A stretch of DNA of 64,000 bases from Eucommia ulmoides (lineage: Eukaryota > Streptophyta > Magnoliopsida > Garryales > Eucommiaceae). Positions 1 through 64,000 of the stretch are shown piece by piece. The notes below the pieces were generated by a model that was not told where the DNA came from, ran no database searches, and saw only the letters and a program-made list of their open reading frames with translations. The position numbers and the translations under genes were made by a program. Each line of letters opens with the position of its first letter. The first letter of the stretch is position 1. Location of the stretch: contig CM028334.1 in NCBI GenBank assembly GCA_016647705.1, positions 2,480,001 to 2,544,000 on the forward strand. Reading direction: 5' to 3'.

Positions 1-218
1 TTCACTTTTAAATTAAAATGATAATAATCAAATAAATTAAAATTAACAAACAAATAATGTTTTCTATATAAAAAACAAAAAAAAAAAAAGTTCAAAGTCA
101 AATAATGGTCAAACTTTAGGAGTATAGAGTGTCAAAAACCCACTTATCTCTCTCTCCTCCCTCTCTGTTAGCAACGACAAAAGGGACTTTTAGTCTTGGC
201 GTTTTGAATGCTGGGACT

Positions 219-253
<35 letters not shown>

Positions 254-1480
254 TTAGCAACTCTCTCTCTCCCCCTCTCTTTCTGTTAGTAACAAAAATG
301 GCATAAATCCCGGCGTTGTGAACGTTGGAACTAGGTACACTTGATCCCGGCATTTCAAACGACGGGACCAAACAAACGGTGTATCAAACACCATTTGTAA
401 TGTTAAAGGTCCCGACGTACCAAACAAATTAAAAAAAAAAATTATAACCCAAGTCCCGGTGTTCAGAACACCGGGTTACTTAGGTTGTGTAAATAAGTTT
501 AAAATATGATTATAAAATAAGGAGACATAACACTAATTAGACCCTAATAATAAATAAATTGTATTGTAAATCATGAGGGGAAAAAACCCCACAATTTCAT
601 CCATATTATCAGTTCCCAATTGATTATACAGTATCCAATTTGTTCAAGTATACTATATGAGAAAATCTAAGAGTTATCAATGTTTGAGAAGTTGCATTAC
701 TGCAATAATTTATGTTTCTGATCTTACACACTCATGAAAGCTCTTGAACAAATGTTTTCCTTGCCAAGGTCCTATATTCACAAACAGAGACATTAGCTGC
801 ACAATATATCAAAAAGTACAGAGATTACATGGCAACTATTTTTTTATTTTAGGTATGTTTAATGAATAAAAAAAAAAACTATTTTTTTATTATTTTTTCT
901 CAAAATATTTGATGCACACAACTAACAAATTAATAAGACTATTTTTGCTCATTTTTTTCTATCCGAAGGAGTGTTTTAGGCTTAGACATTCAACTTAAAT
1001 AATACTTCATTACGAGTCGAGGAAGAAATTGGGACATAGAGGTGAGGAAGACAAATCAAATAACAGCGCAATCTCTGTAAAAGAAATACACACACAATTC
1101 TCAAATCTTGCCTATTAACCCAAAAAAATGGAAACAGAAAATAAATTTACCTGGTTTTAGCGTATAAAAATCTTGTTGTGATCATTGCTCCAAGAAACAA
1201 TATTTGGAATAGAACAAAACATTGAGCCAAAAATATTAAAGTAACGCTCCAAGATACAATATCTGGTTCTATTTCTGGGAAATTACCAACAAAATTTGGC
1301 ACATAAACACTAAAGTAATGCTACATCCTTCAACAGTAAATTTCAAGTGTCAAATATAGAAGAATGTTGAGGAAAATATAACATGAAGGAAAACCAAAGG
1401 GTTTAAAGTTTCATAATAGAGAATCTTCTATCAAATTGAATCCAACTGTTTGGTTTGGATATCACCTTAATGTAAAATTC
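1..1480. other. AT-rich intergenic DNA with a palindrome cluster at its left end
   Basis: No gene is visible. A (CT)n microsatellite lies near 221-250. Between about 196 and 476 there are five imperfect copies of a CCCGGCGTT..GAAC..GGGAC type motif (described separately). The rest is AT-rich unique-looking DNA with short A and T runs. Confidence 0.6.
196..476. repeat. Cluster of CCGGYGTT-type imperfect palindromes
   Basis: Five related 20-24 bp motifs stand near 200, 308, 343, 407 and 455. The last, CCCGGTGTTCAGAACACCGG, is a near-perfect palindrome. Each unit pairs CCCGGCGTT with a reverse-complement-like AACGCCGGGAC half. Such arrays occur in the subterminal regions of CACTA and Mutator-like transposons, where transposase binds, so this may be the edge of an element that continues outside the window. 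No element end was identified. Confidence 0.5.
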
Positions 1481-1481
1481 A

Positions 1482-1612
1482 CTACCAGTAATTAAAAAAA
1501 AAACTATCTAAATCACTACCAGTAATTCAAAACTATCTAAATCACTATCAGTAATTCAAAAAAAATCTATCTAAATCATTACCAGTAATTAAAAAAAAAA
1601 AAAAACTATCTC
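1482..1612. repeat. Short tandem repeat, about four ~37-bp units
   Basis: The phrase CACTACCAGTAATT...AACTATCTAAAT recurs four times with A-runs of varying length between the units. It is a simple slippage-type minisatellite with no sign of coding. Confidence 0.8.
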
Positions 1613-1924
1613 TAATTTTAAAAATCTCACCTTGTATTGGTTGATCGGTTCAACGAAATGTGTTGTCAGCTCGATCCAACAGGACCTACAAAATCGGACC
1701 TCGATTGACCAGGTCTAGGTGGACATCGACGACTGGTAACCCCACTTCTATTGAGAACGAATTGAACAAATCTAGGGTTAATCCATCAAGTGAAAGCAAT
1801 CGTGAACGTTGGAGAAGCGGATACAGCAGTGAATGAACAAATCTTACAAAACAGCAGATAAGAGAGACCTACGTGACGATTTTTTCGACCAATAATGCAA
1901 ATTTGACCGCAAAGATGGTGGCGT

Positions 1925-2345
1925 GAGGAAGTGTGAGGCACGAGATCGATGGCAACTGTGGTAGCGACGGCGGCCTCCAAAGCGGAGAGTGAAAGTGAGA
2001 TAGAGATAGAGATAGAGATAGAGAGATAGAGGAATTGGGTGAGGGTGAGATCGTGATAGTGAGATAGAAAGATGGTGCGAGATCGACGACGACAGTAGTA
2101 GCGACAGCAACGGTGGTAGCGACGGCGGCCTCCAAAGCGGAGAGTGAGAGTGAGATAGAGATGGAGAGATAGAGGAATTGGGTGAGGGTGAGATCATGAT
2201 AGTGAGAGAGAGACGGCACGAGATCGACGATGACAGTTGTAGCGATGACGGCCTCCAAAGCGGAGAGTGAGAGTGAGAGTGAGAGAGAGAGAGAGAGAGG
2301 GGTGGGGTGAGGTCGTGAGGGTGAGAGAGAAGGTAGAGAGAGAGA
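1925..2345. repeat. Degenerate ~140-bp tandem repeat, three units
   Basis: Three units each carry GCGACGGCGGCCTCCAAAGC, then a GTGAGAGTGAGATAGAGATA tract, then GGAATTGGGTGAGGGTGAGATC and GAGATCGACGA. The breaks fall near 2080 and 2220. The long reverse-strand ORFs here (Ser/Leu/His rich) follow from the repeat and are not taken as genes. The array stops just before the solo LTR at 2418. Confidence 0.75.
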
Positions 2346-2417
2346 GAGATTTTGAAATGAGGGAGATTAGGGTTAGATTAATATGTTAATCTGGACTGTT
2401 CGTTATGGGGTATAAAG

Positions 2418-3722
2418 TGTAAAACCTAAATCGTAAAACGTACGTCATAAATAATTGCATTTTAGAGCATTAGAAAATTTTAGGTAAAAATTTTATTGAT
2501 TAAGAACTCAAATCAAAACTTGGGGGTCAAATTTGCAAATTTAAAAACATTACTCTCAACTTGGGATGCGAATTGCCAATTAAAAATTGAAAATTGAAAA
2601 TGTTAGGGATCAAATTACAATTTTAGAAACTTATAAAGGTTGAATTGAACTCAAAAAGAAGACTTTAAGGAATTAGAGGGGGGAATGAGTAATTTAACAA
2701 AAACTTTTTTAAAACATATATATATATATACACACACGCATACGCTGTGCGTGTGAGACCGCCGGAAGGGAGAAGAACGGAGAGGCAACGTGGCAGGCTA
2801 GGAACGTTTTCCACCACTTAACCCATGCAATATATACATACTTGTGCATGTGCATTGATCAAACAGCCTCCATCAAGTTTGAAATTAGAAAAAATTCTAG
2901 AGAGAGGACCGGAGCACGGGAGGGGTGATCGGACTTCCTTGAGTCGGTATTCCTCCGGTAGGGTGGTCATGGCTATTGCTCGTATGCATGATCGTGGAGG
3001 TGTCTTCGTCAGTTTCAGGGGAGAATGAAAGTGGTTTGGTCGGTGGGGTGGTTCGTCGACGGCGTGACGAGTGCGTTCTTAGCATCGTCGGTGAGCGAAC
3101 GTTGGGTTCGATTGTTCGGCTTGTCAACGATCTTCGATCTGGTGAGTACTTATACATATTTAATTGATCATTCTAGTAGGTGTGTGCATGCATGTGTATG
3201 TGATCGGCCATAGGATCGCCAGTGGGTTTTGGTTTCGTCCGACGGTGGCGTTTCGACGGAGTGTATGTGTTCTGATTCTTGTTTCATGCAGTGTTTGTAT
3301 ATGTGTGTTGCTTCGACTGCATGCGTGAGTGATCGTCGCCACGGCGTGGCCGACGGTGTGTGTCACCGCTACGGCAGTGCATGCTTGTGGGCGTCCTCTG
3401 TTTCGGTTCAATACGGTAGAATGTGGGTATGTGGGAGTGTTGTTCGGATCGTCGTCCGTCGACCCTTGGCGATCATGTGTGTGGGCATTCTGGTTCAGTG
3501 TTATGCCTATGTGTGTGTTTTACCCAGTTCGGCCGGCGATGGGTTTGTAGGACAGTGTATGTATGTGTGTAATGTGTTGATCAGTGTGTGTATGCGTGTG
3601 CATGCGTGTGCATGGGTGTGTTGCTGAAAACTATTATGGGTAGTCGGTGCGTCGTCGCCAGAGGGGGCTAGTCGGCCGGTGGTGGTGTCGGCGGGCGAAG
3701 CACAAACAGAAAACAGAACAGG

Positions 3723-3763
<41 letters not shown>

Positions 3764-5052
3764 GAATTTGCACAAACCACCCCGATAAGAATTAAAAACC
3801 CATTTCGTGGCCCGTGAACGATTCGGAATGAATAACGTTTTCCGTTAAGTTTATTTCAGTTTATTGAATTGAATTCTAACATCAAAATTTTGGAATCGGA
3901 ATAATAAATTGGGACCGTGTGTATTACTAAATTTTATGCAATTATTTTTAATGAAATAAAAATTACCCGAAATAGTAATTTTCATAAGTAAAATGTGGGA
4001 AATGGAAAATTTCGGAACTTAGATTCTGCATTGCACGATTTGATCATTTTGCATAAAATATTAATTTAGGCCCTATCATTACTAGGTTCGCAAACGCCAA
4101 CATCCCGGTATGCTTTGGACGGTGCTGTTATTGTAGCACAAGAAGCAAGGTGAGTATATTGTCTTCTTGCCAAACTGTTTTCTATATATATATATATGAT
4201 GACATATGTGTTTGCTTACACTGTACGACTTCATAAATGATATGGATCAAGCGGGTTTTTGGGAATTGTGTTGGTTTCTAAAAGAAGGTTTAAAAATAAT
4301 TTTCGTTATATATGAGTGAATTATATTTCTCCCCGTAAGGGGTGTGGATTATATTTCTCCCCAAAAGGGGTGTGGATATTTCGTAGGAAGGCATTCCTAC
4401 GAATGTTACAGTACCGTTGCAACTCCCGATCGTGAGGTTAAAACGATCACTATGGTTAGCCAGTGTGTGTTGTGGTGGAGTGGTGGTTTGAGATGTGATG
4501 TTTATTTATACTGGGTGATTTATTATTTATTGTGGTGATCGGTATGATATTTATACTAGATGTTTTTGAAATGAAACTTATATATATTGCTTTATTTTCA
4601 CTACATATATTATGAAGACTTTTACAAGCTATGTGACATCTATATGCTTATACTTGATCCATATTTAAATGATGTATTATTTAGAATGTATTATTATGTA
4701 AAAATATTTTTATTAAGAAAATAGTACACTCGCAGGTGAAATAGCTAGGAGTCGGTTCCCTACTGGCACTGGGTAGAGTCCGGCAATGGTATAGCGAGGG
4801 GGTATTTTGGGAGGTGTTGCCTGAGGCGAACCTAGGAGAGGTTCATTGTTATTTTTATCTTCTTCTTTTTTGTTATAAAAAATTCAGGGACGGGTGTGTC
4901 CCTAGTTAGAAAAAATGTTTATAGCCTAATTTTGGTGATTGTATAATTATGATTGTCTACTATCGCTTTCTAGTTGGTTTGTCTCTTAGAGGATGTCGTG
5001 ACGATGTCACGCCGGCCCCATAAGTAACGCGTGTCCGGGGTGGGGGGTGACA
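2418..5052 (+). mobile_element. Solo LTR of a Ty3/gypsy-type retrotransposon (copy 1)
   Basis: A 2635-bp unit starts TGTAAAACC and ends GGGGTGACA, and is flanked on both sides by TAAAG (2413-2417 and 5053-5057), a perfect 5-bp target-site duplication. The start (AAATCGTAAAACGTACGTCAT, TTGCATTTTAGAG) and end (TAGAGTCCGGCAATGG, AGGCGAACCTAGGAGAGGTTCATTG) match the copy at 38318-40864 in the same orientation. No internal domain, primer-binding site or second LTR is present, so it is a solo LTR left by recombination. The large LTR size suits Tekay/Del chromoviruses, but with no internal region the lineage is inference. It contains a 37-base A run at 3723-3759. Fossil; moderately old, as the two copies differ a lot. 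Confidence 0.88.
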
Positions 5053-5374
5053 TAAAGAGTGGTTGAGATTCGCTTAGAGAGCTTATGTACGTCCTATTTT
5101 ATTAAATAGATGTTGGGATATTTTTTATTGAAAAATTGTTATTGACACCTCTTGAATTGAGACGCGGACGATGATAATATTTTTCTCTTTTTTTTAAGCG
5201 ATTCGTACTTTTATTGATGATGCGAAATAGTCTCCTTGCTGCATAGAAATATTATAAAATAGGCATATTGGTCATAAAACAATACCTTAAAATCCACCGC
5301 TATTATCAAACATGAACACAGGAGAAGTATCTGTTTTAGGGTAAAATGACAGGGGAAGTAAGTGTTATAAACTT

Positions 5375-7062
5375 AAGTAAAATATCACTGAGACCCCTTA
5401 TCGTTTTTTTATTGGAGCACGATATCTTTCAAATTGTAGTTGATCAACTGATGTCATCAATTATAATCTTTCTTTTTTTTTTAAATTTGGAGATAATTAG
5501 TCAATAGTCTCAATTAGAGAGTGTGATCTATAATTTATTCTATTTTAATCTGAATTAAGATGAATATAAATTTCTTAATTATATTTTGCCTCGTGTTTTA
5601 CTATCGTGGTCATTGCTCCCTTAAGTTGCATTTGGGTAAGGGTCTTGACAAATCACTTATTTGAATAACTATTCAACCGAAGAATTTAATTGTGTAATTT
5701 ATAATTTTCTTATTTGGATAAATTAGACACTATTGTAAAACTGAGAACAAAAACAATAAAACAAAAACCAAACATCACCTCAATTGGATGAACTATGAAC
5801 ACTAAAACGAAAATGGAAATAGGAATCGGAAACGGAAACAGGAATTGAACACTAAAATGAAAACGGAATCAAGAAACAGGAATCGGAATAAAAAAAATCA
5901 ATTACGATTCGTTGCAGTACTCAACCCAAAACGAAAACGGAAACAACTTAAAATTAAGAACCCTAATTAACAAATTGAGAACCCTAATCAACAAGTACAA
6001 AATTGAAAACAGATACAAAATTGGAACCCTTACTTGAGATGGACAAAATTGGAACCCATACCCCAAACGCCCCACGAAATTGGAACCGTTACCTGAGATA
6101 GACAGAGAAGGCGAAAGTAGACGACGACGGCGAAGTGGAGTGAAGTAACGAATGAAACGATCGACGACAAACGACAAAGATACGACGAAGACGATCGACG
6201 AAGAAACAAAGAAGACAAAACTGCAACGATGATGATCGATGAAGGAACGAAGAAGACAAAGTTGTGACGACAACGAAAATAGAGAAGACGATCAACGAAA
6301 AAGATGGCAATGACAAAGACGAACGACGACGACGAAGATGGAGAAGACAAACGACAAAGAAGACGGCGAAGACGAAGATGAACGACGAATGAAGAAGACG
6401 GCAAAGACGAAGCTAGAAGACGATCAATGAAGGAACGAAGATGCAATGAAGATGATCAATGAGGAAGAAAACACAAATACTCCCTCTAATGGATTTGTCA
6501 AATAACACCTATTTCAAAATGATTTCCAAATACTTCCTTTCACTACTATCTCTTAATTGGAAGGATTTGACAAATTTCTTCTCATAGATAGCCAAACAAA
6601 GTTTTTAATAAAAAAATATTTTGAAATCTCTTACCCAAATGAAATCTCTCTCCCCAAATGCCTTACCCAAACACAACCTTATATCTCCAATCAAATTCTT
6701 TCAATTAAGGTTTACATTTTCTACTCTTTTTTTTCCCTTTCTCTTCCTCTCTGTCCACCCCTCATCACATGCACATACACCTAGACAACCGCCTGCCACC
6801 AACATCAAATCTGGCGCCATCACCCTTGCCATTTGTTTAGTTGTCGAATGGTGGTGTGTGTTTGCAAGTTTATATATATATATATATATATATATGAGGG
6901 AGAGAGAGAGAGAGTTATGAACATTTATGGCCAGGAGTAAAATGGTCATTGCATTGATTTCGTTAAAAAAACAATTGTTAAAGATAAATAGGTATTTGAC
7001 TATTATTTATCTCCGGTAAGGGTTCTCCATGATATTTGTCAACAGGCGAATTGTTTTTGTAA
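5375..7062. mobile_element. Non-autonomous inverted-end element, family R1, copy 1
   Basis: The left end carries AAATATCACTGAGACCCCTT and the right end, reverse-complemented, reads CAAATATCATGGAGAACCCTT, so the unit has inverted ends. The left interior (TTAGTCAATAGTCTCAATTAGAG, 5490-5620) and right interior (CTCTGTCCACCCCTCATC to CTCCATGATATTTG, 6740-7040) both match 16890-17945. The middle (5620-6690) is unique to this copy and holds a GACGAA-rich array. It encodes no transposase. Superfamily uncertain; no target duplication was found. Confidence 0.6.
6105..6450. repeat. GACGAA/GAAGAC-rich degenerate short repeat
   Basis: About 340 bp is built from shuffled units such as ACGATCGACGAAG, GAAGACAAAG and GATCAATGAAGGAACGAAG. 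The reverse-strand ORFs are Ser/Phe/Val/Arg rich and arise from the repeat. Not a gene. Confidence 0.7.
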
Positions 7063-7139
7063 ATAACGTCTCAAATATAGGGGATGTCAGTGATAAAATT
7101 CTATTTTTTATTTGCATCCTTTGGAATTTTGAAATAATT

Positions 7140-7440
7140 TTAAGTCAATTGCAAAGTGTTTTTAGGGTATAAGTTGACATTACTGTTTCTATTCCATGAT
7201 TTATGTTCCTGCTCTCAAAAATTGGGATTAATATACAGAAATGTATTTGATAAACACGTTTCTGTTTTTAATTTTTTGGGAATAATTTGAAACTATTTCC
7301 TAAATTTCTTAAAACCTCCTAAACAAAAAATATTGAATCGTATTTATTTTCACAAAACTATTCTTAGTGTCATTCTGTCGTCCACCACCTTACTAGCTGT
7401 CACAACGTCGAATTTTCACCACAAATTTTCTAACCGAGTG
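7140..7440. repeat. MITE-like fragment of the M430 family
   Basis: Contains TTACTGTTTCTATTCC, GGGATTAATATACA, AAACACGTTTCTG and the CACAAAACTATTC...CACC segment that marks the ~430-bp M430 family (best seen at 21178-21605). It is in the opposite orientation to the 21178 copy and truncated. From 7440 to 7990, upstream of the ERF gene, only a C-rich stretch (CACCCACCCCCCCACC, near 7893) stands out. Confidence 0.55.
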
Positions 7441-7996
7441 ATGGCCTAATTGCACCGACAACTAGTCAACCGCTCGTATGGTTCCCGGACAGCCCATTGT
7501 CATACCTACCCAGATGCACTTGCATGTTTCAGAAAACAATATAAAACACAACGTTTACAACCACAATCAATCTCATTTTATTGCTCAGTCAAAACAAGAA
7601 AATACACATATAGAATTCTGATCTAAGGGTGATAGGAAGATCATTACTTACTGTTCTACCCAACACTAATTTATTTAAAGAAAAAAAGAAAGAAAAGAAA
7701 TACGAGGTTAAAGTATTTTTTTTATTTTTAAAAAAAAAAAATTATCCGTATACATATTTCGATTAATCACCTCATTTTAGGATTGCACGCTCGTTTCCCA
7801 ATACTTGTGTTTCTTGGGGATTAGTCATGTCACCTATCATTATCAGTATATGAACGCCTTGAACCATTGGCGCACACATTAAAACGAACCCTCCACCCAC
7901 CCCCCCACCCCCACCACCCCAATCAAAAACTATATACTTACTCGTCAGTCCCATGACCGGAGCTACTGATGCAGAGAGAGAGATATAGAGGGAGAG

Positions 7997-8620
7997 ATGG
8001 AGAATATTAATCATTACCCTCCGGCCCCGTCGGCAAGGCCACTCCTTGTTCTAAAGAAAGACCAAGAGGATGCCATCATGGTCGCCGCCCTCAAGGACGT
8101 CATCGCCGGCAGTCTCCACGGCAACGAAGCCTTCCGCCTCTTAGCAGACTCCGAGAAAGCCAAGTCACCATTGCCGACACGGGATTCCACGAGCGGGAGT
8201 CACAAGCAGCGTGCCGCGAACGAGACGACGACGAAGCGGCGGAGGCCGAAGAAGAATTACAGGGGAGTCAGACAGAGGCCGTGGGGGAAATAATCGGCGG
8301 AGATAACGGACCCGCGGAGGGCGGTGAGGGTGTGGCTTGGGACGTTCGAGATGGCGGAGGCAGCGGCGAGGGCGTACGACAAGGCGGCGGTGGAGTTCAG
8401 GGGAGAGAAGGCTAAGACCAACTTCCCATCGTCGGATTACGTTGAATCGGCGCGGGCGGAAGAGAATGATGGAGACGTTGGAGCCGAAGGAGAGAAAGAT
8501 GAGCCAAAGCCGGAATCGGAAAATGCAGGGGAGAGCAGTAAAAGGAAAGAAGAAGAAGAAGATTATTGGAGTATGGTGGAAGATGACGAGGTTTTGGAGA
8601 TGGAACTTCTCTACAATTAA
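7997..8620 (+). pseudogene. ERF109/RRTF1-like AP2/ERF transcription factor with an in-frame stop in the AP2 domain
   Basis: Intronless. The ATG at 7997 opens a frame with a group X-type N-terminal motif (AIMVAALKDVIAGS), a basic stretch (TTKRRRPKK) and the AP2 start YRGVRQRPWGK at residues 88-98. Codon 99 (8291-8293) is TAA. The same frame then continues with no shift: [37 protein letters not shown] and an acidic tail [17 protein letters not shown], ending at 8620 (207 codons). Family members have W, F or Y at codon 99; TAY to TAA needs one change. Intact relatives bind GCC-box DNA in the nucleus in wound and jasmonate responses. As written, the product would be 98 residues lacking the DNA-contacting sheet and helix. 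The reading could be a recent null allele, a truncated-peptide gene or a sequencing error. The conserved downstream frame argues that any loss is recent. Confidence 0.85.
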
Positions 8621-8637
8621 TTCTAACTTCAAATAGT

Positions 8638-8850
8638 AGTTAGTATTAGGAAATATACAAAAAGGAATTTTTCCTTTTAATTTCTGTTATGTTGTTTACT
8701 TTATTTATTTATTGTCATTATATTATTATTTTTTATTTAATATTTAAGTTACCTTGTATTATTATCTCTCTTATTGTATAAATAATGAAAATTTAATTTA
8801 ATAAAATACAAAAATAATTTCTATATTCCACATGGTATCAGAGCGAAAGA
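8638..8850 (+). mobile_element. LTR end and primer-binding site remnant (Ty1/copia type)
   Basis: TATTCCACA followed directly by TGGTATCAGAGCG at about 8834 is the usual LTR-end plus initiator-Met-tRNA primer site of plant copia elements. The ~195 bp before it is AT-rich, with TATTAGGAAATATAC near its start and a promoter-like TTGTATAAATAATG near 8776, as in an LTR. No coding domain or second LTR was found. It starts almost at the stop codon of the ERF gene. Broken fossil. Confidence 0.55.
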
Positions 8851-9522
8851 TAAAAAAAAAAAAAAAAAATTCTAACCTCTAGCCGCTCTTAGAGAGAAAG
8901 TTTATAGCCGACGGCGGCTAAGATGAAACAACCTCCACACTCACCCACCCTATTCCATTCCCTATGGCCCTTACGCTCCCTTCTGCTCTTTCCCTCTCTA
9001 ATATACTCTCTTTGAAATCTTCTTCCTCTCGCTACGGCAGCAACGCCTCTCAAACCATCCTTGTCGTCATCAAATCTAAACTCTAAATCGATTTTCTTGT
9101 CGTCAGTGTAGCTTCTTCTTGATACTGTTGTTGTGCCTTTGATTTGTTCCATTGCCCGCATTCTTCCATTGTCGTTGTCCGCCTCGTCTGATCTCTCTCC
9201 CTCTTTCCTAAATCACCAATCTCTTTCTATCAAATCTACACTCTAAATCGGTTTTCTTGCCGTCTGTATAGTTTCTTTCAAAAATCCCTAAAGCCAACTA
9301 TGACCTCCAAATGTCCTACAGTAGCTACAATATTATCTTGGGCGGGAAACTTTTTAGGCCCTTGGATCGAACATCCAAGGGCTCAGATACAGTATCACCA
9401 AAGAGATATTTTAGTCCACTAGATTTATCTTGATCCAACAGTCCAAATCAAACCTCACTCTCCTCTTCTTTTTTCCTTGATCTGGCCTATCCCTCTCTTA
9501 TTCTCCGATCTGACCTCTCCAT

Positions 9523-9553
<31 letters not shown>

Positions 9554-10330
9554 TACACAAGCTGCTTCGCTCTCTGCCGTGCCTTCTCCTCTTTTGTAGG
9601 TCGCCGCCGCCACCAAAACCACCAATATCTTTTCAAGGCTCAGTAGCGGTCTCCCCATAGACAGCGGTGGAAAAACTTCTCAAGTGATCAGCGAAGGCGG
9701 CACGGTCGCCCCTTTCTCTCACTCTGGGCTTCTTCCTCCCTAGACGGCAGCGGCGAAGCCTCTTAGGTGATCGGCTTAGGCGGCAAGGCAACAAACCGGC
9801 CCAAATCAACCTTAAATCTGAAAAGCTCTCTACCCTCTCTCTCATCTATGTCGCCGACGGAAAATCCAACCACAACAACTGCCGCCGTCGTCGTCACCAA
9901 CTTGAGCCTGGGGTAGAATCGAGAAGCCAGATCTGGCCTCTCGATTCTATCTCTGACTCCTAGACTCCAGTCGCTTGCAGTCCGCCGCCGCAACCACAAC
10001 CACCGACATCTCTTGAAGGCTCACTATCGGCTTTTCTCTCCCTAGACGGCAGTGGCGAATCTTATTTGGTGATTGGCGGTGAAAATCATTTTCTCATTTC
10101 TCTCATCAAACCTCATCGCCGCAGCTCAAGTATCCTCTTTCTCTATTCGCTATCATCCCACCAACACCAGCTCTGTTCGTTAATCCTCCCCACGGCAACC
10201 TCAGATCTGTTCAGGCATAAAGAGTTGGAGTTAGAAACAGTAGTGAGAGATGCTACATTCAATGAAGAGAGAACCAGTGGATAGCTAGCTAATGGGTGAT
10301 TGTCATTATTTGTTGTTGGTTTTGTCATCG
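8851..10330. other. GC-richer region without a recognisable gene; degenerate internal repeats
   Basis: Composition rises in G+C and pyrimidine tracts are common. CAAATCTA(A/C)ACTCTAAATCG recurs near 9068 and 9233. A block CCGCCGCCACCAAAACCACC...GGCTCA...AGACGGCAG...GGTGATC recurs near 9600, 9735 and 9980. A hairpin with 9-bp stems (CCCTTGGAT / ATCCAAGGG) lies at about 9359-9381. Open frames are short and look incidental. It may be untranslated or gag-adjacent DNA of the retroelement whose primer site is at 8834; that is inference. Confidence 0.5.
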
Positions 10331-11110
10331 TGTATGTGCTGTCAATTATTCTTTACACCTCCAATAACTTTTTTTTGTTTCAATAAGAACCCCAAACTTT
10401 ACCTTCCAGTTCTAATTGATCCACAATCTTTGTAGCTCTTATTGTAAGGTTATCAAGGGTTTGGTTGTATGTGATTTTTTTTGTCTTTTATTTCTTTTGG
10501 GGATTTAGCATTACCCTCTTCTAAAAAAAAATAGATATGCGAAAATCAAGCGATAGGTTTGTTATTCTATTTTTGTTCGTTTTGTTTCTAAGTTTGGCAT
10601 TAAGTTGTAATAAAATAGTGATGTTAGAAAGTAGATTGATAATATCTCTTTGAGTTGAGAAACATTTGATCTGAAGTTTTCAGTTAGTCTCCATATTGTA
10701 TATTTTGGTCATCATTATTTGATGTTTTAATGAATTTTACAATTTTTCCTTTGATTCCATGAAATCATATTCCTTTTTCCATATTTTTTTTTTTCTACTT
10801 AATTTCTAAAGACATGGATTTTGTTTGGATTTGGTATGAGGAATTCTATTTTATGATCTTGAGAATTTTTCTGTTAATGCTTCAATAAACGCCCTACGTG
10901 GGAGTAACATGTATTACACATCAATAATAACTCAACAATTAAACATTAAAACTAATAAGTGATTTGAAAACATGTATTCCCATTTTTAGCTAGATATAAC
11001 CTAAAAACATATATATATTCCCATTTTTAGCTGCATGCATGCCCCATGCAACTGAGTCAAAACCCTAATGATCAAAAAGTTCGTAACATGGAAAAAAAGT
11101 AGAAACATTG
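10331..11110. other. AT-rich intergenic DNA, nothing recognised
   Basis: No ORF, terminal repeat or known element is visible. CATATATATTCCCATTTTTAGCT near 11005 partly repeats a nearby phrase (CCCATTTTTAGCTAGATATA near 10980). Confidence 0.6.
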
Positions 11111-11277
11111 ATTATACACCACCAAAATTGACGGCCATTGATGAAGCCCTAGCTCTATCAATCAATCCACCACCGAGCTTCAACTCCAGCTCCAGATCTA
11201 CACGTTTACCATTTACTCCGGCGACTTGACCGGAACTGAATAGGTGACTGATTGACGTTACCACGTCGCACTTCCTG

Positions 11278-11800
11278 TTAGCCAGCGCCGGCACCGGAGA
11301 GAGGCAGAATCGGGGGAATATGGAAGTTTGTGCGAGCTTTGGAACCCCTCAGTCGCCTTGCTGCCTCGTCGTAAGCACGGGCAGCCTCCTCCGCCATGTT
11401 CCAAGCTAGTGGCGGCAACGTCCAATGCGGTCGGGTATCTCCGCCGACCATCTTCCCCATGGCCTTCTCCTCGCACCTCTGTAGCTCTTCTGCACCGGAA
11501 TCGTACTGCTCCCGCCGCCGCCGGAGAATGCGACCCTCTTCGAAACGGGTCCGGATTCCGAGCTCTCGTTGTCCTTACTTTTTTTTTTTCTAATCTTACT
11601 ACCAAGCAGAACTCTCTCTCCTACAACCGCAGTGAACCTTCAAGAACCGGTGTCTCCCCCGGCAGTTCATCATCGGAACCCGCATATTCCGACGAAATCA
11701 TGTCCGAAACTCGAGCTCTCTTTTGCAGGTTCCTAACAGGGGAGAAGGAATTACAGGTTCCCGAACAAAACCCAGAAGAAGAATGAAGAAAGTGGGGCAG
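11278..11800 (-). pseudogene. Broken AP2/ERF transcription-factor gene, CRF-like
   Basis: Reading the minus strand, an acidic-serine stretch (MISSEYAGSDDE, near 11690) precedes KRVAFSGGGGSSTIPVQKSY and a near-complete AP2 domain: SYRGARRRPWGRWSAEI, then RCRH, a TAG where the family has W, LGT, and after a small deletion that shifts frame, AEEAARAYDEAARRLRG and SKARTNF. The frame closes at 11278. So there is one stop and at least one frameshift inside the domain, and a further frame break upstream near an A11 run (about 11580). Family members are intronless nuclear regulators; the H-W-LGTFDTAEEAARAYD pattern and acidic Ser-rich N-terminus resemble cytokinin response factor-type ERFs, but the subgroup is uncertain. 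The second ERF, at 7997, is in opposite orientation and belongs to another subgroup, so this is not a tandem duplicate. Confidence 0.8.
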
Positions 11801-11975
11801 TAATGGCAGAGTTTCCGGCGAGTTAACGGGTTCCGGCCGACCCGAAAACAGAGTATTTGCATATAAAAATGTGGGTTCTTGATCATTGTTTTGTTCTGTT
11901 GCTCTGCATCGTAGCTTTGATACAAGAGAACAAGAAGAAGACACGTTCATAGATAATGATGAACACACAGTTTCA

Positions 11976-11986
11976 CTATTTATATA
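11976..11986 (-). promoter_or_regulatory. TATA box of the CRF-like pseudogene
   Basis: On the minus strand TATATAAATAG lies about 180 bp upstream of the first recognisable coding segments, followed by GAAACTGTGTGTTCATCATT, which fits a leader. The promoter core seems to have outlived the coding frame. Confidence 0.45.
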
Positions 11987-12017
11987 AAAAATATTAATTT
12001 TTTAAAATAATTATTAC

Positions 12018-12018
<1 letters not shown>

Positions 12019-12068
<50 letters not shown>
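12019..12068. repeat. (TA)n microsatellite
   Basis: About 50 bp of nearly pure TA broken by a single GTA. Expected to vary in length between individuals. Confidence 0.9.
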
Positions 12069-12069
<1 letters not shown>

Positions 12070-12082
12070 AATTATTTTTATA

Positions 12083-12115
12083 CTAGCGTATAACCCGTGC
12101 CTGAAGGCACGGGCG
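12083..12115 (-). mobile_element. Helitron-type 3' terminus
   Basis: On the minus strand a GC-rich hairpin (CCCGTGCCTTCAGGCACGGG) is followed by TTATACG and CTAG, with T next to it. A hairpin then CTRR with flanking T is the signature of Helitron 3' ends. The body should run to the right, but its TC 5' end was not found with confidence. Confidence 0.6.
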
Positions 12116-12589
12116 AAAAAAGAAAACCTAATACTTACGCAATTAAGTAGAAAAATCAACAGACCCAACATAAAAAAAAAACATTATAAAATATACTGTC
12201 AGTAACCACAACCACAAACATAAAAAACAATAATGAATTTAAATTGTTAACACGTGTTTTCAAAGACAACAAATCTGTGCCTGAAACAAACATTACTAAA
12301 ACAAATAACGATAACTTAATTACCTTATAATATCTCCACCAATGTAGAACTTTTTCACCCAATTCGTACAACAATCAACGAAATTAATGAATGCCTTTAT
12401 ACATTAAGATGGCGTTTCACTTACCCATGGCTCTTCCCCAATATTTTCTTAACCTCTTCGGTAGTATCATTATGTAAAAAACATTCAACTCACTATTAAT
12501 TTGTCGATTGGGAATTAAACAATTTCGCACCAAATCAAGTTAGTATTTTTGCTACAAATTGTGATATGAAATAATTATTGTACAAATTC

Positions 12590-13330
12590 AGAAACCGAAA
12601 CAGAAAACTCAGAAACAAAAACAGAAACAGAAATTTAGAACAGTATTTCGGGAACATACCTGGAGAATTGGGAAATTTTCTAGTTCAAAAAACCAAACTA
12701 ATTCTCACAACGTATTGATTCTTTATTCTGAAAATCGTGAACAGAAACAAAAACAGAAAACTCAGAAACAGTATTTTGGGCAAATACCTGGAGAATTGGG
12801 AATTTATCCATTTAAAATATATGAGAATCATGTCTAATATCACGACCGAATAATAAACCATAGAATTTTCATACGAAAATGCTGAAGAGAAGTTCTATTT
12901 TTTTTGCGAAATGAAAACAGAGCCATATTTTTATTTTATTTTTGAAAAAAAACAAAAAAAAAAAAAAAAAAAAAAAACAGTTCTTTAGGTACAGAAAATT
13001 TAAACAGAAACAGAACATCAATTTATGAACCCAAATTTTCTTTGGGTGCAGAAAACAGAAACAAAAACAGTTTTTTGGGAACAGAAAACAGAAACATTTT
13101 TTTGGGGGGGTAAAGAAAACAGAAACAGTAACAGAGTATCAAATTATGTAACTTTTTTCACAAACAAAAACAGAATCAGAAATAGGGAGCAGGAACAGAA
13201 ACAGAAACATGGAACAGAAACAGAAACATGGAACAGAAAGTTAAAGTTCACATCAATTCACTTAAAGTCCTGTTTGGAAACACCTAATTTGACCCCAAAA
13301 CAAAGTATTTCAAAAATGAATCTATATAAA
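12590..13330. repeat. ACAGAAAC-rich simple-sequence region
   Basis: Dozens of (A)ACAGAAAC units recur, partly as GGAACAGAAACAGAAACATG tandems (13190-13240), with an A-run at about 12955-12977. GGAACATACCTGGAGAATTGGGAA recurs at about 12650 and 12783, so part is a duplicated block of ~130 bp. The 102-residue Lys/Asn/Thr-rich ORF is a by-product. The motif also forms the core of the M430 MITE ends. Confidence 0.65.
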
Positions 13331-13659
13331 TAGAAAAAACAGGGCAAAACACATACTCTTTCAGCCAAACTATGGCTGTCCGTGGCTTGTCCCCGGCGTG
13401 CTCGAACGTGAATGTAGTCCTGTTTTTGAACTTCAGAAACCTTTGAATTCTCCTTCGAAGTATCGCCGCCGCCGCTGTTATTATTATTATTACCCTTCAG
13501 TGCATTGACATGTTTGAATTTTTAGCTACTTTAATTAACGTGAAACCCATTAATTAATTTAATTAGATTATTATTCCGTTGCGTTCCTCGTCGTTTGAGG
13601 ATCAACGTGATATATTTATATGTAAAAAATAATTAAGTTTTGAATGGAATTTTAATTTT

Positions 13660-16600
13660 TAAATAAATTCATCTGAGACTGGTTGAAGATATAAATGAAT
13701 GTATTTTTGTTAGTTATGCTGTGAATAACAAAATTTATATATTTATTATTTGCATGATCATGTTATTATTGAATCTAATGATGCTGATTTTTATAAACAT
13801 AGATTGTCTTTTAAATTGAAGAATAGTGGGGGGCTTGACATCTAGTAAGGTGTTTGTCATTAGAATTAATGAGTCTAATAAAGAATTAAAGCTTGAACCT
13901 AGAAAAAGTAAATAGACTCGTATTGCTAAGAATTATGGTTTGAATTTCTATGCATATACCTTAGAGGAGGATCCGCTCACCCTCCAAGAGACACTGTCGT
14001 CTATAAATGTCAATTTGTGGTAAGAGGCTATAGATGATAAAATGGACTCTCTCAAATCAAATAGAACTTGGTATTTAGTAGATTTACCTCCTGGTTGTAA
14101 AACAATATAATGTAAATGGATTCTCAAGAAGAAACCGAAACCCGATGGAACTATTGATAAATATGAGGCTCGTCTTCTAGTCAAATAGTTTAGACAAAGA
14201 GAAAATGTAAATTTCTTTGATACTTTCTCATTTGTCTCTAAAATTACTTCTATTAGTGTGCTTTTATCACTTGCTACTATTTATAATCTTGTTGTGCACC
14301 AAATGGATGTTAAAACTGTTTTTTTAAATGATGAATTAGAAGAAGAGATATATATGGACCAATCTGAAGGATTTGTAATTCATGGTCAAGAAAACAAAAT
14401 GTGCAAATTAGATAAATCTTTTTATGGTTTGAAATAAGCACCTAAGCAATGACATAAGAAATTTGATAATCTTGTTATCTCACATGGTTTTAAAGTGAAT
14501 GAAAGTGACAAATGTATCTATTACAAATCTGAAAATGATATTTGCACTATTATATATTTTTATGTGGATGACTTGCTGATTTTTTGTTCTAATATTCATG
14601 TCGTGAACAATGTTAAATCTATGTTATGTGCTAATTTTGATATGAATGATCTTAGTGAAACTAATGTGATCCTTGTATTAAAATAATTAGGTCTAAACAG
14701 AGAATTTTTTTGGATCAATCTCATTATATAGAGAAGATTCTAAAAAAATACAATTACTTTAACTGTAAACCAACATGTACTCCATGTGACCCTAATGTGA
14801 AGTTGTTCAAGAACACCGGTAACGATGTTAGACAATCTGAGTATGCGAGCATCATAGGCAGTCTACGATATGTCACTGATTGCACTATGCCCGACATAGT
14901 TTATGTTGTGGGATTACTATGCAGGTTTACAAGAAGATCTAGTATTGAGCATTGGCATGCTATTGAAAGGATTATGAGATACCTAAAAAGAACTATGAAC
15001 CTTAGATGTATTATCAGAAGTTTCTCGCTATTCTAGAAGGATATAGCGATGCTGATTAGAACACCTTTTCAGATGACTCCAAGATAACTAGCGACTATAT
15101 ATTTAGTATAGCTGGTGGAGCTGTTTTTTGGAAATCTAAGAAATAGAATATTTTGGCTCAATCTACTATGGAGTTTGAGATGATTGCACTAGCGTCAGCT
15201 AGCGAGGAAGCAAGGTGGTTAAGAAGTCTGCTTCCCGATACTCTTTTATGGGAGAGACCGATTTCAGCCGTCTTGATCCATTGCGATAGTACTGCGGCAA
15301 TTGCAAAAATTTAGAACCCTTATTATAACGAAAAAATGCGACAAATACGTCGTAAACATAGCACTATTAGATAATATATCTCGACTCGAGCTGTAAGAGT
15401 GGATCATGTACGATCTGATGATAACCTGACTGATCATTTGACGAAAGGACTAACTCGAGAAAAGGTTTACAAAGCCTCGAAAGGAATGGGACTCAAGCCC
15501 ATAGATTGACGAGTCACTTGTGAGGGAAACCTAACTTATAGACTGGAGATCCCAAGAAATAAGTTCAAAGGGTAATAACAACTCAGAAAGTGATATGAGG
15601 AGAATATGTTATAATAATAATAATTTTGAGTTCTATTCCATACATGTGTAGATTAAAGCATGATATCCTAAAGCGATAGAAGGTTGAATTTTTATTAACT
15701 CTTAATGAAATCTATACTCTATTTAGAGTTGAGTACCTAGCTACAAGAATACTCTTGATAGACTCACTTATGTGAATGTGGAAGTGTGGCCGCTTCCTAT
15801 GAAATTTTGGGTAAATTCTTTAGAGCATTCACTACATTGGGATACACGTGCATGGCCGTAAAGTACGGGCTTTTGGACTACACCCTGATAGGGTTGTGTG
15901 TGTGATATTGTTAGAGATAGAGTTCAAAATTATGAGTTACTCTAGTATAATCTAAATCATATTCACTATGTAAAGATTCAAGCCGATAGACACATTTGTT
16001 TATGCACAATCTTATATTGTATAACACTGCTCGATGAAAAAAAAAAATTGTTTTAAAAATTCAAGTGGGAGATTGTTAGAGGATAAATGAATTTTTACTT
16101 TTTAAATGACAAATAAAAACTAAGTATCATGTTTCCCATCTTTTCCCTTTATCCCACATTGCTTAGGAAAAAGGGTCTAGAGGAGTATAATTAGGGATGG
16201 GTAGAATACTTGGGGTGTACCCTAAGAGGTATCCACATTTTATAGAAGGGAAAAGAGTTACATCCCTACTGGTTTAACACACGCGCCGCCGTCGCCGGCC
16301 GGCCGAGCCGAGCGTGTGAGGTATGAGGTGGCACTTATTATTATTATTTTTGACAAAATTTATTTTATAAAATATTATTTTATTTATTAAATAAATCTTT
16401 CTGACTTGGTAATGCTCAATTCCACGATTTTCTATTTTCCCACGATTCACTCCACGATTTTCTCACTAGACTTCCAACGTTTCTGATCTGATTTCGTCTA
16501 TAAAAATCGAGTCTTGCCTTAGCTTTAATATATACCGAAAATCATAAACTTCAGAGCTACTTTTATGTTAAAAATAGTTTTCACTCCCGACCAGTGGCAA

Positions 16601-16855
16601 TGTGTTCGTCGTTCGAACAGTCTATTCGTTCTTCGATCAGTGTGTGGGTGTTCAGTTTGCAGACCTTCTACCGTACAGAGAAAGTTCTAAACAAATGTGA
16701 TTTCTGGGTTGTTTTATCCTGGGGACGACAGGGCTGTAATACTGCTTACACATTCTTGGGCAAAGCCGCGAAACGTCTTAAAGAGAGCGACCTGGTCCGC
16801 AACTCAATCCAAGAAAATTTGGTAACTTCGTTCTTATTTTAATTATGCAGTAACA
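13660..16855 (+). mobile_element. Decayed Ty1/copia retrotransposon, 5'-truncated, with one LTR
   Basis: The integrase C-terminal end, reverse transcriptase and RNase H regions can be recognised in order between about 13690 and 15510, followed by an untranslated stretch, a polypurine tract (AAGTGGGAGATTG, 16063-16075) and a 3' LTR. Gag, protease, most of integrase and the 5' LTR are absent. The coding part is thoroughly broken, with well over ten disruptions, so it is an old, dead copy. The order (integrase before reverse transcriptase) and the polypurine tract define the copia superfamily. Confidence 0.9.
16074..16855 (+). mobile_element. 3' LTR of the copia fossil
   Basis: Begins TGTTAGAGG right after the polypurine tract and ends GCAGTAACA, giving TGTTA/TAACA inverted ends and a length of 782 bp. 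The right end is placed on this inverted pair, since no 5' LTR survives for comparison. It includes a GC-rich patch (CGCCGTCGCCGGCCGGCCGA, near 16285), and CGTCTATAAAAATCG near 16494 could be its promoter. Confidence 0.7.
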
Positions 16856-16889
16856 GTTGATGTTATCAATTAAATTTTACTTTTAGTTT

Positions 16890-17945
16890 TTTATTTATTT
16901 AGGGATAATTGGTCAATAGTTTCAATTAGAAAGTATAATCTTTAATTTATCCTATTTTGATTTTGGGTTAATTAAACTTTACTCCCCTGTGATTTGACCA
17001 ATTTGCACTTAGCTCCTTGTGGTTTGAAAATCGCCACTTACCCCCCCTGTGGTTAGATTTCAAACCACTTACCCTCCTGATATAGGGGGGTAAGTGCAAC
17101 AAATATCTGACCACAGGAGGGTAAGTGGTGATTTTAAAACCAAAGGGGGATAAAATGCAAATTGTCCAAATTACAGGTGGGTAAAGTGCTATTAACCCTT
17201 TGATTATAATTAAGTTGAGTATAAATTTTTGAATTATGTTTTGCCTTGTTTTAGTGTCATGATTAATGATCTCTTATATCTCCAATCAAATGCGGTCGGC
17301 ACCACGCTATCCCTATCTTTTAGATTATTATTTTTTATTTTTTAAATGTGGTGTCACTATTAGGATTTTCCACCAATTATGCCTTTTATTTAAGACTTAG
17401 TCGTAAAATTATTTACTTAAATATTATTCGATCCATAAAAATATAAAAATATCCCTCATTAATTTTTTTTTCTTTTCCCTATTTTTTTTTTCTTTTTTCT
17501 TTCTCCTTTCTCTACCTTTCTGTCCAACCCTCATCCCCCCTCCACACAAATAGCACGACAACCGTACGTCTACCACCACCATCATATTTGGTGCTATCGC
17601 CCCTACCATCCGCCGTCCAGATCCGACGCCACCGCCATTGCCATCCATTTGGGCTTCGGATGGTGGTGTGTGTGCGTGTGTGTGTTTATATATTAGAGAG
17701 AAAGAGTAAGATAGAGAGAGGGAGAGAGAAGGTGATGGTGGTGGCAGTCGTGAATTGTTTAAATAGGTTGGAGAAAGACAGAGAAATGAACTTATATACC
17801 CAAGAGTAGAATAGTTGTTGCATTGACTTCAATAAAAATATTATTATTAAAAGATAAATAGGTAATTAATTATTATTTATCTCCGATAAGGGGTCTCCAT
17901 GATATTTGCCAACAGACAAAAAACATTTGTAGTCAACAGTGATAA
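16890..17945. mobile_element. Non-autonomous element family R1, copy 2, left end lost
   Basis: The left part (TTGGTCAATAGTTTCAATTAGA...) matches 5490-5620 and the right part (TTTCTGTCCAACCCTCATC to GTCTCCATGATATTTGCC) matches 6740-7040. The outermost left inverted end is missing next to the copia LTR end at 16855. A MITE (16965-17198) is inserted in it. No coding capacity; the GT-rich and GA-rich ORFs are incidental. Confidence 0.6.
16965..17198. mobile_element. 234-bp MITE with GGGTTAAT termini (Mutator-like)
   Basis: GGGTTAATTAAACTTTAC at the left pairs with GTAAAGTGCTATTAACCC at the right. The interior is largely self-complementary (CACTTACCCCCC / GGGGGGTAAGTG). Flanks TTTGATTTT and TTTGATTAT agree at 8 of 9 positions, as expected for a 9-bp Mutator-type target duplication. 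The related sequence near 5545 (CTATTTTAATCTGAATTAAG) lacks the insert and serves as an empty site. A related copy lies at 50721-50915. Confidence 0.8.
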
Positions 17946-17959
17946 AATCATATTTTTTA

Positions 17960-18530
17960 TTTAGTAACGAAAGCAGTTTTGGTTTTCATTTTGGTTTTGG
18001 GAAGTAACCGAACCGTGAGCCGAATGGTGTAACCAATATACACACACACACACAAATAAGAAATTTATAGTTTAATCCCTATATTTTATTTATTTATTTA
18101 TTTATTTATAAGTTAACTCTTTTACCCACTAACCCTAGTATAAATATATGATTATAGATAGAGTTTTTAAATCTCACTTCTTATATTTTCTCTTTAGAAT
18201 CAATCAGTTAATTTTGCAGAATTAAAAATTAATTGTATAAGAATAATTTGGAAACTGTCGTTATATTTTAGTTTTTTTTTTTCATATATAAGAAACAATT
18301 ATCTGCCATTTTGGTTTTGATTTTGATTTTTTTTTTTATAAAATTTAAAAATCTTAAACAGTTTTGCGGTTTCGGCTTTGTTTTTTGATAAAATTAAATG
18401 GTCCGGTTTTAAAACCGTTTAAAAGAAATCGGCGATTTTAGTTTTGGTTTTGCTTTTATATATGTTTCACGGTTTTGGTTTTGATTTTGTATAAAATCGA
18501 ACTGAACCCGGACCGTGGGTATACCTAGCG
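17960..18530. repeat. Degenerate hAT-MITE-like GGTTTTGGTTTT repeat
   Basis: Rich in GGTTTTGGTTTTG and AAACCGTTTAAAA phrases that match the well-delimited hAT MITE at 31735-32272. It begins near AAAGCAGTTTTGG and ends near GAACCCGGACCGTGGGTATACC. Clean TAGGGATG ends and a target duplication are not visible, so it is an older copy. Confidence 0.55.
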
Positions 18531-19544
18531 ATTAAGCAGAATCCGTTGTGGTGATCACTCGTGACTCAGCCGTGATGTTTTTTAATGTGTCGGGTTTCAT
18601 CATATATGGTGGTTACAGCACTTTTGGAGGCTGTGACCACTCAACGATAACACGCGGCGACAGCTCATTGCTTGAATGGTCACCGCAGCATTGTCATTAC
18701 CTTTATCCAATATCAAAAACTAAGATTTATTTTGAAATTACCCCAAAAAATAATTAGTCGACGTGCGTATAAATTTATCCGGACACACTTTATCGTTAAA
18801 AAACTAGAAAAAAAAAATTTACTTTATTTAAAGACATTCCTAACATAATTAATTTTTTTTTTTTTTTTTTTTTTACAGTAAGTTGTTGTCTAGGACGTAC
18901 TCCCCCAATATTGGACTGGTGTATTCAGGGTCAAATTCAAGATTTAATTTTCGAAGTATTTATCAAGAGAATTAAATCATGGTTGACAAGAAAACGGGAG
19001 ACCTTCTCTTGACAGCTGGACTAATAACACCTCATGGGTTCCAATTCCACATTGATGACGCAACAAAAAAAGTAATTTAATTGAAGAATTTAAAAATGCT
19101 ATCTTACATGTGTCTGACTATAAATTCTGGCCATGATTTAACTAGGAAGTTTCCTAATGGAGGCCCATATGACTTTTGGGCCTAAACTCTTTGCCCAACT
19201 TAAAATTTAAAAAAAATGTCCGGCCCATTTACTCTCAAATGGACCGCCCATGACGATTTAAAATCATCAAAAAAATAAGTTGTGTTCAACGCATAGTCCT
19301 TTTATAGGGAGATTTTTTACTTTTGAATGTTTTACTAAACCTAAAACGTTTTCATTCTCTCTCTTATTTTTCAGACGAATCTTTTTTTTAAAAATGTTAA
19401 AAGGAAACATTTGAGGGTTAATAAATGATAAAATGATAAAAATATTATTTTTTATTAGTATCCTTTGCTATTTTGAAATAATTTTAAAATCAATTGAAAA
19501 GTGCTTTCTTTCTTTTTTTAAATTAAAATAAAAAAACCAAGGTA
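18531..19544. other. Intergenic DNA, no gene recognised
   Basis: Contains a T20-type run near 18854 and a segment with CAAATGGACCGCCCATGACG. The part 19367-19450 belongs to a dispersed AT-rich family also seen at 21040-21180, 56150-56420 and 62220-62340 (GTGATGAAATGA..., CATCTAAAATCATTAA). No ORF of interest. Confidence 0.5.
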
Positions 19545-19990
19545 TAAGCTGACATTCATGCCCCCTTTGGTTATTGTTTATGCTCCTTAATTCTAATTCA
19601 TGTTCCCGTTCTTAAAATTTTGGGATTAATGTACAAAAACGCGTGTGTTAAACATATCTTTGTTCCCAAAATTTTGAAAATAACTTAAGATTATTTCATG
19701 AATTCCTTAAGAATCTGATAAACAAAAAAAAAATTAATTTCTACTCCTACCACCATTCCGCCAACTGCCGCCACTCCTAGCCACTGTACAATGAAAAAAT
19801 AATAAAATAAAATATATATGTTGCGATCAAATATATTTCTTATTTTTGTTTTCTTAAATTAAAAAAAAAAATTAAGATAAAAGCGGTTACCAAATATATT
19901 TCTATTTTTGAATTATTTCAGAAAAAAATAATTTTTTTTATCCTATTTCACTCATTCTAATTTATTTATAAAAAAAAAAAAAAACAGACA
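19545..19990. mobile_element. M430 MITE family copy
   Basis: Shows GGTTATTGTTTATGCTCC, GGGATTAATGTACAAAAACG, the CACCATTCCGCC segment and a T/A-rich end, the same order as other M430 copies. Ends are worn and no target duplication is apparent. Confidence 0.55.
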
Positions 19991-20081
19991 TTTTGTCATT
20001 GAGTTAAGCCGCCCAGACCAAGAGTTCAATTTGGCGCAATTTAAAGCCAAAACGTCGTGGCCGACTCTACACGTACTTTGT

Positions 20082-20250
20082 ATTAAATTACACTTTAATC
20101 CCCTAGAGTTTATTTTTAGTTGCAATTGTATTTAATATTTTCCCTAAACGATGAATATTTCAATTGTTATATTACAATTAAAAGTCCAAGAGTCAAGTTT
20201 CAACTGAAAATAAATTTGAGGGGTCAAAAGTGTAATATAACCAATTATAT
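20082..20250. mobile_element. ~170-bp palindromic MITE upstream of the membrane-protein gene
   Basis: AAATTACACTTTAATCCCCT...TTTATTTTTAGTTG on the left is complementary, at roughly four bases in five over ~38 bp, to CAACTGAAAATAAATTTGAGGGGTCAAAAGTGTAATAT on the right. It lies about 120 bp before the start codon of the 20370 gene, within or next to its promoter. Confidence 0.7.
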
Positions 20251-20369
20251 GTAACGATTCTCCCCATTCTCTTCAAAGCTCGCCTGCAAGAACCAGCTGC
20301 ACAGTCTGCAGGCCAGAGCTCCTCCGTGAAAACCAAGAACAGAAACAGAATCAAAAATTAAAAATCGCC

Positions 20370-23300
20370 ATGTTCTGTTCCAAATCGATTCCTTTTCTTC
20401 TTCCACTTGTTTCATTGCTCTTCATTTCTCTCTCCCATGGAACGCGTATACAGATTTCTGGTAAGTTGAATTTCACATTTTCACCTTTTTCTCTCTCTCA
20501 TTGTTTGAAAAAAATCAAAAATGGGAAAATATGCTAAATTGGTTAATGAAAAAACTGGGTTTTTCTTCCTTTTGTGTGGTTATTATGTGGATTTGCGTGT
20601 GTAGGGTTGATCGTGGAGGGTGAGTACGGCGTGGTTTCGTGGGGAACGAGGAGGTCTGTTCTTGAGGAGGACAACAATGGTGGAAACTCATCTCTGGTAC
20701 TGGCTGCGAAGAGAACACACAGGAAAGACCCACTTAATGGTTTGGAATACTATAAGGGTGGATGGAACATCAGCGACGAACGCTACATCTCTGTATGTTT
20801 TTTCAAATTTTTAATATCCTCTAATTTTTTTATTTTTTATTTTCAAGTTTTAATGTATTTATGGTTTATATACTTTAAGCTAACTAGAACGCATTTGTTT
20901 GAATCCCGTAAAATTGAAAATGTTGTTCATGATTTTGGACGTAAAATGGGTTGTTTTCTAATGGGATTCAAGTTTCTTACTCATTCTCTAGACTTGAGAC
21001 GTGTCTTCGTAAAAAAATATTTTAGATTTAGTGAAGTGATGAAATAAGAGAAGATATCCCGTAAAGTGATGAAATGACGAAGTTATCCCCATTAAAAGAC
21101 CAAAGTATTGCCCATTTTCCATCTAAAATCATTAAGAACGTTTTTTATTTTGTTGGTTTGAAGTCAATGTGAAACTTAAGGTAGCATTTGGTTAGTGTTT
21201 TTGTTTTTCTTTTTTTACTTCTAATAAATTAGGATGAGAATTCTCTTTCTATATTGGAGTATTCCGGGAAAAGAAATTTGTTTGGTAACGACCATTGTCC
21301 TAATTCTGTATTTTAATTTATGAGAACGGAAACAAGAAACACGTTTGGTTGCAACATTTGTTTTTTTTTTTAATTTAAAAAATGCATGGTGGTGGTCGGC
21401 GGAGTGGTGGTGGGAATAATTTTGTGAGAGTGAATAGGAATCAATATTTTTTTGTTTATCAGATTCTTAATGAATTCAGGAAACACTCTCAAAATTTTGG
21501 GAACAGAAATGTGTTTACCGAATGCATTTTTGCACATTAATCCCAAACTTTTGAGATTGAGAACAGAAATCAAGGAACGGAAATAGTAACCGAACGGACT
21601 ACAATAGCTAGCTAATCATTTTGATTTTTGTTTGGACGCTCCTCAAATCATATGTAAATGGAGAACTATACAAATCAGTTCATCTGAAAAATAAGATTAA
21701 TTTCGACAACCAAACATGCCCTTATAGCAAATCCAAACATCTTCAGATCATATGTAAACTGATCAAATTAATAGTATTTCCATTATAATTTTCTGATTTT
21801 TTTATTTTTTTTTTGATGCAGTCTGTTGCCTTTACTGCTTCTCCCTTGTTCCTTATAGCTACAATCTGGTTTTTTGGCTTTGGGCTCTGTTTGGTTGTTA
21901 TCTGCTTCTGCTTTTGCTGCTGCCGCCGTCGGCCTTACGGCTATTCTCAAACCGCTTACACTCTCTCTCTCATCCTCCTATCGCTCTTCACCACCGCTGC
22001 AATGTCTCTCCCTCTCCTCCCTCTCTCTCCTCCTCTCGCTTGCACGCATTTGAACTCAAAAATCCGTCTTGTTCTTGCAGCATTGGATGTGTTGTCTTGT
22101 ACACCGGCCAAGGGAAGTTTCATGGTACTACACAACATACACTGGGATTCATAGTCAAACAAGCCGATTCAACGGTTGAGAATCTTACGAAGGTGTCTGA
22201 TTTTTTTTATGCTGCCAAACGGGCTGGAGTTGATCAAGTTTTTTTGCCTTTGGATGTTCAAAACAACATCGATAGAGTTGAGGCTAAGATCAAAGCTTCT
22301 GCCAACATTCTCCAAACCGAAACCACGAAAAAAAAAAATCATATACGAGATGTGTTGGATTTTGTGTGAGTACATACATAATCATGAATGTTTCCTTTTT
22401 TTTCCCTCGTCCCGGGGGGTTTTAGATTTTAATTTTATGATTAAATTGTCTTTTTATGATTTTCAGGCGCTGGACGCTCATCGTTATTGCTGCAGCTATG
22501 CTTGTCTTGGCTCTTCTTGGTTTCTGTAAGCTTAGGCTGCATTTGTTTACGTTCGATATCAGTTCTGAAGAATAATAAGATGAATTCAACAACTAGTTGA
22601 TATTAACTAGATGAATTCTTCGACAACTAGTTGATATCAAATCAACAACCAGTTGATATTAACTAATGGACTGAAAACTTATTCAAAGGATAAAAAATAA
22701 GATAAAATCAGTATAAATAAACTATTAGGACTACAAAAATTTACCTTTATTATTTTTCCAATGATTCAATGCAGTGTTTTCAATCCTTGGCATGCAAGTT
22801 TTGGTGTACATGTAAGTTTCGCAGCAGTATAATTCTCTTTCTATATATATGTGTGCGCGCGCGCTATAAGAAACATTGTTTTGTTTTCAACCATACGATC
22901 TTTTTGCGATATGTGCAGCCTCGTGATTCTAGGGTGGATGCTTGTCGCTGTAACATTTCTCTTGTGCGGTGTATTCCTCGTTCTTCATAAGTAAGTTCTT
23001 TTAGGATAAAATTTGATTTTATCGTATGTTACCAAGGGTCTGTTTGGCTTACAACTCAAAAACACGTTTTTTTCTTCTTCGTTTTTGTGCTTGAAGTGTG
23101 GTGGGAGATACGTGCATTGCAATGGGCGAATGGGTTCAAAATCCAACGGTTCATACATCTTTAGACGATGTTCTTCCTTGTTTGGACAAAGAAACTTCTC
23201 GAGAGACCTTGTCTGAAAGCAAAGAAGTTAACTACCAGTTAGTTGGAGTTGTTAACGGAATTATCAACAACGTATCGAATCAGAATTTGCCACCTGGTGC

Positions 23301-24247
23301 CGGTGGATCCCTCTATTACAATCAATCTGGTCCGTTGGTTCCTGTTCTATGTCGTCCGTTTAATTCTGACAAGACAGATCGGAAATGTGCTGCTGGTGAA
23401 GTTGAATTAAGCGATGCAACAACGGTTAGTCGTTAATTTTTTTTCTTGAAAAAAAAAAAAAAACCGGTTCTGTTTCTGTTCTTGTTGTTCTATATATCAT
23501 GGAACAAAATATAAAAACTCACTTTTACTGTTCTTGTTTTTATGTTTTTGGGAACAGAAACGGAAATATGAATCAAATTTGTTTCCACTGGACAATCTAT
23601 GCGTCAAAAGTTGAAATCAACAAAAATTCACGTTTGATGCATGCTTAGAAAACCTTAAAATCGATTAATTGAAAATTTAGATCGTGTTTTGGAATAGAAA
23701 CAGAAATATGGAAGCAAAATATATATATATATATATATATATTCTGTTCCCAGATTTCTAGAACAAATTTTGGAGAACAGAACAAAAAAATCGAATCTAA
23801 ACTTTTGAAAACCGACCCTGTTAACAATTTAACAAATCGATCAAAACCCATATTTTTATTTTTGATTTTAAGGTTTGGAGAAACTACATATGCCAAGTAT
23901 CAGAAATCGACATATGCATAACTGAGGGGCGGTTAACGCCGGTTATGTATGATCAAATGACCGCTGCAGTGAATGCTAGTTACGGTTTGTATCAGTACCA
24001 ACCTTTCCTCAATAGGCTACTGAATTGCTCGTTTGTCCGAGAAACATTTATGGAGATTGAGGTTAAACATTGTCCTGATTTGGAGCTTTACAGCCGTTGG
24101 ATCTACATCGGTTTGACCATGGTCTCAGCTGCTGTAATGATTTCCCTTGTGTTCTGGGTGGTTTACGCCAGAGAAAAACGACACAGAAAGTATACTAGGC
24201 TTGTCGATGCTCGATCGACACAACAAGACTCAAAAAATGAATTTTAA
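20370..24247 (+). CDS. Five-pass plasma-membrane-type protein resembling tweety family (plant-specific, At2g12400-like)
   Basis: Nine exons: 20370-20460, 20605-20792, 21822-22003, 22081-22365, 22467-22525, 22775-22811, 22919-22990, 23097-23424, 23873-24247. All junctions are GT-AG and in phase, giving 538 residues. A signal peptide (residues 1-24, ending SLSHG) is followed by an ectodomain, membrane segments at about 99-123 (then CCCRRR), 139-163, 250-268 and 282-304, a ~185-residue loop with several Cys (GDTCIAMGEW, DVLPC, VLCRPF) and a last segment at 490-512 before a basic tail. This layout is that of a conserved plant protein family with no proven function; the five-segment plan recalls animal tweety anion channels, which is analogy only. 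The small exons (37 and 59 bp) cut through the third and fourth segments. Intron 2 holds an M430 MITE and intron 8 an ACAGAAAC-rich block. The exon 3 donor (AAT/GTCTCT) is weak, and failure there would add a Ser/Leu/Pro-rich stretch in another frame. Confidence 0.92.
21178..21605. mobile_element. M430 MITE, best-preserved copy, in intron 2 of the membrane-protein gene
   Basis: Ends GGTAGCATTTGGTTAGTGTTT and AAATAGTAACCGAACGGACTAC are inverted relative to each other (GTAG..T..GGTTA.T.TTT). Inside are AATTTATGAGAACGGAAAC, the GGTGGTGGTCGGCGG block and CTCAAAATTTTGGGAACAG. About 428 bp, non-coding. Related copies: 7140, 19545, 24925, 49935, 51297, 59790 and 62625. Superfamily not settled; no clean target duplication. 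Confidence 0.7.
22585..22660. repeat. CAACTAGTTGATAT palindromic repeats in intron 5
   Basis: CAACTAGTTGATATTAAC, CAACTAGTTGATATCAA and CAACCAGTTGATATTAAC follow one another within ~75 bp. Each has the CAACTAGTTG palindrome. Not near a splice site; no role evident. Confidence 0.7.
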
Positions 24248-24249
24248 TA

Positions 24250-24924
24250 TATATATACACATATATACACACACATACATATATACACACACATATATAC
24301 ATATATTAAGGTTTTTGTTTCATGAATGTGAATGAGTTTTCCCTTGTTTCCTCTCTTGTTTGATCTTTGTTTTTTGGTTTCAACGTATGAAGTTTACTCT
24401 CTGAGATTGAGGCTTCAATACGATAAAAGAGTGGTTTTGACACTTTGCTCCTCTGAAGTTTGACCATTATTTCGTTTTGGTCCCCATAGTTGCTATTTGA
24501 ACACGTAATACCTTGTAGTTTTGTAATCTTCCAACTTCTGTACAAATTAATAACTCCATTAATAAAAACTCTCAAATTCTAGTTGTCAGACTCCAGTCAC
24601 CGGAATTTTTTAAGCACATTCAACTAATTTTAATATACTTTTTAATTATATTTTTTAGCTACACCTAACTAAATTTTTTGTTGCCGTTGAAAAATTATAA
24701 CTAAAAAATGTAACTAAAAGTATAATAAAATGTAACTAAAAATGGACTTAATGTAATAATAATTACATAGAACTAAAAAATACACTTTAAAAAAATAATT
24801 TACATGTAACTAAAAAAAATCGGCGATTAGCGGTTGGACTTCGCCAACCAGAGGAGCAGTCCGACGGCAGGGGACGGTAGGCGTCAACATGTAGTGATGG
24901 AGGATGGCGTTGATGGAAACAAAT
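24250..24924. other. 3' flank of the membrane-protein gene
   Basis: A (TA)n/(CA)n tract at 24248-24306 follows the stop codon, then the likely 3'UTR. Beyond ~24430, phrases such as TTTGGTCCCCATAGTT and repeated AACTAAAAAATGTAACTAAAA look like worn repeat DNA. Confidence 0.45.
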
Positions 24925-25375
24925 GCTACCTTAGGTCTTGATTGTTTGTTGTTTCTGTTCCCATATCTCTGATTTCAGAGATCTTGACACAGAAAGCAAA
25001 CATTGGACCAAATATGCATGTTCATGTTCTTTCTCCATGATTTTTAGAAACAAAAAAAAAAATCAGAAACAGAGAAGAATTGTTCTTAGTTCTATTTATA
25101 TTTCAAATTTTTTTAGAATAATTTGGAAGTATTTTTTAAATTCTTCAAGAATTTGAGAAACAAAAAAATATTAATTTTTATTCACTCTCACAAAAATTAT
25201 TTTTCACTACAACCCGGTCAACCAACCACCTATCGATTTGAAAGAAAACAACTAATATTACAACCAAAAGTGTTTCTTGTTTTTGTTTTCATAAATTAAA
25301 AGAAATAATTTCAGGACAATGAAGTTATTTCTATTATCGAAAATTAAAAAAAAAAAAGTAAAAACACCCGCCAAA
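24925..25375. mobile_element. M430 MITE family copy
   Basis: GCTACCTTAGGTCTTGATTG, TTTCTGTTCCCATATCTCTG, the CACTCTCACAAAAATTATTTTTCACTACAACC segment and TTTTGTTTTCATAAATTAAAAG follow the family order, reversed relative to 21178. It lies just past the 3' end of the transporter gene at 25585. Confidence 0.55.
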
Positions 25376-25584
25376 GGCATAAAAATCTCCTATTTGAATG
25401 CCAAAAACGTATGGTTATCATTCGATCAATAAATCAAAACCTAATAAAAAACAACAAGGTTTCATTTTTTCCATCAATCCATAAATATACAATAAATCTT
25501 TCACTTTTTCTAATGATCTTCAATTCAGACAAAAAAAAAAATCCTTAAAAATCACAGAAGAAAAAAAAAATCTACTCCTCAATG

Positions 25585-27036
25585 CTAAGATTCGGTTTTT
25601 ATACTAAAAACGTTTCCAATCACGCCAACAATGCTAACTATAACCGCCAAAACCAACATCAACCAACACAAAACCGTCTCCCCCCGACTCAAATGCTGAT
25701 TCATTTTCAACGCGATCAATGCCGGAAACGTAAACCCTACGGTTACCGCAGTTGTCGCACCGGTAAATTTGAAAGCCGTCCAAATATTAGGTATCATTGT
25801 CGATCCGAAGTACACGAGTGCGAGGAGGACAAAAGTCAACGCGAGACACCGTTTTTTGCTGTCTGAAAGAGGCGGCATACCGTCAAAAAACAACGAATCT
25901 ACGGTTTGTCGTAACGAGAAGTGGATAACGGGGAAGACCAGGACCAAATGAAGAACATATCCGACCCGTACAATGTAGTTCAAGGCTGTACTAAATCGAA
26001 TGCCTAGATCCTTGTCGAAATTTGTGAGAACGTCGGATTCAGTGTCGGCTCCGAAGAGCAAATAGCAGGCCACGGAGGTCGAAGCGTATACGAACACACA
26101 GATAACCGTTGTGATTCGTCCAACCCGATTCATCTTTTGAGGGGATCGATCTCTGAGCTCATTGTAGATGGGTTGGACATTGAAATGGCAAACGTAGGCG
26201 TTCGACATGATCGGGATCACAACGAGGAGATCGAGAATCGCCTTTTTAGAGCCGAAATCGGGGGTTATTCTTGGCGTTTCAATCTCCCCTTCAACGAGTT
26301 TGATGAACGCAATGATGAATGCCACAAAGACAAAGACGACAGCTAGGGCTACGGATGCTGCCGAGGTTCCACTCAATGAATCGATTTTGTCTAGTGCGCA
26401 TAGAGGTGCAAGAAAAATGACCAAAATGGCTAGAATCAATAGCTTTCGGTGATCCCAAAAGCCATTCCCTAACCATTGATCGAAAACCCCGACGTGCCGG
26501 ATGGATCCGGACATTACATCGCCCATGATGATCAGATAAACAACTAGAACACCGGCATTTCCGACGATTATACAGATTTCAGATAAGATTCTTGGGGTTT
26601 TGCCTAGTGTGGATTCAACAATTTCCCCGTATGAGGTTGCTTTGCATTGTACGGAGAAACGTACGAGCAATTCGACGCTAATTTCTGATAAAATTCCTAT
26701 CAAAACAATCAAAACAAGTCCGAGAAACAAACCTAGAACCTTCATTGTGGCGGGCAAGGCCATGATTCCGGCGCCTATGATCGAGGTCGTGAGGTTGAAA
26801 ACGGCACCGGATACACCGGAGCCGGATTTATCGGCAGAAACAATCAGCGGCAGATCGTCGAGATCGAGGTCGTCATCGTCGTCTCCGTTTTGCATACTGA
26901 TGTACTCATGGTTCTCGCGATCGCGCGAGGGAAATTTGGCAGATCCAGGGTCTTTGGATCTGGAATCGCCGTTTTGTGCTTGTAATTCCACGAACGAGGC
27001 CTTGGGAAGGGCTGAGTAATTGCTATTCATCGCCAT
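25585..27036 (-). CDS. AVT6: Vacuolar amino-acid transporter, AVT6 type (AAAP/SLC38-like)
   Basis: One uninterrupted frame of 483 residues starting ATGGCGATGAATAGC. The N-terminus is polar and acidic (DDDDDLDLDDLP, about residues 52-63). The amino-acid/auxin permease signature follows at the first membrane helix (VFNLTTSIIGAGIMALP), and about eleven hydrophobic segments in all can be counted to the end, including IPIMSNAYVCHFNVQPIYNEL in the middle. Length and motif order are those of plant AVT6 proteins, which export neutral and acidic amino acids from the vacuole; the exact subgroup (A-E) is not determined. The minus strand upstream shows a possible 5'UTR donor (GATTCC/GTAAG at 27161/27160) with candidate acceptors near 27103 and 27080. 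No frame damage. The gene converges with the membrane-protein gene to its left. Confidence 0.93.
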   Translation of the reverse strand: MAMNSNYSALPKASFVELQAQNGDSRSKDPGSAKFPSRDRENHEYISMQNGDDDDDLDLDDLPLIVSADKSGSGVSGAVFNLTTSIIGAGIMALPATMKVLGLFLGLVLIVLIGILSEISVELLVRFSVQCKATSYGEIVESTLGKTPRILSEICIIVGNAGVLVVYLIIMGDVMSGSIRHVGVFDQWLGNGFWDHRKLLILAILVIFLAPLCALDKIDSLSGTSAASVALAVVFVFVAFIIAFIKLVEGEIETPRITPDFGSKKAILDLLVVIPIMSNAYVCHFNVQPIYNELRDRSPQKMNRVGRITTVICVFVYASTSVACYLLFGADTESDVLTNFDKDLGIRFSTALNYIVRVGYVLHLVLVFPVIHFSLRQTVDSLFFDGMPPLSDSKKRCLALTFVLLALVYFGSTMIPNIWTAFKFTGATTAVTVGFTFPALIALKMNQHLSRGETVLCWLMLVLAVIVSIVGVIGNVFSIKTES

Positions 27037-27330
27037 TGTTGTCTCTCTGTGCGCGTGCGCGCATATCTATGTGAATTTTCTCAGGAAAACGAGTGCGAAT
27101 ATCTGATACAAGATCTGCATTAGTCAACAAAAAATCAATGGAAGATAGAAGAAAACTTACGGAATCGACGATTGGGCGCTTTGATTTCGATCGAGAAATT
27201 GAATATTTTTCGAGATTTCGAAATGGATTTTTGAGAGAAACTGAAAAACCTAGATCTCAGGGTCGATGCTTCTCCTCCTCTCTCTGAAATTTCAATTGGC
27301 CAATGAGAGAGGAGAGAGAAACATAAGCCT
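27037..27330 (-). promoter_or_regulatory. Leader/promoter region of the AVT6-type gene
   Basis: Directly upstream is GAGAGACAACAATGG with a GCGCGCACGCGC tract. The segment 27161-27300 reads as a pyrimidine-rich leader on the minus strand and may be a separate non-coding exon. No clear TATA box was assigned. Confidence 0.4.
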
Positions 27331-27594
27331 GGATGCGGCAAAGGATATCGCTATTGGCTCATTTGTTTTGTCGTGTGGGGTGCTTTAAAAAATAGTGGGC
27401 GCCTGTTTAGGTAGAGATTTGTCAAATTTATAATTTAATTTTTTAAATTTTATATTTATTTTAATCCTACAAAATCAAAACATTATTGATATTTTGTGAA
27501 AAATTAATTATTTTCAGCTTGTGGTCTTCTGAGGATATTTTTATTAGTTTCTCACTCCACTAAACATAAAATTTTGCGGGTATTTTACGAGCTT

Positions 27595-28075
27595 AGCAAT
27601 AATTTTAATTATTTGTTGTTGTTTATTTGTGGTGGTGGGAATGGGGTTGGGGGTGGCAGTGACAATGAATGTTTATTGGGTGGGGATGACAGCAACGATG
27701 ATAATAAATGTTTGTTGTGGTTGCAATGGTGGTGATAGTCGGTGGTAGTGATTTTCATGCAACTAAGTTTGTGTTTGGCAGTGGTGACAGTTATAATGAA
27801 ATTTTGTTGTGGTTATACTGTAATAATAAATATCTGTTGGGATTTCGACGGTCATAGTGAATTTTTGTTATGGTAATAAACAGTGTTTGTACTGCTAGTA
27901 AAAAATTGTGGTGGTGGTGATGAATATTTATAACGGTGATGAATGGTTGCTATGTCAACGGTAGTCTAAGGTGAGCGGCGATGATTTTTGATGTAATGGC
28001 GGATTTGTGGTGATGCCGTGACGGTGATAATAAATAGTTTGATGTGACGATGATATTATGCTGAAAATATATATT
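27595..28075. repeat. GTGGTGGTG / GATGATAATAAATGTTTGTTG low-complexity region
   Basis: Degenerate repetition of GGTGGTGATGAA, GATAATAAATGTTTGTTGTGG and TGGGGATGACAG-like units over ~480 bp. No long frame. It separates the divergent AVT6 and RH35-type genes. Confidence 0.55.
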
Positions 28076-28139
28076 TCAAAAAAAGAAAAAATTGAGGACG
28101 GAAGAGAGTCAAAAAAACACAAAAATTGACCCTTCTCCC

Positions 28140-28655
28140 ACAAAACCTATCGCCGGCGAACAACGTCTCCACCAGCTCCCTCGTGGCGGACTATCGTCTT
28201 CCTTTCGTTATCTCTATCTCCCGCCGCAGGGAACACAGCCTCCGCCTATAGCACCAACATAGTCACCGTCTCCAAGTTCGTCAGCTATATAGAGAACCAA
28301 GTTGCCCTCTTCGCTGTAGCCGAATCCATTTTCGCCGAATCCACTAATTTCAAGCAATTTCGAATCTAGGGTTTTCAGTGTTCTCTATTTTCATCTCTCT
28401 TTATTTATTCCCTCTCCGGCCGCTGCACTAGATCTAGCCCTTCTCCACCGCCCATCGCTTCCCCTTCCCCATTTTAGCCCATATTCGCCTGAATTCGAGG
28501 TATTTGACACAAATTAAGCCTTGGCGATACGACCTGAATTCGACTGGGCCTCGATTCTGAAGTGAGTACCGCTTAGCAATACGAATTTCGGAGAAACCAT
28601 CGGTAAAAAGTAAGTACCTGAAAGTCGTGGCCAATCGTCATATCCACCGGCTGCT
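28140..28655 (+). promoter_or_regulatory. Promoter and 5' leader region of the RH35-type gene
   Basis: C/T-rich sequence with CTCTCTTTATTTATTCCCTCTCCGG near 28400 and no TATA box close by. The leader probably begins between 28380 and 28440. No upstream ATG precedes 28656 in the last ~60 bp except the ATC-type non-starts; the assignment is by position only. Confidence 0.35.
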
Positions 28656-31318
<2,663 letters not shown>

Positions 31319-31424
31319 TCTCGTACTCTTATTACTTTCCTTGCCTCTCAATCAAAATCCGGTATGTTGTTTTTTTTTATTTTTCAAGTTGATAACGAAT
31401 TCGATATTCGTCGTATTATGGGTT

Positions 31425-32410
31425 TCATTGAGAGAGAGAGAGAGAGAAGCCTCAGAGAAAAAAGTCATAAATGTAAAATGGGATTTTCATAATTTTGGAT
31501 TAGAGTATGTTTTTATTGGTGAAGCACTAGAGAATTACCAGACTAAGAACCCAACCGGCTTGCTTAAGAACCATTTAGATGGAGAGAGAGAGAGAGAGAG
31601 GAAAAGAAAAATTGATAAATTCAAGATGAGGTTTTCATACTTTTGGACTAGAGTATGTTTTTCTTGGTGAAGCACTAGAGAATTACCAGACTAAGAACCC
31701 TACCAGCTTGCTGAAGAACCATTTAGATGGGGAGTAGAGATGGAAATTCAACCCGAAACAAACGATTCGATTTTGAAACCGATTAAATGGTTTTGGTTAT
31801 GGTTTTGATTATAGAATTGAAAACCGATGTGGTTTTGGTTTTGATTTTGGATAGTAACTGCGAAACCAAACCGCGTAACCGATATTTTAGATATATTTTT
31901 TATTATATATTACCCTCATTTTTTTCTTTATTTACCTTTTGACCGCTAGTGTATATATATATATTAATACATTATAGGGTTACTTGGGTTAATTTGTTTA
32001 TATATAAAATACCTTAACGGTTTCACAATTTTGATTTTGGTTTTGGTTTTATATAAAGTTTAAAAACCTTAATGGTTTTGCGGTTTTGGTTTTACATAAA
32101 ATTAAACGGTTCGGTTTTAAAATCATTTTCTAAAAAACCTGCGGTTTTGTTTTTGTTTTTGGGTTTGATGCATGCCTAACGGTTTTGGTTTTGGTTTTGG
32201 TTTTGGTTTTGGTTTGGTTTTGGTTTTGGTTTCTAGTGAAACTGACACAAAACCGAACCGTTCTCATCCCTAATGGGGAGAGAGTAGCCTCACCGAAAAA
32301 ACTATAAATTCGAGATGGATTTTCAATACTTTTGGTGTATAGCATGTTATTTTTGCTGAATCATTAGTCGGTTAACCCTACTGACATACTCAAGAACCAT
32401 TTAGAGAGAG
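31425..32410 (+). repeat. ~150-bp tandem repeats downstream of the helicase, split by a hAT MITE
   Basis: Unit 1 (31430-31572), unit 2 (31573-31730) and a more diverged unit 3 (32273-32407) share a GAGAGA tract, GGATTTTCATA.TTTTGGA.TAGAGTATG, GGTGAAGCACTAGAGAATTA and AAGAACCATTTAGATGG. A further stub, ACCATTTAGAGAGAGAG, stands near 32905 in the leader of the next gene. The repeats fill the helicase 3' flank and may be transcribed in its 3'UTR. Confidence 0.8.
31735..32272. mobile_element. 538-bp hAT-type MITE with perfect 8-bp target duplication
   Basis: Starts TAGAGATGGAAATTC and ends GAACCGTTCTCATCCCTA, so the tips are inverted (TAGRGATG). ATGGGGAG flanks it on both sides (31727-31734 and 32273-32280). 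The interior is GGTTTTGGTTTTGG and AAACCG-rich and non-coding. TAG-G tips with an 8-bp duplication mark the hAT superfamily. Relatives lie at 17960-18530, 53368-53985 and 63564-63765. Confidence 0.9.
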
Positions 32411-32465
32411 ACACACAGAGAGAGAGTGCGTGTTCTATAATCCATGAATCATGACGAGTATTTGA

Positions 32466-32895
32466 TTATCTATTTGAGAATTCATACATGACTGCTGCTA
32501 ATTGTAGCTCTTCCGGATTAACTCTTAGATCTCTGAAAGTGATCAACGAATTCGATTGTTGGCACAGAACTTGCGATATGCCTGTCCCGGTTTCAGCCTC
32601 CTGAGAACACATTAGAACAGTTAAAAGCATGATTTAATACAAATAGGTACTTTTTGTTGTGATTTTGTACCTTTCCCGAATTACAGTGAATGGTTTGAAA
32701 TTGCTGATATATCTCATTCAGTAGCCTCTTCCTTTCTTCCATGCCTTGTATGAAGGCTGTCTTTAGAGCCTGAGTTTCTTCTTCAAGCAGTGTTAATCTC
32801 TCATTGAGAAGCCTCAGCATGGTTGATGAAATTTCTCCCCTCTGTTTCGAGGTTGACGCCCCTAAATCTGACGTCCATTCACCACCGTTCGCCAT
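32466..32895 (-). CDS. Small coiled-coil protein of unknown function
   Basis: Two exons on the minus strand, 32895-32671 and 32600-32466, joined in phase through a 70-bp GT-AG intron to 119 residues. The start reads MANGGEWTSDLGASTS. Residues 25-72 form a strong predicted coiled coil with heptad leucines (MLRLLNERLTLLEEETQALK, then EERKRLLNEIYQQFQ). The second exon gives EAETGTGISQVLCQQSN and ends ..LAAVMYEFSNR. I believe similar short proteins exist in other dicots, but I cannot name a characterised one. It is transcribed towards the helicase, with the tandem repeats between them. The leader carries the ATTTAGAGAGAGAG stub and a G25/C25 run about 60 bp upstream of the start codon. Confidence 0.75.
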
Positions 32896-32936
32896 TTAAG
32901 ACCATTTAGAGAGAGAGCAAGAGTCTGTGTGTTTGA

Positions 32937-32980
32937 GAGAGAGAGAGAGAGAGAAGGGGGGGGGGGGGGGGGGGGGGGGG
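32937..32980. repeat. (GA)n followed by a run of 25 G
   Basis: GAGAGAGAGAGAGAGAA then 25 consecutive G (32956-32980). On the plus strand it can form a G-quadruplex; it lies 61 bp upstream of the coiled-coil gene's start codon, in its leader or promoter. Run length is likely to be unreliable in the assembly. Confidence 0.85.
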
Positions 32981-33600
32981 AGGGGGATGGAGAGTTGCTT
33001 ACAATGCAGAGCTACTCATGAGGAGGCAAACTTGCTCAGAGATCTTCATCTCCCTTTGCTTCTGTTGTAAGTAAGAGAGAGAGAGAGGGAATGGGAGTCA
33101 TTAGTGTGGCATTGCTAGGCGATTGCGGCTGTAAGACAGGGCATCAGAGGCCAGGGAAGCCAATCTCTGGTAAGGGAGAGGAGGCGAAGGAGGCGAATTT
33201 CGGCTGTATTGAAGCAGAGCGGTGGCAGTGTTTGGAAATGATAAATCTCAGTGACCAACTTACTGTTTCTGCCTGTTTGTTTGTTTGTGATCCCAGATTT
33301 CTGGTTTTTTTTCAATTCTCATTTAATTTGGGGAACAAAAATTGAAGTTTAGGATCAATTCCGTTATGTTCCGAAAAGTTTGTTCTCAGAATTTGATATT
33401 GCCATAGCGTAATATGAACGTATGGTTTTGGTTTCTATATTTTAATTTCTGTTCTTTTCTTTTTTTTTCTCCTTTCTCGGGAATAGAAACAGAAATTTGA
33501 GAACAAAAACACTAGACAAACTGAAGATACTGTCCTGTGACTGAGGGATACGAATTTCAATATTCCATCTCTTGAGCCCTGAAGAAAACCCCCCTCCCCT
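32981..33600. other. Upstream region of the coiled-coil gene, no gene of its own
   Basis: Contains a second GA tract (33073-33089) and a G+C-richer part (33090-33240) that probably includes the leader of the minus-strand gene. The 84-residue plus-strand ORF has no recognisable domain. From 33290 to 33530 the DNA is of the GAACAAAAAC/AGAAACAGAAAT type found in M430 elements. Confidence 0.45.
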
Positions 33601-33630
33601 TTGGACTCCATCTCTCTTTTGACTCTATAT

Positions 33631-33840
33631 ATGTGGGCACCTGATATCTATGAGGGTTCACCCACCCCAATTACAACATTCCTTTCTATTGCGCCTAAAA
33701 TCTCTATTTTTGTTAATATTTTACGTATTTTTATTTATGGTTCTTATGGAGCAACATTGCAACAAATTCTCTTTTTCTGCAGCATGGTTTCTATAATCTT
33801 AGGAGCACTGGCCGCCATGGCCCAAACGAAAGTCAATGTA
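33631..33840 (+). pseudogene. Nuclear insertion of mitochondrial nad2 (NUMT), partial
   Basis: The frame from ATG 33631 gives MWAPDIYEGSPTP, then LSIAPKISIF, IYGSYGATLQQI and GALAAMAQTKVN before diverging. This is an inner part of NADH dehydrogenase subunit 2 of plant mitochondrial complex I (about 70 of 488 residues, starting near residue 237), not the chloroplast NdhB, which reads differently after SPTP. It has no start or transit-peptide context and cannot make a working subunit. By my residue count the similarity starts close to the third intron site of nad2 (nt 709), so the insert may begin at or near the exon 4 edge. The right border is followed at once by AT-rich nuclear DNA. Confidence 0.88.
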
Positions 33841-33849
33841 AAAAATTGA

Positions 33850-36060
33850 ATTTCCAAATTCCTTTAAAATAAATGTTACTTCATTTATTAAAATAGTACA
33901 CATAAAATGATATTATTAAAATATGTATAAAAATGGTTTAATTAAAATGAAATTAAAATAGTATAATTAAAATTACAATAAACATAAAAATAATATAATT
34001 AAAATTATATAATAGTAATAATTAAAAATATATTGTTAAAATAAGTATTAATATTATATTATTAAATTATTAAAATAAAAATTTTATTATTAAGTATATT
34101 TTTACATTTATATTATTAAAATTTAATGTATTTTAAAATTCAGCATACAAATACTTGTTTATTCAAATAAAAAAATTATAAAATTGTACAATTAAATTTT
34201 TCATCATCCAAACAAAATATTTGTAAATAATAGAATTTTAAAATTCAGAATTTTGAAATCTCATCGTTTATAAATTTCAGGAATTTATTAAATTCCTTAG
34301 CAACCTAACATTTTTCGTTTCACAAAATTGAAACAAATGTGAAATTTGAGAGATGAAATGTATAATTTGGTAAACCTCAGCGTCCATATAAACAACCATC
34401 TCATATTTTAGGGACTAAAATGTAATTTTTCCTAAAAAAATAAAAATTGTATTTTTACATTTAAGGGGTGAGAAAAAGTCCAACTTGTCAAAGAAAAATT
34501 TACAGTAATTGAAAACTACTTTCTACTCATGAATCTTGATTTTTCTTTGATGATAATGACTGATCATCAGCAGAACAATCCCCATGGCTTCGACAAGATA
34601 TGCCAGTTGGCAAGATAATTTTGTTTAACGATTAAAATTAGAACAATTTTTATTTTGCCTTTACAGAAAATACTTTCTCTAAACCATTTTCTTTGACTAT
34701 GAGTCAAGTCTACCCAAATACTACAGCTATATTCAGTTGACAAGAATTTAGCCGACAGGATATTATGCAAACTCTCTATCTGTGTATGTAGAAGGATCAA
34801 TAGGGTATGGATAAGTCAAAAAACCCTAGTCCAATAATACGTATTTTGATTGATAATATAATTCATTTTAACACCAATTCAAATCTCATTTCAATCGTCA
34901 CACTGTTCTAATAAGATGTTTGGTTGAATTATATTAAATCGAATCATATAGGACACGTCTCTCTTTGCTGAGAGAGATGGATCATATCTTACATATTCGT
35001 ATGTTGCATGTATGTCTCATTCTATCCAATAAATATTTTTGAAGTCTCGTGGTCAAAGAACAACATTTAGTATTAACTCACACATGCAACATGTAATAGC
35101 TCAAGTCAGAAGATCAAAAATACAATTACACCTCAAATATCCTACTTTAACATTTAATAAAGTTACCATGTATGATATCAAGGATACTCACGTTGGGTTC
35201 CTTACTATATTAGTAAGTACCCTTGTGATTATTCTAGTATCTCATATTAATAGTTTGAGATTCACCACTCTCAAAAAGAAATAACAGAACGAGCTAGTTT
35301 AGATCGTTGAAAATCAATTTTCAACAGTTTAATACCGACTAGGAACAATTTTGATTATAAAGTTAACAATTGTCTTTGGTCTCTATCTTTTAATCATGTT
35401 ACAACGGTAAAACACTTCAACTTAATATCCAATGTCTACAGCGATATTCATATAATTAAAGAATAATATAAAAAATACTTTTATTAATACTCGACATTGA
35501 AATGTTTTATAAATACAAGTCATGAATGTAAGATTACAAGATTGACTATAGTGTTTACATTCAACATGATTGCCTTAAAAATATTTTTGAAGGAAAAAAA
35601 AAATCCAACCTAACTATAGATTTGTCAAGAAAAAATTATAGGTGATGAGGGATATTTTGGGAAGTCTCAATCACTGCCATGTGTAAGAAGTGGTTCACGA
35701 GAATGCATATGGATCCCCCGATTATCATTCCTTAGGATTCACGTGCCACGCATGTGAACCTAAAGTCACAATGAGACTTAAGAATTTTGCCCAGGATCCC
35801 AGGGACAAAATCAAGAACTACATCAACACCAACTACAACAATGATTTCCCGAGCATTAAGATCGATTACCCCTGATATAGATCGCCCTTGGGATGACTGA
35901 AGGTGAATGAGTCCATATCCCAAGCTCGGAAACGGTTACTAACCTGTTCGGAAGCCGTTACTGAATCCCGTTATATAAGAATAGGGAATTAGATATTATT
36001 ATAACGGTCCATCTCAATCTTGTGAATTCCATGGAAATTATAAAAGTGGAAAGAGAGAGG
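33850..36060. other. AT-rich intergenic DNA
   Basis: Mostly A/T with short ATTAAAAT-type repetition (33860-34140). 34200-34440 has phrases shared with 56400-56480 (AATTTGGTAAACCTCA), a dispersed repeat. A G+C-richer patch at 35650-35980 has a 61-codon frame with no recognised domain. Nothing else is supported. Confidence 0.5.
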
Positions 36061-36112
36061 AGATTTTGATGAGTTATTACATATTTTTTTATTTTTGTTT
36101 TTTTATATATCA

Positions 36113-36640
36113 AATAATGAGTGGTCACACTCAACTTTGCTTATTTTTTTGTTTTAATTAATTTTAAAAAATCTTAATTAATGCACAAATATATGATTAA
36201 TTTTTTTGGTCCATATTTTGAATTATTTGAAAAATAATTGTGATTCAAAAAATATTTGCACCCAAAAAGAAAATAGGTACGATCTAAATTAATAAAATTA
36301 GAACTTGTCGATATGCAAAAATTGATAAAATTAATCAGAATTTATGGTTATTTTTTTTTTTGTTATTTTATAGTATATTAGTAAAATTTAAGTTGTAGAA
36401 ATATTATTTTAGTTTTATGATTATTTATGTAAATTTTGATAGTATATATATTCAGTATTTATAAAATGTCATTGCTCCCTAAAATTTTTGCATCAACTCT
36501 CGGACTTTGCTACCAAAACAACCAAATGATATATATGTGTTTCATACTTCAATATGAAGAATTTATTATAATTTTTTTCAAACCCGCGCAATACGCAGAT
36601 CTAAAACTTAATTCCTTGAAAGGACTGAGAAAGCTTATTT
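36113..36640 (+). mobile_element. Helitron-like AT-rich element, family H1, copy A
   Basis: ATGCACAAATATATGATTAA, TTTGAATTATTTGAAAAATAATTGTGATTC, AGTATATTAGTAAAATTTAAG and CAACCAAATGATATATATG match 36770-37310 and, reversed, 54325-54820. It finishes with ACCCGCGCAATACGCAGATCTAAAACTTA, a worn Helitron-type 3' hairpin plus tail. No helicase or Rep coding is present. Confidence 0.55.
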
Positions 36641-36769
36641 GAGCTTTTATTAATCTTACTAATTTTAGCATAAATATAATAAAAAATTTATTGATAAATT
36701 CGTGTATTCGATAAAGAATACAAATAGTTTGAAAACATTTTCTCTTTGTAATAATTTAAATTTAGCCCC

Positions 36770-37310
36770 AATCATTTTTTTTTCATTTTTTTATTTATAT
36801 TTTTTTTTAATTAATCCACAAATATAAAATGATTACTTGCACCCGATGCACATTTTAAATTACTTAAAAAAAATATTGTGATTCAAAAAATATTTCTATC
36901 CAAAAAACACAGTAGATACAACATAAATTAATTAAAAATTAGAATTTATCGGCTTACAAAAACTGATAAATCTAATCATAATTTATTATTCTTTGATTGT
37001 TATTTTACAGTATATTAGTAAAAGTTAATTTGTAGAAATATAATTTCACTTTCATCATTATTTATGTAATTTTTAATAGTATATTTATTTTTGGTATTTA
37101 TAAAACTTCATTATTCACTAAATTTTATGTTTTTGCTCCTGGTTATTACTACAAAAACAACCGAACGATATCTAAACGCTCATGTTTCAATATTGAGAAT
37201 TTACTACAGGAAAAAAAATCTGAAAACCCGCATATTCTAAATGTTCATGTTTCAATATTGAGAATTTATTATAGAAAAAAAAAATTTAAATCTGCCCATC
37301 TAAAACTAGT
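36770..37310 (+). mobile_element. Helitron-like AT-rich element, family H1, copy B
   Basis: Same order of phrases as copy A, then two tandem versions of ATGTTCATGTTTCAATATTGAGAATTTA and an end CATCTAAAACTAGTTTA, that is CTAG with flanking T, the Helitron 3' rule. The terminal hairpin has decayed. Copies A and B are in direct orientation ~650 bp apart. Confidence 0.55.
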
Positions 37311-38317
37311 TTATTAAAATTTGAGACGCTCACACACACAGATATATATATATCCAATTTTTAAATATACACTAATTTTTATTTTTATTTTATAATCTTT
37401 TATTTTTAAATAATATTTTTAAGGAAAAATATATTTTTCTTAAGAAAAAGTACGAATGTCACTATTTCAATTATTTTTTATAAAATTATTAAGTAGTAAA
37501 TTAGGTACTGTAGATATTAGTTTTTTATTTTATTTTTTAAATTAGTTTAAAACAGAATAAAAGAGGCAAAAATGTATTTTTCTTCCCCTACATTATCATG
37601 GTATTTGTGAGGGTTAAGGTGGTATTAAGCAAACAATAAGTAACCAGGCACAATTGTAAATTTAAGCCCAAATTGTTTGAATTTTGAATTTGTTCTTTTT
37701 GTGGGTGTTTCCCTTTTAATTTTGTTTGGTAATAAATTTAAAAAAAAAACGTTATAATGTTTTTAAAAATTGAGAAAATAATAATTTTAAAGATCAAAAT
37801 TTTTTTTAAGAGATTTTATTATTTAAACCTTATTTAAAAGTTACTATAGTGAAAAAAAAAAAAAGGAAGAAACAATCAAACAGTTATGTTAGTAAAAAAA
37901 TCTTCCGTACAAAATATTGAGAAGATAATCATCGACAGTTGAAAAAATTCATTGAACTGACAATATTATCCTAACATAAATTTTGGACAATTATAATGGA
38001 AAGTTTATTGTATACTCTATATGTCCATTTTTTACGCCTTAAATGTCTCTGTATATTCTCCTCAAAATCCACCACCATCGTTCTTCTCTCTCTCATCATC
38101 AACTTCCCACAACCACCGCCGCTCGTCGATGATCCCATATGTGTAGAGAGGGGGAGAGAGAGAACCAAAATACTCAAATCTTGGAGAAGGCATGAATTGA
38201 AGCCGTTGAAAAGGGGATTGAGGTGAAGGATCTATTGCTCGCGGCGGATCTTGAACAACGAACCCTATTGATGCCGTCAACACCGATATGACGAACTAAA
38301 CCATCTATCTCCTAATA
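37311..38317. other. AT-rich intergenic DNA
   Basis: No gene. 38050-38230 is C/T-rich (CCACCACCATCGTTCTTCTCTC) and ends abruptly at the second solo LTR; its G+C-rich continuation (TCGCTCTCTTCGCCGCCGC) resumes at 40868, so the LTR landed inside one formerly continuous segment. Confidence 0.5.
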
Positions 38318-39195
38318 TGTAAGACCTCAATCGTAACACGTACGTCATTTTAGTTGCATTTTAGAGTAATTGAAAAATTAGGGGTGAAATTGGGTCAATT
38401 AAAATCCAAACTAAAAGTTATTGGGTCAAATTGTAAATTTAGAAACATTTTTCTAAACTTGGAATTCAAATGTGTCATTCAATTTATAAAAAATTTAATT
38501 GTTAGGGATTAAATTACAAATTGAGAAAAGTTAAATGTGAAGATTTGGACAAAAAGAAGATTTTAAGAAATTTCGAGGAGAAAAGAATAATTTAACCCAA
38601 GATATTTTATATATATATATATGCAATTATGCATGTGTGTGTGTGATCTTGAGATTAGCAGGAGGGAGAGAAAGGAGCAGGCAACGTGGCAGTAGGATCA
38701 CCACAAATTTATGCATATATATATTGGCTCATGCATGAAGTGATCACAAATTTTAAGAAGAAGAAAAGATCTAGAAAACCTAGAGAGAGAGAACCGGAGG
38801 TCGGAGGTCGTCGGAGGTTCGTGATCGCCGGTGATGGTGGGTTCTTCAACGTGAGGATGTGTTTTGGTGTTAATCGTTGTTTGGTTCGGCGGGATATGTG
38901 TGTGTGCCGTCCATTTGTCTCGTCCGATGGCAGAGGTGTGTGAAACGGTGTGTATGTGCTCTGTTTTTTTCTTCTATTCTGGGTGTATCAGGTGTGTGTG
39001 GGTGTGAAGGTGTTGTGTTGTGGTGTGTTTTGATCAGGCTTGAAGGGGGTGTTGTTGGTAGAACGGGCTGCTGTGTAGGTGTGTTTTGGACGTTGAAGTG
39101 GGGTGGTGAAAGAGTCGTCGGAGTTAGGGAAGAAGAGAGAGAAAGATGACTGGTCTGATCGCAAGTGGAAGCAGAGCGAGGAAGACGTTTGTTCG

Positions 39196-39385
39196 CCTAG
39201 GCGATGACAAGCTTCGCCTAGGCGGTAAAGCATCAAAACGCAAATAGAAAAAATGGAGGGGTGTTCGCCTAGGCAGTGAAGACGACGGCCTAGGCGGTGG
39301 AGCGTCAGTAAGCAGATCAGGGAAAAGAAAAAGTGTGTTCGCCGAGGCAGTGGATCTTTCGCCGAGGCGGTGAGGGCAGGAGCAA
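39196..39385. repeat. CGCCTAGGCG palindrome array inside solo LTR 2
   Basis: About six variants of TTCGCCTAGGCGGTGA occur at 20-50 bp spacing, the later ones as CGCCGAGGCGGTG. Copy 1 of the LTR has no counterpart array, so it arose within a sublineage. Confidence 0.75.
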
Positions 39386-39957
39386 AAATTAAGAATTTTT
39401 TAAGGAAATCGACAACCGTTTCGGAACGTGTAACGTTTCTCGTTAAATTTTGTGATTGTTAAATTAAATTATTGGCATCAAAAAATTCGAATTGGCGATA
39501 ATAAATATTGAGACCGTTCACATGAATAAATGTTATATAGTAAACTTTAACGAAGCAATACTAGTCGAATAGTAATATTTCATAACAAAATGCGGGGAAT
39601 GGAAAATTATGGAACTTAGGGCATGCATTGCATGATTAGGTTATTTCTACACAAAATATTAATTTAGACCCTGTCACTAATAGGTTCGCAGGCACCGGAG
39701 TAACGGTAGAGTATAGTCGGTAAAAAATTTTCGAAATGGATCACCAGATGAGTGCATTGTCTTCTAATAAATTACAAAATTTATTTTCATATATATGATA
39801 GAAAAATGTGTTTACCTAAAAACTGGACGAATTTGTAATTTATATGGATCAAGCGATTTTGAGTGTTTGTGAAATTGTGGATTTAATTGGTTTTCTAAAG
39901 AAGTGGAAATTGATTGTGGATAAAGTCGTTTGTTGTTGAGATGGAAATTGATGTTGG

Positions 39958-40138
39958 GTCCGACTACGCCATAGTGATTATTTGCTTGGCATAGTCCGGC
40001 GGAGTGGTAATTATCTGTTTGGCATAGTCCGATAGAATGACGATTATCTGCTTGGCATAGTCCAGTAGAGTGACGATTATCTGCTCGGCATAATCTGGTA
40101 GAGTGGTGATTATCTGCTTGGCATAGTCCGGCAGAGTG
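39958..40138. repeat. ~37-bp tandem repeat inside solo LTR 2
   Basis: Five units of TTATCTGCTTGGCATAGTCCGG.AGAGTGGTGA run head to tail, just before the conserved GTTAGGAAGGCAAATCCTACGGG segment. The matching place in LTR 1 (about 4317-4385) has a different short duplication, ATATTTCTCCCC.AAAGGGGTGTGGAT. Confidence 0.85.
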
Positions 40139-40939
40139 TTGTGACCCGTTAGGAAGGCAAATCCTACGGGTGATACGGTACCGTTGTAACTCCCGATCGT
40201 GAGGTTAAACGATCCCGTGGCTAGTCGGAGGGTGTGCAGTGTTTTGTCGTATATGGTGAACCGGTTGGATACATTTATTTGGTGTGTCTGTATATATATA
40301 TTGGTGTATTTGTCATTTTGGTTGTTTTACACCATTTGGTGGGATACAGTATTCTGGTAAATTTTCACTGCTTGAGTGAAATGTGATGTATATATATACA
40401 AGTTTATTTATGTGGTGACAGGAAAAAAGAGTTTTCCTTGTGATATGTGATTGTTATATTATTGCTCGATATGTAGTATTTATATGTTTTATACTTGATC
40501 CATACTAAAAATGTTTTTATTACGAAGACAGTACACCGATAAAAAATTTGGTTTCAGATGCTGCAGTTATGAGTCGGTCCTCTACTGGCACTAGGTAGAG
40601 TCCGGTGATGGTGTAGTGTGGGAGTATTTTGAGAGAAGCTGTCTAAGGCGAACCTGTGAGAGGTTCATTGTCGTTATATCTTTGTTGTTATTATAATTCA
40701 GGGACAGGTGTGTTTCCAATTAGAGAGGATGTATATGGCCTGATTTTGTGGTTGTATATTTATGTATGCCCTTTGTCGTTTTCTAGTTGGTTTGACGTTC
40801 AGGTGATGTCATGTCGACGTCACGCTGGCCCTAGGGTGATAGGTGTCTGGAGTGGGGTGTGACATAATCGCTCTCTTCGCCGCCGCTTCTAACGAGGAGG
40901 GACAGGGCAACAACCCCATAAATAAAGAGATTTTCATTA

Positions 40940-41350
40940 AATTTTATATTTTCATCCGTGAACATTCACAATAATACAAATAGTAGTGTGAATAATTACA
41001 ATGGTGATCGTGATTAAATTTTGTGCGCGTTCTATGTTTTGAATTAATGTGAACATTCATAACAGTTACAAAAGTATGAATGTTCATACCGATAATCTTA
41101 AATCTACTGTAATACAAGTTACCGTTTCAAAATAGTGTGAATATTCAAAATAATACGAATGGTATTGTGAATGTTTCCCATTAATAATATTATATTTAGT
41201 TTAAATGTTCACACTATTTCGAAATAATAATTATTAAAACACGAGACTATTGTACTAATGTGAATGTTCATATCATATAGAAATTGACATTTTTATTGTT
41301 CACAAATATACATTCACACTGCCATGTTTTGAACATTCAGAAATTTATAT
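40940..41350. repeat. Cluster of GTGAAYRTTCAC palindromic motifs
   Basis: GTGAACATTCACAATAATAC, GTGAACATTCATAACAG, TATGAATGTTCATACC, GTGAATATTCAAAATAATACG, AAATGTTCACACTATTTCG, GTGAATGTTCATATC and AACATTCAG recur in both directions at 30-60 bp spacing, often with AATAATACGAAT. The pattern suggests subterminal binding repeats of a DNA transposon, or a decayed palindromic element. No ends found. Confidence 0.55.
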
Positions 41351-41399
41351 TTTTTGTTTTAAAAAAAATATATAACATATATATAAAATAATTTTTTAA

Positions 41400-41740
41400 T
41401 ATGGGCCCCAAGGCCTACCAATATATTAGAGATGTCTCCATCCATCATTTTTCATTTAATCAAAACCCCTTGCTCAAATCGTGTAGAATACTCCCCTCAA
41501 GAAGCGCATGAAGGTGTGTATACATGGTTAGTGTTCTTGGCTCAATTACCCAAATCCGAACCTTCCATCTTCAGAATCTTGCTATAGAAAAGTTGTTGTC
41601 CATATTCTTCCCCAAAAATCACAACCCACTTCGCCTTCCCCAAAAAGAGAATCCGTTCGCCGCCGTCTGCATTGACGATTTTAGCCCTTTCAAAGTCAAC
41701 GATTCCAAAAGTCAATAGATATATACCTGTCAGAAAATGA
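41400..41740 (+). other. G+C-richer segment with an unrecognised 64-codon frame
   Basis: An ATG at 41524 opens VLGSITQIRTFHLQNLAIEK and a Pro/Phe/Asn-rich stretch ending at 41718. Base composition rises compared with the surroundings. I recognise no domain and no splice partner. It lies beside the Mutator transposase remnant, so it could be a captured gene fragment; this is only a guess. Confidence 0.25.
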
Positions 41741-41837
41741 CAAAAACTTTAGTTATTCAAAATGCATTATTTACTATACATCAAATATTATGGTTAAAAT
41801 AATAGTAATAATTGTATTTGTTGTTGTACAGCAAAAA

Positions 41838-42990
41838 TTACATGAAATACAATAACAAAAATAATTGATAGCACGCTAAAAAACAACTATTTATCCCCCG
41901 CTTACCGTTATTCCTGTCTTTGCCGGTCGCGCCAAGCAACGTGTCTTTATACTTTACTTTTAGAAAAGTTCCGTCAAAAAAGAGTAGAGGTCGTACATAT
42001 TTAAAACTAGCCATGCTAGCACTGAATGAAACAAAAAGTCGATTAAAACAACCAGTACTCATATCATATTCAATTTCAAAACAAATTCCGGGGTTTGTCT
42101 CCATGCTCACTTCTTTATATCATCTCAACTCGTCATATCCACTACCATAATCCTCAAAAACATCTACTCTAACTTTTTCAACCCCCCACCATGCATGGTG
42201 ATAACTTATGTCTAACCCATAGTTATTTATAAATTCTTTAACAACGTCAATAGGACGCCTTAGTGGTTGAACATTTAACGTGTTTTTTATACAACTCAAT
42301 ACAACTTTGGAATTAATCCTACCATTTTTCCTGGTTCGGACTGCAGCACTACACGTGTGAGTATTGTTTATGTTTTTTATGTAAAAATATTCATTCTTAC
42401 TATCAACACTCGCATGTACGAACCATTCACATTCCCGCTCAACCTTATATGCACAATATGTTACAATACGAGATGGTTTGTTCTTATGGTAATCAAATTT
42501 AAATCCAATTTCAATGGAATATTTTATCAAGCAATCCCTAAAATCATTCAACCCCCTTTTAAAAACTTGTCATACCTCACGAATTAAATATCTCCAATCA
42601 GCAGATATTGTTGTTGACTTGGTTGGGCAGTATGGTACCAACACACTTTCATCTTCGTCGCTTTCTGGATTATCATTGTAATAGTCAGTGTCAGTTCTAG
42701 TTTCATCTCCGCTACTCATCAACATACATTAACTGTATGGATAAATCAATATATGTCAGATTAAGACTTTTTGAAATCTTTTGGAGATTACATAATGACT
42801 TCATGTCTCCTAAGTAACAATTAGGATGGTTGGGGATTGAATAGGGCAACTTAAAATTTCCCACGCGCAACCCCGTGTACTTCTCGCACACGCGGTCAAA
42901 TAAATCCTCAATGATCGATGTGCTATTAACCTCAAAAATGTGTGTGGTTCCCATGTGTTTAGCCAAAGTATGTTCGTCCAATTTTTCATT
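41838..42990 (-). mobile_element. Mutator-like (MULE) transposase gene, N-terminal half
   Basis: On the minus strand: a MuDR N-terminal region (VGNFKLPYSIPNHPNCYLGD, DLSIQLMYVDE), an acidic spacer (DNPESDEDES), the MuDR DNA-binding domain (FRDCLIKYSIEIGFKFDYHK...CEWFVHASVD, NNTHTCSAAVRTRKN) and the first part of the MULE catalytic domain (RPLLFFDGTFLKVKYKDTLL, ATGKDRNNG) with the first catalytic Asp in FFDGT. In-frame stops include a TAG after YVDE (42712), a TGA in the EV*QVFKRG stretch (about 42574) and a TGA after YDELR (42120). It breaks off after KDRNNG, so the remaining catalytic residues, zinc knuckle and right end are missing. Terminal inverted repeats were not found. Dead. Confidence 0.85.
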
Positions 42991-43670
42991 TCCTAATCAA
43001 AATAAGAAATATTCAATCAATAATAATTGTACCACAAATATAGAAACAAATATAATTGTACATCAAAATATTCAACTGATTATAACTGTACAACAAAATT
43101 CAACTATGGAAGGTTATGCAGCAATATTCAACCAATTATAACTGTACATTCAATATTCAACATATTATAACTGTATAGTAAATATTCAACCAATTATAAA
43201 ATGTAGAGTAAATATTCAACCAATTATAATGGTACATCAATATTCACTCAATACAAATTGCACAGTCCATTCCTAAAATTGGGAACAACTTTATCGATTG
43301 AACAAACAAAATAAAACTCGGAACAAATTTGTTCTGATTTCAAAAGCTTATCCAAAAAATTATCAATAGGAAATCATAAAACTTGTTCTTGTTTTTGTTC
43401 CTAATTTTTGAAAAACAGTAACGACAAATTGGGCAAATATTTGAAACATTCCTAAAATCTAAAAACAAATTGGGAACAGAAACAGTCAATTTCTAAAATT
43501 GGGAACAGATTAATCGATTTTTCAAACAGATGTGGAAAACTCGCAACCAAATATGTTATGTTTCAGAATTTTATCCAAAATATTAAGATGAAATCAAAAA
43601 ATTGGTGCATATTTTTGTTCTTATTTTTTCAAAACAGTAACAATAACTTAGAAACTAGTAAATACATATA
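42991..43670. repeat. ATATTCAAYYAATTATAACTGTACA repeats and GGGAACAGAAAC block
   Basis: From 43010 to 43260, TAATTGTACATCAAAATATTCAACCAATTATAA-like units repeat about six times. From 43270 to 43660 a segment CCTAAAATTGGGAACA...TTATCCAAAA...GTTTTTGTTCCTAATTTTTG is present twice (about 43272 and 43492, period ~220 bp). Both are non-coding. Confidence 0.6.
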
Positions 43671-43674
43671 AGAA

Positions 43675-43850
43675 ATTTGAACCTAGGAAGTTTGATATGC
43701 TGCTCAACAGATGATGCAGTTGCCGACGATGTGTTTCCGATGATGCTAACCGTCGCTTTCGCTAACTCTGCCGGCGTGTAGAGGTGTGTGCGATTTCGGG
43801 TGTTTGCAATGGCCTTAATTATCTTCTTTGCAATTTAGGGCATGAGAAAT
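43675..43850 (-). other. Exon-like open segment upstream of the MULE remnant
   Basis: Minus-strand frame NTRNRTHLYTPAELAKATVS..ASSVEQHIKLPR ends at an AG/GTTCAA position (about 43687) that could be a donor. A TAA lies in frame just upstream, and no ATG was found. It may be the 5' leader or first exon of the MULE or a captured fragment. Not recognised. Confidence 0.25.
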
Positions 43851-44510
43851 GTGAACGGAAAGTTTAATCTCTTCCGTTTTTGTAGCTTGGTGAATGAATT
43901 TCTTGGATTTTTCCTTATTTAGCTTGATTGTTGTTTCCAAAAATACCTAGGAGAGCTCTTCAAATATCAGCCGCATGTGATATATTTCATGTGTAAATTT
44001 GGGGCTCTCTCAAAATAAAAATAAATGAATGGGTTTTTAAGTGTTTTGGCATGTCTATTGGGGCTCATTCAAATATCAAGTGTCAAAATAGGTTTTTAAT
44101 TAAAAATTCCTATATAAAAATAAAAAGCGTGAGTTGTATATTAAAATGATATTTTTTTTATTAGTTTTTTTTTTTTGGTAATTAATTTTTTAGTCCTCTA
44201 TAGAGATCCAATAGAGAAAAAAGACCCCCTGACATGAATAATTAAGTTTTCAGACCCCACAATTTTTTTAGGAAAAAATCTTTCATTATGACCCCCTTGT
44301 TAACATTTATTTACAAGTCTGTCATTCTGTCATTATGCAATAAAACAAATTATGCAATAAAGGGTGTTAACGTTAACGTAAATTTGTTCAAGTAAATACC
44401 ACTTACCTATATTACAATATTACATTGGAAATTGACGTTAATGTTGTTGCATCCATTTTTTTTTTTTTTTGCAAGTTAACGCATTATCTCCCAATCTGTC
44501 TGATTTGTGC

Positions 44511-45560
44511 ATTACGTTAACGTTAACTCGTTTTACCACTAAACGTGTTGTACGTTTTTTCTTTTGAATATTTAGTATATTTTGTGTGTATTTACATTAA
44601 TACATCTTGTTCATTTGTGTGTGTGTTAACGTTAATACATTTTTATTTTTTTTTCATATTACCGTCTCTTTCATTATTTGTTTTGTGTGCATTAACGTTA
44701 ACGCATTTTGGGTGAGTTTGGGTTAACGTTAATGCACATTTTGTTATCTCTATCTGTATTAAACGTTAATATTTTTAATGTTGTCCAAAAAATGTGTGAA
44801 ATAAAAATCACTCATAACATAGGCAAACTTAGTTATATTAACGTTAACGCAATTACAACTCAGCACATTAACTTAATTTCGTTAACGTTAACGCGATTAC
44901 AACCCAGCATATTTTACTTTATTGCGTTAACGTTAACACAATTACAACTCAACAACTTAACTTAATTGCGTTAACGTTAATGCAATTACAAACCCAATAC
45001 ATTTAGTTGCATTAACGCTCAACACAATTACAAACCAGCCATTAACGTATTTTTTATTTTTATTTTTTGTGCATTACGTTAACGTTAACTCATTTTACCA
45101 CCAAACGTATTGTGTGTGTTTTTTCTTGAATATTTAGCGTATTTTGTGTGTATTTAAGTAAATGCATCTTGTTCATTTGTTTGTGTATTAACGTTAATGC
45201 ATTTTTTTTTTTGTGTTTCACATTACCGTCTCTTTCATGATTTATTTTGTGTACATTAACGTTAACGCATTTGGGTGAGTTTACGTTAATATTAATGCAC
45301 ATTTTGTTATCTCTCTCTGTATTAAATGTTAATGCATTTAATGTTGTCCAAAAAATGTGTGAAATAAAAATCATTCAAAATACAGACAAACTTAATTGCA
45401 TTAACGTTAACGCACTTACAACCCAACACATTAATTTAATTGCGTTAACGTTAACGCAATTACAATTCAGCACATTTAACTTAAATTGCGTTAATGTTAA
45501 CATAATTACAATCCAACATACTTAACTTAATTGCGTTAGCGTTAACGTTAATGCAACATG
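44511..45560. repeat. Old ~560-bp tandem duplication with GTTAACGTTAAC arrays
   Basis: GTGCATTACGTTAACGTTAACTC at 44511 returns at 45071 and the following ~350 bp correspond (TGAATATTTAG.GTATTTTGTGTG, ACCGTCTCTTTCAT, TTGTTATCTCT.TCTGTATTAAA, AATGTTGTCCAAAAAATGTG). The copies differ by many substitutions and small indels. Within each, units of TTGCGTTAACGTTAACGCAATTACAA..CA repeat every ~55 bp. Confidence 0.8.
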
Positions 45561-46117
45561 AACAACACCGCCGAATCAAACATTAAACCCAGAAAAAAAG
45601 AGTGGGAGATGTGCGAATTTGGCTAGTGGCCGGCGGTGGTTGCCGGATCTGACTAATGGTGACCGATGGTTGTCCAAAACGAAAATGAACACCACCACCG
45701 CCAACAACACCGTTGAATCAAATATCAACACCGCCGAAGAATACCATTCAAAATACAGACAAACTTAATTGCATTAACGTTAACGCACTTACAACCCAAC
45801 ACATTAATTTAATTGCGTTAACGTTAACGCAATTACAATTCAGCACATTTAACTTAAATTGCGTTAATGTTAACATAATTACAATCCAACATACTTAACT
45901 TAATTGCGTTAGCGTTAACGTTAATGCAACATGAACAACACCGCCGAATCAAACATTAAACCCAGAAAAAAAGAGTGGGAGATGTGCGAATTTGGCTAGT
46001 GGCCGGCGGTGGTTGCCGGATCTGACTAATGGTGACCGATGGTTGTCCAAAACGAAAATGAACACCACCACCGCCAACAACACCGTTGAATCAAATATCA
46101 ACACCGCCGAAGAATAC
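45372..46117. repeat. Exact-looking 373-bp tandem duplication
   Basis: 45372-45744 and 45745-46117 read the same base for base as far as I can compare by eye, from CATTCAAAATACAGAC to CGCCGAAGAATAC. The junction shares ACCA. Such identity next to strongly diverged 560-bp copies means a very recent event or an assembly duplicate. Confidence 0.9.
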
Positions 46118-46465
46118 CACCAAAACGAACAACATCCATCACCATCAGAGAAATATATGTATATAGAGAGAAATATATATATATATATACACACACACAG
46201 ATAAACGAGAACAAATCCACAAATCCAAAACACCCATTTCGCAAATTACCGACCACTAACTTCGACATGAAATCGATTAGGGAAAACAGAGAACAAATCA
46301 AACAAATCGATCACTACCTTCGACAACCACCAACCAACACCGCCGATCGAGCATCAAACGCCGCTGAAGAACACAACCAAAACGAACACCATCGCCGATC
46401 AAGCATCAAAACAAGAAAAAAAAATGAAAAAAACAAGAAAACCCAGATCTGGATTTCCAGATCTG

Positions 46466-46515
<50 letters not shown>
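46466..46515. repeat. Run of 50 A
   Basis: 50 consecutive A follow an inverted pair CCAGATCTGG / CCAGATCTG (46443-46464). Strand slippage makes the exact length unreliable. Confidence 0.9.
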
Positions 46516-46517
<2 letters not shown>

Positions 46518-47269
46518 ACACCGCTATCGTGAACAAGAAGGAGAAAGGCAGCTCCTCGTCGGAGGAAGTCGCTCAAGGACGAGCTCACTTGAGGCGACGG
46601 CGGGTTAAGAGGAGCGTTGATCGTCGAGCTGTTGTTGGCTCACAGAGCCGGCACCAAACGATTGGAGTCCTCCACTTGGGCGGCGATTCACCCGGCGGCA
46701 GGAGGCGGTGTTGGCTAGAGGTACAAAATCCGACGTTCATAACGCCGAGGACGGCGGCACTCCTTTGCAAGTGAAGGCTACTCAAATGATGAAGTTTCTC
46801 TTCGAAAGGAAGAGGGGCTCGATAGGTTTAGAGAGTGAGTTTAGAGTATGAAAGAGAGAGAGGATGAGTGATAGTTAACGTAAATAAGAGAGATAGTTTG
46901 TTCAGGGGTATATGTGTCTTTTTAATATTCTTTTGTATTTTTTGAGAACTAAAAACTAAACTACATGTACGAAAAAGTCTGATCCCTAATCATACATATA
47001 AAAATAATTTTTTTCTGAATGGTCTCTCTATGAAGGATTATATTTCTATTTTTTTTTTTACGTTGAAAATGTTTATAATTTTGTTTTTTTTCATACACGA
47101 GTTTTGTTCCACAATAAATGAATTTTTAATTTTTATTTATATAATTGTATATTTTGTAAAATAACATTTAAATATTGATATTCGTGAGATCGTTTTAGTC
47201 TACCCATGTAATAAAAAGTAGGAACAAAACCGTTAAAACTTTTTACCGCAAGCCACCCTCCTGTGTCTC

Positions 47270-48852
47270 TCGCTTAGTCGCTTCTCCTGTGTCTCTCGCT
47301 CTTCATTTTGCACGCCGCCGCCGCCATCACAGGAATTACCGCGCCATCCTCACCTCGCCATCTAGGGTGGAGCAATTTTCTCCGACGCTCAGGATGGAGA
47401 CTTTTGGCCGATTGCGTCTTCTCTGACGCTCAGGATGTCGGACCTGAAGCAACCACCGTCGCCGTTCATCGCCATCACGGCGCCCAGGTACTCTTTGTTC
47501 CCTCGATCTCTCAATTGATGCACGACCCTCTCTCTCAATCGCATCTGTCTATCTCTCTCTCGCTCTCTCAGTCGCCGAACCAGCAACGTTGAAGGCGAGG
47601 CACCCAAGACCACGAACCCAAACCACTTCCACCACCACCATCACAGCCACGATTTGGCCAGACCCACATTCGATTTTCCATATTTGGGTTTGAATTGCCC
47701 AGATCTGGCCGTCCCCCTACACTATCCCACATAGCAGCCATCCATCATCACCAATCTAATTGTAGATCTAAATATAGTTCAAGTGAAATCAAATCCCTGT
47801 TTCTTGAGTTTCTTCCATGTTTATGGTAACATTGAATTTCGCTCTCTGTCTTACAGTTTTGAATCACGAGCACCAACATTTTTAGCTCAAGACTCTACTG
47901 GATTTCACATCTGAAATCTAGTTTTCAATTATTGGGTTTCGTCCAATAATTTAAGGTCCGTTTGTCTTGATTTCACATCGATTAAAATTGGTCTGGTCTA
48001 TTACAACACACTTCTGAATTATTTTAGGTAGGACTTAGTTAAATAGAAGTTCTTTTCCTAGATTGAACCAAACACTTCCTCTGAGCTGACGTGAGAGATG
48101 TCGAGCTGAGGGAACTTCAATAACTGATTAATTGAAAATTACTAGAATTTGAGAATTGAAGGACAACCAAACAGGACCTAACCATTAATACTGATATTTG
48201 CTCTCAACCTTCACTGCAGGTTTTAAATTATCAGCCATAATATCATAAAGCTGATTTATTTAGTTTTGCAATTAGAGTTGTTGCTTTGTATGCTCTTCGT
48301 TGAATTTTGACTGAGATTGTTTCTCTATTATATCTTATGGTTTCAGTTTATGTCTTCTGGCCTTTCCGCTTTCCAAATTCTCTCTCTCTCTCCCCGGGAG
48401 ATGCAAATTTGCCTCTCAGTCTGACAGGATGCCTAAATCGCTTAGTGATTTGGAATGAAGACACTGAAATGAGTTGATTTGGATGCAAATTTGCCTCTCA
48501 ATCTGATAGGATGCCTAAATCGCTTACTGATTTGGACTGAAAACACAGAAATGAGTTGATTTGGAATGAAAACAGTGAAACATTTGTGATTGAATGCTTT
48601 ATCAGTTGGACTTATTCTTTGCTTTATACATGTGCTTTTTAGAGGTTAATGGCATCTTTTGGAAAAATCTGATTCTTCTGGGCTTGTTCCTTCAGGGCTC
48701 CTTTTCCTTCAGGGCTCGTTCGGTTGTGTAAATTATCCTCTTTTTTATGATTTGATTTGTAGATTTCTCCATTTACGTATGATTTACGTATCGTTTTGAT
48801 TCTTCATTCTTTAGAGGGAAATTATATTCTAAGTGATCAAAGATTTTCGCAG
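47270..48852 (+). promoter_or_regulatory. 5'UTR exon and leader intron of the IPK2-type gene
   Basis: A C/T-rich leader (from ~47270) ends CGGCGCCCAG/GTACTC at 47487, and a 1365-bp intron closes at TTTTCGCAG (48852), 34 bp before the start codon. The intron has a long pyrimidine-rich, T-rich body as in plant leader introns that raise expression. An 82-bp tandem duplication (48401-48482, 48483-48564; ATGCAAATTTGCCTCTCA..) lies inside it. Placed from splice-site patterns only. Confidence 0.55.
48401..48564. repeat. 82-bp tandem duplication in the IPK2 leader intron
   Basis: ATGCAAATTTGCCTCTCARTCTGAYAGGATGCCTAAATCGCTTA is repeated with a few substitutions; both copies end ATGAGTTGATTTGG. No function evident. 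Confidence 0.9.
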
Positions 48853-48886
48853 ATCAAGTTCTGAGGTTTGATCAAAATCTGCTGAC

Positions 48887-49774
48887 ATGCTCAAGATCCC
48901 AAATCATCAGGTTGCCGGACACCAAGCCGGTGCAGGAAAGCCCGGCCCCCTCATAGACGATTCCGGCCGCTTCTATAAGCCTCTTCAGGGAGACGAACGT
49001 GGATCCCATGAAGTCGCTTTTTACACCTCATTCTCTTCAAACCCTAGAGTTCCTGACCACATTCGAAAATTCTTCCCTATATTTTACGGCACTCAACTCA
49101 TAGACGCCTCCGATGGGTCAGGCTTACAATCCCACATCGTTCTTGAAGACCTTGCTTCCTCTAGCGTCAACCCCTCGATAATGGATATCAAGATTGGATC
49201 TCGAACATGGGCCCCACAATCGCCAGAAGACTACATTCAAAAATGCTTGAAGAAAGACCGAGAATCCTCAAGCATCTCATTGGGATTCAGGATATCCGGT
49301 TTGCAAATCTACGGGAAAAGCAAAGGATCGGGATACTGGAAGCCCAATCGGAAGTCTGTACAGAATCTTACTGCTGACAAAGCCCGGTTAGTTCTTAAAA
49401 AGTTTGTTTCTTCCAATCCTAAGGTTGAAACAGACCCAGATTGCCATTTTGCATCGACTGTTTATGGCGGTTCTACTGGGATTCTAGCTCAATTGATGGA
49501 GCTGAAATCCTGGTTTGAAGATCAAACATTGTTTCATTTCTATGCGGGTTCGATTCTCATGATGTATGACGAAAATAAGGAGGGGGCATTGGTGAAGCTT
49601 ATCGATTTTGCTCATGTGATTGAAGGTGGAGGAGTGATTGATCATAATTTCTTGGGTGGTCTCTGTTCATTGATAAAGTTCATCTCCGAAATACTTGCTG
49701 CGACTCCAGAGGAGTGCAAAATCGAAGCCTATCCAACCGATTTCGGGCTTTCTTCAAGTAATGGTACTATTTGA
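48887..49774 (+). CDS. IPK2: Inositol polyphosphate multikinase (IPK2 family)
   Basis: Single coding exon of 295 residues, starting MLKIPNHQVAGHQAG; Arabidopsis IPK2 proteins are of the same size and are also intronless in the coding part. The inositol-binding signature PxxxDxKxG is PSIMDIKIG at residues 96-104. An SSLL-like segment (GSILMMYD, 221-228) and the metal/ATP site LIDFAH with D240 follow. Known relatives phosphorylate Ins(1,4,5)P3 stepwise to InsP5 at the 6- and 3-positions in the nucleus and cytosol. All key residues are present. Promoter and leader lie to the left (47270-48852). The last 14 codons with the stop and about 750 bp of 3' flank are repeated at 51089-51895. Confidence 0.95.
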   Translation: MLKIPNHQVAGHQAGAGKPGPLIDDSGRFYKPLQGDERGSHEVAFYTSFSSNPRVPDHIRKFFPIFYGTQLIDASDGSGLQSHIVLEDLASSSVNPSIMDIKIGSRTWAPQSPEDYIQKCLKKDRESSSISLGFRISGLQIYGKSKGSGYWKPNRKSVQNLTADKARLVLKKFVSSNPKVETDPDCHFASTVYGGSTGILAQLMELKSWFEDQTLFHFYAGSILMMYDENKEGALVKLIDFAHVIEGGGVIDHNFLGGLCSLIKFISEILAATPEECKIEAYPTDFGLSSSNGTI

Positions 49775-49934
49775 ATGAATTTCTTCCATATGAGTTTGAC
49801 TGCTTGCTTCTCATTAATAATGGCTTGGGAATGTTCTTAAAATCTTATGGATTTGATTTGTGTTGAAGCTATAATTTGGGTACTGAAAGTTACCCCCAAA
49901 AAGGGAATGTTTTACTTTGCAATCTGAAAACAGT

Positions 49935-50470
49935 TTACGGTAGCATTTGGATCCTAGGTGTATGCTTTTCTGTTTCTATTTCTAATATAACTTAGATGAG
50001 AATTTTGTTTCCGTTTTGGAGTATTCTTGGAATAGAAACATGTTTTGTAACGACCATTATTCTAAAATTGGTTCTTTTAATTTATGAGAATAAAGGCAAT
50101 AATCATTTTTTGTTGCAACATTTATTTATTTTTAAGGGAGTCTCGGCGCAACGGTAGAAGTTGTCATCATGTGACCTAGAGGTCACGGGTTTGAGTCGTG
50201 GAAACAGTCTCTTGAAGAAAAAAAAAGGTAAAACTACGTACAATAGATCTAAGTGGTCCGACCCTTCTCTAGACCCCGCGCATAACGGGAGCTTTGTAGC
50301 ACCCGGGTTGCCCTTTTTTTTTTTTTTTTAAAATGTATGGTGGCTGGCATGTTGGTAATGTGAATAGTTTTGTTGGAGTAAATAGGAATCGACATTTTTT
50401 TGTTTCTCAGATTTTTAATAAATTCAAGAATTACTGCTAAAATTTTGGAAAGAGAAAATGTGTACCAAGT
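49935..50470. mobile_element. M430 MITE copy with an Au SINE inserted, downstream of IPK2
   Basis: GGTAGCATTTGGATCC, TAACGACCATTATTCTAAAATT, TTGTTGCAACATTT, then (after the SINE) ATGTATGGTGGCTGGC and TTTTGGAAAGAGAAAATGTG match the two halves of the 21178 copy. Its counterpart in copy 2 spans 51297-51845. Confidence 0.65.
50135..50329 (+). mobile_element. Au SINE, copy 1
   Basis: tRNA-like head with A box (TCGGCGCAACGGTAGAAG) and B box (GGTCACGGGTTTGAGTCG), then the conserved body GTCTCTTG, TACGTACAATAGA, GTGGTCCGACCCTTC, CCGCGCATAACGGGAGCTT and GGGTTGCCC with a poly-T end. This is the plant Au SINE plan. It is a retroposon, not a tRNA gene. Confidence 0.92.
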
Positions 50471-50720
50471 TTTGGTATAATATCAGCATAGCTAAAACGT
50501 TATGCGGTTAGCTCTAAGCTAAGCGCTAGGGGCGATAGGTTGAATTTTAGAGAAGACGACAACGACGGCGATGGCTGGAGAAGGCGACAACGATAATTAT
50601 GGAGGGAGAGCCACCGTTGGGCATGGCCATCCAGATCCGATTTCGCTACAACCAACGCCGACCAAAGAGAGAGAGCGAAAATGAGAGCAAAGAAGGAAAT
50701 GGGAAGGAGCTAACTGCTAA

Positions 50721-50915
50721 GGGTTAATTACACTTTACGCCTCAATAATTGTGAATAATTATGGAAGAGCAAAATTGATATTTCACATTTTCCATCAATA
50801 GAGTTAGCGTTGCACTTGGATCCACAAACCACAGGAGGGATAAGTGACGACGTTCAAACTACAAGAGAGTAAAGTGCAAATAGGTCAAATCACATGGGTA
50901 AAGTGTAATTAACCC
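50721..50915. mobile_element. 195-bp MITE with GGGTTAAT termini
   Basis: GGGTTAATTACACTTTACG and AAAGTGTAATTAACCC are inverted tips matching the 16965-17198 MITE. Flanks (AACTGCTAA and TATTCACAG) show no duplication, so it is older or was rearranged. It lies in the spacer between the two IPK2-tail copies. Confidence 0.75.
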
Positions 50916-51088
50916 TATTCACAGTCAACTACTTCATTTTTGCATATGTTATTATGATCTTGTTTTCATCTTGTGCTCCAAAGGCATTATATCTATTATT
51001 AAATTTATAAATGTGAAAAAAATGTCATTAAATTCAACCAGATTGAAATTTTTAGACAATAATTTTTCATCTTAAATATTTCATCTCC

Positions 51089-51895
51089 CTATCCAACCAA
51101 TTTCGGGCTTTCTTCAAGTAATGGTACTATTTGAATGAATTTCTTCCATGTGAGTTTGACTGCTTGCTTCTCATTAATAATGGCTTGGAAATGTTCTTAA
51201 AATCTTATGGATTTTATTTGTGTTGAAGCTATAATTTGGGTACTGAAAGTTACCCCCAAAAAGGTGTGTTTTACTTTGCAATCTGAAAACAGTTTGTGGT
51301 AGCATTTGGATCTTAGGTGTTTCTGCCTGTTTCTGTTTCTATTTCTAATATAACTGACATGAGAATTATGTTTCCGTTTTGGAGTATTCTTGGAATAGAA
51401 ACATGTTTTGTAACAATTATTATTCTAAAATTGTTTCTTTTAATTTATGAGAATAAAGGCAATAATCATTTTTTGTTGCAACATTTATTTATTTATTTAT
51501 TTTTAAGAGAGTCTTGGCGCAACGGTAGAAGTTGTCATCATGTGACCTAGAGGTCACGGGTTTAAATCGTGGAAACAGTCTCTTGAAAAAAAAAACAAGG
51601 TAAGGCTACGTACAATAGACCTAAATGGTCCGACCTTTCCTTGGATCGCGAGCATAACAGGAGTTTTGTAGCACCCGGGTTGCACTTTTTTTTTTTTTTT
51701 TTTTTTTAAAGTATGGTGGCCGGCGTATTGGTAGTGTGAATAGTTTTGTGGGAATGAATAGGAATCGACATTTTTTTGTTTCTCATATTCTTAATAAATT
51801 CAAGAATTACTCCTAAAATTTTGGAAAGAGAAAATGTGTACCAAGTTAAAACGTTATGCGGTTAGCTCTAAGCTAAGCGCTAGGGGCGATAGATT
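51089..51895 (+). pseudogene. IPK2-tail tandem duplication, copy 2 (3' fragment of IPK2)
   Basis: Carries a copy of the last IPK2 codons (frame YPTNFGLSSSNGTI, stop at 51133), changed at one residue relative to copy 1 (D to N), and its 3' flank. Copies are close to identical apart from a few substitutions and a missing ~20-bp piece (TTGGTATAATATCAGCATAG) near the right end. The copy has no promoter or upstream coding part and cannot encode a kinase, but it carries the native end of the mRNA, probably including the poly(A) signals. Confidence 0.88.
51506..51707 (+). mobile_element. Au SINE, copy 2 (by segmental duplication)
   Basis: Same insertion point and context (TTTATTTATTT.TTTAAG) as copy 1, so it was carried by the 1360-bp duplication and did not insert on its own. 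A and B boxes recognisable; the B box is slightly changed (CACGGGTTTAAATCG). Confidence 0.9.
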
Positions 51896-52305
51896 GTGCA
51901 GTAGAGGAGGAAACAAGTAACCAAAAAACCTGGTTTAATATAGACATGTTAAACAAGTCTCCCAATACCTCTAAAAACTGGGGGGATGCCAATTGCCCAG
52001 TAAAAGTACATACAATTTTCCTAGCTACTATTATGCTGAAATGTACACAAAATTCCTCACATTGAAAATGTAACGCGGGATCATATTTGAGTGTGAGTAT
52101 CTGATTGACCAATTTGAGGGATCCTTAATGGCCATTGAAAACTACTTTGATTTTTGGCCTATGACATGACTTTGCTTTGATGATCAACACAACAATCCAA
52201 ATGTGTTCCCATCATATGTACTTTTCATCTTCCCCCACTAAAAACCCACACCACCAAACAAATAATTAAGCAACTTCATAGCTATTTCCTTGAGCAAAAG
52301 AAAAA

Positions 52306-52539
52306 ATGGCCGGAGATTCTGCTCTGCCGGCAGAAATTTTACTGTCCAAACGAGTCCAGGAGATGGTTGTAGCCGGAGACGTCCCTCCGGCGCTGTACAT
52401 CTGCCGGGAAGACAAAGATGATGAAGAAGATTCATCACCCATATCTCCAATACCCATCATCGATTTAAGCCTCCTTGAGGAAGAAAATGAAGAAGAATTG
52501 AAGAAACTCAAATCAGCTCTCTCCTCATGGGGATGCTTT

Positions 52540-52575
<36 letters not shown>

Positions 52576-54225
52576 TCTCTCTCTCTCATGGATGGGGACT
52601 GATTATGCGTGGCTATTCAATTTCAGGCAATTGGGCATGGAATTTCAGGTTCATTTTACGACAAGGTATGCCAGGTGGGAAGAGAATTCTTCGAACAGCC
52701 CATGGAAGAGAAGAAGAAGCTGGAGAAAACAGTAACAGAGTTTGAAGGGTATGGAGCTGACCCTGTTCCTGAAGAAGGACAACCCCTTGATTGGTCCGAT
52801 CGACTCTTTCTCGATGTCTACCCTCATGATCTAAGAAAATTCAAATTCTGGCCCCAAAACCCAAAATCATTCAAGTAAATTACTCTTTAAGCTCCATGAT
52901 TTTTACAGGTTTTTTCCTCTTTGGCATTTCGTCGAACACCTTATGCTCACTCTTTTCAAAATTCAAAATATGGATATACAGAAGTACGTTGGAGGAATAC
53001 ACGGAGAAGATCAAGAGGGTGACGGAGCTTACCTCGAAAGCCATGGCGAAGTCGCTGAATCTCGAGGAGAATTGCTTTCTGAATCAGTTCGGAGAGCGAG
53101 CGACGCTTCAAGCAAGGTTCAACTACTACTCCACTTGCCAGAGGCCGGATCTCGTGCTCGGATTAAAACCCCACGCCGATGGATCTGGGTACACCATCAT
53201 CGTCCAAGACGAAGAAGGTCTGCAAATTCAGAGAGATGGGAAGTGGGTCACTGTTCCGAAACTCTATAATTCTCTCCTAATCCTCATGGCGGATCAAATG
53301 GAGGTAAAATATTAATCTGACATCGTTAACCGACTTCAGACATCGCTGATTTTCTGACGATGATGACTAGAGATGTGAGTGGTTCGATTTCGGTCCAATT
53401 TCATATAAAATCAAAACAAAAACTATTAGAAATATATCAAACTAAAATCACAATTAAAATCGCTCTTTTCTTTTGAACGGTTTTAAAACCAAATCATTTA
53501 AATTTATGCAAAACCAAAATCAAAATTACAAAACTATTCAAGATTTTTTAATTTTTATAAAAATTAAAAATAAAACTAAAACCGCGAAATCGCAGTCAAT
53601 CAATTTTTATATATATAAACAAAAACATAAATAAAATATAAATTATAAAAAACAAAAATAAACCACAAAATAACAATAATTAACGGAATAGAGGAACGAC
53701 TGTGAAATCAGAAATGAAACCATGTGTCCCTTTACATATGTGTGTGTATATATATATGAAATGAAATCATAAAAGTGTAAATAAATAATGCATATATTAA
53801 GGTTAAACTATAAATATATATAAAAATAATGGTTATGTGTAATAAAAATATATATAAAATATCGGTTTCATGGTTTGGTTTCGCAATTTCTATCCCAAAA
53901 TCAAATCAAAACCGCAATCAAACAATTTAGTCGGTTTTGAAATCGAACATTCGGTTCAATTTCTCGCGGTACCTCGTGATCGCAGATTATGACCAATGGA
54001 GTATTCAAGAGCCCAGTTCACAGAGTCCTGAGCAATTCAGAGAGGGATAGAATTTCTGTTGCCGTTTTCTACACGCCAGAAGCCGGCAAGGAGATCGGAC
54101 CGGAGGAAGGTCTGATCAGTGAGGAGCAGCCACGGCGGTTCAGGGAGGTGAAGAATTATGCTGATATTCACTGGGGATATTACCAGAAAGGAATGAGGGC
54201 ACTACATGTAGCATCTACAGTTTGA
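52306..54225 (+). CDS. 2-oxoglutarate/Fe(II)-dependent dioxygenase, SRG1-like
   Basis: Exons 52306-52542, 52627-52874, 52982-53303 and 53986-54225 join in phase to 348 residues, a normal length. The N-terminal DIOX_N part reads PIIDLSLLEEENEEELKKLK and SSWGCFQAIGHGI. Iron ligands are H226 and D228 (KPHADGSGYT) and H281 (SPVHRVLSN); the 2-oxoglutarate-binding RxS is R291-S293 (RIS). The C-terminal part FYTPEAGKEIGPEEGLISEE and GYYQKGMRALH is typical of the SRG1/codeine demethylase-like group of specialised metabolism; the substrate cannot be told. A (CT)n tract fills the start of intron 1. Intron 3 (682 bp) is almost wholly a hAT-MITE-like repeat. The G-to-K change at the exon 2/3 join (K162, usually R) is conservative. 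All catalytic residues are present. Confidence 0.93.
53368..53985. mobile_element. hAT-MITE-like repeat filling intron 3 of the dioxygenase gene
   Basis: Begins TAGAGATGTGAGTGG, like the tip at 31735, and continues with AAAACCAAAATC and GGTTTTGAAATCG phrases. The right tip ATCCCTA is not visible; the repeat fades into TTTCTCGCGGTACC and the intron acceptor GATCGCAG. If so, the acceptor may derive from the element or the tip has decayed. Confidence 0.6.
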
Positions 54226-54324
54226 ACCCCTAATATTTATGTAACATATTAGTTTGGTCCTTGTAGTTTTGCATTTAGTAAAAATAAATAAAGGCTTTGT
54301 ATGAAACCCAAAAAATAACCCAAA

Positions 54325-54810
54325 GTTTTAGACCCGCGTATGGTGCGGGCTTAGAAAAAAAATTACAATAAATTTTTAATATTGAAATATGAAATATATA
54401 GGTATTATTTGGTTAGTTTGATAATAATATCCGGAAACAGATGCATACATATGTATGAGTAATGACGTTTTATAAATACCAAAAATTAATATACAATTAG
54501 AAATTATATAAATAATCATAAAATTAAAATAGTATGTCAATAAATTAACTTTTATTAATATGTTATAAAATGACAAACAAATAACCATAAATTATGATTA
54601 ATTTTATCAATTTTTGTAAGTTAACAAATTCAAATATAATTAAATTCATATCGTATCTAATTTTATTTTATTTTGTAGAAATATTTTTTGGATCACAATT
54701 ATTTTTTCAAATAATTTAAAATGTGCATCAGAAAAATTAATCATATATTTGTACATTAATTAAAAATATACATAACTAAAATAAGAAAAATAACAAATTG
54801 AGTGAGATCA

Positions 54811-54820
<10 letters not shown>
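54325..54820 (-). mobile_element. Helitron-like AT-rich element, family H1, copy C
   Basis: On the minus strand, GTACAAATATATGATTAATT, TGTGATCCAAAAAATATTTC, CATAATTTATGGTTATTTG and AAATACCTA phrases match 36113-36640, ending in the hairpin CCCGCACCATACGCGGG then TCTAAAACTTTG. The 3' hairpin is well kept here, the CTRR less so. An (AT)20 tract at 54816-54855 marks its far side. It starts ~100 bp past the dioxygenase stop codon. Confidence 0.55.
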
Positions 54821-54855
<35 letters not shown>

Positions 54856-54857
<2 letters not shown>

Positions 54858-55300
54858 TTTTCTAAGTTATAAGTGCAAAAGGTTAATGAATAATAAAAAT
54901 AGCCAATTAAATATAATTGTAAAATTTAAAGAGGGTATAAAATATAATTTAATTTAATTATCTTAGGGATGAATTTTTTGGGCGGAACTTCTTTATCCAA
55001 ATTTTTTTATAATCAAATTTTATCCATTTATTCCCTAAAATTAATCTCAATCCTTAACGAAAAATATTTAAAAAAAAAAAACGTTTTGATTTATATTATA
55101 GAGTAGCGACTTTGCGTGTTTAAAGATATTATATTGATTTTTAAATTTATAAGTGTTAAAAATAGTAAATAATAAAAATTAACTAATAAAGTATATATAT
55201 AAGTATAAAATTTAATTAAATTTAACCACTTTGTTAAGTGGGGTGTAAAATTTTTAAGCGAAATTTTTTGCTGCTAAATATTTCATTAACTCGTTCAAAC
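54856..55300. other. AT-rich DNA, possible second Helitron edge
   Basis: TTTATATTATAGAGTAGCGA near 55092 reads, on the minus strand, TCGCTACTCTATAATATAAA, resembling Helitron 5' ends (TC then CTACTATAATATAAA), but the base before TC is G and not A. Nothing else seen. Confidence 0.3.
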
Positions 55301-56080
55301 CATCCACACCTCTCAAATTGGGAAAAATATTTTTTTTGTCCCTAAATTATGCGGTGGTTGTCTACGTGAACTCTAACGATGCGTTTGTAGTCCCCAAAAA
55401 TATATTTTGTTTTTATTTCGGAAATAGAAATAGATTTTTTTTTTGTTCTCATTTTTTTTATTTTGAATTAGAAACATGTTTTTTGTTTCTAGATTTTTGT
55501 TTATGTTTCCTAAAAAATATTTCTTGTTAACAGATTCATATTTCGAACAAAAATAAAAATTTGAAAGCGAAAAATTAGTTCATGATCCCGAAATAAAATC
55601 ATAAATTTGACAACAAAAAATATTTTATTGTTACCGAAACAAAATAAAAAATATGGGAACAAAAAATATATTTATTTTTCTGAATCAAAAATAGAAATTT
55701 GAGAAACAGGGGAAAAAATATAGGAAATGGAAGTGAAAATTTGAGAAGAAAAATATGTTTCTATTCCAAAAAAAAAAAAAATTGAGAAAAAAACTATTTG
55801 TGCTCCCAAAACGAAAACAAAACGATTTTAATTGGTAGATTTTGAATATTTTTCATATGGGATATTACTCATATTTATAGTCATTTTTTTTTAATAATTT
55901 ATTATTAGGTATATATTATGAATGAATTTGATCTCAAAATTAATATTTAAAAGGGCATTAGTTCATTCCATTTCTTTAAATATACAATTACAACCAAACA
56001 AGAGAATTAAATAGTGATTATATTGATAAATCCATTCAATTCTTTCTCTTTTTCCATTTCATCCAACTAAATTACACATT
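55301..56080. repeat. GAACAAAAA/GAAATTTGAGAA-rich repeat DNA
   Basis: Repeated phrases AAATTTGAGAA, GGAACAAAAAATA and TTTCTGAATCAAAAATAGAAA are in the style of M430 ends but in no clear order. Short frames are incidental. Confidence 0.45.
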
Positions 56081-56480
56081 TGGTTCGTTAAGTTTCACAT
56101 TTGTTTCCATCGCACAAAATTAAAAACGTTGTTAATGCTTTTGGATGAAGAATAGACTTCGCTTAGCACAGTGGTTTTTTAAGAGGAATATTTTTGTTTT
56201 TTGATCACTTTACTAAATCTAAGACATTTTTCTCTTTTTTTTTTTAACAATAATTCTTCTAAAGAATGAGAGAGAAAAAATGTATTATGTTTAATGGAGT
56301 GATGAAATGACAAAAACATCCCCATTAGGAGGTCACATATTGAGAATAATTCATTTTTCATTTAAAATCATTAATAACATTTTTAATTTGTCGGGAATGA
56401 AACAAATATGGAATTTGAGGAATCAAATGTGCAATTTGGCAAACCTCAACGTACCCACTCACTTTATGCTTTAGAGACAA
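56081..56480. repeat. Dispersed AT-rich repeat (family D1)
   Basis: TTAATGGAGTGATGAAATGACAAAAACATCCCCATTA and CATTTAAAATCATTAATAACATTTTTAATTTG correspond to 21040-21180, 62220-62345 and part of 19367-19450; GAATCAAATGTGCAATTTGGCAAACCTCA corresponds to 34345-34385. Ends not defined. Confidence 0.55.
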
Positions 56481-56712
56481 AAAAAAATATTTTTTCCTCT
56501 CAAAGTAATCCAAACGGTTAATGAAAAGATATTTAAAAAAAAAAGATTCTGATTTATTATTAAATTAACAATTAACAAATTAGCTCATGTTGTGGAAGAG
56601 ATTATTTTTTTTTAAAAGAACATATGAGTGGTAAATTAATCTTAAATTATGAAATAAATAACTTTATTTTAAAATAATAAATTTTATAAAATGGACTTGA
56701 TGTCACAGAGAA

Positions 56713-57121
56713 TCATATACTATATATTAAAAATGGAAGTCAAAACTAAGAATGAACTACATTTCAAAACAAGACATCTCTCCAAATTCTTTATTCATAT
56801 CAAATCAATAGTCAAAATCTTCTTTCTTACTATTAATATTCTGACCGTAGATATTCTGTGAACTAATCACCCCTAATTTTTTGAAATTATACATTTTCAC
56901 TCCTTTATTTTTAAGAAAAATCAATAAAATTTTATATACTCCTCATCTAATTTATATAAATTTCAAGTGAACCCCTCAAAAAAATTTATCCTTTAAAAAA
57001 TACTCTATATTTTCTATTATATGTAGATCAGTAATTAAAATTATTACATTAAAGTATTCATATTAAAAATATATATTAATATATTTTTTTTAGACCCGTA
57101 TAGGATGCGGGTCTAAACTAG
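56713..57121 (+). mobile_element. 409-bp non-autonomous Helitron with both ends
   Basis: Starts TCATATACTATATATTAAAA right after an A and ends with the hairpin AGACCCGTATAGGATGCGGGTCT, then AAA and CTAG before a T. A/TC at the 5' end, hairpin near the 3' end, CTAG/T at the 3' end and no inverted repeats or target duplication are the rules for Helitrons. Interior AT-rich and non-coding. Confidence 0.78.
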
Positions 57122-58462
57122 TATATTGAAATGCAAAGGACAAAAAACATTATGACAAAAAATAAAAGTACAACAAAATAAGAGGTTTTATATATTTATT
57201 TATTTAATTAATTAATTATGATTATGTAATTAAAGTCAAACTAAGTTCCTTACGCAATTGAAATTTAGGTTGTCTTAAATGATAATGGTCGGGTTCACAG
57301 CATGGAAAGGGTCATCAAAAAATTCAAGGATAAATTGTCTTCTAGTCTAAGTCACATAAGCAACGTCGGTTATGCGTTTGGATGGTTTATTCCGGCGAAC
57401 GTCGATTGTTGGTATATTATTTTGTCTAATTATCATTTTATCCCTTCTATTTTAAAAGACTATATTTTATCTATTTTTATTTTTGAACAAAGTGATAAAT
57501 TTTTATTTTTTATTTTTTTCATAAAATATGCTTAAAATAAATGAAATTTTGACGAGATATTGTCTTTTATTTTATTTCTTATTTAATTTTTTTATCATAA
57601 ATATTTTGAAAAAAATTATATTAAATTTAAAATAAACGGATTAATTTTTCTGTTTCATCTAAAAATTAGATAAAAAAAATTAATTTCATATATTTTTAAG
57701 TATATTATTTTAATTTAAATAGAAAAAAGAGATAAATAGATAATTCAGTAAAGTAGTGGGGTAAAAGAAAATTTATCCAAAATTCAATAAATTAATAAAT
57801 AGCACATAATTAAAAATTATTTTTTTCATTTTTAGGAATATTTAATTTTTGGAATCAATTTTACATGGTTTGAAAAATTGAAAAACAAGTCTACATATTG
57901 CAATGATATTGTCGCCCTCAACCACAAGACACCACTAGGGTCAAAATAGAATTTTAAAAAATAAAAATAATATATATATATATATAAAACATAGAAAATT
58001 GAATATGAAACTAGTCAATCATTCATATTATTTTAATTTTAGTTTTTTCTCCTTTTATTTGTTACCATTTTGAATATTTTTTAATTCTTCAATTAACGTT
58101 AACTACATTGAATTTATTATATTGACATATGAAAATTATATTTGATGTGATGGTTACTAGTTAGTAGTGGTTAATGACAATTCTGTAGCGGTAACAAAGG
58201 TTTGGCAACCAGTGTTTCATAAGAGGCGGTTGTGAGTGATATAGTTAAAGTTAATTGGGTGTTATAGTCAATATTAACTAAGTCTAAAAAAAAATTAGAC
58301 TATGTTTGATAAGAATTTTTTTGGTACTTTTTTGCTTAAAAGTAAAAAAAAAATATTTATTCTTAAAACTTGAGTTTGTTTCGCTCTTAAAAGCATAATT
58401 TGCTTTTAAAAAAATAAAAAAATAAAAAAAAAAAAAATATATATATATATATATACATAGAA
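57122..58462. other. AT-rich intergenic DNA, nothing recognised
   Basis: A segment at 57280-57420 (GTCATCAAAAAATTCAAGGA...AACGTCGATTGTTGG) is slightly richer in G+C but holds no recognisable domain. The rest is A/T with an (AT)n tract at 58437-58455. Confidence 0.55.
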
Positions 58463-58640
58463 AGGAAGTCTTGGCGCAACGGTAAAAGTTGTCGCCATGT
58501 GATCTGGAGGTTACGGGTGCGAATTGTGAAAACAGTCTCTTGCAAAAAGTAAAGTAAGATTGCGTATAATAGATTTAAGTGGTCCGACCCTTCTCCTGAT
58601 CCCGCGCATAACAGAAGCTTTGTAACACCGGGTTGCCCTT
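58463..58640 (+). mobile_element. Au SINE, copy 3
   Basis: A box TTGGCGCAACGGTAAAAG, B box GGTTACGGGTGCGAATTG, then GTGGTCCGACCCTTCTCCTG, CGCGCATAACAGAAGCTTTG and GGGTTGCCCTT. It lies between (AT)n tracts on both sides (58437-58455 and 58641-58662), probably an AT-rich insertion site. More diverged than copies 1 and 2; an independent insertion. Confidence 0.9.
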
Positions 58641-59002
58641 ATATATATATATATATATATATAAACTTAAGTAAATCCGAAAAAAAAGGTCAAATTTGAA
58701 GGAGAAAATGAGTGAGAAAATGAGACTTTTTACTTGTGAACTTTCCGTAATTGTGTGCAAAAGAGGAAGTGGAAAAAGGGAAGGGAAAGGTGGCGTGAAA
58801 GTAAGAAACTACTACACAGAACATTGTCTAAGCAAAGCAACATAACAAAATGGAAAACGAGTGAAGCAACCCCTAAACTAACTAACAAACAAACAAAAGA
58901 AAAGAAAAGAAATCCAATTGGATTTATTTAATTTATTTTTAAAAACTCACACATGATAATTACATAATTTTTGCTCTAAAAAAATATAATTTATCGAGGT
59001 TT

Positions 59003-59415
59003 TTTTTTGCTGTAAGTTCTAAATTCTGCAAACCCATTATTCACCTAATCCACTCGATACAATAAGTTTTATATATAGTTCATGATCAAGTAACATAAGT
59101 GATCTGTGATTCAACACATCCCCTCACGCGTAGGGCCAAACTACTGCAAACGGATATTGGAAAACTCAATATCAATGTAAGACTCAACGTGATTCCTCAT
59201 GCGCAGGCTATATTTTCTCAAACCAACGCGAACGGATATCAAGAGGCATAATATTGATAATATGCACAACATCAGATAAAAGACTTGACTCTAATACCAC
59301 ATAAGAACTCAATGGGTCTAACTCACTCTCAAAAAAATGTCTTAAAAGAAGAAAATTATCTTAAATTTTATATATAACTCCGGATCAAATAACACAAGTG
59401 ATGTGAGATTCAACA
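59003..59415 (-). mobile_element. TRIM-type miniature LTR retrotransposon
   Basis: On the minus strand a ~113-bp LTR starts TGTTGAATCTCACATCACTTG (from 59415), ends near 59300 and is followed by the primer site TGGTATTAGAGTC (about 59287-59299). After a ~170-bp non-coding centre and a purine tract GAGGGGATG, a second LTR starts TGTTGAATCACAGATCACTT (59116) and runs to about 59003. No coding domains, as expected of TRIMs. The two LTRs are clearly diverged, so the copy is old. Exact right tip of the second LTR is approximate. Confidence 0.75.
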
Positions 59416-59789
59416 AAAGATCTATCAACCAATACTCAAATTTAAGAAATATTGGCATTTAAAAAAAAAAAAAATCTATTAATTATGGTAATCTCGCAAG
59501 TAATTATAAATAAAAAAGATAAATTTATTATAAAAATAAAATAAAATCCAAATATAAAAATAAATAAATAAAAAATAAATTCTTTATTGACCGTTTACCC
59601 ATAACCGTGTGTTGATTCCACCCAGGTCTTTTTGTTTTCCTTGACTTTTTGTTGACCCGGGTGACTTATCTATCATTGCCACTTATTACACCCTTCCTTT
59701 AATTTTTAAAAATTTAAAATATTCAACTCTATAATGAGTGAAAAACCCAATAAGAAAAAAGAAAAGTGAAAAAAAGAGAAATTCATGTC

Positions 59790-60130
59790 GGCTTGGTTAC
59801 TGTTTCTGTTCCCTCATTTTTGTTTGTGTTCTCAAAATTTTGAGATTAATATACAAAAACGTGTTTAGTACATACGCTTTTGTTTCAAAAAAAATTGGAA
59901 TATTTCTTAAATTTTTTAAGAATCTGAGAAATAAAAAAATATTTTTAATTCCACAAAACTATTTTCACTACCATTCCGTTGGCCACCATTACACCGGCTG
60001 CGATAGATTTAAAGAAAACAACAACAACAACCAAACGTATTTTTTGTTTCTGTTCTCATAAATTTAAAGAAACAATTTAAATATAATGATCCTTACAAAC
60101 ATATTTCTATTTCCGGAATACTCCCAAACC
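59790..60130. mobile_element. M430 MITE family copy
   Basis: GGTTACTGTTTCTGTTCCC, GAGATTAATATACAAAAACG, CCACCATTACACCGGC and CATATTTCTATTTCCGGAATACTCC follow the family order, reversed relative to 21178. About 750 bp upstream of the VQ gene. Confidence 0.6.
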
Positions 60131-60885
60131 CAACCTCAATTTCACAATTGTTTCCAATCATTCTTCCACTATTGTTAAATAAGAAAACATTTTTTTTTTA
60201 TATAATTTTTTATTAAAAATATTTTTTAATATTTAGTCTTCAAAGAATATTTACTAATCCATTTTTATATTTTCTTAAATCATTGCTCTCTCATCTGATA
60301 TAATTTATAATTGATGTCACTTTGCAATAAAGAGAGAACGGTCACTTCTTTAATAAACTATTTAAATTCGTGAAAAATATACTATTTAATGCATTCAACT
60401 AAGTTAACAAATTAGGAACTTTCTTTTGTATTTAATTAATTTTAATACTATGATAATTAATGTTGGGAGTTAGATGAATAATTCATAAAATTAAAATTTT
60501 ATCACATACAGTCCATGCGCTACAATATTTTTTTTTTAAATTTAAAGTGAATATAATATATAAAATTACAGTAACTTTTATGTTGTACAGTGATTTTGAA
60601 TGTTTAATAATAGATTTAAATTTTAAAAAGAAATTATTGTAATACATGAATTACCTAAAGTAAAATTTTAATTTTTAAAAAAAAAATTAAAGTTTGCCGA
60701 TAAATCTTCCTCATAGTCATAGGGAACCCCCAAGAAGGCACCTCTCTTTCTCTCTCTCTAAACGTCTCTCTCTCTCTCTAAACTCTCTCTCTCTCTAAAC
60801 GTCTCTCTCTCTCAATAAATTGATCAAAGGAACTCAGAAATTCATTATAAACCCACTATCATTAGAATTTAATCCTCCTTTTTTC
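60131..60885. promoter_or_regulatory. Upstream region and CT-rich leader of the VQ gene
   Basis: AT-rich up to 60740, then CTCTCTTTCTCTCTCTCTAAACGTCTC repeated three times (60744-60814), a pyrimidine leader typical of plant 5'UTRs. An in-frame upstream ATG at 60820 would add 22 residues (IKGTQKFIINPLSLEFNPPF); the ATG at 60886 gives the family-like start. Confidence 0.45.
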
Positions 60886-61392
60886 ATGGCTTCTTCGAAT
60901 TCCAAAACCACTTTCATCCAGGCCGACCCTTCTACTTTCCGGGCGGTGGTTCAGCGGCTGACCGGTGCAACCCATGACCCAACACCCCATCAAGTACTCC
61001 CGTCACGCCCCGCCGGGAAACATAGCTCCGTCGACATGGGTCCCCGCAGACCGGCCTTCAAGCTTCACGAGCGACGGCAGAGTTCCAAAAAACTGGAGAT
61101 TAAGCTCAACATCAACGGCGTCAGTTCTTCAGTTTCTCCGGCCCAAATAAGGATGAAGTCTCTCGGGTTCGCCGGCGAGAATCTGATGGTCTCGCCGGTT
61201 TCTCCGCTGGATCTGCTGCCGCGTTTCAGTCCCAGAACGCCGTCGGAGGAGGAGGAAGAGAGGGCCATTGCCGGAAAATGTTTCTACCTGCACCCGAGTC
61301 CACTCAGTACGCCAAGAGGGTCAGACCCGCCGGAACTCCTGCCATTGTTTCCTACCAACTCGCCGGGAGGTCATTCATCTTCTTCTTCTTAG
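60886..61392 (+). CDS. VQ-motif protein (VQ4/VQ31-type MAPK-substrate group)
   Basis: Intronless, 168 residues from MASSNSKTTFIQADPSTF. The VQ motif FRAVVQRLTG is at residues 18-27 and fits FxxxVQxLTG. A basic middle (FKLHERRQSSKKLEIKLNIN) is followed by a Ser/Pro region with several S/T-P sites (MVSPVSPLDLLPRFSPRTPS), an acidic run EEEEERAIAGKCFYLHPSPL and LLPLFPTNSPG, the tail that marks the VQ4/VQ13/VQ31/VQ33 branch. Members bind WRKY factors through the VQ helix and can be phosphorylated by MPK3/MPK6 at S/T-P sites, in the nucleus, tuning defence. Intact; the branch assignment is by tail motif, not by a tree. Confidence 0.92.
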   Translation: MASSNSKTTFIQADPSTFRAVVQRLTGATHDPTPHQVLPSRPAGKHSSVDMGPRRPAFKLHERRQSSKKLEIKLNINGVSSSVSPAQIRMKSLGFAGENLMVSPVSPLDLLPRFSPRTPSEEEEERAIAGKCFYLHPSPLSTPRGSDPPELLPLFPTNSPGGHSSSSS

Positions 61393-61780
61393 CTTGTATG
61401 AATGTCTAAAGAATATATGTATGTAATTCTTTTCATTTTATTTTTTTTTACCCTAGCTATATAGTTACAAAGGATGAGCATATGTACGATGAATAATTAT
61501 TGTACTAACTCTAGTTAAGTCTAATTTAATAAAATTATTTTACATTCTCGCCAAATTTTATGTCTTTGATCTCTACGTGAATCCTGATATTTGTTAATGT
61601 TGGATGATGGAGTGGATTGGGTCAACCCGTGGAGCGTCCACATGGATCTCCTGTTTCATGGATAATCACCATGTGAATGAGTGTACCTCTTAGTCTCAAG
61701 AATCACGTCTATTCAGTAGACACCCATTGAAACGGACACATCCTTTGTGATTTTCTCTATAAATATGTATTGATACCTCT

Positions 61781-61892
61781 AAAGTTTTTATTCCCATCAG
61801 ATTACAGAAAATTTGAATAACATTGGTTAGTAAGTGAAAGTTTTTATTCCCATCAGATTACAGAAAATTTGAATAACATTGGTTAGTAAGTG
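61781..61892. repeat. Exact 56-bp tandem duplication
   Basis: AAAGTTTTTATTCCCATCAG...GGTTAGTAAGTG is repeated head to tail (61781-61836 and 61837-61892) with no visible difference. Downstream of the VQ gene. Confidence 0.95.
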
Positions 61893-62126
61893 TGTGGATA
61901 CTATCGGAAAATACTCTAGAAATAATATTTTTCTTACTGATGAGAAAATAAACAAATAACAGGTTGTAAACGAGTCTGCCGAATCTGAAAGATAAGCTTC
62001 CGTTTTAATGTTTCCGCATAAGTTTACAATTAAATAAAAAATATTATTAATGATTTTGGACAAAAAAAATAGATTATGCACAACACTTGACTTTCTAATG
62101 GAGATATTTTCGTTATTTTATTATTC

Positions 62127-62208
62127 CACCAAATGCAAGACGTTTCTCCCTAACCATTGACTAACAACACCAAATGTAAGACGTTTCTCCCTAACCATTG
62201 ACTAACAT
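62127..62208. repeat. 41-bp tandem duplication
   Basis: CACCAAATG(C/T)AAGACGTTTCTCCCTAACC...GACTAACA occurs twice in a row, with one substitution seen. Part of the D1-like repeat DNA that continues to ~62345. Confidence 0.9.
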
Positions 62209-62624
62209 CAATAAAGATTTTTTTTTTCCTCATTTTTCAGACAAATCGTTATTAGAGGAAAATATCTAAAGTTTAATAAAGTGATAAAATGACTAAAATA
62301 TATCCATTAGAATACCACGTACTAAACACAATTCATTTTACATCTAAGCGTTTTAAACTTTACGGGATTGAAAAAATATGTGAACTTTTTTTTTATTTTT
62401 TTTTTTTTGGGTATTTTAGAATTTGTTCTAGAATATTAAAAAAATTGAAAAGACAAATGATCCTACGTAGAAATTTAAGAAAGAAAAGAGAATGAGAAAG
62501 GTGGAGAACAATAAAGCAGCACCATTGAAATTTAGTCTGTTAGAACAGCAGACATGTTGACTTAACTAACAGGACATTATCAGTGTGGAAATATTACACC
62601 TATTGACTTAGTAAATGTTAGAAC

Positions 62625-63010
62625 ACTGACCAATCTTGTTTTCTGTTTTTTTACTTTCAAAATTTTAGAATTAATGTATGAAAATAAATACGTCTAGTAA
62701 ACACGTGTTTATTTCTAAAATTTTAGAAATATTTTCTGAATTTCAACTGACTCACACAAAATTATTCCCACCACCATCACGCCGGCTAAAAAATATGTAT
62801 ATTTATTTTGTACATTTAAAAAAAAATATATTGCAATGAAACGTATTTTTTTGTTTCTGTCTGTTCTCGTAAATTAAAAGAAACAAATTTTAAGAAAATA
62901 ATCGTTATCAAACATGTTTTTATTTCCGGAATAGTCCAAAACGGGACAAATTTCTTATCACAATTTATTTGAAATAGAAACCAAAAAGCACAAGCATTAA
63001 CCAAAAACCA
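62625..63010. mobile_element. M430 MITE family copy
   Basis: GAATTAATGTATGAAAAT, AACACGTGTTTATTTC, ACTCACACAAAATTATTCCCACCACCATCACGCCGGC and CATGTTTTTATTTCCGGAATAGTCC keep the family order, reversed relative to 21178. Ends worn. Confidence 0.55.
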
Positions 63011-63259
63011 AATGTTTTCTATTTTGGAGTTTTAAGATTTTAATTTTTTGATTCTTATAAATTTATTTTTAACTTTCACTCTTTATTATCAGATATAATT
63101 TTACATCTAGTTAATATTAATTCAATATAGTCAATTCAGTTAAAAATTAACTGAATATGACTAAATATTCAATCTAAAAACTTAAAAAATTTTAAGAACA
63201 AAGAAAAAAAAAGAAGTGACTTATTTAAAAAATATTTATTTATTTATTTACTAATTTTC

Positions 63260-63289
63260 CTAATCATAAAAAAAAAAAAAAAAAAAAAT

Positions 63290-63326
<37 letters not shown>

Positions 63327-63335
63327 TATTTATTA
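63260..63335. repeat. A-run and (TA)n simple sequence
   Basis: Poly-A with one T (63268-63303), then (AT)13 (63304-63329). Likely variable in length. Confidence 0.85.
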
Positions 63336-63563
63336 TTATTTTTTTTATTTTAAAATTTATTATTATTTGTTGCACAAAGGCCGTGGAGTCGCGCGTTTGG
63401 TTCATGTTTCTCGGTCACGCGGCATTGATAGTCATATTTTCCGGCTTAATTTCTAACGAACACCCACTTTAATTTAAAAAGAAAAAAAAAATATACGATG
63501 ATTTCAATAATTAAATCTTAAATTTAATCTTAAATGCACCATGCCAATGTAAGGGAATACTCT

Positions 63564-63765
63564 TAGGGATGACAATTCAACCCGAACCGACAGATAATCG
63601 AGCCAAACCAAAACAAACGGTTCAATTTTGAAACCGATTAAATGATTTTGGTTTTAGAATTGAAAGCTGAATCGGTTTTGGTTTTAGTTTTTAGATAATA
63701 ATCGTGAACCTAAACCGCATAATTGATATTTTAGATATATTTTATTATATGTATTACCCCAACTT
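63564..63765. mobile_element. hAT MITE, right part replaced or lost
   Basis: Starts TAGGGATGACAATTCAACCC and follows the 31735 MITE closely (ACGGTTCAATTTTGAAACCG, AACCGCATAATTGATATTTTAGATATA). It stops at a SINE-like unit (63766) and is not seen again before the window ends at 64000. Confidence 0.75.
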
Positions 63766-63889
63766 TGTTAAAACAGTTAAGGGACCTCTGCAAGGTTAAG
63801 GGTTCAAGCCTACGGAAATGCATTTGTTGGAAGTGCAACCACACACCCCGAACGAGGGACACCCGTGGGTATACAAAAAAAAAAAAAAA
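63766..63889 (+). mobile_element. Second SINE type with poly-A tail
   Basis: About 108 bp, AACAGTTAAGGGACCTCTGC...AGGGTTCAAGCC (B box-like)...GAGGGACACCCGTGGGTATAC, ending in A15. A tRNA-like head and poly-A tail support a SINE different from Au. It appears inserted into the hAT MITE. No clear target duplication. Confidence 0.6.
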
Positions 63890-64000
63890 GAAGTTAATTG
63901 AATTAATTTTAAGATTTTCATAATTTCTTTCGTCCAACCAACTCATTACAAAATGTAAATTGACTGATACAACCGAATTAATTGAGGAAAAGGAAAGCCC

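Follow-up and report, generated by a model that had tools for sequence, protein, structure and literature searches.

In the CACTA elements En/Spm and soybean Tgmt*, many copies of one short motif are located inside an end (PMC2613891). In En/Spm, a protein encoded by the element binds this subterminal motif, and the same is presumed for Tgmt*; the motif differs between CACTA families, and the Tgmt* repeats are asymmetric (PMC2613891). Tandem-TIR Mutator-like elements, Pack-MULEs among them, are non-autonomous plant elements whose tandemly multiplied termini contain transposase sites and which sometimes carry a gene fragment inside (PMC3310237). That study required TIRs of 50 bp or more and, next to the ends, a 9-11 bp target duplication with no more than two mismatches. 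The Arabidopsis SIRCs consist of short direct repeats, some with palindromes, that are spaced by diverse DNA, and an origin within MITEs has been suggested for them (PMC10342631). SIRCs contain two to eight repeats, and candidates that carried tandem repeats were discarded by the authors.

Here, a 2.85-kb block at positions 44191-47040 of a 64-kb window, which is the whole stretch of DNA that was analysed, is compared with these systems. Its left part is a 1.57-kb array of palindromic sites, and its right part is GCC-rich and gene-like. With about even confidence, we read the block as what remains of a cut-and-paste (TIR) DNA transposon that was non-autonomous and had expanded putative binding sites, and no superfamily is assigned to it. 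A non-autonomous element accounts for the array, the filler joined to it, and the inverted tips; a minisatellite explains nearly as much.

Array of palindromic sites

The motif array is real. A sequence-only reading of the window had described dense palindromic hexamers in the block, and this description is borne out by counts far above those of dinucleotide-preserving shuffles of the block, which rule out a chance origin of the motif. The hexamer GTTAAC occurs 29 times inside the block and 14 times outside it (43 in the window), whereas 500 shuffles contained a mean of 1.65 and a maximum of 6. Exact copies of TTAACGTTAA number 18 in the block and 19 across the window, with one located elsewhere, and the expected mean from 500 shuffles is 0.034, with a maximum of 1. 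The block also holds 18 copies of CGTTAACG and seven of GTTAACGTTAAC.

Alignment of the sites results in an 18-bp palindromic consensus, TGCGTTAACGTTAACGCA, which is a better description of the repeat unit. At a match of at least 14/18, the window contains 23 sites, all of them within 44363-45928. This array, to which no strand is assigned, includes the 18 exact TTAACGTTAA cores. The 23 sites occupy 21 separate places, because two pairs overlap (45532/45538 and 45905/45911). A looser cut-off of 12/18 gives 43 matches in the window, of which 30 lie in the block; the other 13 all score exactly 12/18. The earlier estimate of about 25 copies is right if degenerate units are counted, but it exceeds the number of TTAACGTTAA itself. 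The sites had also been described as having a spacing of about 55 bp. They do not extend through the 2.85 kb but are confined to the array, apart from one weak site (13/18) at 46865 in the right part of the block, and the gaps between them are irregular, ranging from 6 to 232 bp and often measuring 44-46 bp. The first 18 sites are separated by gaps of 150, 109, 66, 31, 115, 44, 45, 44, 108, 109, 68, 30, 115, 44, 46, 45, and 6 bp, and the 18th site is followed by gaps of 232, 44, 46, 45, and 6 bp. Seven of the ten exact cores in the part with the spacing of about 44 bp form the centres of palindromes of at least 26 bp, with up to two mismatches allowed.

A 24-base pattern from the array had no matches in viral contigs. 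The 18-bp palindrome was found in 31 stretches of bacterial or archaeal genomes, 29 of which carry a single TTAACGTTAA. The sites resemble LacI-type operators, and we take them to be unrelated operators with no bearing on this locus. The Fibrobacter contig JAAYYB010000366.1 has three exact TGCGTTAACGTTAACGCA sites (2993 and 3384 of one stretch, 6803 of another), which are possibly operators of one bacterial regulator.

Nested duplication and CpG decay

The array grew through nested tandem duplication in three layers: a unit of about 44 bp, a block of about 563 bp, and a copy of 373 bp. Repeats of the 44-46-bp unit are located at 44838-44991, 45389-45547, and 45762-45920. The old duplication is formed by block A (44504-44980, plus strand), which contains eight exact TTAACGTTAA, and block B (45066-45545, plus strand), which is offset from it by about 563 bp. 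The two blocks are 87.3% identical, with a K2P (Kimura) distance of 0.130. If substitutions accumulate at 6.5e-9 per site per year, an assumed rate that is doubtful for this plant, the duplication might be about 10 million years old. In the tandem duplication with a period of 373 bp, the first copy (45372-45746, plus strand) and the second copy (45745-46119, plus strand) are 100% identical over 375 bp, and the duplication is either very recent or an assembly error. It supplied, as an exact copy, the five rightmost of the 23 sites. Because it crosses the junction between the array and the gene-like part, the two must have been joined before this latest duplication.

The three layers yield most of the copies without transposition, and they argue for an alternative reading of the block, possible at somewhat less than even probability, as an immobile complex minisatellite. 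A short intergenic palindrome would have been multiplied in place by slippage and unequal exchange, the tips would be a chance match, and the right part would be unrelated.

The alignment of blocks A and B also records how the repeat has decayed. CpG columns changed more often (10/46) than other columns (46/430; Fisher p 0.049), as would happen in a repeat that is methylated and silenced, and nine of the ten changed CpG columns are transitions. CpGs within AACGTT (six kept, three changed) are no better preserved than other CpGs (nine kept, five changed), which is consistent with the minisatellite. Cores are slightly more identical than spacers, at 0.90/0.87, 0.90/0.88, and 0.95/0.87 from the loosest to the strictest definition of the core (values that carry no significance test). 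When the recent copy is set aside, 16 of the remaining 18 sites retain the central CpG, compared with 18/36 for the outer CpGs (Fisher p 0.007, calculated from sites that are not independent). On its own, this retention would suggest a protected core, but the comparison of block A with block B does not confirm it, and selection on the motif cores is not claimed. The ratio of observed to expected CpG is 1.76 in the array and 0.98 in the window, mostly because of the motif, as 44 of the 66 CpGs are located in TTAACG or CGTTAA. Because CpGs change more than other positions between blocks A and B, with no clear protection of the motif cores, the alignment gives no support for a present function. 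Judging from these patterns, we read the block as a repeat that was probably once methylated and is now decaying without clear constraint.

An inositol polyphosphate kinase (IPK) reading frame of 295 codons, with an almost full-length match to the Pfam IPK model, is located at 48887-49774 on the plus strand, and the block ends 1.85 kb before its start codon. The palindromes could be a regulatory cluster of this gene, bound by a putative dimeric host transcription factor; bZIP sites have an ACGT core, and TTAACGTTAA contains ACGT. The retention of the central CpG would fit such a role. However, large duplications and CpG decay are unlike a constrained promoter, cores differ little from spacers between blocks A and B, and the CpGs of AACGTT fare like the others, which makes a regulatory cluster improbable. 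Because the block lies upstream of the IPK reading frame, changes in the length of the array could matter for the gene.

The palindromes might also pair within a single strand or transcript into long hairpins, leading to putative siRNA silencing or cruciform extrusion. A 173-nt piece of the array, folded as single-stranded DNA, reaches -29.4 kcal/mol, compared with -11.7 kcal/mol (sd 2.3) for its shuffles (z -7.65, 0/200 as good), and long helices are predicted for a 1,011-nt piece folded as RNA, a length at which no shuffles were folded. However, any array of palindromes would fold this strongly, and the single palindromes are short, with arms of 5-17 nt and up to two mismatches. A structure-forming element is improbable, and we give it very little weight.

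Ends, right part, and surroundings of the block

The left candidate tip, TAGTCCTCTATAGAGATCCAATAGAGAAAAAA (44191-44222, plus strand), matches the inverted right candidate tip, whose reverse complement is TAATCCTTCATAGAGAGACCATTCAGAAAAAA (47009-47040, minus strand), at 24 of 32 positions. The tips as written in the sequence-only reading were recovered at 44194-44209 and, inverted, at 47021-47037. Ungapped, the two ends agree at 13/16, 17/25, 24/32, and 25/40 positions. In gapped alignments, the score of the 40-bp tips was reached by 0/1000 shuffles and 1/3000 random genomic pairs, that of the 80-bp ends by 1/1000 and 24/3000, that of the 120-bp ends by 14/1000 and 72/3000, and that of the 200-bp ends by 428/1000 shuffles. 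The two ends are thus alike over about 32 bp only, and longer comparisons sink to the background. Gapped alignment of the 400-bp regions around the ends gave a best score of 69, which 22/300 control places reach, and this alignment was not that of the tips in register.

The tips are the sole pair reaching 24/32 in 800 x 800 positions around the two ends, which counts for a transposon. Equally good inverted pairs are present at 5/150 random places of the same geometry in the window, where a pair needed at least ten G or C in its left arm and the draw could include the block itself; this counts against a transposon and for a minisatellite. However, a minisatellite would not explain that the array and the gene-like part are together enclosed by the strongest 32-bp inverted match nearby. 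Two other 16-bp pairs bridging the array, 5.7 and 6.9 kb apart, beat the tips (14/16 vs 13/16); these pairs, which comprise four overlapping 16-bp windows, are without a target duplication. A search for alternative ends covered left ends at 41001-44400 and right ends at 46000-50500; among complexity-filtered windows bridging the array, none paired at 20/25 or 29/40, thresholds below which the tips themselves also fall.

Neither an 8-9 bp target duplication with one mismatch or none nor one of 10-11 bp with at most two flanks the tips, in agreement with the earlier observation that none was found; the absence of a duplication in register also favours the minisatellite. The matches recovered under these limits are T-rich, with a right end at 47042 or beyond. 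When two mismatches are allowed throughout, five AT-rich matches are found no more than 4 bp from the tips, but in none of them are the two ends in register; one of the five, a 9-bp match (7/9) with ends at 44190/47036, puts the tips 5 bp out of register. Both tips begin with TA (44191-44192 and 47039-47040), and TTA is present at 44190-44192 and 47038-47040 if one tip shifts by a base. The tips would allow a TA or TTA duplication of the kind made by Tc1/mariner or PIF/Harbinger elements, which is too short for evidence in AT-rich DNA.

The window was also scanned for inverted ends of 20 bp with at least 16 matching positions and an 8-11 bp duplication; this gave two results, neither of them the element. 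One, inside the array, was produced by the array's own duplication, and the other is the unrelated 451-bp candidate described below. BLAST of 44000-47300 detected no other copy of the element within the 64-kb window; five places outside the block were matched, all of them short simple-sequence matches from 46152-46206 and 46408-46436. Tips shortened to 14-15 bases occur at six other places in the window with 2-3 mismatches, and the full tips at none. The earlier claim that the block is one transposon retains the unusual pair of tips in its favour and is weakened by the control places with equal scores, the lack of a convincing target duplication, and the single copy in the window.

The GCC/GA-rich, gene-like part (46120-46900, plus strand) contains an A run at 46466-46515. 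Directly before this run of 50 bases, a hairpin-prone inverted pair, CAGATCTGGA / TCCAGATCTG, is located at 46444-46465. No reading frame in the array reaches 100 codons, and seven reading frames of 46090-46848 compared with Pfam gave no match above a curated cut-off and no transposase. At a lenient Pfam cut-off, four of five pieces of the right part had no family and one had six weak families below the curated cut-offs; another frame of the right part matched FAM32A (E 0.0068), under its cut-off. The piece at 46621-46848 had two non-significant PDB matches, both to ankyrin proteins (E 0.67 and 1.5). The best composition-adjusted tblastn match of an ankyrin consensus in the window is at 46747-46806 (E 3.7, non-significant), and in phmmer a frame at 9281-9382 scores as well as the ankyrin hint of the right part. 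The ankyrin-like reading-frame trace at 46620-46709 and 46747-46806 is doubtful, and a captured gene in the right part is not claimed, since the Pfam matches are below the cut-offs and the ankyrin matches are non-significant. No RNA families or tRNAs were detected at default thresholds (the tRNA search was ARAGORN with the bacterial code).

The window resembles flowering-plant nuclear DNA and consists of AT-rich, repeat-rich DNA around its genes. Ten of its reading frames were scanned in Pfam, which identified, in addition to IPK, an amino-acid transporter (25585-27036, minus strand), a DEAD-box helicase in two pieces (29088-30008 and 30485-31318), and a VQ-motif protein (60820-61392). A direct duplication, 49728-50542 / 51088-51896, is 89% identical, with its second copy 1.36 kb further on; it begins in the last 16 IPK codons and copies the end of the reading frame together with downstream DNA. 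Three related short repeats at 50134-50315, 51510-51687, and 58462-58640, which are 79-83% alike where compared, resemble Au-type SINEs of flowering plants. A 451-bp candidate element unrelated to the array (57328-57778) has inverted ends matching at 16/20 and an exact 9-bp duplication, AAAATTCAA, features that a small Mutator-like element would have. A possible small inverted-repeat element at 50720-50916 starts with AGGGTTAATTACACTTTAC and ends with GTAAAGTGTAATTAACCCT, and its right half resembles 16965-17054 and 17110-17199.

Proposed origin and relation to known systems

The transposon relic that we prefer is favoured by the confinement of the array to one block of the 64 kb and by a neighbourhood rich in other repeats; the presence of the array on the left side only, the one copy in the window, and the lack of a recognised transposase count against it. 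The left subterminal region may have borne a palindromic site for a dimeric transposase or an accessory DNA-binding protein, which would have been supplied by an autonomous partner element. Slippage, unequal exchange, or interrupted gap repair could have multiplied this site, first as the unit of about 44 bp, then as the block of about 563 bp, and then as the 373-bp block, with the right part serving as a GCC-rich, gene-like filler. Cooperative binding of a putative protein to the palindromes is plausible. The motif, its enrichment, and the nested duplications are shown, whereas it is inferred that the block once moved, that the tips are its true ends, and that the palindromes were occupied by a protein. 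It is unlikely, at a probability well below that of the relic itself, that the block represents an undescribed family of plant DNA transposons in which TGCGTTAACGTTAACGCA at the left end, bound by a dimeric element-encoded protein, was amplified into a long one-sided array. In the open-access literature, three papers contain GTTAACGTTAAC and 22 contain TTAACGTTAA; judged by titles and the openings of abstracts, none of them is about a transposon, which does not show the element to be undescribed. If other copies share the tips, elements that differ in the number of sites would form a natural series on the gain of binding sites at transposon ends. If no copies share them, the locus is a clear record of the growth of a palindromic minisatellite through nested duplications.

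The array differs from the SIRCs in its 23 sites and in its construction by tandem duplication. No 8-bp target duplication of the hAT type with at most one mismatch is present at the tips, where only AT-rich 6/8 matches out of register were found. The block may resemble the TNPA-type subterminal repeats of CACTA elements in that one short motif is reiterated near an end. In contrast to them, the motif is palindromic and its 23 sites are on the left side only; CACTA...TAGTG tips are absent, as the tips read TAGTCC and, inverted, TAATCC. Unlike the tandem-TIR MULEs described above, the block has terminal likeness over about 32 bp and no 9-11 bp duplication in register, and its ends (24/32, then 25/40) do not form a MULE-type TIR of at least about 50 bp. 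Because the element lacks defining features of each group, it is placed in neither CACTA nor the Mutator-like elements. Any function that it once had may have been like that of CACTA subterminal arrays or of the tandem ends found in some Mutator-like elements (PMC2613891, PMC3310237).
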